This document shows positions 1 through 33,806 of a stretch of 33,806 bases of DNA, piece after piece. Below the pieces are notes generated by a model. That model was not told the DNA's origin. It worked only from the letters and a program-made list of their open reading frames with translations, and ran no database searches. This stretch comes from Butyrivibrio sp. (GTDB lineage: Bacteria > Bacillota > Clostridia > Lachnospirales > Lachnospiraceae): positions 1 through 33,806 of the forward strand of contig JAFPVA010000180.1 in the NCBI GenBank assembly GCA_017413105.1, in the 5' to 3' direction. The first letter of the stretch is position 1. Each line of letters begins with the position of its first letter. The translations under genes were made by a program, and so were the position numbers.

Positions 1-141
1 CTGTTCACTCGCTTGCAGCTCGCTCCAGTAACGAATTCGCGCATTCATTCCAATTCGACTTCGTCGAAGAAATGCGCTCACTCCTGAATCACTTTCTCAC
101 GAAATGCGCAGCAGAGTGCGCATTTCTGTCTGAACAGTAAC
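1..141 (-). repeat. Structured repeat element, copy B (cut by window edge)
   Basis: This is the reverse complement of the element at 6128-6274, differing at only a few bases. Read on the minus strand it has the same order: terminal arm ending TGTTCA, a 9-bp hairpin AAATGCGCA/TGCGCATTT, a conserved linker, a GCGCATT/GAATGCGC stem enclosing TTCGAC-GAA-GTCGAA, then GTTACTGG and the right arm GAACAG. The outer few bases of the right arm lie beyond position 1. It contains no credible reading frame. A Rho-independent terminator follows directly on the plus strand. Confidence 0.85.
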
Positions 142-146
142 TTGCC

Positions 147-186
147 TGCCATATATCGGAGAAATGCTCTGGTATATGGCATTTTT
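147..186 (+). terminator. Rho-independent terminator
   Basis: TGCCATATA (147-155) pairs perfectly with TATATGGCA (173-181) and is followed by five Ts. It would stop transcripts entering from upstream of the window and lies directly beside repeat copy B. Confidence 0.7.
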
Positions 187-260
187 CAATGCCTGAGATT
201 ATAGTAAAATTGTTAATGGATGGTTTATAACAAGCTGATATAAATTTATAAAAATATGTC

Positions 261-289
261 TTGAATAATTCTTGCAGGAAGGTTATTAT
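261..289 (+). promoter_or_regulatory. Promoter of the flavodoxin-radical SAM operon
   Basis: TTGAAT (261-266), a 17-bp spacer and TATTAT (284-289) form a near-consensus sigma-A promoter about 65 bp upstream of the flavodoxin start. No operator is evident. The remaining DNA between 187 and 355 is AT-rich and shows no gene. Confidence 0.55.
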
Positions 290-355
290 ATAAAAAAAGA
301 TTTGAAGCAATACAATAGCACAAAATATATATCACAAAATTTAGGAGGTACAATC

Positions 356-766
356 ATGAAATATGCGGTCAGATATTACACAAAGACAGGAAATACCAAG
401 AGACTGGCAGATGCTGTAGCTAGGGAATTAGGTGTCGAGGCAATGCCAATCAGTGAAGGTGTGAACGAACCGGTAGACATACTTTTTCTTGGCAATTCCT
501 ATTATGCCTTCAATATAGATCCTGAGGTCCGTGATTTTATTGGTTCATTGGACAGGAGCAAAGTAGGAAAGATCGTAAATTTCGGCTCTGCAGCAATGCT
601 TAATTCCACATACAAGAAGGTCAAGGCGGAAGCTGACAAGGTCGGTATTCCTATGGATGAGAGGGAATTCCACTGCAAGGGTGAGTTCAAAGGTATCCAT
701 AAAGGCAGACCCAATGCCGATGATATGAAGGATGCGGCTGCATTTGCTAAAAAGTTTGTTCAGTAA
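356..766 (+). CDS. Flavodoxin-like protein (136 aa)
   Basis: This encodes a small FMN-type flavodoxin-fold protein, expected to act as a cytosolic low-potential electron carrier. The N-terminus carries the flavodoxin phosphate-loop pattern (YYTKTGNTKRLADAVA, residues about 7-22). A hydrophobic strand ending LFLGNSYYAF and the region FGSAAML fit the other flavin loops. I place the start at the ATG at 356, because AGGAGGT sits seven bases upstream; the reading frame is open further upstream but has no ribosome site there. The gene lies 28 bp before a radical SAM gene, so the two are almost certainly one operon. Flavodoxins are known reductants of radical SAM iron-sulfur clusters, so a dedicated donor role is a reasonable inference. 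The class is clear; the specific partner is not proven. Confidence 0.85.
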   Translation: MKYAVRYYTKTGNTKRLADAVARELGVEAMPISEGVNEPVDILFLGNSYYAFNIDPEVRDFIGSLDRSKVGKIVNFGSAAMLNSTYKKVKAEADKVGIPMDEREFHCKGEFKGIHKGRPNADDMKDAAAFAKKFVQ

Positions 767-794
767 TTACAGTTTTAGAAAAGGTATTTGAATT

Positions 795-1892
795 ATGAGC
801 AAGGATTTTAACATTCAGGAATATATGACGCATGGAGTTGAAAGAGTGGTCTCAGATGCAATCAAGGCTACTTTTAAGAATCCAAAAGAGAGCGCATATA
901 TGGCAAAATTTGCGCTGGCAACAAAGACTGCCTCCAGGAAAAGAGCTAAGTTGGAAGCAGAAGGCGAGCATATCCCGCCGTTTCTGATAGCTAGCATAAC
1001 AAGCAGCTGTAATCTTCACTGCGCAGGCTGTTATTCAAGATGTAACAATGCTACGGAAGATACTGAGCCTGTAAGCCAGCTAACTGATGATGAATGGCTG
1101 AAAGTGTTTGATGAGGCGGATGACCTGGGAGTAAGTTTCATCCTTCTTGCCGGAGGAGAGCCACTTCTTCGAAAAGGTGTCATTGAAGCTGCGGGCAAGA
1201 AACAGAACATACTGTTTCCTATTTTTACCAACGGAACCTACATGGCTGATAAGTATTTTGACATGTTTGATAAAAACAGGAACCTTATCCCTATCATGAG
1301 CATCGAGGGTGAAAAGGAAGCAACCGACAGCAGAAGAGGCGAGGGAGTCTATGACAAGCTGGTTTCAAATATGGATGAACTGAACAGGCGTGGCCTCATT
1401 TATGGCGCATCAGTTACAGTGACTACCGATAATCTTAAAGATGTATCCTCAGAGGATTTCATAGGAAAGCTTTCAGACAAGGGATGTAAAGCAGTGATAT
1501 TTGTTGAGTTTGTACCTGTGACAGATGACTCAAAGCACCTGGCTCCGGGAGATGAGGAAAGGGAATATCTGAAAAAAGAGATAATGAGGCTTAGAGAGGA
1601 ACATCCGGAGATGGTATTTATTTCTTTTCCTGGAGATGAGAAGAGTTCAGGTGGATGTATTGCAGCAGGGAGAGGGTTCTTTCATATCAATTCCCATGGC
1701 GGAGCTGAGCCCTGCCCGTTCTCGCCATATTCAGATATAAATGTAAAGGACACATCCCTCAGGGAAGCCATGAACTCAAGATTATTCAAAGCTTTGCAAA
1801 AAGAAGGGGTGCTTATGGATGATCATGATGGCGGATGCGTGCTGTATGAAAAGAGACATGAAGTAGAGGCAATTCTAGGAAGTGCTGTCTAA
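795..1892 (+). CDS. Radical SAM protein with C-terminal cysteine region (365 aa)
   Basis: The canonical CxxxCxxC cluster motif is present at C72, C76 and C79 (SSCNLHCAGCYSRC), followed by GGEPLL, the usual glycine-rich SAM-binding strand. After the partial TIM barrel, three further cysteines (C288, C307, C348) lie in a C-terminal extension with a GxFHINSHGGAEPCPFSP segment. This resembles a SPASM or twitch domain that could hold an auxiliary cluster. Residues 1-60 form a charged helical leader ahead of the core. The substrate cannot be read from the sequence. The flavodoxin 28 bp upstream is the likely electron donor. No obvious peptide substrate lies within the operon; a 72-aa protein ending in a GG-containing tail at 6374 is too distant to assign. 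A strong terminator follows at 1949. Confidence 0.85.
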   Translation: MSKDFNIQEYMTHGVERVVSDAIKATFKNPKESAYMAKFALATKTASRKRAKLEAEGEHIPPFLIASITSSCNLHCAGCYSRCNNATEDTEPVSQLTDDEWLKVFDEADDLGVSFILLAGGEPLLRKGVIEAAGKKQNILFPIFTNGTYMADKYFDMFDKNRNLIPIMSIEGEKEATDSRRGEGVYDKLVSNMDELNRRGLIYGASVTVTTDNLKDVSSEDFIGKLSDKGCKAVIFVEFVPVTDDSKHLAPGDEEREYLKKEIMRLREEHPEMVFISFPGDEKSSGGCIAAGRGFFHINSHGGAEPCPFSPYSDINVKDTSLREAMNSRLFKALQKEGVLMDDHDGGCVLYEKRHEVEAILGSAV

Positions 1893-1948
1893 AGCTTTTA
1901 GATAGTAATCAGCCAAACGAAAGTCTCGGCTATGCTGCAGAAGGGGCA

Positions 1949-1985
1949 AAAAGGCTCTGAAACAATATGTTTCAGGGCTTTTTAA
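1949..1985 (+). terminator. Rho-independent terminator after the radical SAM gene
   Basis: AAAGGCTCTGAAAC pairs with GTTTCAGGGCTTT around a 5-nt loop AATAT, and the descending arm ends in a T-run. The stem is unusually long and has one G-T pair. Confidence 0.85.
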
Positions 1986-1987
1986 TA

Positions 1988-2060
1988 TTCTTTTAATAAA
2001 TATGGTGTTTTTTCTAGAGTATAATCAATATGTTGTTATATTTTTGAGGAGGAGAAGAAA
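1988..2060 (+). promoter_or_regulatory. Lipoprotein promoter region (duplicated at 7057-7130)
   Basis: TATAAT at 2020-2025 is the likely -10 box; no good -35 is visible. The block TTTTAATAAATATGGTGT, a T-tract, then GTATAATCAATATGTTGT recurs almost unchanged on the minus strand upstream of the 48-aa lipoprotein gene starting at 7056. A GAGGAGGAG ribosome site precedes the ATG at 2061. Confidence 0.65.
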
Positions 2061-2621
2061 ATGAAAAAAATATCAATTCTATTAGCAGCATCTATTTGTG
2101 TCACTTTATTGGGATGTGGAAAGGCAGAGAACGCAGAAACCGGAGCAGAAGCAGGTTTTTCTGTTGAACCCATCGAAAGTGTTGCGGAATCAGAAACTCT
2201 AACTGAAACTGATACTGGCGAAACTCATTTTACGGAAGCATTAGACAATGAAGGAACATATTGGCTGAGCGGATATTTAAGAGCTTCAGATAAGGATAGT
2301 GCAGGAGAACCAGACGAATATGGTGTTCTTCAAGCAGTGATATACGAGGCGTATATTGAAGATGATGTTCTTACGGTAAAAGGTGTTACCAATTTTAGAA
2401 ATGACAAAGCCCAGGATCCTGTAGGAATGAATGATGTAGATGAAGCGGCATTTATCGTTACTGATCAAACAGTATTTCAGATGGTTGGTGGTGATATAGG
2501 ACCTGAGGACGTGACAAAGGAAGATTTTGCTCAATATTTGAAAGACTGCGCAGATACCGGTTTGCTTCTCGACATTCAAGTTAACGGTGCTCAAGTCGTA
2601 GTAGCGCATATTTGCTCATGA
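2061..2621 (+). CDS. Predicted lipoprotein, unknown function (186 aa)
   Basis: The N-terminus is a classical lipoprotein signal: MKK, a hydrophobic stretch, and the lipobox LLGC with the lipidated cysteine at C19. A low-complexity acidic linker rich in E, T, S and A follows (residues 20-65), as is common for surface lipoproteins that extend from the membrane. The mature domain (about 70-186) is acidic and predicted mixed alpha/beta, with a DKDSAGEPDEYG segment near residue 80. I recognise no family. The gene stands alone between two terminators. Its upstream region is shared with the short lipoprotein gene on the opposite strand at 6910-7056, which suggests duplication. Confidence 0.8.
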   Translation: MKKISILLAASICVTLLGCGKAENAETGAEAGFSVEPIESVAESETLTETDTGETHFTEALDNEGTYWLSGYLRASDKDSAGEPDEYGVLQAVIYEAYIEDDVLTVKGVTNFRNDKAQDPVGMNDVDEAAFIVTDQTVFQMVGGDIGPEDVTKEDFAQYLKDCADTGLLLDIQVNGAQVVVAHICS

Positions 2622-2644
2622 TTATTATTTTGCCACCATATCTA

Positions 2645-2671
2645 CTACTATTGTGAGAAATGCGATAGTAG
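2645..2671. repeat. Small hairpin in the 261-bp gap after the lipoprotein gene
   Basis: CTACTAT pairs perfectly with ATAGTAG around a 13-nt loop, and the word GCGATAGT recurs just downstream. There is no T-run, so it is probably not a terminator. No gene is visible between 2622 and 2882. Confidence 0.4.
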
Positions 2672-2701
2672 CAGAACAAAAGCGATAGTCGTTTAGATCT
2701 G

Positions 2702-2741
2702 ATAAAGAGTGTTCTACTTAAGTAGGCACTCTTTATTTTTT
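2702..2741 (+). terminator. Rho-independent terminator
   Basis: ATAAAGAGTG (2702-2711) pairs perfectly with CACTCTTTAT (2727-2736), followed by Ts. The loop contains the palindrome CTACTTAAGTAG, which extends the hairpin. Confidence 0.85.
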
Positions 2742-2745
2742 AGTA

Positions 2746-2774
2746 TTGATTTTTATGTAATCGGGGGTTATTAT
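2746..2774 (+). promoter_or_regulatory. Promoter of the flavin reductase-ketopantoate reductase operon
   Basis: TTGATT (2746-2751), a 17-bp spacer and TATTAT (2769-2774) form a plausible sigma-A promoter. The leader to the ATG at 2883 is about 100 nt and shows no riboswitch I recognise. Confidence 0.45.
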
Positions 2775-2882
2775 ATCATCAATAATTGCACACAATCTAA
2801 TAGAGTTAAATGCATGAGGTCGGTCTTATAACGGAAACAATTATTGAGAGGTTAGAAGCCTGACTGAGGAAGGAGATTTCAA

Positions 2883-3509
2883 ATGGCAAAAGTATTATTA
2901 CTTAACGGCAGTCCAAAGGCAGACGGCTGCACGGCAACAGCACTCAATGAGATGATAAAGATCTTTGATGAAGAAGGAATAGAAACTGAGGTCATTCAGG
3001 TTGGAAACAAGGACATCAGAGGCTGTGTTTCCTGCGGATACTGTGAAAAGAACGGCAGGTGTGTTGTTAATGATCTTGTGAATGAAGTTGCTGAAAAGTT
3101 TGAAGCAGCAGACGGACTTGTCGTTGGAAGTCCTGTTTATTACAGCTCCCCTAACGGAACAATCCTTTCATTTATGGACAGGCTCTTTTACAGTACATCT
3201 TTTTCCAAACAGATGAAGGTAGGTGCTGCTGTTGTGAGCTGCAGAAGAGGCGGAAATACAGCAACATTTGATGTGCTCAATAAGTACTTTACTATAAGTG
3301 GAATGTCGGTAGCTTCAAGCACTTATTGGAACCAGGTTCATGGCTTCACGGCTGAGGATGTCAAGAAAGATCTTGAGGGACTTCAGACAATGAGAAATCT
3401 GGCTAGAAACATGTCATTTATGATCAAGGCTTTTGCAGATGCTAAGGAGAAGTACGGTCTTCCGACTGTGGAGAGAAATGCATTTACAAGTTTCCCTGAT
3501 GGAAAATAA
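2883..3509 (+). CDS. NAD(P)H-dependent FMN reductase / iron-sulfur flavoprotein family (208 aa)
   Basis: This is a flavodoxin-fold oxidoreductase of the NADPH-dependent FMN reductase family. The N-terminus VLLLNGSPKADGCTATAL is the FMN phosphate loop. A cysteine group C48, C51, C54 and C60 (GCVSCGYCEKNGRC) matches the four-cysteine region found in many anaerobe members, where it may bind a cluster or act in thiol chemistry. GSPVYYSSPNGTILSFMDRLFY is the typical flavin-ring loop and dimer helix. It is expected to be cytosolic and to pass reducing equivalents to flavins, quinones or other acceptors; the acceptor cannot be told. GAAGGAG precedes the start. The next gene begins 19 bp downstream, so they are co-transcribed. 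Confidence 0.88.
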   Translation: MAKVLLLNGSPKADGCTATALNEMIKIFDEEGIETEVIQVGNKDIRGCVSCGYCEKNGRCVVNDLVNEVAEKFEAADGLVVGSPVYYSSPNGTILSFMDRLFYSTSFSKQMKVGAAVVSCRRGGNTATFDVLNKYFTISGMSVASSTYWNQVHGFTAEDVKKDLEGLQTMRNLARNMSFMIKAFADAKEKYGLPTVERNAFTSFPDGK

Positions 3510-3528
3510 TTGATTGAGGACTGGCAAA

Positions 3529-4452
3529 ATGGAATTTAAAAAGGTGGTAATAATCGGTGCAGGAGCAGTGGGATGTTATATCCTGTGGGGGCTTTCTCAA
3601 AAGGAGAACTTAGAGCTAGCTGTGATTGCATCAGGTGAACGCAAGGAAAGATTTGAGAGAGACGGTTTTTTCATAAATGATGACTTATTCAAGCCGGTTG
3701 TAAAGACACCATCAGAGGCATACGGAGCAGATCTTGTTATTGTGGCGGTTAAATATAACGCATTGAAATCGGCGGTTTCAGATATAAAAGAGATTGTTGA
3801 TGAGCATACTGTTGTGATGAGCCTTATGAATGGCGTTGACAGTGAGGAAGTGATAGTTTCTGAAATCGGTGAAAGTCATATAGTGCCTTCGCTTATTAAG
3901 GTCGCATCAGAAAGAAGAGAAAACAGAGTATATTTCGATCCGGATTCTACAATAGGCATTGTGTATGGAGAAAAAGATGGAAAAAGTACGGATAGAACTG
4001 AAGCGTTGGCCAGGTTATTTGAAGGAACAGGACTACACTACAGAGAGACGGACGTAATACTGTCAGAAATATGGAGCAAGTTCAGATTGAATGTAGGCAA
4101 TAACCAGCCACAGGCAATACTTGGTGTGGGTGTAGGTGCGTATAGCGACAGTGAGCACGTTGCAGCCATCAGGGAAGGCCTTGTAAAAGAACTGGATGCT
4201 ATTGCAAAAGCAAAGGGGATAGACATATCTAAAGCTGATTCTTCATCCTTCAGAGGTTCGAAGGTTTCCAAGAGAGCGAGATATTCAACCCTGCAGGATC
4301 TTGATGCAAAACGTCATACAGAAGTGGATATGTTTTCCGGGGCTCTTGTCCGCATGGGTAAAGAACTTGGAATACCCACTCCTTATAACGAATTCACTTA
4401 TCACATGATAAAGGCACTTGAAGAAAAGAATGATGGGTGTTTTGAGTACTGA
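3529..4452 (+). CDS. Ketopantoate reductase (ApbA/PanE) family protein (307 aa)
   Basis: An N-terminal Rossmann fold with VVIIGAGAVGCYIL (residues 6-19) binds NADP(H). VIVAVKYNALKSAV and VVMSLMNGVDSEEVI are typical of the family, and the C-terminal helical domain includes EIWSKFRLNVGNNQPQAILG, the counterpart of the substrate lobe. Family members reduce 2-dehydropantoate to pantoate, but many paralogues act on other 2-oxo acids. Without panB/panC nearby the true substrate is uncertain. I use the ATG at 3529 (GAGG about nine bases upstream) rather than the in-frame TTG at 3514. It follows the flavin reductase by 19 bp. A terminator ends the unit at 4504-4540. Confidence 0.8.
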   Translation: MEFKKVVIIGAGAVGCYILWGLSQKENLELAVIASGERKERFERDGFFINDDLFKPVVKTPSEAYGADLVIVAVKYNALKSAVSDIKEIVDEHTVVMSLMNGVDSEEVIVSEIGESHIVPSLIKVASERRENRVYFDPDSTIGIVYGEKDGKSTDRTEALARLFEGTGLHYRETDVILSEIWSKFRLNVGNNQPQAILGVGVGAYSDSEHVAAIREGLVKELDAIAKAKGIDISKADSSSFRGSKVSKRARYSTLQDLDAKRHTEVDMFSGALVRMGKELGIPTPYNEFTYHMIKALEEKNDGCFEY

Positions 4453-4503
4453 TCAAATGTAATACCATTTCCTCTGGAGGCAGTAAAAAGAGGGATAAAG
4501 GCG

Positions 4504-4540
4504 ATAGCTCTGGAGTTATTAGACCCAGGGCTATTTTATT
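4504..4540 (+). terminator. Rho-independent terminator
   Basis: ATAGCTCTGG (4504-4513) pairs with CCAGGGCTAT (4525-4534) with one G-T pair, followed by a T-rich stretch. Confidence 0.8.
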
Positions 4541-4648
4541 TTTCTCTGAAAAAATATGTGATTGCATGAATGATTTAAAAATGGAGCTGCTGGGTTATAA
4601 TGGATTTGACAGGATTGGAAGATACCAGTGAGGAACGAGGTTTTGAAA

Positions 4649-4966
4649 ATGGATAATCGTATCGAGTGGGCCAGAAAACATGACGAGGTGGTCAGTGCAG
4701 TTACTGGTTTGGGGTTCCCGGGGGAGCTGGGAGATCAGGTTGCAAAACAGCTTGGAAGCCCGAAAGCAATGGAGCGGATGCTTGCATATCTTTATAATGT
4801 GAAGCCAAAGAGTGCAGAACTAATAGTTGATGAAATGCTTGCTATCTGCAGTGATGTAGACCGATGGAAGGATAAAAAGGCAGCTGAAGAAGCTAATGCC
4901 AGGTACAATGAGATTCTTTACTACGGAATTGGAGGAGATGGGGATAATGTTGCCGACGATAGATGA
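4649..4966 (+). CDS. Small helical protein of unknown function (105 aa)
   Basis: I do not recognise a named family, though the sequence has the look of a conserved Lachnospiraceae protein. It is mostly helical and charged, with WARKHDEVV near the N-terminus, a middle LGFPGELGDQVAKQLGSPKAMERM and a later VDEMLAIC. It contains one cysteine and no membrane segment. The ATG at 4649 is preferred because ACGAGG lies eight bases upstream; the in-frame GTG at 4628 is weaker. A -10-like TATAAT stands at 4596-4601. It lies nine bases before the next gene and is probably co-transcribed with it, the tautomerase and perhaps the HNH gene. Confidence 0.7.
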   Translation: MDNRIEWARKHDEVVSAVTGLGFPGELGDQVAKQLGSPKAMERMLAYLYNVKPKSAELIVDEMLAICSDVDRWKDKKAAEEANARYNEILYYGIGGDGDNVADDR

Positions 4967-4975
4967 AGGTGAGAA

Positions 4976-5275
4976 ATGTATTCAGAAATAATTATTTGTC
5001 TTAAGGATAATGCTGATGAAATATTTGAAAAGCAAGTGAAAATGCTGAAGGAACGGAATCATTCGCAGGTGCTGCACATGGGACCAAAAGAAGCCGCTGA
5101 TTACATAAAGATATGTTCATCAGATATTCTTTTTATAAGTGATGATGAGGATATGCTTTCAAAGGCCAAGGAAATCGGGCTTGCAACAAATAACCCGGCC
5201 ACAATGAGAGAATCCTACATGAAAGCGATGGAAATGCTTAAAACTATAGGTATGAATGGAGGACAAAAATGGTAA
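4976..5275 (+). CDS. Hypothetical protein, possibly a reduced HAD-like fragment (99 aa)
   Basis: There is no confident family. The segment SSDILFISDDEDMLSKAKEIGLATNN resembles the last strand-helix unit of HAD-superfamily hydrolases (the acidic DD followed by an alanine/glycine helix). However, the nucleophile DxDxT motif is absent and the protein is far too short to be an active HAD enzyme, so it could be a decayed or specialised remnant. The ATG at 4976 has AGGTGAG upstream and lies nine bases after the preceding stop, indicating translational coupling. The following gene, a tautomerase, begins 71 bp downstream with its own strong ribosome site. Confidence 0.55.
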   Translation: MYSEIIICLKDNADEIFEKQVKMLKERNHSQVLHMGPKEAADYIKICSSDILFISDDEDMLSKAKEIGLATNNPATMRESYMKAMEMLKTIGMNGGQKW

Positions 5276-5346
5276 AGCAGATAATTCAACAGGAAATACC
5301 TATCTGAGTATTTGCGCGGAGAGAACGTGGATAAGGAGGATTAAAA

Positions 5347-5691
5347 ATGCCATTTATTTCAACAAAGACGAACGTTACAGTATCAAAGGAAAAAGAGACA
5401 CAGCTTAAAGAGCGGCTTGGACAGGCTATTTCTATTATTCCTGGAAAGAGTGAGAATTGGCTTATGCTGGCAATTGAGGGTGACATTCCCATGTATTTTA
5501 GGGGAGATGATTCTCAGCCCACAGCATTTATCGAGGTCAAGATCTATGGAAGTGCATCTTCAGATGTGTATGTCAGGATGACAAAAGAGCTGACAGGAAT
5601 ATATGGGGACATTCTTGGGGTTGCTCCGGATCATATGTACATTCGTTACTTTGGCTCCGATGATTGGGGCTGGAACGGAAACAACTTCTAA
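5347..5691 (+). CDS. MIF/phenylpyruvate tautomerase family protein (114 aa)
   Basis: Length and sequence fit the macrophage migration inhibitory factor branch of the tautomerase superfamily. The second residue is proline (MPFISTKTNV), which becomes the N-terminal catalytic base after methionine removal. IPGKSENWLMLAIEGDIPMYFRG and the C-terminal YIRYFGSDDWGWNGNNF match the family layout; the trimer interface is formed by such C-terminal strands. Known members tautomerise phenylpyruvate, but the physiological role in bacteria is usually unclear. AAGGAGGA lies seven bases upstream. The last dozen codons have a degraded second copy at 9691-9732, showing that a paralogue was once present there. 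Confidence 0.85.
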   Translation: MPFISTKTNVTVSKEKETQLKERLGQAISIIPGKSENWLMLAIEGDIPMYFRGDDSQPTAFIEVKIYGSASSDVYVRMTKELTGIYGDILGVAPDHMYIRYFGSDDWGWNGNNF

Positions 5692-5773
5692 TATAGTGCC
5701 TGCTTTATTGGTCTGTGGGAAAGCTTTGATGTGAGGAATACCGTTGCAGTAGTGAGAATTCTTTGGGGGAAAT

Positions 5774-6070
5774 ATGAGGGGACAAAAGCAAAGAAAATCA
5801 GAGATTAAACGTATTGTTCTGGAAAAAACTGATGGGTTGTGTGCTCGTTGTGGAAAGGCGATTTCCTTTGAAAAAACAACAATAGAACATTACGTGCCTA
5901 AATACAGAGGCGGAGCTGATGATGAAAGAAATCTCCTTCCGTTATGCAAGAACTGCAATAAGCAGAAAGGCTCACGAATAGTGGCTGCAGAAGATTACTA
6001 TCCGTATCTTAAGGGCACATTTTGCGTGAATGCTAATGAATATAAAGCTGAATGGGAGCATTATGAGTAG
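5774..6070 (+). CDS. HNH endonuclease domain protein (98 aa)
   Basis: A compact HNH/zinc-ribbon nuclease. Two zinc knuckles, C23xxC26 and C58xxC61, bracket the beta-beta-alpha metal finger; H39 in IEHYVPKYRGG and N53 in DERNLLPLC supply the H and N of HNH. The usual DH is EH here, which is tolerated in many members. It has no recognition domain beyond the core, so the target is unknown; free-standing HNH proteins occur in phage, intron and restriction settings as well as in chromosomal genes. GGGGGA precedes the start. A second start codon (6064) overlaps its stop in ATGAGTAG, implying a coupled partner gene, but that frame is broken by the repeat element at 6128. Confidence 0.8.
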   Translation: MRGQKQRKSEIKRIVLEKTDGLCARCGKAISFEKTTIEHYVPKYRGGADDERNLLPLCKNCNKQKGSRIVAAEDYYPYLKGTFCVNANEYKAEWEHYE

Positions 6071-6171
6071 ATTAAAAGAACTGAGACAGTACATTATCTG
6101 CTCTGCGATTTATCACCATGATGATAAGGTTACTGTTCAGACAGAAATGCGCACTCTGCTGCGCATTTCGT
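6064..6171 (+). pseudogene. Gene truncated by repeat element copy A
   Basis: The ATG overlaps the HNH stop codon, a classic coupled start. The frame reads MSRLKELRQYIICSAIYHHDDK and then runs into the structured repeat (from 6128), where it ends at TGA 6169-6171. Only about 21 codons precede the element, so either a longer partner gene was interrupted by insertion or this is a tiny leader-like peptide. No continuation is seen after the element; a terminator follows at 6280. The interpretation as a broken gene is inference. Confidence 0.4.
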
Positions 6172-6274
6172 GAGAAAGTGAATCAGGGGTGAGCGCATTC
6201 CTTCGACGTAGTCGAATTGGAATGAATGCGCGAATTCGTTACTGGAGCGAGCTGCAAGCGAGTGAACAGTAACC
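6128..6274 (+). repeat. Structured repeat element, copy A (complete)
   Basis: The outer arms GGTTACTGTTCA (6128-6139) and TGAACAGTAACC (6263-6274) are perfectly complementary over 12 bp. Inside are hairpin 1, AAATGCGCA (6145-6153) with TGCGCATTT (6160-6168); the linker CGTGAGAAAGTGAATCA; stem 2, GCGCATTC (6193-6200) with GAATGCGC (6224-6231), enclosing TTCGAC-GTA-GTCGAA; and an internal GTTACTG (6238-6244) that can also pair with CAGTAAC (6267-6273). It is nearly identical to copy B, inverted 6 kb away, and shares architecture but not stem sequence with the copies at 33531 and 33675. No coding capacity is seen. Confidence 0.88.
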
Positions 6275-6279
6275 CTGGC

Positions 6280-6312
6280 AAAAGCGGTCTGTGATACATG
6301 GATCGCTTTTTC
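6280..6312 (+). terminator. Rho-independent terminator beside repeat copy A
   Basis: AAAAGCGGTC (6280-6289) pairs with GATCGCTTTT (6301-6310), with one G-T pair and an 11-nt loop. It begins six bases after the repeat ends and probably belonged to the HNH operon before the element arrived. Confidence 0.7.
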
Positions 6313-6373
6313 TATTGAACAGAGTGTATAATATAATTGTTACAGTTGTTTTTGTTGTTGGAGGAGGTTCAAA

Positions 6374-6592
6374 ATGGGAGACATCACAGCGATACTCAAA
6401 CAGATTAATGGTAACAAAGAACTCATGGCTCAGATTGCTAAGGCAGATCCGACTCAGGCAAAAGACCTGCTGAAGAAAGCTAACATTGACGTTAGCGAGG
6501 ATGATATCAAGTTAGTTCAGTCTGCAGTGGCAGATGGCAAGCTCGATCTGAATGATATCAAGAACATAGCAGGGGGATTGTTCAAAAAGTAA
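6374..6592 (+). CDS. Small protein with Nif11-leader-like pattern (72 aa)
   Basis: A short soluble helical protein: MGDITAILKQINGNKELMAQIAKADP, then a D-x-L-L-K-K-A-N-I-D-V-S middle, ending LNDIKNIAGGLFKK. The order (N-terminal helix, an S/D-P break, second helix, terminal AGG) recalls Nif11-type leader peptides of RiPP pathways. Against that, only four residues follow the GG, so there is no core peptide. It may equally be one of the common small helical proteins of Lachnospiraceae. GGAGGAGG precedes the ATG and TATAAT at 6327-6332 is a probable -10. It stands alone and ends at a symmetrical hairpin (6607-6633). Confidence 0.65.
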   Translation: MGDITAILKQINGNKELMAQIAKADPTQAKDLLKKANIDVSEDDIKLVQSAVADGKLDLNDIKNIAGGLFKK

Positions 6593-6606
6593 TATGGTTA
6601 ACTAAG

Positions 6607-6633
6607 GGCGGTGCTGAACAAATTAGCACCGCC
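6607..6633. terminator. Symmetrical hairpin between convergent genes
   Basis: GGCGGTGCT pairs perfectly with AGCACCGCC around a 9-nt loop. It lies between the plus-strand 72-aa gene and the convergent minus-strand 77-aa gene. There is no good T-run on either side, so termination in both directions is likely but not certain. Confidence 0.6.
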
Positions 6634-6649
6634 TAACTCCTTGAGTACT

Positions 6650-6883
6650 TCACATCTTGTACCCACAATCAGCTTTTTCAGGTCCCTCTACACCAGACTC
6701 ATAATTCGCTCTGAACTCCATGTTGATTTCACGGATTTCCTTAATGCCATCAATATAAGGCTGGTACATCTCAATTAATCCAGAGCTGCAGCCATCACAA
6801 CTACCATTGATATTGCCGATTGATTCCGCCACAATACGTTCTCTTTCTTCTCTTGTTGTGTCCTTTATCAGAATTGAACTCAT
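6650..6883 (-). CDS. Small cysteine-containing protein, unknown function (77 aa)
   Basis: This looks like a conserved small Firmicutes protein without an assigned role. The core reads ESIGNINGSCDGCSSGLIEMYQPYIDG, with a CxxC pair that could bind metal or act as a redox thiol, followed by a helix REINMEFRANY and a last cysteine near the C-terminus (DCGYKM). There is no signal or membrane segment. GGGAGG lies six bases upstream of the ATG. It starts 26 bp after the stop of the 48-aa lipoprotein gene on the same strand, so the two form a probable operon driven by the duplicated promoter at 7057-7130. Confidence 0.72.
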   Translation of the reverse strand: MSSILIKDTTREERERIVAESIGNINGSCDGCSSGLIEMYQPYIDGIKEIREINMEFRANYESGVEGPEKADCGYKM

Positions 6884-6909
6884 TTTAAACCTCCCAATGT
6901 AGTCCGCAA

Positions 6910-7056
6910 TTAGTCAGCAGTTAAATAATCCCTTGCATTAAAGGTTTCAGTCCCCGTTGATTCAAACATCGATGAATTGGCCTCTGTCTTTTCCGCTCCG
7001 CATGCGGACAACATCATCATTGTGCATATTATTGCAGTTACAATACGTTTTTTCAT
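6910..7056 (-). CDS. Very short predicted lipoprotein (48 aa)
   Basis: Read on the minus strand from ATG at 7056 it begins MKKRIVTAIICTMMMLSACG, a textbook lipoprotein signal with lipobox LSAC and lipidated C19. The mature part is only about 30 residues (AEKTEANSSMFESTGTETFN, then ARDYLTAD), i.e. the charged linker of a lipoprotein without a globular domain. It may be a truncated paralogue of the 186-aa lipoprotein at 2061, whose promoter region it shares; the cysteine falls at the same residue number in both. GAGGAG precedes the start. It is the first gene of a two-gene unit with the CDGC protein at 6650-6883. Confidence 0.65.
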   Translation of the reverse strand: MKKRIVTAIICTMMMLSACGAEKTEANSSMFESTGTETFNARDYLTAD

Positions 7057-7130
7057 AATCTCCTCATCATATAAAGTCATACAACATATTGATTATACCC
7101 CCAAAAAATACACCATATTTATTAAAAAAA
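7057..7130 (-). promoter_or_regulatory. Duplicated lipoprotein promoter region
   Basis: On the minus strand this reads TTTTTAATAAATATGGTGT, a T-rich tract, GGTATAATCAATATGTTGT, then GATGAGGAG before the ATG. It is nearly identical to the segment upstream of the lipoprotein gene at 2061. TATAAT is the likely -10. Confidence 0.65.
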
Positions 7131-7135
7131 CATAA

Positions 7136-7261
7136 AAAGCAGATAGTGATGGAAACGGCACACCTGATGAGGTTACATATTATCCTGATGGATCAAATGA
7201 TCCAGTACAGGAGAAGAAGCTAACGAAGATCGTGAAGGGACCATTCTACAAGGGTGATTAA
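7136..7261 (+). pseudogene. C-terminal remnant of a lost gene
   Basis: An open frame without start codon reads KADSDGNGTPDEVTYYPDG, then SNDPVQEKKLTKIVKGPFYKGD and a stop at 7259-7261. The DSDGNGTPDE segment resembles calcium-binding or cell-surface repeats and also recalls the DKDSAGEPDE segment of the lipoprotein at 2061. Upstream it is cut off by a stop and by the oppositely directed lipoprotein promoter. I take it as gene debris left by a rearrangement. Confidence 0.5.
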
Positions 7262-7491
7262 TCATCTAGAGAGACAGCCCCTCTACGCCCTCTACGTAGC
7301 CCCTCTGATTATAGAGATTCACAATATAGGAGAAATTCATTTTTTGGTACCCTTTTTTGCCGCATTTTATGTGGAAAAATTGCATGATTTTCAATATGCG
7401 AGAGAATAGAATTATTTGGTACCCATTTTAGGCTTGATTATGGGTACCAATGGAAGAAAAAAGGCGTAGTAATGAATTAAGGAATAAACTG
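7262..7491. repeat. Gene-free stretch with three TTGGTACCC motifs
   Basis: No gene is visible here. The nonamer TTGGTACCC occurs at 7344-7352 and 7416-7424, and inverted (GGGTACCAA) at 7442-7450. The last two extend to an 11-bp perfect inverted repeat TTGGTACCCAT/ATGGGTACCAA with a 13-nt spacer. The word CCTCTACG is also repeated near 7280-7300. These could be operator sites or ends of a vanished element. Confidence 0.5.
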
Positions 7492-7535
7492 AAGCTGTCT
7501 TGAGCTACTATGTAGCGTAAAGGCAGCTTTTTTGC
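7492..7535 (+). terminator. Terminator-like hairpin upstream of the peptidase
   Basis: AAGCTGTCTT pairs with AAGGCAGCTT (one G-T), enclosing the inner stem GCTAC/GTAGC; six Ts follow. It immediately precedes the peptidase -10 box and may insulate that gene from upstream transcription. Confidence 0.65.
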
Positions 7536-7541
7536 TATAAT
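7533..7541 (+). promoter_or_regulatory. Extended -10 promoter of the M13 peptidase gene
   Basis: TGCTATAAT is a TGnTATAAT extended -10 sequence about 50 bp before the ATG. No -35 match is present because that position is occupied by the terminator hairpin, which suits an extended -10 promoter. Confidence 0.5.
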
Positions 7542-7589
7542 CTCTTCATTGATTTAAAGCAATAAATAATTGGGAAGGAAAGTATTTAT

Positions 7590-9494
7590 ATGGGTGAAAC
7601 AGTAAGAATTCAAGACGACCTCTATCAGGCGATTAATGGAGAATGGCTTAAAACAGCTGTTATTCCTGATGACAGACCTGTGACAGGTGGATTTAACACG
7701 TTGGCAGAGGACGTTGAAAAAACAATGATGGCCGATTTTAAGGCTTTGGCAGAAGGTGAAAAGACATCTGATATTCCGGAAATGGCCTATGCAATATCTC
7801 TTTACAAGAAGGTACTTGATACAGAAAGAAGAAATAAAGAAGGAATAGAGCCGGTCCTTCCTCTTTTAAATAAGATCAGGGCACTCGAGACAGTGGAAGA
7901 CCTCAATAATGCAGCTGCAGAGTTCCTGCTTAAAGGGGTGGAGCTTCCTATAGAAATGACCGTAGATGTAGATATGGCTGATACTTCCAAATACTGCTTT
8001 ATACTGCAGGGCCCGGCTATTATTCTCCCGGATACTCCGTATTATGCGGATGATAATGAATCCGGCAAACAGCTTTTGGCGGTTTACGCTGATATGGCTG
8101 CAAAGGCTCTTGAATTTGCGCCTCTTTCCGAGGAGGAAAAAAAGCTCTTTTTGGAGGATGCTCTTGCTTTCGATGCTCTAGTTGCCAAGAAGGTAAAAAG
8201 TCAGCTTGAATGGTCTGAGTACTATAAGAATCAGAATCCTATGGATGTTGATGAAGTAGCCGGATACGTAGCTCCTTTTGACATCAAGAGAGTTCTTAAA
8301 GAGCTTTATGGGGACAAGATTCCAGGCACGTTGATAGTCTATGATCCTAAAGCCATTAAGGAGATGAATGGATATTTCACAGAGGAGAACTTTAATCTCT
8401 ACAAGCATTGGCTGTATGTGAAGACTCTTTTGACTGCTACTCCATGTCTGTCGCTGGAACTTAAATCGATTGGAACCAGCTATAGAAGAGCACTTATGGG
8501 AATTGCAGCTGATCCTGTGATAGAAAAAGAAGCATATCAGATAGCTTCTGAGTTTTACAAAGAGCCTGTGGGTGTTTACTACGGCAGAACCTACTTTGGA
8601 GAAGATGCTAAGAAGGACATTGTAAATATAGCTCAGAAAATCATTGACACCTACAAACTCAGAATGAGGAAAAACACATTCCTGGCTGATTCTACAAAGG
8701 AAGAAGCAATCAAAAAGCTATCTACAATTGTAGTTAAAATGGGTTATCCTGATACCATAAGAGAAATTTGGACAAAGCTTAAGTTTGAAGAGAGCGATTC
8801 TTTATATGATGCAGTGATGACAATCAACGGGATTCGCAGGAAAGATCAGCTTGATAAGCTTTACATTGGAGTTGACCGTTCAGAGTGGGTAATGCCGGGG
8901 CACATGGTAAATGCCTGCTATAACCCTAACAGCAATGACATTACATTCCCGGCAGCTATTTTGCAGAAGCCTTTCTACAGTCTGGCTCAGAGTGTAAGTG
9001 AGAACCTGGGCGGAATCGGGGCTGTTATAGGCCATGAGATATCTCATGCATTTGATACTAATGGTGCTAAGTTTGATGAAAAGGGTAACCTGAAAGACTG
9101 GTGGCTTGAAGAAGACTTTAAGGCTTTTGAGGAACTTACAAAAGCCATGACAGAGCAGTTTGATGGAATTCCTTTCCACGGCGGAAAGGTCAGCGGAGAG
9201 CTTACTGTATCAGAGAACATCGCAGATAACGGTGGTATGGGGGTTACTCTTGAGATCATGCATACTCTTCCTGATGCAGATTTTAAGGCTTATTTTGCAA
9301 ACTGGGCCAGAATCTGGTGTATGAAGGCAAAAGAAGAAATGATCCAGCTGCTTTTGGCAAGGGATGTACATGCACCTGCTCCTATTCGCGCCAATATTCC
9401 TCCAAGGAATTTTAGCGAGTGGTATGATGCTTTTGACGTAACAGATAAGGATCAGATGTACATTGCACCTGATAAAAGAATCAGTATTTGGTGA
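7590..9494 (+). CDS. pepO: M13 family zinc metallopeptidase (PepO/neprilysin-like, 634 aa)
   Basis: The catalytic zinc motif HEISH is at residues 482-486 (GHEISHAFD), and the third ligand region ENIADNGG has E542 and D546. NACYNPNSNDITFPAAIL upstream is the substrate-binding NAYY-type strand with the tyrosine pair changed to CY. The N-terminal half (about 1-360) is the helical M13 domain beginning DDLYQAINGEWL, and the C-terminus ends ISIW, matching the conserved terminal tryptophan. Length fits bacterial PepO oligopeptidases. Unlike eukaryotic members there is no N-terminal membrane anchor or signal, so it is a cytosolic endopeptidase for short peptides. GGAAGGAAAG precedes the ATG. It appears to be a single-gene unit, with its own extended -10 promoter. 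Confidence 0.93.
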   Translation: MGETVRIQDDLYQAINGEWLKTAVIPDDRPVTGGFNTLAEDVEKTMMADFKALAEGEKTSDIPEMAYAISLYKKVLDTERRNKEGIEPVLPLLNKIRALETVEDLNNAAAEFLLKGVELPIEMTVDVDMADTSKYCFILQGPAIILPDTPYYADDNESGKQLLAVYADMAAKALEFAPLSEEEKKLFLEDALAFDALVAKKVKSQLEWSEYYKNQNPMDVDEVAGYVAPFDIKRVLKELYGDKIPGTLIVYDPKAIKEMNGYFTEENFNLYKHWLYVKTLLTATPCLSLELKSIGTSYRRALMGIAADPVIEKEAYQIASEFYKEPVGVYYGRTYFGEDAKKDIVNIAQKIIDTYKLRMRKNTFLADSTKEEAIKKLSTIVVKMGYPDTIREIWTKLKFEESDSLYDAVMTINGIRRKDQLDKLYIGVDRSEWVMPGHMVNACYNPNSNDITFPAAILQKPFYSLAQSVSENLGGIGAVIGHEISHAFDTNGAKFDEKGNLKDWWLEEDFKAFEELTKAMTEQFDGIPFHGGKVSGELTVSENIADNGGMGVTLEIMHTLPDADFKAYFANWARIWCMKAKEEMIQLLLARDVHAPAPIRANIPPRNFSEWYDAFDVTDKDQMYIAPDKRISIW

Positions 9495-9532
9495 TCTGAT
9501 TGGTTTATGGGAAAATAAAGTGAGGTTTTGAC

Positions 9533-9658
9533 ATGGACTACATTCATACAGTGCAATACTATGAGACAGACAAAATGGGGATCACCCATCATTCCAACTA
9601 CATCAGGTGGATGGAAGAGGCAAGGGTAGATTTCCTTTCCCAGATAGGCTGGTTTTAA
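9533..9658 (+). pseudogene. 5' fragment of a 4HBT/FadM-type acyl-CoA thioesterase gene
   Basis: The frame reads MDYIHTVQYYETDKMGITHH, then SNYIRWMEEARVDFLSQIGWF and a stop. This is the unmistakable N-terminus of a YbgC/FadM hotdog thioesterase, including the DxxGxxHHSNY active-site strand. Family members are about 130-140 residues; only 41 remain. A GAGG lies upstream, so a short peptide could still be made, but the enzyme is lost. The sequence continues straight into a remnant of a different gene at 9691. Confidence 0.85.
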
Positions 9659-9690
9659 ATCCATTTGATGTTCATTGATGGTCAGGCTAT

Positions 9691-9732
9691 CTCGGATCTG
9701 ATGATTGGGGATGGAACGGAAACAATTTTTGA
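9691..9732 (+). pseudogene. 3' tail of an MIF tautomerase gene
   Basis: Thirteen codons read LGSDDWGWNGNNF plus stop, nearly the same as the C-terminus FGSDDWGWNGNNF of the tautomerase at 5347-5691, with several synonymous differences. No more of the gene remains. It marks a former paralogue deleted up to its last codons. Confidence 0.85.
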
Positions 9733-9757
9733 GAAAAAATATTAGAAGGATATTTAG

Positions 9758-10216
9758 ATGAGAAAAGCACGTTCGGAAAAAGAAGCGGCAATGAGGGAGA
9801 AGATGATCCCTGAACTATATGCCAATGAATACAACAGTTTTATTGGATTTGAAATTCTGGAACTGAGTTCAACCTATAGCAAGGCCAGAATCAAGGCTGA
9901 TTCAAGACTTCATAACACTTATGGAAGTATCCACGGCGGAGCACTGCTTTCCTTTGTAGATGCCATGGCCGGAGCAACAGCCAGCATGAGCGGTTACTAC
10001 GCAACTACCGTATCTGCCAACCTTAACTTTCTGCTTCCCGCAGTAAACACTGAGTTCATCTACTGTGAATGCATGAAACTCAAAACCGGAAAGCATATTC
10101 TGGTATTTGACATAAGAGTTACTGATGATGAGGGCAACCTGCTCGATAGTGGAGAGTTCTCCTTCTTTGCCAGCAAGGTTCCGGTTCTGGGGGATAATCT
10201 GAAGTTCGGAGAATAA
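9758..10216 (+). CDS. PaaI/YiiD-type hotdog thioesterase (152 aa)
   Basis: A single hotdog domain of the PaaI thioesterase family. NTYGSIHGGALLSFVDAMAGATASMSG (residues about 60-80) is the diagnostic active-site helix with the HGG motif, followed by VSANLNFLLPA and the long strands to GEFSFFASKVPV. Such enzymes hydrolyse acyl- or aryl-CoA thioesters as homotetramers; the specific CoA ester here cannot be read. GAAGGA lies upstream of the ATG at 9758. The N-terminal 15 residues are highly charged and may be a short extension; an internal start at M12 is possible. It follows two gene remnants and ends at a strong terminator, so it is likely a lone survivor of a larger thioesterase/tautomerase cluster. 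Confidence 0.85.
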   Translation: MRKARSEKEAAMREKMIPELYANEYNSFIGFEILELSSTYSKARIKADSRLHNTYGSIHGGALLSFVDAMAGATASMSGYYATTVSANLNFLLPAVNTEFIYCECMKLKTGKHILVFDIRVTDDEGNLLDSGEFSFFASKVPVLGDNLKFGE

Positions 10217-10237
10217 ATATCTCTAAATATATATGAA

Positions 10238-10274
10238 GCCGTAGCATTTTTTTTATATGAAAAAATGCTGCGGC
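10238..10274 (+). terminator. Long terminator after the thioesterase gene
   Basis: GCCGTAGCATTTTTT (10238-10252) pairs with AAAAAATGCTGCGGC (10260-10274) over 15 bp with one G-T pair. The T-tract lies within the ascending arm, so termination would be efficient mainly on the minus strand; it probably acts as a barrier in both directions. Confidence 0.7.
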
Positions 10275-10290
10275 ATTGTGTTAGGGAGGT

Positions 10291-10374
10291 CCCTTCGGTG
10301 TGTGGGGCCGAAGGGATGTGTGTTATGAATATGAAAAAGTGTTGTGTGGGGTCAAGAAGTTTTGTTCTTCTTGA
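10291..10374. repeat. Two further hairpins in the 414-bp gap before the RG-I locus
   Basis: CCCTTCGG/CCGAAGGG (10291-10315) and TCAAGAAG/CTTCTTGA (10352-10374) are perfect 8-bp stems; the second is followed by TGGTTTT and can act as a terminator. Both stems lie near a TGTGGGG string. The rest of 10217-10630 is AT-rich non-coding DNA containing the GH105 promoter. Confidence 0.55.
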
Positions 10375-10562
10375 TGGTTTTATATTACGTTACGAACTTT
10401 AAATGAAACTTAAAATGTTGTGAAAAAATTGTGACGAGATTTGACTAACAGTTCCGTTAGCAGTTCCCGGTAAGTGAAAAAGTAACTTCGATTAATAACC
10501 CGTTCCATGATAAAAAAAGAGAGAAAAGAGATAGAAATGGGATAAGAAATGCATTGAATATT

Positions 10563-10591
10563 TTGACGAAATCATTTTACAATTAAATAAT
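10563..10591 (+). promoter_or_regulatory. Promoter of the GH105-regulator unit with TGACGA motifs
   Basis: TTGACG (10563-10568), a 17-bp spacer and AATAAT (10586-10591) form a good sigma-A promoter. The hexamer TGACGA occurs in the -35 region (10564), inverted just after the -10 (TCGTCA, about 10593) and again upstream (TGACGAGA near 10432). These may be binding sites for the AraC-type regulator encoded downstream; this is inference. Confidence 0.5.
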
Positions 10592-10630
10592 TCTCGTCAT
10601 ATAAAAGATGGTAGAAGGGGGCTGAGTATT

Positions 10631-11746
10631 ATGGATAAGAAAATTATAGAGCAGAAAATCGAGCTTGTTGTGGATAAACTTCTTAATCTCGGAGGAGCTG
10701 ACTACGAGCAGGATAAAAAGCTATCCGTAGAAGAAATTATCAAATCCGGAAAGTGCGCTCGTGACTATGGTATTGAAGAGTGGGACTGGCCTCAGGGAGT
10801 TGGACTTTACGGGCTGTTTCTTTTGCAGAAATACAGAGGTACTGATGAATATATGGATTTCTTTGTGAACTGGTATGAAAGAAATCTTGAAATAGGACTT
10901 CCTTCCAGAAATATCAATACATCATGTCCATACCTTACACTTGTAAGCATTCTTGATAAGATGCCCAATAAGGAAAAATATGAGAAGTTATGTCTGGATC
11001 AGGCAGAGTTTCTTATGAATGAACTTCCCAAAACCAAGGACGGTGGATTCCAGCATGTAACAAGTGCTATCGGTGACAGAAACGGTGTTATGCTGAATGA
11101 AGGTCAGATTTGGGCGGATACCTTGTTTATGGCAGTTCTTTTCCTCCAGAAAATGGGCATCAGATATGACAATTCAGCATGGAGAGATGAGGCAACTCAC
11201 CAGTTTTTGGTTCATATAAAATATCTGTATTCCAAAACTACAGGTCTTTTTTATCATGGCTTCAGTTTTGAGAGAAATGACAACTTTGGCGGAATCTATT
11301 GGTGCAGAGGAAATTCATGGTTTACGCTCGGAGTGACACTTTTCCTGGAAGATGCTGATTACCTTGATAATGGTGTAAGGCAGTTTATTGTTGATACTTT
11401 TGTGGATCACGCAGAAGCGCTTAAAAAGTATCAGGGAAAAAGTGGACTTTTCCATACAGTTATAGATGACAACTCATCTTACGAGGAAGTTTCAGGAACT
11501 GCAGCTATGGCAGCAGGGCTTTTGCGTGGCGTAAGACTCGGAATCCTTTCAGATGCGTATAAGGAATGCGCGCAAAAGGCTGTTGCAGCTATCTGTGACA
11601 ATGTGGATTCTGATGGAACAGTTCTTAACGTGTCCGCAGGAACTGCGATGGGCATGGACGCTGAGCATTACAAGAATATTCAGATCCGTCCTATGGCCTA
11701 TGGACAGTCCCTTGCTTTGGTAGCTCTTTGCGAGGCGCTGTTGTAA
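10631..11746 (+). CDS. GH105 unsaturated rhamnogalacturonyl hydrolase (371 aa)
   Basis: This matches the YteR/YesR family, which removes the 4,5-unsaturated galacturonyl residue from the non-reducing end of oligosaccharides made by rhamnogalacturonan lyases. The family is an (alpha/alpha)6 barrel. Hallmarks are WDWPQGVGLYGL near residue 55, the catalytic aspartate D163 in GQIWADTLFMA, and WCRGNSWFTLG around residue 222. It has full family length and no signal peptide, so it acts in the cytoplasm on imported sugars. GAAGGGGG lies before the ATG. It is the first gene of the locus, and the regulator gene follows 51 bp downstream, likely on the same transcript. Confidence 0.93.
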   Translation: MDKKIIEQKIELVVDKLLNLGGADYEQDKKLSVEEIIKSGKCARDYGIEEWDWPQGVGLYGLFLLQKYRGTDEYMDFFVNWYERNLEIGLPSRNINTSCPYLTLVSILDKMPNKEKYEKLCLDQAEFLMNELPKTKDGGFQHVTSAIGDRNGVMLNEGQIWADTLFMAVLFLQKMGIRYDNSAWRDEATHQFLVHIKYLYSKTTGLFYHGFSFERNDNFGGIYWCRGNSWFTLGVTLFLEDADYLDNGVRQFIVDTFVDHAEALKKYQGKSGLFHTVIDDNSSYEEVSGTAAMAAGLLRGVRLGILSDAYKECAQKAVAAICDNVDSDGTVLNVSAGTAMGMDAEHYKNIQIRPMAYGQSLALVALCEALL

Positions 11747-11797
11747 AAGAGGCTTTCGCTTGATAAAAGGTCGTACCAAATCCGGGGAGGGGATTAT

Positions 11798-14122
11798 ATG
11801 CAGTCAGGTAAATTGACTATGGGGAAAAATGCTACGGACAGGATTTCATATAAGCTTCTTGTGACTATCTGCATCAGTGGTCTGGTTGGAGTATTCATGG
11901 TTATCATGCTGATCAATACTTTCTTTATCATGCGATCTAACAGTCGTGAGATAGCAGAGCAGGAAGCCACACTTACAACGCAGCACATGGTGGCAAATGT
12001 GGAGGAAAAGCTTGAGAATATGAGGCAGTACTACCTCTATGCCGCCATGGATGATAATCTTGTCTGGTTTATCAATAACCGAATGTCATATTCCGATTAC
12101 ACACACTACAAGGCAATAGATGCCGCACTGGGCAATAATGCAATGTTTCCCAATTATTTCAATAACTATGTTATTGTCAACGTCAATAACAACAGAGTTA
12201 TAAGCTCCAGAGGAATCTCGGATCTTACCCAGATAATCAATAAAGATGAAATAATGGGAATGTACGAGGAAAATACGCTGAAGGTCAATAGGGGAAACTG
12301 GGTCTACAAAGCAGATGGCACGCATGTTGAGAGCACAGACATTCAGTATCATGATTCTGTAGACACCAAGGGACTTAACTTCGTTTTAAATCTTCCAATA
12401 GGTATTTATTCTCCCAAGGGATTTCTTTTGGTAAATATAAATACGGAAGCTTGGAAAAAATGGATGTGGGATTACATCAGCATCTCGGGTAAAGCGATAG
12501 CTGTACTTGATGAGAATGGTGATGCCATATACACATCGAACCCGGAGTTTTCAGAGAGCTGTCGAAAAAAGCTTTTTTCCCAGCAGCCGTTTAAGGCTGA
12601 CATAATGAAGGTGGACGGTGCCAAAGAAATTGTATCGGGATATAAATCAAGTATTTTGGGATGGACATACTTTGTTGCTTATGACTATGGCGTGTTCCTG
12701 GGAACTACTTCAAAGCTGATGATAGAATTTTTGATTGCTATATCAGCACTTGCTCTGCTTAGCTTTGTTTCTCTGAGAAATATGCTCTATCAGCCTGTAA
12801 AGCGTCTGATAAAAGAGGTTACAGAGGAGGACGCACCTACAGTTACAGGAAACGAATTAGAATTCCTGGCAGGACAGTTTACTAATCTGAAAAAAGATAA
12901 AGAGGCTCTCAATGAAGCTATGTCCCAGCGACGGGAAAAGATGGCGGAACTGTTTGAGATGCGTCTTAACAGAGGAGCTGTTTCTGCAGAGGACGAATGG
13001 GAGGAATATATCAGGGTTCTGGGACTTACCAGCCACAAGCTATATGCCTCAGTAGCCATAATATTGAATCTTAAGGATGTTGATGCTACGGAAGAAGAGA
13101 TAAACGAGGATGCAATATGTCTGACTCTGGCGGAGAATCTTCCGGAGAAACTCAAAAAAATCCCTTGGCTGCCGCTTATATACGACTCCTGTACCCTGTG
13201 CTGTATTTTTGCGGAGGATACAGAAGAAGCGTTGATGGAACAGATCTCTTTGTATTACCGTGAGATAAAAGAGTTTGCACTTTCTGCTTATGGTTATCAG
13301 CTGCAGATGGGAGTCAGCGAAATCCATACGCTATACAGACATCTGGGAAGAGCTCATCATGAATGCGTTTATGCTCTGATGCAGGAAAACATGGAGATCG
13401 AGCAGAAAGAAAACAGTGACGATTGCCGTTTCTATATCGGAGCTGTTCAAGCCAACACAGATGGCATAAACATTCAGAAGTATGAAAAAGAGATCTGCGA
13501 TAGCTTAAAGGCTATGGACAAGGGACAGTGCTACAGGCTCTTGGAAGAATTCGCTGATCAGCTTAGAACTGTAAGGGAATGGGCTGTTGCTTCGATTTAT
13601 TTTTCATCACTTATAGACAGCATCATGATGGAAGCAATCAATATGAAGATTGATATTCTTTTGCTGTGTCCTGAGGGGATGACTAAACTGTATCAGGAGA
13701 TCATGGAAGCCGGCGATGTAAAAAGAGTTCGCAAGAACATGAAAAAAATGCTCATAGATCCCATACTTCTTGAACGGAGCAAGCTTTTTGTGAATGGTAA
13801 CTACCAGATGATGGAAGCCATTGAAAAGAAGCTTGTGGAATCCAGAGGCAATATAACTCTCAATGAATGCGCATTTGAATTAAATGTCACGCCTACTTAT
13901 ATCTGGAAACTGTTAAAAACTGAAAGAGGCAAAACTTTCAGTGAGTATCAGGAAGAAATAAAGATAGAAGAAGCAAAAAAACTTTTGCAGTCCAATAAGT
14001 CAGTATCGGATATCTCATCTGAACTGGGGTACACAAATCCACAGAATTTTATACGATTCTTTAATAAAGGAACCGGAATGACTCCGGGAAAATATCGTAA
14101 GCTGATTTTGGGTTCTATATAA
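11798..14122 (+). CDS. Membrane-anchored AraC-family regulator (YesS/YtdP-like, 774 aa)
   Basis: The domain order is a short cytosolic start, TM1 (about residues 18-42), an extracytoplasmic sensor region of about 260 residues of the Cache type, TM2 (about 307-330), a cytosolic linker and a C-terminal AraC DNA-binding domain (about 670-772). In the last, ITLNECAFELNVTPTYIWKLLK is the first helix-turn-helix and VSDISSELGYTNPQNFIRFF the second. This is the layout of YesS of Bacillus subtilis, which activates rhamnogalacturonan genes, so it probably senses extracellular RG-I fragments and switches on this locus. There is no kinase domain; the signal passes directly to DNA. The ATG at 11798 follows GGGGAGGGG. 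A long perfect hairpin separates it from the transport operon. Confidence 0.9.
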   Translation: MQSGKLTMGKNATDRISYKLLVTICISGLVGVFMVIMLINTFFIMRSNSREIAEQEATLTTQHMVANVEEKLENMRQYYLYAAMDDNLVWFINNRMSYSDYTHYKAIDAALGNNAMFPNYFNNYVIVNVNNNRVISSRGISDLTQIINKDEIMGMYEENTLKVNRGNWVYKADGTHVESTDIQYHDSVDTKGLNFVLNLPIGIYSPKGFLLVNINTEAWKKWMWDYISISGKAIAVLDENGDAIYTSNPEFSESCRKKLFSQQPFKADIMKVDGAKEIVSGYKSSILGWTYFVAYDYGVFLGTTSKLMIEFLIAISALALLSFVSLRNMLYQPVKRLIKEVTEEDAPTVTGNELEFLAGQFTNLKKDKEALNEAMSQRREKMAELFEMRLNRGAVSAEDEWEEYIRVLGLTSHKLYASVAIILNLKDVDATEEEINEDAICLTLAENLPEKLKKIPWLPLIYDSCTLCCIFAEDTEEALMEQISLYYREIKEFALSAYGYQLQMGVSEIHTLYRHLGRAHHECVYALMQENMEIEQKENSDDCRFYIGAVQANTDGINIQKYEKEICDSLKAMDKGQCYRLLEEFADQLRTVREWAVASIYFSSLIDSIMMEAINMKIDILLLCPEGMTKLYQEIMEAGDVKRVRKNMKKMLIDPILLERSKLFVNGNYQMMEAIEKKLVESRGNITLNECAFELNVTPTYIWKLLKTERGKTFSEYQEEIKIEEAKKLLQSNKSVSDISSELGYTNPQNFIRFFNKGTGMTPGKYRKLILGSI

Positions 14123-14160
14123 TTAAATGTAACTAAATATAACTAAATATAATCACTTTC

Positions 14161-14216
14161 AAAAGTATCATTTTCTTTTTTAACTGATAATCAGCTGATT
14201 AGAAAATGATACTTTT
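14161..14216 (+). terminator. Perfect 16-bp hairpin between regulator and transport genes
   Basis: AAAAGTATCATTTTCT (14161-14176) pairs without mismatch with AGAAAATGATACTTTT (14201-14216). The loop contains a second perfect palindrome, AATCAGCTGATT (14189-14200). The descending arm ends in Ts, so it can terminate the regulator transcript, and the symmetry could also serve as a protein-binding site upstream of the transport operon. Confidence 0.8.
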
Positions 14217-14360
14217 GTGCATTATTACTAAAATGCAGCACTTAAAACTAGTTGAATAGTGCAAAAGAAATATGATTATAGATGTTACAGAAATAATTAC
14301 CTATCATAAATGCATAAGCAAAAAAACGCTGAAAAAAAGAAAAGAGGAGAAGGAGGAGAT

Positions 14361-15326
14361 ATGGCAAAAGCAAATAAGCAGCTGATCAAAATGGCTGATG
14401 GAACAGTTTTCGAAGCCAACAGAACCAGCAATGCAAAATATTTTAAGCAGCACATATGGCTTTACTTGCTTATTCTGCCGGGACTCATTTATATGATAAT
14501 GTTCCGGTATGTGCCAATGGGAGGTCTTGTAATTGCATTTAAAGATTACAGCCCATTTAAAGGACTATGGGGTAGCCCCTGGGTAGGATTTGCGAACTTT
14601 ACAAGATTTTTTAGCAATAATGATTTCAGTAAACTGTTGATCAATACTCTGGGGATCAGTTTACTGCAGCTGGTATTGTATTTCCCAGCACCGATCATTT
14701 TGTCTTTATTCTTAAATGAAGTAAGACACAACGTATATAAGAGAGTAGTTCAGACCCTTGTATACATTCCGCACTTTGTTTCCTGGGTTATCATCGCCAG
14801 CCTGACCTATCAGTTATTTAACGTGACAGACGGTGTATTCAATATACTATATAAGATGATGACCGGAAGCAGTTTCGATATCCTTTCAAAAGCATCAACA
14901 TTCTGGGGACTGATCGTTGGACAGGATATCTGGCGTGAGACAGGCTACGGTACAATAGTTTTCCTGGCTGCGCTTTCCGGTGTTGATCAGGAGCTGTATG
15001 AGGCAGCTAAGGTTGATGGCGCCGGACGTTGGAGACTTATGTGGCACATCACTCTTCCTGCAATCAGAGGAACGATCATCATGATGCTCATATTAAGGGT
15101 TGGAGGAATCCTGAACACAGGATATGAGCAGATATTCCTTATGAGAAATGATCTGAATATATCAAGAGCTGAGGTATTTGATACCTACATTTATACAAAG
15201 GGTATTAAAAACGGAATGTATTCCTTCTCCTCTGCAGTAGGTATGTTTAAATCAGTTGTGGGAATGATTCTGGTTATAACATCTGACAGAGTCGCAAAAT
15301 GGTTTGGAGAAAGCGGAATATATTAA
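14361..15326 (+). CDS. ABC sugar transporter permease, LplB family (321 aa)
   Basis: This is one of two membrane subunits of a carbohydrate ABC importer of the LplB/YteP type used by Firmicutes for pectin-derived oligosaccharides. It has six predicted membrane spans, the first at about residues 30-50. The cytoplasmic EAA loop reads YEAAKVDGAGRWRLMWHITLP (around residue 213), the docking site for the ATPase. I choose the ATG at 14361, since AGGAGGAG lies just upstream; the in-frame ATG at 14310 lacks a ribosome site. The gene opens an operon running to at least 27895. No ATPase gene is present. Confidence 0.92.
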   Translation: MAKANKQLIKMADGTVFEANRTSNAKYFKQHIWLYLLILPGLIYMIMFRYVPMGGLVIAFKDYSPFKGLWGSPWVGFANFTRFFSNNDFSKLLINTLGISLLQLVLYFPAPIILSLFLNEVRHNVYKRVVQTLVYIPHFVSWVIIASLTYQLFNVTDGVFNILYKMMTGSSFDILSKASTFWGLIVGQDIWRETGYGTIVFLAALSGVDQELYEAAKVDGAGRWRLMWHITLPAIRGTIIMMLILRVGGILNTGYEQIFLMRNDLNISRAEVFDTYIYTKGIKNGMYSFSSAVGMFKSVVGMILVITSDRVAKWFGESGIY

Positions 15327-15341
15327 AAGGGAGGAGAAAAC

Positions 15342-16250
15342 ATGCCGAATACTAAGTTTCAAGACGGTGTGAAAGTAAAGAAAAGTCTCGGCGACAGAAT
15401 TGTCGACGTGATCATATACGTTGTACTTGGAATGATTGCCATCAGCACAATCTTACCCTTCCTCTATGTATTTGCAGGATCCTTTGCAACAGAGAAGGAG
15501 CTGACGGAAAAAGCATTCTTCATAGTTCCATCGGTCTGGTCACTTAATGCATACAGATATGCCATTAAGACCGCCAATATTTTAAGAGGCCTGAAAAACT
15601 CAGTTATTTTGACAACATTGGGAACAGTATTGTGTATGGTTTTTTCACTTACATTTGCTTTCCCTCTTTCCAAGACACATTTCAGGGGCAGAAATTTCAT
15701 TATGAACATGGTAATTGTTACCATGCTCTTTAGCGGAGGAATGATTCCTTCCTTCATCGTTTACAAGGCTTATGGATTGTACGATACCTACTGGGCACTG
15801 ATACTTCCTGGACTAATCAGTCCTTTCAATATGATCATCATAAAAAAGTTCTTCCAGGGACTTCCGGTGGAACTGGATGAGGCTTCCTACATGGATGGTG
15901 CCAACGACATTCAGATTTTCCTAAAGGTTGCACTTCCTCTGTCCAAGCCTGTAATAGCATCTATTTCACTGTTTTACGGAGTAGGCTTCTGGAACGATTA
16001 CTTTGGTTCCATGATCTATCTGCAGACAGCAGAGAAATATCCTATTCAGATACAGCTCAGGTCCATCATACTTCAGTCATCAACCATTGTTGACAATATG
16101 GTCAATGACTTTGATATCAACGGAACACCGCCTGACAAGGCAGTAAAAATGGCTTGTACAGTAATAGCAACAGTGCCAATTTTGTGTGTATACCCATTCG
16201 TACAGAAGTACTTTACTAAGGGCGTCATGGTAGGCGCAGTAAAAGGTTGA
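15342..16250 (+). CDS. ABC sugar transporter permease, YtcP family (302 aa)
   Basis: This is the second membrane subunit of the importer. It has six predicted membrane spans beginning VIIYVVLGMIAISTILPFLYVFAG and the EAA motif DEASYMDGANDIQIFLKVALP at about residue 178. YtcP-type permeases pair with LplB-type ones, and the gene follows its partner after 15 bp with GGGAGGAG upstream, so a heterodimer is expected. The C-terminus YFTKGVMVGAVKG is characteristic of the family. The substrate is inferred from context to be unsaturated rhamnogalacturonan or RG-I oligosaccharides. Confidence 0.92.
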   Translation: MPNTKFQDGVKVKKSLGDRIVDVIIYVVLGMIAISTILPFLYVFAGSFATEKELTEKAFFIVPSVWSLNAYRYAIKTANILRGLKNSVILTTLGTVLCMVFSLTFAFPLSKTHFRGRNFIMNMVIVTMLFSGGMIPSFIVYKAYGLYDTYWALILPGLISPFNMIIIKKFFQGLPVELDEASYMDGANDIQIFLKVALPLSKPVIASISLFYGVGFWNDYFGSMIYLQTAEKYPIQIQLRSIILQSSTIVDNMVNDFDINGTPPDKAVKMACTVIATVPILCVYPFVQKYFTKGVMVGAVKG

Positions 16251-16315
16251 TCCACAAACAATGAATGTAATGGGAATAAACCCTACATATATTTCACTTA
16301 TAAGGAGGAAATGAT

Positions 16316-17959
16316 ATGAAAAAGAAAATTGTTAGTTTGCTTCTTACATCTGTAATGGTTATGAGCCTTGCAGCATGTGGTAGCGCAGAGACGCAGGACA
16401 CTGCACAGGCAACAACAGGAGGAAATGAACCGGCAGCTACAGAGTCTGAGCCTGCTGAAACTTCAGAGCCTGCAGCTGAGAAGACAGAGAGCGCAAGCGT
16501 TGAGCGTCAAACAATTACCTGGTCTGTAATTGATGTAAATGCCGGCGTTAATGCTACCGGAGATTATGCTGATGAGATCATGCAGAAGATTGAAGACTTC
16601 TGCGGAGCAGATCTTGATATTGTATGGTATGCAAATGATGCTCTTTCAGAGAAGAATTCACTTGCACTTACAAGCCCTTCAACAATGCCTCAGATCATGT
16701 CCTGGGGCGGCACTGTAACAGGTGACGTTGTATCTGCAGCTAAGAATGGCGCTTTCGTAGACCTTAATAACTACATTTGGGATTCTTCCAAGTATCCTTA
16801 TCTTTCACAGCTTTCAAAGGATGTAGCTGCAAACCTTACGGTAGGTGGAAAGCTTATCGCACTTCCTCGTACACGTGTGGTTGGTCGATATGGTCTTTCC
16901 TATCGTCAGGACTGGGCTGAGAAGCTTGGAGTTGAGCTTCCTGCAAATGCTACACCTGATGATGTTTATAAGATGATCTATGCATTTACCTATAACGATC
17001 CTGATGGAAATGGAAAAGATGACACAATCGGCATGGAGATGACATCCTACACAGGTCCTTTCGATATCATCCAGACATGGTTCGGATGCGGAAACGGCTG
17101 GCAGGAAGTTAATGGACAGCTTGTTCCTGTATGGACAACAGATGAGTACTTTGAGGCTGTTGACTACATCAAGAAGCTCTATGATGATGGCTTAATGCCT
17201 AAGGATTTCTACAGCCGTCCTACAGACTCCTGGTCAAATGGTTGTAAGACTGGCGAGAACGGTGTTTACATCGACGTTCTTGACTCCGGAAAGAGAATCT
17301 GGCAGTACTTCGAGGCAGAAGATACTTTGACACCATCTGTTGTTAACCCTGATGAACCTGCAAAGATGGTACTCTATGGTGCAGTAAACGGACACACACT
17401 TGCAACTGCAGGCTACAACGGATTCTTCACACTTTCAGCTACAACACTTGATACAGAAGAGAAGATCGAAGCTGCTCTTACAGTTCTTGACAGACTTTGC
17501 TCTCCTGAAATGCTTACACTTACACAGTATGGTCTTGAGGGTGTAAACTATGAGTACGATTCAGACGGATATATTGTAGATCTTGATAAAGATACAGAGA
17601 ATGCAGATGCTGTAGCACTTGCAAACAACTATAAGGGACTTAACCAGCTGCTTACATTCCTGCCTAGTTCAGAGTCAGCTACAGGCGCAATCCCTGTAAA
17701 GTCTGATAAGTTCAGCGATGCACAGAACAACGCTTATGCTGAGGCTCTTCAGTACGCTGAAGTAAATCCTGCTCTTTCATACCTCGTAGGTTCTGATACA
17801 TATTCACAGGTTGGTGCAGACCTTGATACACAGGTTGGCGCTGCAAGAACACAGTACATCTGCGGTTCAATTTCACTTGACGAGTTCAAGTCAACACTTG
17901 ATTCAATCAGAAGTCAGGGATATGACACAATCATTTCAGAAGTAAACGCACAGAGATAA
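16316..17959 (+). CDS. Extracellular solute-binding lipoprotein for RG-I oligosaccharides (547 aa)
   Basis: The N-terminus is a lipoprotein signal (MKKKIVSLLLTSVMVMSLAACG) with lipidated C21, then a 40-residue linker rich in E, T, A and P. The remaining ~480 residues are a family 1 extracellular binding protein like LipO/YtcQ, the long type that accompanies LplB and YtcP permeases. A DPDGNGKDDTIG segment near residue 223 resembles the calcium-binding loop of this group. It captures oligosaccharides outside the membrane and hands them to the permeases. GGAGG precedes the start. Codon use appears narrower (GCA, ACA, CTT rich) than in the neighbours, fitting high expression. A stable hairpin directly after the stop may protect its mRNA. 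Confidence 0.92.
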   Translation: MKKKIVSLLLTSVMVMSLAACGSAETQDTAQATTGGNEPAATESEPAETSEPAAEKTESASVERQTITWSVIDVNAGVNATGDYADEIMQKIEDFCGADLDIVWYANDALSEKNSLALTSPSTMPQIMSWGGTVTGDVVSAAKNGAFVDLNNYIWDSSKYPYLSQLSKDVAANLTVGGKLIALPRTRVVGRYGLSYRQDWAEKLGVELPANATPDDVYKMIYAFTYNDPDGNGKDDTIGMEMTSYTGPFDIIQTWFGCGNGWQEVNGQLVPVWTTDEYFEAVDYIKKLYDDGLMPKDFYSRPTDSWSNGCKTGENGVYIDVLDSGKRIWQYFEAEDTLTPSVVNPDEPAKMVLYGAVNGHTLATAGYNGFFTLSATTLDTEEKIEAALTVLDRLCSPEMLTLTQYGLEGVNYEYDSDGYIVDLDKDTENADAVALANNYKGLNQLLTFLPSSESATGAIPVKSDKFSDAQNNAYAEALQYAEVNPALSYLVGSDTYSQVGADLDTQVGAARTQYICGSISLDEFKSTLDSIRSQGYDTIISEVNAQR

Positions 17960-17982
17960 TCACAGACTAACAAGATAATTTT

Positions 17983-18013
17983 GGCATCGGCATCCAGGGC
18001 GGATGTCGGTGCC
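17983..18013 (+). terminator. Hairpin after the binding-protein gene (partial terminator or mRNA stabiliser)
   Basis: GGCATCGGCATCC pairs with GGATGTCGGTGCC over 13 bp around a 5-nt loop. It is followed only by TTAATTA rather than a long T-run, so some transcripts should read through into the enzyme genes. Such structures are known to raise the level of binding-protein mRNA relative to downstream genes. Confidence 0.65.
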
Positions 18014-18057
18014 TTAATTATGCACAGTGTTTTGGGGAACATCGGAAAGGACATATT

Positions 18058-20781
18058 ATGAAGCTGCACAGAATGGAGCAAAAGGGAACCGGCACAGCGG
18101 TTTTTGGTTGCATGTGGAAAAAAGGTGAGATACCTGAGGAAAAGATATCAGAGATCGATTATTACTGCACAAATGAAAAAGGTGATGATGTGGCGCTCCA
18201 GTCCCGTGTTACAGCTTTTTGGCCGGATGGAAGTATAAAATGGACAGCCCACAGCGCAGATGCAGCTGGGCTTGGAGAAGAAATTGAACTCCGGATTGGG
18301 GAAAAGAAATCCGCAGGTGCCTCATTTCTTAAGGAGACCAAGGATTCCTATGAAATCAGCTGCGAAGGCTTTTTTGCAATAATCCGAAAGGATAGCGATG
18401 AACTTTTTGAAGTAATAAAAAGTGACAGAGAGGCTACTCTGGAACATGGAAAACCCATGCTTAAGCTGGAGGAGCCACAGGAAGGCGATAACTGTACTAC
18501 ACGTACTGTTCGCAATTATGTTGGAAAGATCAGAAAAATTGAGATTGAAGAAACCGGGGAAATACAGACTGTAATCCGCTATGAAGGAATTCATGTTTGT
18601 AACGCCTCTGACCGTATAGGTTCAGAGAAAATCCCCTTTATTATAAGAGTATTTTTTGGAACCGCCGCTAAGTCCATTAAGATCCAGCATACTTTTTTAT
18701 ATGATGGGGATGAAAACAGGGACTTTTTAAAGGGCATAGGTATCTCTTTTGAAAGCCCATTGGCGGGACCTGTTTATAATCGACATGTGAAGATCACAGG
18801 AGACCACGGAGTTTTCCATGAAGTCAGCATGCCGCTTGCTGCCTGGCGTCCAAGGCTTCCTGAAGTTTTATATGAGACCCAGATTGAAGGAAAACCTGTA
18901 ACTGACGAGATTCTTAACAAGTGCGGCGATGCTGAGGTTGAAAGCCATATCCTTAAGGTTGTTGAAAACAGTCCTCATTGGGATGCCTGGTCTATAGCTC
19001 AGGACAGTGCACAGCATTTTTGTATCCGCAAAAAACTCTCCTTTGAAGATGTGTGCAGGATAGATGCGCTTCATGGAAATCGCAGCAATGGTGGATTTGC
19101 CTTCGGATCGGAAATCGGAAGCATAATGATAGGAATCAGGGACTTCTGGGAAAAATATCCCGGAGGCATAAGCGTTTCCGGACTTTCAGGAGATAGTGCC
19201 AAGGCTCAGATATGGTTCTATACACCGGAAGCCGAGAGCTTTGATTTCAGGCACTATGCCCACCGCGGCTACAATCAGGTGTGCTACGAAGGCTATGACT
19301 ACAAGGGCGCGGATCCCGATGGAATCGCAGTCAGCAGTGAATGTGAAATTGCCTTTTGGGGAGAAATGATCCCGGAGGATGAGACTCTTATTAACTTTGC
19401 GGATAACGTAAATCATCCGCCTGTTTATATTGCGTCGCCGCAGTTCTACCACGAGATGGGAGCCTTTGGATACTGGTCTTTGCCCAAGAAAGAAACTGAG
19501 GTAGAGAAATGGCTTGAGGAACAGCTTGACCGCGCCTTTTTGTTTTACCAGAAGGAGGTTGAACAGCGCAACTGGTATGGACTATTTAATTATGGTGATT
19601 TCATGCATACCTATGACCGTACAAGGCATCAATGGAAATACGATGTAGGAGGCTATGCCTGGGATAATACGGAGTTGGTTCCAACCCTCTGGCTCTGGAA
19701 TTATTTCCTTCGCACGGGAAGAGCAGAAGTTTTCCGCCTTGCAGAAAAACTATCCCGTCATGCCAGTGAAGTTGATGTTTATCATTTTGGAAAATATAAG
19801 GGCCTTGGCTCAAGGCATAACGTGCGCCATTGGGGCTGTCCCTGCAAGGAAGCAAGGATCGCCATGGCTGCGCACCACAGAGTCTTTTACTATCTGACCG
19901 GTGACAGAAGGCTTGAGGATATTTTTGATGAGCTAAAAGATAATGAGAACAGCTTTTTAAATAAGGATCCACTGGGGGATTTCTATGAAAAAGAGGATAT
20001 GAAGCATCCAAGCCACGCCCGCAGTGGACCTGACTGGTCGTCCCTTGTATCTAACTGGATGACACAGTGGGAGAGAAAAGGTGATTCCAAATATCGTGAA
20101 AAGATAGTTACAGGCATTCTGGATCTTGAGAAAGCGCCGCTACGTCTGGCTTCCGGACCGGATTTTGAGTTTGACCCCAAAGATGTCCATCTTTATTACA
20201 TTGGCGAGAGGACAACCGGTGGAACGCATTTACAGGTATGCATGGGGGCACCGACAGTCTGGATGGAGACGGCAGATCTTTTGGATATGCCAGTGTTTAA
20301 TCAGATGCTTGTGGAACTTGGGCGATTTGCATTGCTTCCAAGAGACAGGCAGCTGGCGGAGTGCAATAATCTGATACAGGAAAGGGAATATACATACCCA
20401 TTCATGTTCACAGGTCTGGGAGCTTATGCCGCAGCAAATATCTTAAAAGGCAACTGCGGCGGAGTGAAGCTGGGAAAAGAAGTGTTGGAAAAAGACTTTG
20501 AGAAAGAGGGCCATGAATGCGCAAGGCGTACCTGGCAGGCACTTCTTTCCTCTCTGCTTGATGAGAACAATGCGGAAGGTTTCCAGGAAAAAAGTGTACC
20601 TGATGCGGGCAATCACAGGCAGCTATCGGAAATCCCATGGATCACTACGAATTTTACAGCCCAGTGGTGCCTTAATGTCATCATAGCCCTGGACTTTATT
20701 GAAGGCGATCTTCCCAAAAAGCTTAAAGATGCAGAAAAACTGGTGGGAGAAATAGGAGATAAAGCTTTTAGAAGGGCTTAA
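18058..20781 (+). CDS. YetA/PcRGLX-like rhamnogalacturonan lyase family protein (907 aa)
   Basis: Size, position and sequence fit the family of B. subtilis YetA and the fungal rhamnogalacturonan exolyase PcRGLX (PL26). The order is an N-terminal beta domain (about 1-330), a middle beta domain, and a C-terminal helical toroid from about residue 480 with YGLFNYGDFMHTY, GGYAWDNTELVP and GCPCKEARIAMAAHHRVFYYLTG. PL26 enzymes cleave the GalA-Rha backbone by beta-elimination from the chain end; bacterial members are little characterised. There is no signal peptide, so it should act on imported oligosaccharides whose products feed GH105. GGAAAGGA precedes the ATG. The next gene starts 26 bp after. 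Confidence 0.8.
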   Translation: MKLHRMEQKGTGTAVFGCMWKKGEIPEEKISEIDYYCTNEKGDDVALQSRVTAFWPDGSIKWTAHSADAAGLGEEIELRIGEKKSAGASFLKETKDSYEISCEGFFAIIRKDSDELFEVIKSDREATLEHGKPMLKLEEPQEGDNCTTRTVRNYVGKIRKIEIEETGEIQTVIRYEGIHVCNASDRIGSEKIPFIIRVFFGTAAKSIKIQHTFLYDGDENRDFLKGIGISFESPLAGPVYNRHVKITGDHGVFHEVSMPLAAWRPRLPEVLYETQIEGKPVTDEILNKCGDAEVESHILKVVENSPHWDAWSIAQDSAQHFCIRKKLSFEDVCRIDALHGNRSNGGFAFGSEIGSIMIGIRDFWEKYPGGISVSGLSGDSAKAQIWFYTPEAESFDFRHYAHRGYNQVCYEGYDYKGADPDGIAVSSECEIAFWGEMIPEDETLINFADNVNHPPVYIASPQFYHEMGAFGYWSLPKKETEVEKWLEEQLDRAFLFYQKEVEQRNWYGLFNYGDFMHTYDRTRHQWKYDVGGYAWDNTELVPTLWLWNYFLRTGRAEVFRLAEKLSRHASEVDVYHFGKYKGLGSRHNVRHWGCPCKEARIAMAAHHRVFYYLTGDRRLEDIFDELKDNENSFLNKDPLGDFYEKEDMKHPSHARSGPDWSSLVSNWMTQWERKGDSKYREKIVTGILDLEKAPLRLASGPDFEFDPKDVHLYYIGERTTGGTHLQVCMGAPTVWMETADLLDMPVFNQMLVELGRFALLPRDRQLAECNNLIQEREYTYPFMFTGLGAYAAANILKGNCGGVKLGKEVLEKDFEKEGHECARRTWQALLSSLLDENNAEGFQEKSVPDAGNHRQLSEIPWITTNFTAQWCLNVIIALDFIEGDLPKKLKDAEKLVGEIGDKAFRRA

Positions 20782-20807
20782 AACTAAAGAAAAGGACGAT
20801 TACATAA

Positions 20808-21509
20808 ATGAAGCTTATATATGAGAATCCATTGTCCACTCCGGAGGATGTAAAAGATTTTGTTCTGGAAGGAAAAGCTGTTATTTCATTTGAAAATGGG
20901 CGACTTAGAATGGAAAATCAGTTATCGGAGGTTGAGGGACAAAAAGCCAACTACGTGTATTGGTGTGACAGGGAGTTTCCGGAAAACATCCGTATAGAAT
21001 GGGATTTTTTGCCGGTAAGGGAACCGGGGCTGGCTATGATGTTTTTTGCTGCGAAGGGAAGAGACGGAGAAGATATATTTGATCCTTCGCTGGATGTCAG
21101 AAATGGTGAATACAAAATGTATCATCATGGGGATATAGATGCCTTTCATGTTTCATACTTCAGGAGAAAAGAGCCGGATGAAAGACATCTTCACACCTGC
21201 AATCTGCGCAAGAGCTATGGCTTTTACCTTGTGGCGCAGGGTGCGGACCCTATTCCGGATACGAGTGATATTACCACACTTTATCACATTGCAGTTAACA
21301 AGTACAAAAATATAGTGACCTTTGACATAGACAATCTGAGGATTTTTGAATTTGCAGATGACGGCGAAAGCTATGGGAAAATCCTTGGAGGCGGAAGGAT
21401 TGGCTTCAGACAGCTGGCTCCGATGATAGCGGAATACTCTAATCTCAGAGTATCGGAAATTACAGAAGAAGACATCAGATGCATCGGTTTTGGTAGTGAG
21501 AGGAAATAA
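20808..21509 (+). CDS. DUF1961 family protein, YesU-like (233 aa)
   Basis: It resembles YesU of the B. subtilis rhamnogalacturonan cluster, a beta-sandwich (concanavalin-like) protein of unproven function. Characteristic pieces are YVYWCDREFPENIRIEWDF, LAMMFFAAKGRDGEDIFDP and the histidine-rich MYHHGDIDAFHVSYFRR, then LHTCNLRKSYGF. The fold suggests a carbohydrate-binding protein or an uncharacterised lyase or hydrolase acting on RG-I fragments; no catalytic residues can be assigned safely. There is no signal peptide. It lies between the PL26-like gene and the PL11 gene, with only two bases between its stop and the next ATG, so translation is coupled. Confidence 0.8.
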   Translation: MKLIYENPLSTPEDVKDFVLEGKAVISFENGRLRMENQLSEVEGQKANYVYWCDREFPENIRIEWDFLPVREPGLAMMFFAAKGRDGEDIFDPSLDVRNGEYKMYHHGDIDAFHVSYFRRKEPDERHLHTCNLRKSYGFYLVAQGADPIPDTSDITTLYHIAVNKYKNIVTFDIDNLRIFEFADDGESYGKILGGGRIGFRQLAPMIAEYSNLRVSEITEEDIRCIGFGSERK

Positions 21510-21511
21510 AC

Positions 21512-23965
21512 ATGGAACTTCGGATAGACAAGATCACAGATCAGGAGATACAGGTTTCCTGGGACCAGGTAGAGGGAGCAAAAAATTACAGGTTACTCTG
21601 GAAAGACAGAGAAAGGGTCAGTATGTCCCCCAAGGCACTTCCGCTTACATCAGAGCTTTATGCGACTTTAAAGAAAATGCCAAGAATCCCATATTACCTT
21701 ACGGTACAGGCTCTTAGAGACGGAGAAGTCATTGAGGAGAGCAGAGAATTAAAGACTCCGGTTACAACGGTTTTACATGAGCAGCTGGAAAAGATTAATC
21801 GTGGTCTTGTTGCGGTGTCCACATCAGAGGGGATATTTGTCTCCTGGAGACTGTTTAAGAATGAAGTTAAAGGCAGCACTGATACAGGACTTACCGGCAC
21901 AGACTTTGCTCTTTTAAAAAACGGCAATCTTCTTGCCTATGTGACAGACAGCACAAATTATCTGGACACTGAAGGCAAACGTGACGACAGATACAGCGTG
22001 GTTCCTTATGAAAGCGGCAAGGTGCCGGAAAAAGAGGAACTTCAGAAAGCTCAGGCTCTTGCAGAAGAGGTACAGGCATGGAAAAGCGGGGGAAACTATA
22101 TTGATATTCCTCTCAAGATTCCGGAAGGCGGTGTTACACCTGCAGGAGAGTCTTTTGTCTACCACGCCAATGATATCAGCATTGGCGATGTGGATGGTGA
22201 CGGTGAATACGAATATATTGTCAAATGGGATCCGTCAAATTCCAAGGATGTTTCTCAGAAGGGCTACACCGGAAAGGTCTATCTGGACTGCTACAAGCTG
22301 GATGGACGTCTTTTGTGGCGCCTGGATATGGGGGTAAATATAAGGGCAGGTGCTCATTATACCCAGTTTATGGTCTATGACTTTAATGGGGATGGAGTCG
22401 CTGAAATGGCGGTAAAGACTGCCCCGGGAACCTGCATGCATATTTTTGATGAAGAGGGAAAAGAGAAGGAGCAGCACTATATAACAATTCCTGAAAGTGA
22501 TGTGGAAAAAAATGTCACCGACGATGACAATTATGTTTCTTCTGCAAAAGACTATGTGGAACATCTTAAAGATGTGTTCAGGAACTGGCATCTTCATCCC
22601 GAAGTAGTTAATGGCCATTGGCCTGCTACCCTTGAGGAGTGCTTTGAGATACAGCCAAAATATAAATATCCGTTGTCAGAAGCCGATGCCGGGGAACTGG
22701 CAGAGTATTTTATAAATGTGTATGCTCCGGCAAGGAGTCCCCGCAATAAATTAGATGAGTTTGAGGGTTTTATTTTTAAGGGCCCGGAGTACCTTACCAT
22801 GTTTGGAGGAAATGGTGCAGAGCTTGAGACCATTCCTTTTAAATTCGGAAGAGAAGATGATGGCCTTATGTGGGGCGACTATGCCATGGCGAGGATTGAG
22901 CCCTGCAACAGAGTGGACAGATTTTTGTCGGGGGTTGCTTATCTCGACGGAGAAAGACCCTATCTCATAGTTTGCCGCGGCTATTATACAAGAACAACTC
23001 TTGTGGCCTACGACTTTTTTGAAAACAGGTTCAGAGAGAAATGGAGCATTGATTCAGGCTTCGTCCAGATGGAGAATCCATTCAATGATAACCCCCATGA
23101 GTTTATTGGCAGCGACCCGGTTTACGGAATTATTGCCGGACAGGGCAATCACAGTCTTTCAACTGCCGATGTGGATGGAGACGGATATCAGGAGATCATA
23201 TACGGAGCGGCATGTATAGATCATGACGGAAGTGTTCTTTACAGCAGCTTTGATTATCTGCCAAATGGCACCTATGCAAAGCTTGGTCATGGCGATGCCA
23301 TGCATGTGGCAAATGTGGACCCTGATCGCCCCGGTCTTGAGATATTTAATGTCTTTGAGGGAGCAAAGGCTGCGCCTTACGGCTTTGCCCTCAGGGATGC
23401 AGAAAACGGCAAAGTTCTATTTGGAGAGTATGCGGAAAGAGATCTGGGCCGCTGCATGATAGGAGATATAGCTCCGGAGGTTCCGGGGCTCCAGGTCTGG
23501 GTCAATGACGTTTACAGTGTAAAAGGGGAAAAGCTCGATATACCGGCACCCTCAACCAATATGAATATCCACTGGGCTGCGGATCTGACGACACAGGTAA
23601 CAGACGGCAAAGAATATCTTACAGAGGAAAAGTGCGGAATTATAAGTGACATAACTCATGGAGTAATGCTAAAGCCGGAAAATACCGCCACAAACAACGG
23701 AACGAAGGGGAATCCCTGCCTTGTGGCAGATCTCTTTGGAGATTTCCGTGATGAGATAGTGCTTAGGCTCTCTGATGACAGTGCCCTCAGAATCTATATC
23801 AATACAGATATTACAGAGCACAAGCTCTTTACCCCGCTTCAGGATATCCAGTACCGTATGGGAGTTTGCTGGCAGAACAACTGCTACAACCAGCCCGGAT
23901 ACGTCAGCTATTATTACGCAAGCGACATGGATTTTAGTGAAGTGCTGCCGGAGCTGGATAAATAG
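21512..23965 (+). CDS. PL11 rhamnogalacturonan lyase with extra N-terminal domain (817 aa)
   Basis: From about residue 90 the protein follows the YesW/YesX pattern: INRGLVAVSTSEGIFVSWRL starts the N-terminal beta domain, and the eight-bladed propeller begins with DVDGDGEYEYIVKWDPSNSK (from residue 226), the diagnostic calcium-binding PL11 signature. Further blades carry YDFNGDGVAEMAVKTAPG and ADVDGDGYQEIIYGA, each a DxDGDG-type calcium loop. PL11 enzymes cleave the Rha-GalA backbone of RG-I by beta-elimination. Residues 1-80 form an additional fibronectin-III-like domain not found in YesW. There is no secretion signal, so it works on imported oligosaccharides, unlike the secreted YesW. The ribosome site lies inside the end of the preceding gene. 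Confidence 0.93.
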   Translation: MELRIDKITDQEIQVSWDQVEGAKNYRLLWKDRERVSMSPKALPLTSELYATLKKMPRIPYYLTVQALRDGEVIEESRELKTPVTTVLHEQLEKINRGLVAVSTSEGIFVSWRLFKNEVKGSTDTGLTGTDFALLKNGNLLAYVTDSTNYLDTEGKRDDRYSVVPYESGKVPEKEELQKAQALAEEVQAWKSGGNYIDIPLKIPEGGVTPAGESFVYHANDISIGDVDGDGEYEYIVKWDPSNSKDVSQKGYTGKVYLDCYKLDGRLLWRLDMGVNIRAGAHYTQFMVYDFNGDGVAEMAVKTAPGTCMHIFDEEGKEKEQHYITIPESDVEKNVTDDDNYVSSAKDYVEHLKDVFRNWHLHPEVVNGHWPATLEECFEIQPKYKYPLSEADAGELAEYFINVYAPARSPRNKLDEFEGFIFKGPEYLTMFGGNGAELETIPFKFGREDDGLMWGDYAMARIEPCNRVDRFLSGVAYLDGERPYLIVCRGYYTRTTLVAYDFFENRFREKWSIDSGFVQMENPFNDNPHEFIGSDPVYGIIAGQGNHSLSTADVDGDGYQEIIYGAACIDHDGSVLYSSFDYLPNGTYAKLGHGDAMHVANVDPDRPGLEIFNVFEGAKAAPYGFALRDAENGKVLFGEYAERDLGRCMIGDIAPEVPGLQVWVNDVYSVKGEKLDIPAPSTNMNIHWAADLTTQVTDGKEYLTEEKCGIISDITHGVMLKPENTATNNGTKGNPCLVADLFGDFRDEIVLRLSDDSALRIYINTDITEHKLFTPLQDIQYRMGVCWQNNCYNQPGYVSYYYASDMDFSEVLPELDK

Positions 23966-23986
23966 TTTTTGTTGGAGGAAACATAA

Positions 23987-25597
23987 ATGAAACTGTCAGA
24001 TTTTGACATTAGTTTAAAGACCTTCCCGGAAAAGGCAAGAGGCTGGGAAGGAGGCGTCTATTATCCAAGGATTCCCAGGATAGAAAAAACAGAAGCCTCG
24101 GAAGATGGGGGAAAAATTAAAGTTACTTCTAAATGCTGGACTGAGACCGAGGTTACAGGGTTCGGAATATATACTTATGTCAACAGCCTGATTTTTTCTT
24201 ATAAAACAGGATTAAAGAATGGCAAGTGGACCATGAAGTTTTATAATCCTACAGGGGAGACCATTTCTCTTAACTGCTATGCGGACGAAGTACTCCAGGT
24301 AAAAGATCTGGAAGTAGCGCCTGAAAGTACTGCGGAAGCAGGCTTTATAAACTGCTCCATACATGAAGTGACTACTCTGCAATTTTTTGCCTCTGATAAT
24401 GCCGATAGTGAAATGGATAGTTTGGAAAAGACTTTTTACGTTTCGGATATTTCTTATGAAGAGGCCATGATGGATGAAAGTTCTGACAAGCCTACTATTT
24501 TCCTTGCCTCTGATTCCACGGTGCAGAGCTATGAACCCTTTTATTATCCCCAGACCGGATGGGGCCAGGTTTTTATTGATTATGTATGCCCATCAGAACC
24601 TGAAGAGGATCATCAGGCTCCGGATTACTGTTATCCGCAGTGCCATGTATATGAACGAAAATCTGTGAGGGTGGAAAATCGTTCCATAGGAGCCAGAAGT
24701 GCCAGATCCTTTATAGATGAAGGCAAGTGGGATGCTCTTTTAAAAAGAACTCACAAGGATGACTATGTGCTCCTGCAGTGGGCTCATAACGATGCAACTG
24801 CTGTCAGACCTAATCGATACGTGTGCCCTCAGGAGTTTGATGGGTTCCTTATGAAGTATATCGATTCTTGCAGAAGCCGCGGCATCCATCCGATCCTGGT
24901 CACGCCTGTATCAAGACGAAATTGTGATGAACATGATGGGAAATTCGTATTATCTTTTGGCGAGTACCGTGATGTGATGCTTTCTGTTTCCAAAAGAGAG
25001 CATGTTCCCTGTGTGGATCTGTGCAAGCTGAGCAACGATTATCTGAAAAAAATAGGTAATGAAGAAGCTAAAGCACTTTATCTGTGGTGTCCGTCAGGGG
25101 CATATCCTGATGGAGCCTATGCCGACGGAGTATCGGATAACACTCATTTGCAGGAATACGGCGCTAAGGTTTATGCCCGTATGGTTGCGAAGGCGCTGCT
25201 TGAGATGGAAGGCTTCCCTGAAGTTGACAGACTAAAGCGCTATCTCAACATAGACCTGATCCCTGAGAAAAAACAGATCACCGTCACAGAAAGAAAAATA
25301 GACCTGGATGTTCCTACGGGCTTTGCACTACAGGAACTTCATATAGAGAATAAGGTCGCCAATTTCCTGCTTATCTGGAACGATGTCAAGGATGCGGTTT
25401 CTTATAATGTTTACAGAAAGGGCTCTGTGGATTTTCAGTTTTTCCCTCTTCGAAGCATCACCGCAGAGGAAAAGCGCCTAAGTACAGTCCTTCCTTTCAG
25501 GTTGCCCGCTGCAGATGTATATCAGGTAAAAGTAACTGCAGTTTTTGGAGATGGAAGTGAGAGTAAAGCCAGCAGAATCATAGAGTTCAGGGCGTAG
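23987..25597 (+). CDS. CE12-type rhamnogalacturonan acetylesterase, SGNH fold, with flanking domains (536 aa)
   Basis: The central domain (about 168-405) is a GDSL/SGNH esterase like RhgT/YesY. It has FLASDSTVQSY with catalytic S177 in block I, GWGQVF, NRSIGARSARSF with the block II glycine, WAHND as block III (N), and SDNTHLQEYGA with D384 and H387 in block V. It removes acetyl groups from RG-I galacturonate so that lyases and hydrolases can act. Residues 1-150 form a beta-rich domain I do not recognise, and the last ~100 residues (from about 430) are fibronectin-III-like. There is no signal peptide. The start follows GTTGGAGGA, and the gap to PL11 is 21 bp. Confidence 0.9.
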   Translation: MKLSDFDISLKTFPEKARGWEGGVYYPRIPRIEKTEASEDGGKIKVTSKCWTETEVTGFGIYTYVNSLIFSYKTGLKNGKWTMKFYNPTGETISLNCYADEVLQVKDLEVAPESTAEAGFINCSIHEVTTLQFFASDNADSEMDSLEKTFYVSDISYEEAMMDESSDKPTIFLASDSTVQSYEPFYYPQTGWGQVFIDYVCPSEPEEDHQAPDYCYPQCHVYERKSVRVENRSIGARSARSFIDEGKWDALLKRTHKDDYVLLQWAHNDATAVRPNRYVCPQEFDGFLMKYIDSCRSRGIHPILVTPVSRRNCDEHDGKFVLSFGEYRDVMLSVSKREHVPCVDLCKLSNDYLKKIGNEEAKALYLWCPSGAYPDGAYADGVSDNTHLQEYGAKVYARMVAKALLEMEGFPEVDRLKRYLNIDLIPEKKQITVTERKIDLDVPTGFALQELHIENKVANFLLIWNDVKDAVSYNVYRKGSVDFQFFPLRSITAEEKRLSTVLPFRLPAADVYQVKVTAVFGDGSESKASRIIEFRA

Positions 25598-25606
25598 GAG
25601 GAAAGA

Positions 25607-27895
25607 ATGCAGGAAGTGCTGGAGTTTAATGATAATTGGAAGTTTCATTTTGGAGATATAGTTTCAGTCAGGAACAGATGGGCATGGGCAAAGTCCGGCT
25701 CTTTTAACCAGGGTCCGGAAAGCCGGGACTATGATGATTCTGACTGGAAAAATGTCACTCTTCCCCATGACTTTGTCTTTGAGACAAAGCCCTACGGCTA
25801 TTCGGAAAAAGAGTTTGATAAAGACAATGCAATTCCTGAGATGGAGGATGTGAATAATATTCACACCACGGCGGGTTCTTTTGATAAAAATGCAGGCTGG
25901 TACAGAAAGCATTTCTTTTTGCCCAAGGAATATGAGGGAAAAAAGCTGTATCTGATATTCGATGGAATATACAGAGATTCAACATTCTTTTTAAATGAGT
26001 TCTTCTTAGAGCGTGAGCCGGATGGCTACACCCGGATTGTGGTAGATATCACTGATACAGCGGTCTATGGCGGTGATAACATACTTTCTGTCAGATGCGA
26101 TGCCAGAGAGGCACAAGGCTGGTTTTACGAGGGCGGTGGAATATACAGAGAAGCATACCTTAAGGTCGTGGAAAAAGAACACCTCGAGGAGATTTTTGTG
26201 TATGCTCAGCTTTCAGATGATCATGAAAAGGCACAGGTTAACGTATCCGGTAAAGTCTATGGTACGGATGAATTCAATCTTTTATTTGAGATAAAAGATA
26301 GCTTAGGCAAAACAGTAAAAAGAGCCGGCGACGAGGAATGCGATTATACCTATCTTCCTGAGGAAGGATGCCACTTCTTTAAGACTAAGATAACGATGGA
26401 AAAACCTGAGTTGTGGTCCGTGGATGCGCCACAACTCTATGAATTTGTTTGCAGTTTAAAGACAGATGAGGTTAAAAACGAGGTGAAAAGCGCCTTCGGA
26501 GTCCGCTCTGCTGTATTCGATAATGAAAAGGGCTTTTTGCTGAACGGCACTCAACTTAAGATCAAGGGAGTATGCTGCCACCAGAACCACGGAGGCCTTG
26601 GAAATGCAGTGCCTAAGGAAGTAATGCGCTTTCGCATAAAAAAGCTCAAGGAAATGGGAGCCAATGGATATCGCGGAGCTCACTATCCACTTACAGAGTC
26701 TTTTCTCGATGTCTGCGATCAGGAAGGCATGCTGGTGATGCTGGAAACAAGACTTTTATCCAGCGCTAAGCCTGATATGTGCGAGCTGGAAAGGATGGTA
26801 AAACTCGGAAGAAATCATCCTTCAGTAATAATCTATTCCATAGGAAATGAAGAGGCCCAGTCCCAGGCTACTGTTCAGGGTGCCCGAATTGCCGGGACCA
26901 TGATGGATTATGTGAAAAGACTTGATCCCTACAGACCGGTTACAATGGCTCTTTTGATGCTGGATATGAAAACAAATACTTTGATCCTGGATTATAAAGT
27001 CCTGGAGGATATCTCCAAACAGCTGGACGTGGCCGGATATAATTATCATAGTGACCTTTATGAAAAATTTCATCAGGAATACCCATGGCAGCCCTTTATC
27101 TGCACAGAGCAGGGAACTTTTAAATCAACCCGTGGATGCTACAGGACTGATAATGAAAAGTGTCATCTGGCGATCAATGAAAGAAGACCTTATTATATGC
27201 TGGGAGCACAGAGGTGGAGAGATTGCATGCCTGACTGGGTGAGCGGTCTTTTTATCTGGACAGGCTTTGACTATTACGGAGAACCTACACCTTTTGCCTG
27301 GCCAGCCATAAGCAGCCAGTTCGGAGCTATGGACCTTTGCGGCAATCCCAAGGATTTTTACTACTTTTATAAGGCCTGGTGGACAAACGAAGATGTGATC
27401 CATGTTTATCCGGATATGAATCAGGAACCCGGACAGGAACTGGACTATTATGTTTTTTCCAATGCAGAGGAAGTGGAGCTTATACTTAATGGTGTAAGCC
27501 TTGGAAAAAAGAAAATGCCAAAGGATGATTATCTGGTTTGGGAAAAGGTAGTTTCACAAAAAGGCAGCATGGAAATAGTGGGTTACAGAGATGGGGCCAT
27601 AGTCATGCGAAGTGTCAATGAGACCGCAGACGCTTCTTCTGCCCGGATTCAGGTTGACGAGGAGTTCAGAGAAGATGATATAGTCATAAGGAAAATATCG
27701 TTAGTTGATAAAAACGGCAATATTGTGCCAAACGCAGATGTGAGATTTGATATACCTGCTGAGTGGGGATTGTTACTTGGAGCATCCAATGGAAATCCAA
27801 CTGATCATACTGCAGGGAAAGCCGGATTTGTGTACACTTTCCATGGTCTGGCGCAGGTTATAACAAAAGAGATGAGGGATGTGGAAAAGCCCTGA
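25607..27895 (+). CDS. GH2 family beta-galactosidase-like glycosidase (762 aa)
   Basis: A GH2 enzyme with the usual order: sugar-binding jelly roll (about 1-170), Ig-like domain (180-300), TIM barrel (300-590) and C-terminal Ig-like domains including the segment YVFSNAEEVELILNGVSLGKK. The acid/base is E415 in IYSIGNEEAQSQ and the nucleophile E501 in FICTEQGTF. In this setting its likely job is to remove galactose side chains from imported RG-I oligosaccharides; beta-glucuronidase or another GH2 specificity cannot be excluded. There is no secretion signal. GGAGGAAAG precedes the ATG, nine bases after the esterase stop. It is the last gene of the locus. Confidence 0.9.
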   Translation: MQEVLEFNDNWKFHFGDIVSVRNRWAWAKSGSFNQGPESRDYDDSDWKNVTLPHDFVFETKPYGYSEKEFDKDNAIPEMEDVNNIHTTAGSFDKNAGWYRKHFFLPKEYEGKKLYLIFDGIYRDSTFFLNEFFLEREPDGYTRIVVDITDTAVYGGDNILSVRCDAREAQGWFYEGGGIYREAYLKVVEKEHLEEIFVYAQLSDDHEKAQVNVSGKVYGTDEFNLLFEIKDSLGKTVKRAGDEECDYTYLPEEGCHFFKTKITMEKPELWSVDAPQLYEFVCSLKTDEVKNEVKSAFGVRSAVFDNEKGFLLNGTQLKIKGVCCHQNHGGLGNAVPKEVMRFRIKKLKEMGANGYRGAHYPLTESFLDVCDQEGMLVMLETRLLSSAKPDMCELERMVKLGRNHPSVIIYSIGNEEAQSQATVQGARIAGTMMDYVKRLDPYRPVTMALLMLDMKTNTLILDYKVLEDISKQLDVAGYNYHSDLYEKFHQEYPWQPFICTEQGTFKSTRGCYRTDNEKCHLAINERRPYYMLGAQRWRDCMPDWVSGLFIWTGFDYYGEPTPFAWPAISSQFGAMDLCGNPKDFYYFYKAWWTNEDVIHVYPDMNQEPGQELDYYVFSNAEEVELILNGVSLGKKKMPKDDYLVWEKVVSQKGSMEIVGYRDGAIVMRSVNETADASSARIQVDEEFREDDIVIRKISLVDKNGNIVPNADVRFDIPAEWGLLLGASNGNPTDHTAGKAGFVYTFHGLAQVITKEMRDVEKP

Positions 27896-27935
27896 TTAAT
27901 TTTGTATTGGTATGTACAATATCTTTTTACTCAAA

Positions 27936-27962
27936 TTAGCACTCTCTGTTGACGAGTGCTAA
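27936..27962 (+). promoter_or_regulatory. CIRCE operator (HrcA binding site)
   Basis: TTAGCACTC, nine bases, GAGTGCTAA is a perfect match to the CIRCE consensus bound by the heat-shock repressor HrcA. It lies about 140 bp upstream of the hsp20 gene and overlaps the -35 box of its probable promoter. Confidence 0.97.
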
Positions 27963-27977
27963 TTCCGGTGTTATACC
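27949..27977 (+). promoter_or_regulatory. hsp20 promoter overlapping CIRCE
   Basis: TTGACG (27949-27954), a 17-bp spacer and TATACC (27972-27977) form a sigma-A type promoter. The -35 box lies in the CIRCE spacer and the first base of its right arm, so HrcA binding would block polymerase. The transcript would have a leader of about 115 nt. Confidence 0.65.
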
Positions 27978-28098
27978 ATAGGTAGAACAAAGGAACAGAG
28001 AAGACCGTTAGGACTTTAAGTTTCCAATGATCTGAACCCTCCGTCCCAATGCTCAATAACAGTTAATCAATTGTTTTTGTGCAAAGGAGGTAAGCATT

Positions 28099-28551
28099 AT
28101 GTTAGCACCTAGTATTTTTGAAGAGAATTTTATGGATGACCTTTTTGGATTCCCATATATGAGGGAGTTCGACAACATGGAGAAAAAGCTTTATGGCAGA
28201 AAAGCTTCAAGGATGATGAAGACAGATATCAGGGAGAAAGATGACAACTACGAAGTTGCAATTGACCTTCCGGGCTTCAAGAAAGAAGAGATTGAAGTTG
28301 AGCTGAATGATGGCTACATCACAATCTCAGCATCCAAGGGTCTTGATAAGGACGCCAATGATAAGAAAGGCAGACTCATCCGTCAGGAACGCTACGCAGG
28401 CGCAATGCAGAGAAGCTTCTATGTTGGTGAGAACATCGAGAAGGAAAATATTGAGGCAACTTATAGACACGGTGTATTGACGCTGACAATTCCTAAGAAG
28501 GCTGTAGAAAAGAAGATTCCGGAAAAGAATCTTATAGCGATTGAGGGATAA
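28099..28551 (+). CDS. hsp20: Hsp20 family small heat-shock chaperone (150 aa)
   Basis: An alpha-crystallin domain protein with full family length. The short N-terminal arm MLAPSIFEENFMDDLFGFPY contains the common DDxFGFP segment. The crystallin domain (about 43-138) includes VAIDLPGFKKEEIEVELNDGYITISA and, at its end, ATYRHGVLTLTIPK, the conserved GVLTLTIPK strand. It is an ATP-independent holdase that keeps unfolded proteins soluble in the cytosol during stress. AAAGGAGGT precedes the ATG. The perfect CIRCE upstream shows HrcA control. It is a single-gene unit closed by a strong terminator at 28611. Confidence 0.97.
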   Translation: MLAPSIFEENFMDDLFGFPYMREFDNMEKKLYGRKASRMMKTDIREKDDNYEVAIDLPGFKKEEIEVELNDGYITISASKGLDKDANDKKGRLIRQERYAGAMQRSFYVGENIEKENIEATYRHGVLTLTIPKKAVEKKIPEKNLIAIEG

Positions 28552-28610
28552 TGGAATAGCGGCTCCTTTTGAATGAGGGGTGAGCTGAGAATAGAATAAT
28601 GACCTTACAG

Positions 28611-28646
28611 AAACTACGCTATCGGCAAACGGTAGCGTAGTTTTTT
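28611..28646 (+). terminator. Rho-independent terminator of hsp20
   Basis: AAACTACGCTA (28611-28621) pairs perfectly with TAGCGTAGTTT (28633-28643), followed by further Ts. Confidence 0.92.
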
Positions 28647-28722
28647 GTAGGCGCGAGCATGTTGCGAGTAAAATGCTATTTCATTATAATTTAGGAAACT
28701 GCAAAAGGAGTTGTAAGAAAAA

Positions 28723-29490
28723 ATGACAATAGATGAAATTATCGCAATCGTGAAAGATGCGGGCAACATACTTCTGACTGCTAAGCGCCCGAAAATCATG
28801 GAAAAGTCCGGTCATGCAAACTTCGTGACTGAGACAGATGAAAAAGTGCAGAGATTTCTTGTGGAAAAGCTAAAGGCAGTACTTCCCGAGGCAGAATTTC
28901 TTGGAGAAGAGGACGGCCAGGACGTTTTTTCATCCAAGATGGCAAGCGGATACTGCTTCGTTATTGACCCGATAGATGGAACATCAAATTTCATCTATGA
29001 GTATAGGCCATCAGTCATATCCGTGGGACTACTTAAGGACGGACAGCCCTACATGGCAGTAGTCTACAATCCTTATGACGACATGATGTTCTCTGCAACA
29101 GCAGGTCAGGGCGCATACCTTAACGGCGAAAAGATAATGTCCTCAGAGGCGCCTCTTTCCGATCAGCTGGCATGCTTTGGAACAGCGCCCTATTATGAGG
29201 AATACAGAGACAGATCTTTTGACATTGCTAAAAAACTCTTGCCTCAGTGCGTTGACCTTCGAAGATCAGGAACCGCAGCCTGGGATATGTGCTGCGTTGC
29301 CCTGGGAAGATGCGGCTTGTACTTTGAACTGAAGATCCAGATATGGGACTACGCGGCAGCAGCGCTTATCGCCAAGGAAGCCGGATGCAGCGTAACCGAC
29401 ATCGAAGGAAATCCACTCTCATACACCGGTGCTTCATCTGCGCTTTGTATGGGAAGAGGCGTAAAAGAAATACCGGAGTGTTTCAGATAA
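28723..29490 (+). CDS. Inositol monophosphatase family phosphatase (255 aa)
   Basis: The metal and active-site motifs of the family are all present: FLGEEDG (E62/E63), IDPIDGTSNF (residues 81-90) and the C-terminal WDYAAAALIAKEAGC (D209). These residues hold two or three magnesium ions. The family hydrolyses inositol-1-phosphate, 3'-phosphoadenosine 5'-phosphate or fructose-1,6-bisphosphate, and the sequence alone does not choose between them. The enzyme is cytosolic. The ATG at 28723 follows AAAGGAG. The Spx/ArsC-like gene starts 19 bp downstream, so the two are probably co-transcribed. Confidence 0.92.
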   Translation: MTIDEIIAIVKDAGNILLTAKRPKIMEKSGHANFVTETDEKVQRFLVEKLKAVLPEAEFLGEEDGQDVFSSKMASGYCFVIDPIDGTSNFIYEYRPSVISVGLLKDGQPYMAVVYNPYDDMMFSATAGQGAYLNGEKIMSSEAPLSDQLACFGTAPYYEEYRDRSFDIAKKLLPQCVDLRRSGTAAWDMCCVALGRCGLYFELKIQIWDYAAAALIAKEAGCSVTDIEGNPLSYTGASSALCMGRGVKEIPECFR

Positions 29491-29509
29491 GAACTTGTGA
29501 GGTAATATA

Positions 29510-29851
29510 ATGAATATCCAGATTTTTGGAACTAAGAAATGCAATGACACAAAGAAGGCGGAGCGTTTTTTCAAGGAGCGCAACATCAAATATCAGTTCA
29601 TTGATTTGAAAGAGAAAGGCATGAGTAAGGGCGAGCTGACTTCAGTTGCAAATGCTGCTGGCGGCGTGATGAGCATGGTCAATCCAGATGCCAAGGACAA
29701 AGACACAGTGGCGCTGATCCAATATATTGCAGACGAGGATAAGTTCGACAAGCTATTGGAAAATCAGCAGATCATTAAAACGCCTGTTGTTAGAAATGGC
29801 AGACAGGCGACACTGGGATATCAGCCTGATGTCTGGAAGAAGTGGGGATAA
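29510..29851 (+). CDS. Spx/ArsC (YffB-like) family protein (113 aa)
   Basis: A thioredoxin-fold protein of the ArsC/Spx family. It begins MNIQIFGTKKCNDTKKAERF, with a single cysteine C11 where arsenate reductases have the catalytic cysteine, and ends with KTPVVRNGRQATLGYQPDVWKK, containing the cis-proline strand and the family arginine. No second cysteine exists, so the CxxC switch of Spx and the intramolecular relay of other ArsC types are missing. A glutathione- or thiol-dependent reductase of the YffB type, or a regulator, is more likely than true arsenate resistance. It follows the phosphatase gene by 19 bp. Confidence 0.85.
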   Translation: MNIQIFGTKKCNDTKKAERFFKERNIKYQFIDLKEKGMSKGELTSVANAAGGVMSMVNPDAKDKDTVALIQYIADEDKFDKLLENQQIIKTPVVRNGRQATLGYQPDVWKKWG

Positions 29852-29875
29852 GAGACTGTTAGGTCGCAATCTTTT

Positions 29876-29974
29876 TTGCAAAAAACGGAGAATAAACCGC
29901 CGGAATGCGCTGAAATGATTATGTATTACGGCGAACATGGGGCATACAACAGACTCAAGAATAAGATAAAATAA
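29876..29974 (+). CDS. Possible micro-ORF or gene remnant (32 aa)
   Basis: Directly after the Spx/ArsC stop and in the same frame, an open stretch includes PPECAEMIMYYGEHGAYNRL and KNKIK before a stop at 29972-29974. Only a TTG start (29876) with a weak ribosome site is available. The composition looks protein-like, but no family is recognised. It may be the C-terminal remnant of a lost gene or a 3' extension reached by readthrough. Confidence 0.3.
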   Translation: MQKTENKPPECAEMIMYYGEHGAYNRLKNKIK

Positions 29975-30005
29975 TTTGCTAAAGACAGCAAAAGGAAATA
30001 GAAAC

Positions 30006-31367
30006 ATGAAACGAATTGATTTTGAAAATGGCAGCACCTTTAGTAATATTCTGGCTACGGCAATTCCAATGCTGGTGGCCCAGATTATAAATCTTCTTTA
30101 CAACATAGTCGACCGCATGTACATTGCCCGTATACCCGAGATTGGTACCATGGCTCTGGGTGCTGTGGGCCTTTGTTTTCCTCTTGTAATACTCATAACC
30201 GCTTTTACAAATATGTATGGAAGCGGTGGCGCACCACTTTTTTCCATCGCCAGGGGGCAGAAGGATGAAGCTAAAGCTTCGAGGATCCAGGATACGGCAT
30301 TCTTTTTGATCCTTGTAACCGGCGTTGCTTTGATGATAATAGGAGAAGTGTTTGGAAAGCCCATATTAAGGCTGTTTGGCACATCGGACGCCTCTATGAT
30401 CTACGCGCTTCCCTATCTTAGAATATATCTTCTTGGTACCGCCTTTTCCATGGTAGCCACTGGCATGAACCCCTTTATCACTGCCCAGGGCTTTGCTACG
30501 GTGGGCATGACTACTATCCTTGTGGGAGCTGTAGCCAACATAGTATTGGACCCGATCTTTATTTTTGTATTCGGCCTTGGACCTGAAGGAGCGGCAATAG
30601 CAACGGTAATCTCTCAGGCTCTTTCAGCAATTTACGTTCTTCGATTTTTCTTTGGAAAAAAATGTGCCATCAGCCTGCATCTGATGAACCGCGAAAAGAT
30701 CTCGCAGTGCGGAGGCACAGCCAAAAACATTATTGCTCTTGGTAGCGCAGCTTTTATCATGCAGTTCACCAACGCAATGGTTCAGGTGTCCTGCAACAGC
30801 GTGCTTGCAAAGGTTGGAGGAGATCTGTATGTTTCCGTGATGACCATGGTCAATTCCGCAAGACAGATGATGGAGACACCAATCCTTGCCATAGCGGAGG
30901 GTACCTCGCCTATCATCAGCTACAACTACGGCGCCAGACGTTTTGACAAAATAAAAAGATCCATAGCAATAATGGTGGCTATGGACCTTTTGTATACCAC
31001 GGTTGTATGGCTATTCATCAGGATTTTCCCGGAGGTTGTGATCGGTATATTCAGCAATGATAAGACTATCCTTGCGGATGCAGTACCTGCTTTTAACCTG
31101 TATTTTTCCACCTTTATTTTCATGACATTCCAGCATTCAGGACAGGTGGTGTTCAAATCTCTGGGAAGAAAAAAGCATGCTATTTTCTTTTCACTTTTCA
31201 GAAAAGCCTTTATTGTTGTGCCGCTGACTTATATGCTCCCGTATCTTTTCCACATGAGAACCGACGGCGTTTTTGCAGCAGAGCCCATCAGTAACGTGGT
31301 GGGAGGCACTGCATGCTTCGTGACGATGCTGTTTACAGTTCGGGCGATGGCTAAAAATCAGGAATGA
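30006..31367 (+). CDS. MATE family efflux transporter (453 aa)
   Basis: A multidrug and toxic compound extrusion protein with about twelve predicted membrane helices. Family hallmarks are the first helix AIPMLVAQIINLLYNIVDRMYIA, the loop GSGGAPLFSIARGQKDEAKA and the second-half counterpart PILAIAEGTSPIISYNYGARRFDKIK. Such transporters export drugs or metabolites in exchange for sodium or protons across the cytoplasmic membrane; the substrate cannot be predicted. I choose ATG 30006, preceded by AAAGGAAA, over a TTG at 29976. It ends at a long hairpin at 31377. Confidence 0.95.
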   Translation: MKRIDFENGSTFSNILATAIPMLVAQIINLLYNIVDRMYIARIPEIGTMALGAVGLCFPLVILITAFTNMYGSGGAPLFSIARGQKDEAKASRIQDTAFFLILVTGVALMIIGEVFGKPILRLFGTSDASMIYALPYLRIYLLGTAFSMVATGMNPFITAQGFATVGMTTILVGAVANIVLDPIFIFVFGLGPEGAAIATVISQALSAIYVLRFFFGKKCAISLHLMNREKISQCGGTAKNIIALGSAAFIMQFTNAMVQVSCNSVLAKVGGDLYVSVMTMVNSARQMMETPILAIAEGTSPIISYNYGARRFDKIKRSIAIMVAMDLLYTTVVWLFIRIFPEVVIGIFSNDKTILADAVPAFNLYFSTFIFMTFQHSGQVVFKSLGRKKHAIFFSLFRKAFIVVPLTYMLPYLFHMRTDGVFAAEPISNVVGGTACFVTMLFTVRAMAKNQE

Positions 31368-31376
31368 AATAAAAAA

Positions 31377-31433
31377 CAGTGGGGACGGTTCTTTCCAGCA
31401 AGCCTTTGTGCCTGCCAAGAATCGTCCCCACTG
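31377..31433 (+). terminator. Long hairpin, REP-like, after the MATE gene
   Basis: CAGTGGGGACGGTTCTT (31377-31393) pairs with AAGAATCGTCCCCACTG (31417-31433) over 17 bp with one G-T pair and a 23-nt loop. There is no T-run. The GTGGGGACGGTTCTT arm resembles a dispersed palindromic repeat I associate with Clostridia, so it may be a repeat element that doubles as a transcript end. Confidence 0.65.
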
Positions 31434-31460
31434 GCTGGTTGAATCGTTCGATGGTTGATG

Positions 31461-31565
31461 ATGAAAGGTGAGGATTCCGGGAAAGCTATCGCAGACCATG
31501 TAAAAGATATATACCCGGTGGCGACAGATTCACAGATAAAGAGGCTGCTTGGAAGCCGGAGATAG
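31461..31565 (+). pseudogene. Short unassigned reading frame, possible gene debris (34 aa)
   Basis: A short frame ends with KAIADHVKDIYPVATDSQIK and RLLGSRR before a stop at 31563-31565. Its start has no ribosome site and it lies between the REP-like hairpin and the cyclase gene. It reads like the C-terminus of a lost protein, but I cannot name it. Confidence 0.3.
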
Positions 31566-31581
31566 GAAAGGAGAAACGGCG

Positions 31582-32193
31582 ATGAAAATATACGATATTT
31601 CTCAGGAAGTGTTTGGGTGCGTGGTGTTTCCGGGAGATCCGGCTCCGGAAAGAAAAATTCTAATGAAAATAAGCGACGGCGCAGTGTGCAATCTTACTGC
31701 GTTCAGCATGTGTGCGCACAATGGCACCCATGTTGATGCTCCATACCACTTTTATGAAGAGGGAAAAAAGATAGATGAAGTTGCCCTGAATAAATTCGTA
31801 GGGTACGCGTACATGACAGAATGCGAGGGCGATATTTCAGCAAAAGATGCACAGAATATTTTATCCAGAGCAAAAGAGGCTTCGAAAAAAGCCGGTGCCT
31901 CTGTAGACGCTGACAGGAGGATTCTGATAAAGGGGAAGGCAGTGCTGACAGAGGAGGCTGCAAGAATATTTGCTGACGAAAAGATTCTTTTGTATGCAAA
32001 TGAGTCGCAGACTGTGGGACCTGAAGATGCTCCCAAGGCAGTGCATTTGATAATGCTTGGTGCAGAGATAGTTCTTTTGGAAGGGATTCGTCTTTCAGAT
32101 GTGGAAGAGGGGATATATGTCCTGAACGCCGCTCCAATAAACCTTGGAGAATCGGATGGAGCGCCATGTAGAGCGATTCTGATGGAGATTTAA
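31582..32193 (+). CDS. Cyclase/kynurenine formamidase-like metal hydrolase (203 aa)
   Basis: The metal-binding signature HxGTHxDxPxH is present as HNGTHVDAPYHF (H46, H50, D52, H56). Further features are the starting strand YDISQEVFGCVVFPGDP and a C-terminal LNAAPINLGESDGAPCRAIL. The family includes kynurenine formamidases, which hydrolyse N-formylkynurenine, isatin hydrolases and polyketide cyclases. Without tryptophan-catabolism neighbours the substrate is open. The ATG at 31582 is chosen because AAAGGAG lies just upstream; the in-frame codon at 31549 lacks one. It is cytosolic and appears to be a single-gene unit. Confidence 0.9.
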   Translation: MKIYDISQEVFGCVVFPGDPAPERKILMKISDGAVCNLTAFSMCAHNGTHVDAPYHFYEEGKKIDEVALNKFVGYAYMTECEGDISAKDAQNILSRAKEASKKAGASVDADRRILIKGKAVLTEEAARIFADEKILLYANESQTVGPEDAPKAVHLIMLGAEIVLLEGIRLSDVEEGIYVLNAAPINLGESDGAPCRAILMEI

Positions 32194-32258
32194 CATTTCT
32201 CCGACCGAAAACCTGATATTTCTCCGATTGAAAATCGAATATTCTTCCGATTTGGGTT
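32194..32258. repeat. Imperfect triple direct repeat after the cyclase gene
   Basis: The motif ATTTCTCCGA occurs twice, at about 21-bp spacing, and a variant ATTCTTCCGA follows; each is followed by a GAAAA or TTTGG tract. A small hairpin CGATT-GAA-AATCG lies in the second unit. The function is unknown; it is not a clear terminator. Confidence 0.45.
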
Positions 32259-32339
32259 TTTGTGAAATGAAAAAAGTCAAGTCTCATAATTTTTTTCTTC
32301 CAATGATAAAATTGAAAAAGATTTTACAGGGGGAGAGTT

Positions 32340-32513
32340 ATGAGTCAATTTAATGCAGATGTTACATTAAGAAATCAGGATGAGGAGATGCAGACCTTTG
32401 GTCCGGCAGATAACAGGATGTTGGACTACGATGATCAGCCCTATGGCGATGACAACGTACTGGTCAGAGCATCAAAAAGAAGAGCGCTTCTTTATTCTTC
32501 ATCACAACTTTAA
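32340..32513 (+). CDS. Small acidic protein of unknown function (57 aa)
   Basis: The ATG at 32340 follows a GGGGGAGAG ribosome site. The protein reads MSQFNADVTLRNQDEEMQTF, then GPADNRMLDYDDQPYGDDN and a basic tail VLVRASKRRALLYSSSQL. The acidic middle and basic end, the strong ribosome site and a terminator 12 bp after the stop all support a real gene. I recognise no family. The acidic YDDQPYGDDN segment followed by an arginine/lysine stretch may be an unstructured binding region. Confidence 0.6.
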   Translation: MSQFNADVTLRNQDEEMQTFGPADNRMLDYDDQPYGDDNVLVRASKRRALLYSSSQL

Positions 32514-32525
32514 GAAATCCAAAGG

Positions 32526-32552
32526 AAAGTCAGGGCAACCTGGCTTTTTGTT
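32526..32552 (+). terminator. Rho-independent terminator
   Basis: AAAGTCAGG (32526-32534) pairs with CCTGGCTTT (32539-32547) around the tetraloop GCAA, followed by Ts. Confidence 0.85.
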
Positions 32553-32595
32553 TTATCTGTCACGGGGGATGTTTCTGGCTTTTCTTGATATCAGA

Positions 32596-32650
32596 ATCCG
32601 TAATTGACGATATTTTTGACCTTTGTTATAATATCCGTAATTAACGATAT
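32596..32650 (+). promoter_or_regulatory. Promoter flanked by twin operators for the XRE regulator
   Basis: TTGACG (32604-32609), a 17-bp spacer and TATAAT (32627-32632) form a strong promoter. The 18-mer ATCCGTAATTGACGATAT (32596-32613) covers the -35, and ATCCGTAATTAACGATAT (32633-32650) directly follows the -10. Each has partial dyad symmetry (ATATC...GATAT, fully in the second). This is the layout expected for autorepression by the XRE protein encoded 16 bp downstream. Confidence 0.8.
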
Positions 32651-32665
32651 TGGAGGTCGGTTATT

Positions 32666-33295
32666 ATGACTATTGGACAACGTGTCTTTTACATATTAGA
32701 AGAGAAGCATATGACTCAGAAGGAATTCTCTGATAGGACAGGTATTGCTACTACGACTATCAGTGACTGGCGTAAGAAGAATACTAATCCCGGTTCGGAT
32801 AAGATAATGGTAATATGCTCTGCGTTGGAGGTATCTCCGGAATTTCTTTTGTCTGGAATATCTGAAGATAGTGAGAGAGGGCAAAACGTTGATTATATGG
32901 TAATTCCGAAGGGAACTGAGGAACGAGAGTTGCTTGAGATGTTTGGAAAAATGGATTTTGTTGAGCGTGCTCATATAATGGAGTATGCACATAAGATAAA
33001 AGAGCGAAAATCAAACTATCTTAATTCAGTCGACAAGAAGTCAATGGTTAAGATTGCGGAGTTTTGCGATATAGAAGTTTTTATTGATTCTGAGTTTGAA
33101 GGCGAGCCTGCAGTCGATATAAATTATATTGATGAAGATGTGAGAGGAAATCTTGGAATACTGGATGGAAATATTATTGGTGACTTTTCTAAGTATGTTC
33201 GCCCGGTGATTGAGGCATGGTACAAGGATAACAAAGCTCAATTGCTATCTATTTGGAATAATAAAAAGATACAGGCTATACCTGCGTGGGAGTGA
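32666..33295 (+). CDS. XRE family regulator with unusual C-terminal domain (209 aa)
   Basis: Residues 1-65 are a Cro/CI-type helix-turn-helix: MTIGQRVFYILEEKHMTQKE, FSDRTGIATTTISDWRK and a third helix to LEVSPEFLL. A charged helical linker follows (80-115). The C-terminal part (about 125-209) starts KIAEFCDIEVFIDSEFEGEP and ends with YVRPVIEAWYKDNKAQLLSIWNN, a pattern that recalls DUF4160-type small proteins linked to toxin-antitoxin loci. This likeness is by eye only. GGAGGT lies upstream, and the twin operators suggest self-repression. The companion gene starts five bases after its stop. Confidence 0.85.
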   Translation: MTIGQRVFYILEEKHMTQKEFSDRTGIATTTISDWRKKNTNPGSDKIMVICSALEVSPEFLLSGISEDSERGQNVDYMVIPKGTEERELLEMFGKMDFVERAHIMEYAHKIKERKSNYLNSVDKKSMVKIAEFCDIEVFIDSEFEGEPAVDINYIDEDVRGNLGILDGNIIGDFSKYVRPVIEAWYKDNKAQLLSIWNNKKIQAIPAWE

Positions 33296-33299
33296 TCAG

Positions 33300-33524
33300 A
33301 TGGCATGTAATATAAAATGTAAAATACTCGGATATGAGATATGCACGTTTGATCAGGAAGGCACGTTATTTTACTCGGATCCGATTGTGGTAATCAGAAA
33401 AGAAAGTTTTACGGAGATATATAATCTTCAAAAACACGATCATGAGATTGGGGATAGGATAAAGAGAGATATTACAAGAGAAACGGTATATGAATTTATC
33501 AATGATAGTTTTATAGACAAGTGA
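33300..33524 (+). CDS. Companion protein of the XRE regulator, unknown (74 aa)
   Basis: The ATG at 33300 lies four bases after the regulator stop, with GGGAGTG inside the end of that gene, so the pair is translationally coupled. The protein begins MACNIKCKILGYEICTFDQE, likely a beta-rich start, and ends with ITRETVYEFINDSFIDK. There is no membrane segment or known motif. A small gene coupled to an autoregulated XRE gene is common in toxin-antitoxin and phage-control modules, but nothing here identifies a toxin. The structured repeat begins six bases after its stop. Confidence 0.7.
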   Translation: MACNIKCKILGYEICTFDQEGTLFYSDPIVVIRKESFTEIYNLQKHDHEIGDRIKRDITRETVYEFINDSFIDK

Positions 33525-33530
33525 ATATGA

Positions 33531-33671
33531 GTTCTTGGATAAAATTACAGAAATCCGCACTTGCTGCGGGTTTCGTGAGTACATGATTCAAGAGTCAACC
33601 AAGCCCTGCGACGTTAGTCGCCTTCAAATGGCTTGGTTGATACATTCTTGGATTTTATATCCAAGAATGTA
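33531..33671 (+). repeat. Structured repeat element, copy C
   Basis: It has the same order as copy A with different stems. Left arm TTCTTGGAT (33532-33540) pairs with ATCCAAGAA (33659-33667). Hairpin 1 is AAATCCGCA (33551-33559) with TGCGGGTTT (33565-33573). The linker is CGTGAGTACATGATTCA. Stem 2 is TCAACCAAGCC (33595-33605) with GGCTTGGTTGA (33630-33640), enclosing GCGAC-GTTA-GTCGC. A 3' hairpin TACATTCTTGGA (33641-33652) pairs with TCCAAGAATGTA (33660-33671). It begins six bases after a stop codon and is followed at once by copy D. Confidence 0.88.
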
Positions 33672-33674
33672 TGA

Positions 33675-33806
33675 GTTCTTAGATGATATTACAGAAACCC
33701 GCACTTGCTGCGGGTTTCGTGAGAACATGATTCAGGTGGCAAACAAGCCCTTCGACGTAAGTCGACTGGAATAGGCTTGTTTGCTGATATCTTGAATGTT
33801 TCATTC
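33675..33806 (+). repeat. Structured repeat element, copy D (cut by window end)
   Basis: A tandem copy 144 bp after copy C. Hairpin 1 is AAACCCGCA (33695-33703) with TGCGGGTTT (33709-33717), perfect. Stem 2 is GCAAACAAGCC (33739-33749) with GGCTTGTTTGC (33774-33784), enclosing TCGAC-GTAA-GTCGA. The left arm reads GTTCTTAGAT. The right arm is not in the window. Confidence 0.85.

Follow-up and report, generated by a model that had tools for sequence, protein, structure and literature searches.

The 33,806-nucleotide stretch of Butyrivibrio DNA analyzed here, termed the window, contains four copies of a repeat family that is almost certainly mobile and widespread in the Lachnospiraceae. The best explanation of the whole, which is judged somewhat likelier to be right than wrong, is a mobile family that carries a conserved structured RNA, in which one type of element (type 1) would be moved by an IS66-like transposase and the RNA would play a role in cis within mRNA.

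The window is one contig (C140) of a 327-contig, 4.45-Mb Butyrivibrio genome. All four copies (A, B, C, and D), together with the stem pairs that an earlier note on this DNA had quoted for them, were found by direct reading of the window sequence, and their coordinates have been refined to those given in Table 1. The same note held that ATGATTCA is common to the four copies; C and D alone have it exactly, the corresponding letters being GTGAATCA in A and GTGATTCA in B. A and B form one subfamily and C and D another, which means that the four window copies alone give little proof of covariation. Copy A has no target duplication (left ATGATAAG, right CCTGGCAA). Type-2 copies of the D kind, when whole, terminate in ...CATTCAAGATATCAT. 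Repeat copies occupy both ends of the contig (1–141 and 33529–33806), as they do many other contig ends in the same assembly. Because both window ends fall within copies, the family is probably one cause of contig breaks in Butyrivibrio assemblies.

Table 1. Repeat copies in the window and their parts (positions are those of the window)
Feature	Position	Strand	Description
Copy B	1..141	-	Type 1; reverse-strand sister of A; cut by the contig start
Copy A	6129..6273	+	Complete type-1 element, 145 bp
Ends of copy A			Inverted GTTACTGTTCA/TGAACAGTAAC; inside them the core P1-P2 and the 3′ hairpin P3
P1 hairpin of copy A	6144..6169	+	GAAATGCGCA/TGCGCATTTC
P1-P2 linker of copy A	6170..6192	+	Conserved GTGAGAA..TGATTC-type motif, in copy A GTGAGAAAGTGAATC
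P2 of copy A	6193..6231	+	GCGCATTC/GAATGCGC; inner stem TTCGAC/GTCGAA; asymmetric internal loop
P3 of copy A	6238..6273	+	3′ terminal hairpin; right inverted repeat inside
Copy C	33529..33672	+	Complete type-2 element, GAGTTCTTGGAT ... AAGAATGTAT; TAT directly before
P1 hairpin of copy C	33550..33574	+	GAAATCCGCA/TGCGGGTTTC
P2 of copy C	33595..33640	+	TCAACCAAGCC/GGCTTGGTTGA; inner GCGAC/GTCGC
P3 of copy C	33642..33670	+	Terminal hairpin
Copy D	33673..33806	+	Type 2; immediately after C; cut by the contig end

The conserved domain has the layout CAG-[P1]-C, followed by a linker of the type GTRAGAAN(N)TGATTC, a P2 stem with an asymmetric internal loop, and a 3′ hairpin termed P3. When the single sequences were folded as RNA and compared with their dinucleotide shuffles, z-scores of −3.5 for A, −1.8 (weak) for B, −9.4 for C, and −5.5 for D were obtained. 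Selection on structure, which the earlier note had proposed, is upheld by two alignments in which covariation lies far above shuffled and slid controls. Alignment A6 contains 51 copies (49 distinct), all from Butyrivibrio except one titled uncultured Roseburia (L176), and the cross-genus alignment A7 takes one copy from each of 29 genomes; L220 belongs to the genus of the window, and the remaining 28 come from genera other than that one. In the 49 distinct copies of A6, 96.0% of P1/P2 cells are paired compared to 71.2% after shuffling, and in A7 91.7% compared to 61.4%, percentages that are favored because both alignments were fitted to the structure. Both sides have changed in 24 of 26 pairs in A6 and in 23 of 26 in A7. 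The covariation score is 0.618 in A6, compared to 0.162 for shuffled columns and 0.05–0.10 (maximum 0.097) for slid partners, and 0.752 in A7, compared to 0.194 and at most 0.135, respectively.

The variety of the stems is also seen when P1 is read by fixed geometry, which involves no structure-aware alignment: the 82 distinct P1 strings comprise 54 distinct arm pairs, with a few strings clearly out of register. The P1 loop holds an extra covarying pair, which is C..G in 77 of 145 rows, T..A in 51, mixed in 1, and other in 16. In both subfamilies, the stems are less variable than other sites (0.018 vs. 0.081 and 0.009 vs. 0.027 per site and copy). The linker is a strong motif that drifts outside Butyrivibrio. 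Its first part, GT[AG]AGAA, occurs unaltered in 47 of 51 rows of A6, 19 of 29 rows of A7, and 35 of 65 rows of alignment A8; its second part, TGAT.C, does so in 44, 18, and 45 of these rows; and both parts stand at their usual spacing in 41, 15, and 30.

A single transition that weakens a base pair appears as G-U when read from one strand and as A-C when read from the other. Since the two differ by strand, selection on RNA is expected to favor G-U on the acting strand. In P1 and P2, G-U exceeds A-C by 64 to 11 in all 145 rows. The copies were collected with search models that score G-U above A-C, although most of them lie far over threshold. After clustering, the counts are 42 to 7 (75 clusters), 27 to 6 (41 clusters), and 18 to 5 (27 clusters). 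Fixed-geometry P1 gives 24 G-U and 4 A-C, and 15 and 0 in 71 well-formed hairpins. The inverted ends of 61 type-1 elements, by comparison, give 16 of each. These terminal repeats, which act as DNA, are symmetric whereas P1/P2 are skewed, and they therefore serve as an internal control that provides the strongest argument for a sense RNA. Single stem changes amount to 10 G-U and 1 A-C in subfamily A (45 copies) and to 0 G-U and 3 A-C in subfamily C (15 copies). For P3, an initial ratio of 20:1 came from an arm rule that favors G-U; unbiased arm placement gives 39:25, an excess that is not significant (p = 0.10). Judged from these counts, P1 and P2 are very probably under selection as RNA in the same direction as copies A, C, and D. 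The alternative left standing by the earlier note, RNA or single-stranded DNA, now leans to sense-strand RNA for P1/P2.

It could be argued instead that these repeats are plain DNA elements whose hairpins matter as DNA only, by way of cruciforms, transposase binding, or the upkeep of palindromes through template switching, with the RNA unselected. Chimeras of type 1 and type 2 exist (L193 at 5730, L189 at 6796, and L069 at 1481), and these copies include one switch within the P1 loop and one fold-back copy (X-P1-X reversed), which make template switching likely. The A-C changes of subfamily C, the mobility of mini-elements without the whole core, and an orientation bias that is weak outside Butyrivibrio (the last two are described below) likewise fit such an explanation. 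However, a DNA process should be strand-neutral, and the large G-U excess of P1/P2 next to symmetric terminal repeats is not; in addition, unpaired letters of the linker recur across genera. Selection on DNA only is accordingly considered quite unlikely.

The spread of the family was followed with two covariance models, R1, built on the C/D/E core, and the broader R2, built on 51 copies; the E-values of both are rough. In the genome of the window, R1 gave at least 150 matches, a figure that indicates scale and is not exact, as some matches are partial or at contig ends and split copies could count double. A DNA search of the same genome listed 42 matches for A and, with many short hairpins among them, 74 for C; the best 40 of each were scored. 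In 41 genomes, i.e., that of the window and 40 relatives, R1 had matches in 19 of the 25 that belong to the genus and in none of the 16 that represent other families within the order; counts per genome ranged from 0 to at least 101 among the matches listed. A pattern scan of named genomes gave at least 62 stretches, with 61 titled Butyrivibrio and one titled uncultured Roseburia among the matches listed. That more covarying copies exist in related genomes was borne out by R2, which matched 37 of 250 Lachnospiraceae genomes, representing 36 of 249 genera including that of the window, with at most the best 16 candidates per genome scored. In 391 genomes of the class, with the best 10 candidates per genome scored, R2 matched 5, all from the genus of the window; this sample included other Lachnospiraceae that had no match.

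Type-1 elements start sharply at GTTACTG and finish at CAGTAAC. In 48 copies chosen because both ends are recognizable, the 8-bp target duplication is exact in 33 and has at most one mismatch in 43, compared to means of 0.7 and 1.0 for shuffled pairings. Copies from the Lachnospiraceae-wide search have the same layout, often with GTAAC in place of GTTAC, and an exact 8-mer is found in 35 of 90 of them compared to 3.2 after shuffling, under a loose search window in which some 8-mers lie within the ends. Type-1-like ends are present on both sides in 21 of the 29 cross-genus copies of A7. Type-1 copies are small non-autonomous transposons with inverted ends and 8-bp duplications, and the copies are thus mobile elements, which the earlier note did not foresee.

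Shorter and longer versions of these elements are also found. In one genome (G268), the 11-mer GTAACTGTTCA occurs 93 times compared to 4 times for a reversed control. The same genome contains mini-elements of 40, 50, 61, and 79 bp (L310–L315 and L321–L324), several with exact 8-bp duplications. At lengths of 61, 50, and 40 bp, two sites each have exact duplications (L310/L311, L312/L322, and L313/L323), and since the paired sites share the same or nearly the same junction, these sequences moved as mini-elements. The 40–61 bp elements transposed without the whole core, so the core is unnecessary in cis for movement. In another genome (G271; L316–L318 and L325–L327), a 236-bp form whose P2 contains additional long inverted repeats or stems is present at seven sites, with exact duplications at six of them. 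A 700-bp pair with GTTACTATTCA-like ends and an imperfect duplication (5/8) is found in L030 at 276–976. A 2.1-kb inverted pair in L309 was considered as a larger autonomous element of G268 and rejected, as it has no duplication and the genes inside it look ordinary by eye.

The combination of RNA-level selection and target duplications would also be expected of a SINE-like retroelement with the folded RNA as its transposition intermediate. Such an element is highly improbable here, because type-1 elements generally have inverted ends, which match those of IS66-like DDE elements, and because elements of 40–61 bp, which are nearly ends only, have moved. Retro-insertion had been considered for 5′ fragments with duplications (L184, L189, and L183), which first resembled truncated insertions. 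Short direct repeats at junctions of this type indicate, by eye, that most of the fragments arose by later deletions, and the idea was dropped.

DNA transposition of type 1 has a candidate driver in the genome of the window. There, a 909-bp internally deleted IS66-like element (L342, contig C166, 900–1808) has ends that begin GTTACTGTTCAC and carry GTTACTGTTCA on both sides, identical to copy A at 11 of 11 positions. The first 24 bases of its two ends agree at 23. What it retains of coding sequence is a small first ORF and a piece of the transposase end, whose PF03050 match (E = 2.5e-4) falls below cut-off. On contig C88 (L343, 1204–6152), two whole IS66-like elements stand in tandem after the tail of a third, which was recognized from its end sequence and from a short match at the protein level. 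The small upstream ORFs of this locus encode 114 and 123 aa and belong to no clear family. Matches to PF03050 in L343 are above the cut-off (E = 1e-15 and 2e-14, the second from the 590-aa protein of element 2, located at 3663–6152), and matches to NF033517 (E = 8.5e-39 and 8.2e-48) are below the cut-off of that model. Element 2 has the ends GTTACTATTCACGG and CTGTGAATAGTAAC (GTTACTATTCAC ends), which agree with copy A at 10 of 11 positions, and element 1 agrees at 9 of 11. In other genomes, a repeat copy with GTTACTATTCACAG at both ends (L118, G019) matches the right end of element 2 at 14 of 14 positions and has an exact 8/8 duplication, and a copy whose left end is GTTACTATTCACGG (L301, G113) matches the left end at 14 of 14 and also has an exact duplication.

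Duplications of 8 bp are typical of IS66. The IS66-like elements of L342 and L343 have no exact target duplication, and a model search of five IS66 loci in the genome of the window did not find the core. In 14 scanned IS66 loci (L329–L342), both type-1 ends are present in L339 and L342 only; L339 and L340 are parts of L343. The same or nearly the same ends on IS66-like elements in the genome of the window (L342 and L343), together with the common ends in G019 and G113, make it decidedly probable that type 1 is moved by an IS66-like partner. Of the outcomes that the earlier note counted against its interpretation, a match to an insertion-element family applies to the type-1 ends, which are IS66-like, and does not apply to the core in the five loci searched. 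A canonical IS66 resident in every host was rejected, since the search for PF03050 came up empty in 5 of 9 genomes rich in elements. Relatives of the element 2 transposase were matched in 2 of 16 genomes, with none in the other 14. Type 1 is thus probably moved by an IS66-like transposase, which in many present hosts would be absent or too divergent to detect.

Type-2 elements share the core of type 1 but not its ends. Among single copies, 34 were anchored on ATGA; 26 of these have a pyrimidine before AT, 29 have YAT after the last (right) hairpin, and the left Y and the right Y are not the same letter in 7 of 22. None of the 34 has an exact 8-bp duplication, and repeats of 5 and 6 bp show a slight excess (10 and 5 compared to 5.4 and 1.5). 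Tandem type-2 copies are spaced 143–144 bp apart. Type-2 insertions of the C kind are found inside type-1 copies of the A kind. In L078 and L124, type-2 terminal hairpins occur alone, without the core, flanked by YAT-like sites.

A position 3′ of YAT, the lack of duplications, hairpins near both ends, and the regular tandem spacing are features that HUH/Y1 single-strand mobility in the style of REP/RAYT or IS200/IS605 would explain, for type 2 at least. Y1 transposases are, however, out of step with copy number: the genome of the window has one Y1 match, G021 and G017 have none despite 25 and 5 copies, and G005 has six with zero copies. IS200/IS605 was rejected for this reason as the partner of the family as a whole. 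Of 87 listed Y1 matches, 24 loci were examined; no Y1 transposase with type-2 ends was found there, and a copy lies near only two of these loci (L207 and L208). Here, IS605-like elements (tnpA and tnpB) stand a few hundred bases from type-2 copies, apparently as neighbors and not partners. The 8-bp duplications of type 1 also argue against this route, which is regarded as somewhat unlikely. In the preferred explanation, type 1 would be moved in trans by the IS66-like transposase, and type 2 would travel by a separate route.

The placement of copies relative to genes was counted with crude ORFs for 107 copies from Butyrivibrio and 88 from other genera. In gaps between codirectional genes, copies lie in the sense direction in 33 of 45 cases in Butyrivibrio (p = 0.002) and in 23 of 38 cases in other genera (p = 0.26). 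First crude sense counts (28:9, 26:9, and 10:2) were larger than these stricter counts, which are the ones relied on. After a stop codon, 60 sense and 20 antisense copies are found in Butyrivibrio and 31 and 26 in other genera. At most 50 bp separate the stop from 35 of the 60 sense and 14 of the 20 antisense Butyrivibrio copies; for other genera, these numbers are 21 of 31 and 12 of 26. Closeness per se is accordingly not an effect of the sense direction. The sense bias in Butyrivibrio combined with the RNA signal suggests that, at least in this genus, host transcripts include the domain.

From these observations a mechanism can be proposed. The family consists of short non-autonomous mobile elements across the Lachnospiraceae that bear one conserved structured domain, very probably an RNA. 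This domain would be transcribed from a neighboring gene and fold in the mRNA, where it may serve as a cis-acting module for processing, stability, or insulation and thereby render insertions tolerable. That the domain is a cis-acting mRNA module is possible, at a strength somewhat short of even. The core is retained although mini-elements move without it, and selection via the host or via copy survival is the simplest, hypothetical, answer.

The domain might also be a small RNA gene, acting in trans, that travels as a passenger on transposons and regulates, for example, the transposase or a host target. One domain on two end types, linker and loop letters that recur across genera, and the dosage afforded by a high copy number would all suit a gene of this kind. 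On the other hand, the copy number is hard to reconcile with a single regulator, and copies in Butyrivibrio tend to sense positions. A trans-acting gene is thus unlikely, and a role within host transcripts is preferred.

It is usual to judge small mobile repeats from their ends and to take their interiors as filler; here, the interior is the conserved part. If the domain does act on host transcripts, the fate of mRNA would be rewired at very many sites in gut and rumen bacteria, and if it acts on the transposon, it would represent a new form of transposition control. A tentative reading, which falls just below even, is that a new functional RNA class, made up of P1-P2, the conserved linker, and the covarying loop pair, was dispersed among the Lachnospiraceae by two or more unrelated transposon chassis, seeding finished RNA modules into transcripts in dozens of genera.

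Comparison with Rfam 15 gave zero matches at gathering score in the window. In E-value mode, 4 + 20 loci gave unrelated matches only, none at gathering score on an element, and the repeats thus match no Rfam family, in agreement with the earlier note, which knew of no named family with this layout. One sub-gathering match overlaps the edge of an element in L008. In L230, a match to SpF66_sRNA above gathering score lies at 1890–2115, near a tRNA and outside the element. In titles and the starts of abstracts, a literature search found no description of the repeat, which may be included among the 3161 candidate RNAs of PMC8040213. The terms IS66, Lachnospir-, and Butyrivibrio were absent in a term search of the MITE review PMC10969869.

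Among known systems, the IS66 family (PF03050, NF033517) has terminal bases in common with type-1 copies and makes 8-bp duplications, but the repeats have no transposase and their core is unseen in the IS66 loci searched in the genome of the window. REP/RAYT and IS200/IS605 elements resemble the repeats in being palindromic and, for type 2, in the absence of 8-bp duplications and the position behind YAT. They differ in that no matching Y1 element was found in the loci examined, that type 1 has 8-bp duplications, and that the core described here is much more elaborate. The bcr1 repeats of the Bacillus cereus group are small mobile repeats with a predicted RNA fold, and the present family is alike in both respects.

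Bacterial MITEs are short, high-copy, mostly intergenic, and non-coding sequences with inverted ends and target duplications. The Lachnospiraceae repeats are like them in being short and high-copy, with inverted ends and duplications, mostly intergenic, and without coding capacity (for part of these features, see PMC3049150), but differ in an interior that is a conserved RNA fold common to genera and in having two end types. The pneumococcal repeats BOX and RUP are, according to the same source, small structured interspersed repeats for which mobilization by a resident insertion sequence and an influence on co-transcribed genes have been proposed; they occur in pneumococcus and near relatives, and their terminal repeats are paired in the fold (PMC3049150). 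The present repeats are likewise small, structured, and interspersed. In contrast to BOX and RUP as described there, their RNA signal lies in P1/P2 with none in the terminal repeats, and they extend over dozens of genera. The family is of a known kind, MITEs, and for type 1 is probably IS66-driven; what appears to be new relative to Rfam 15 and the literature searched is a conserved RNA interior carried across dozens of genera on two end types.
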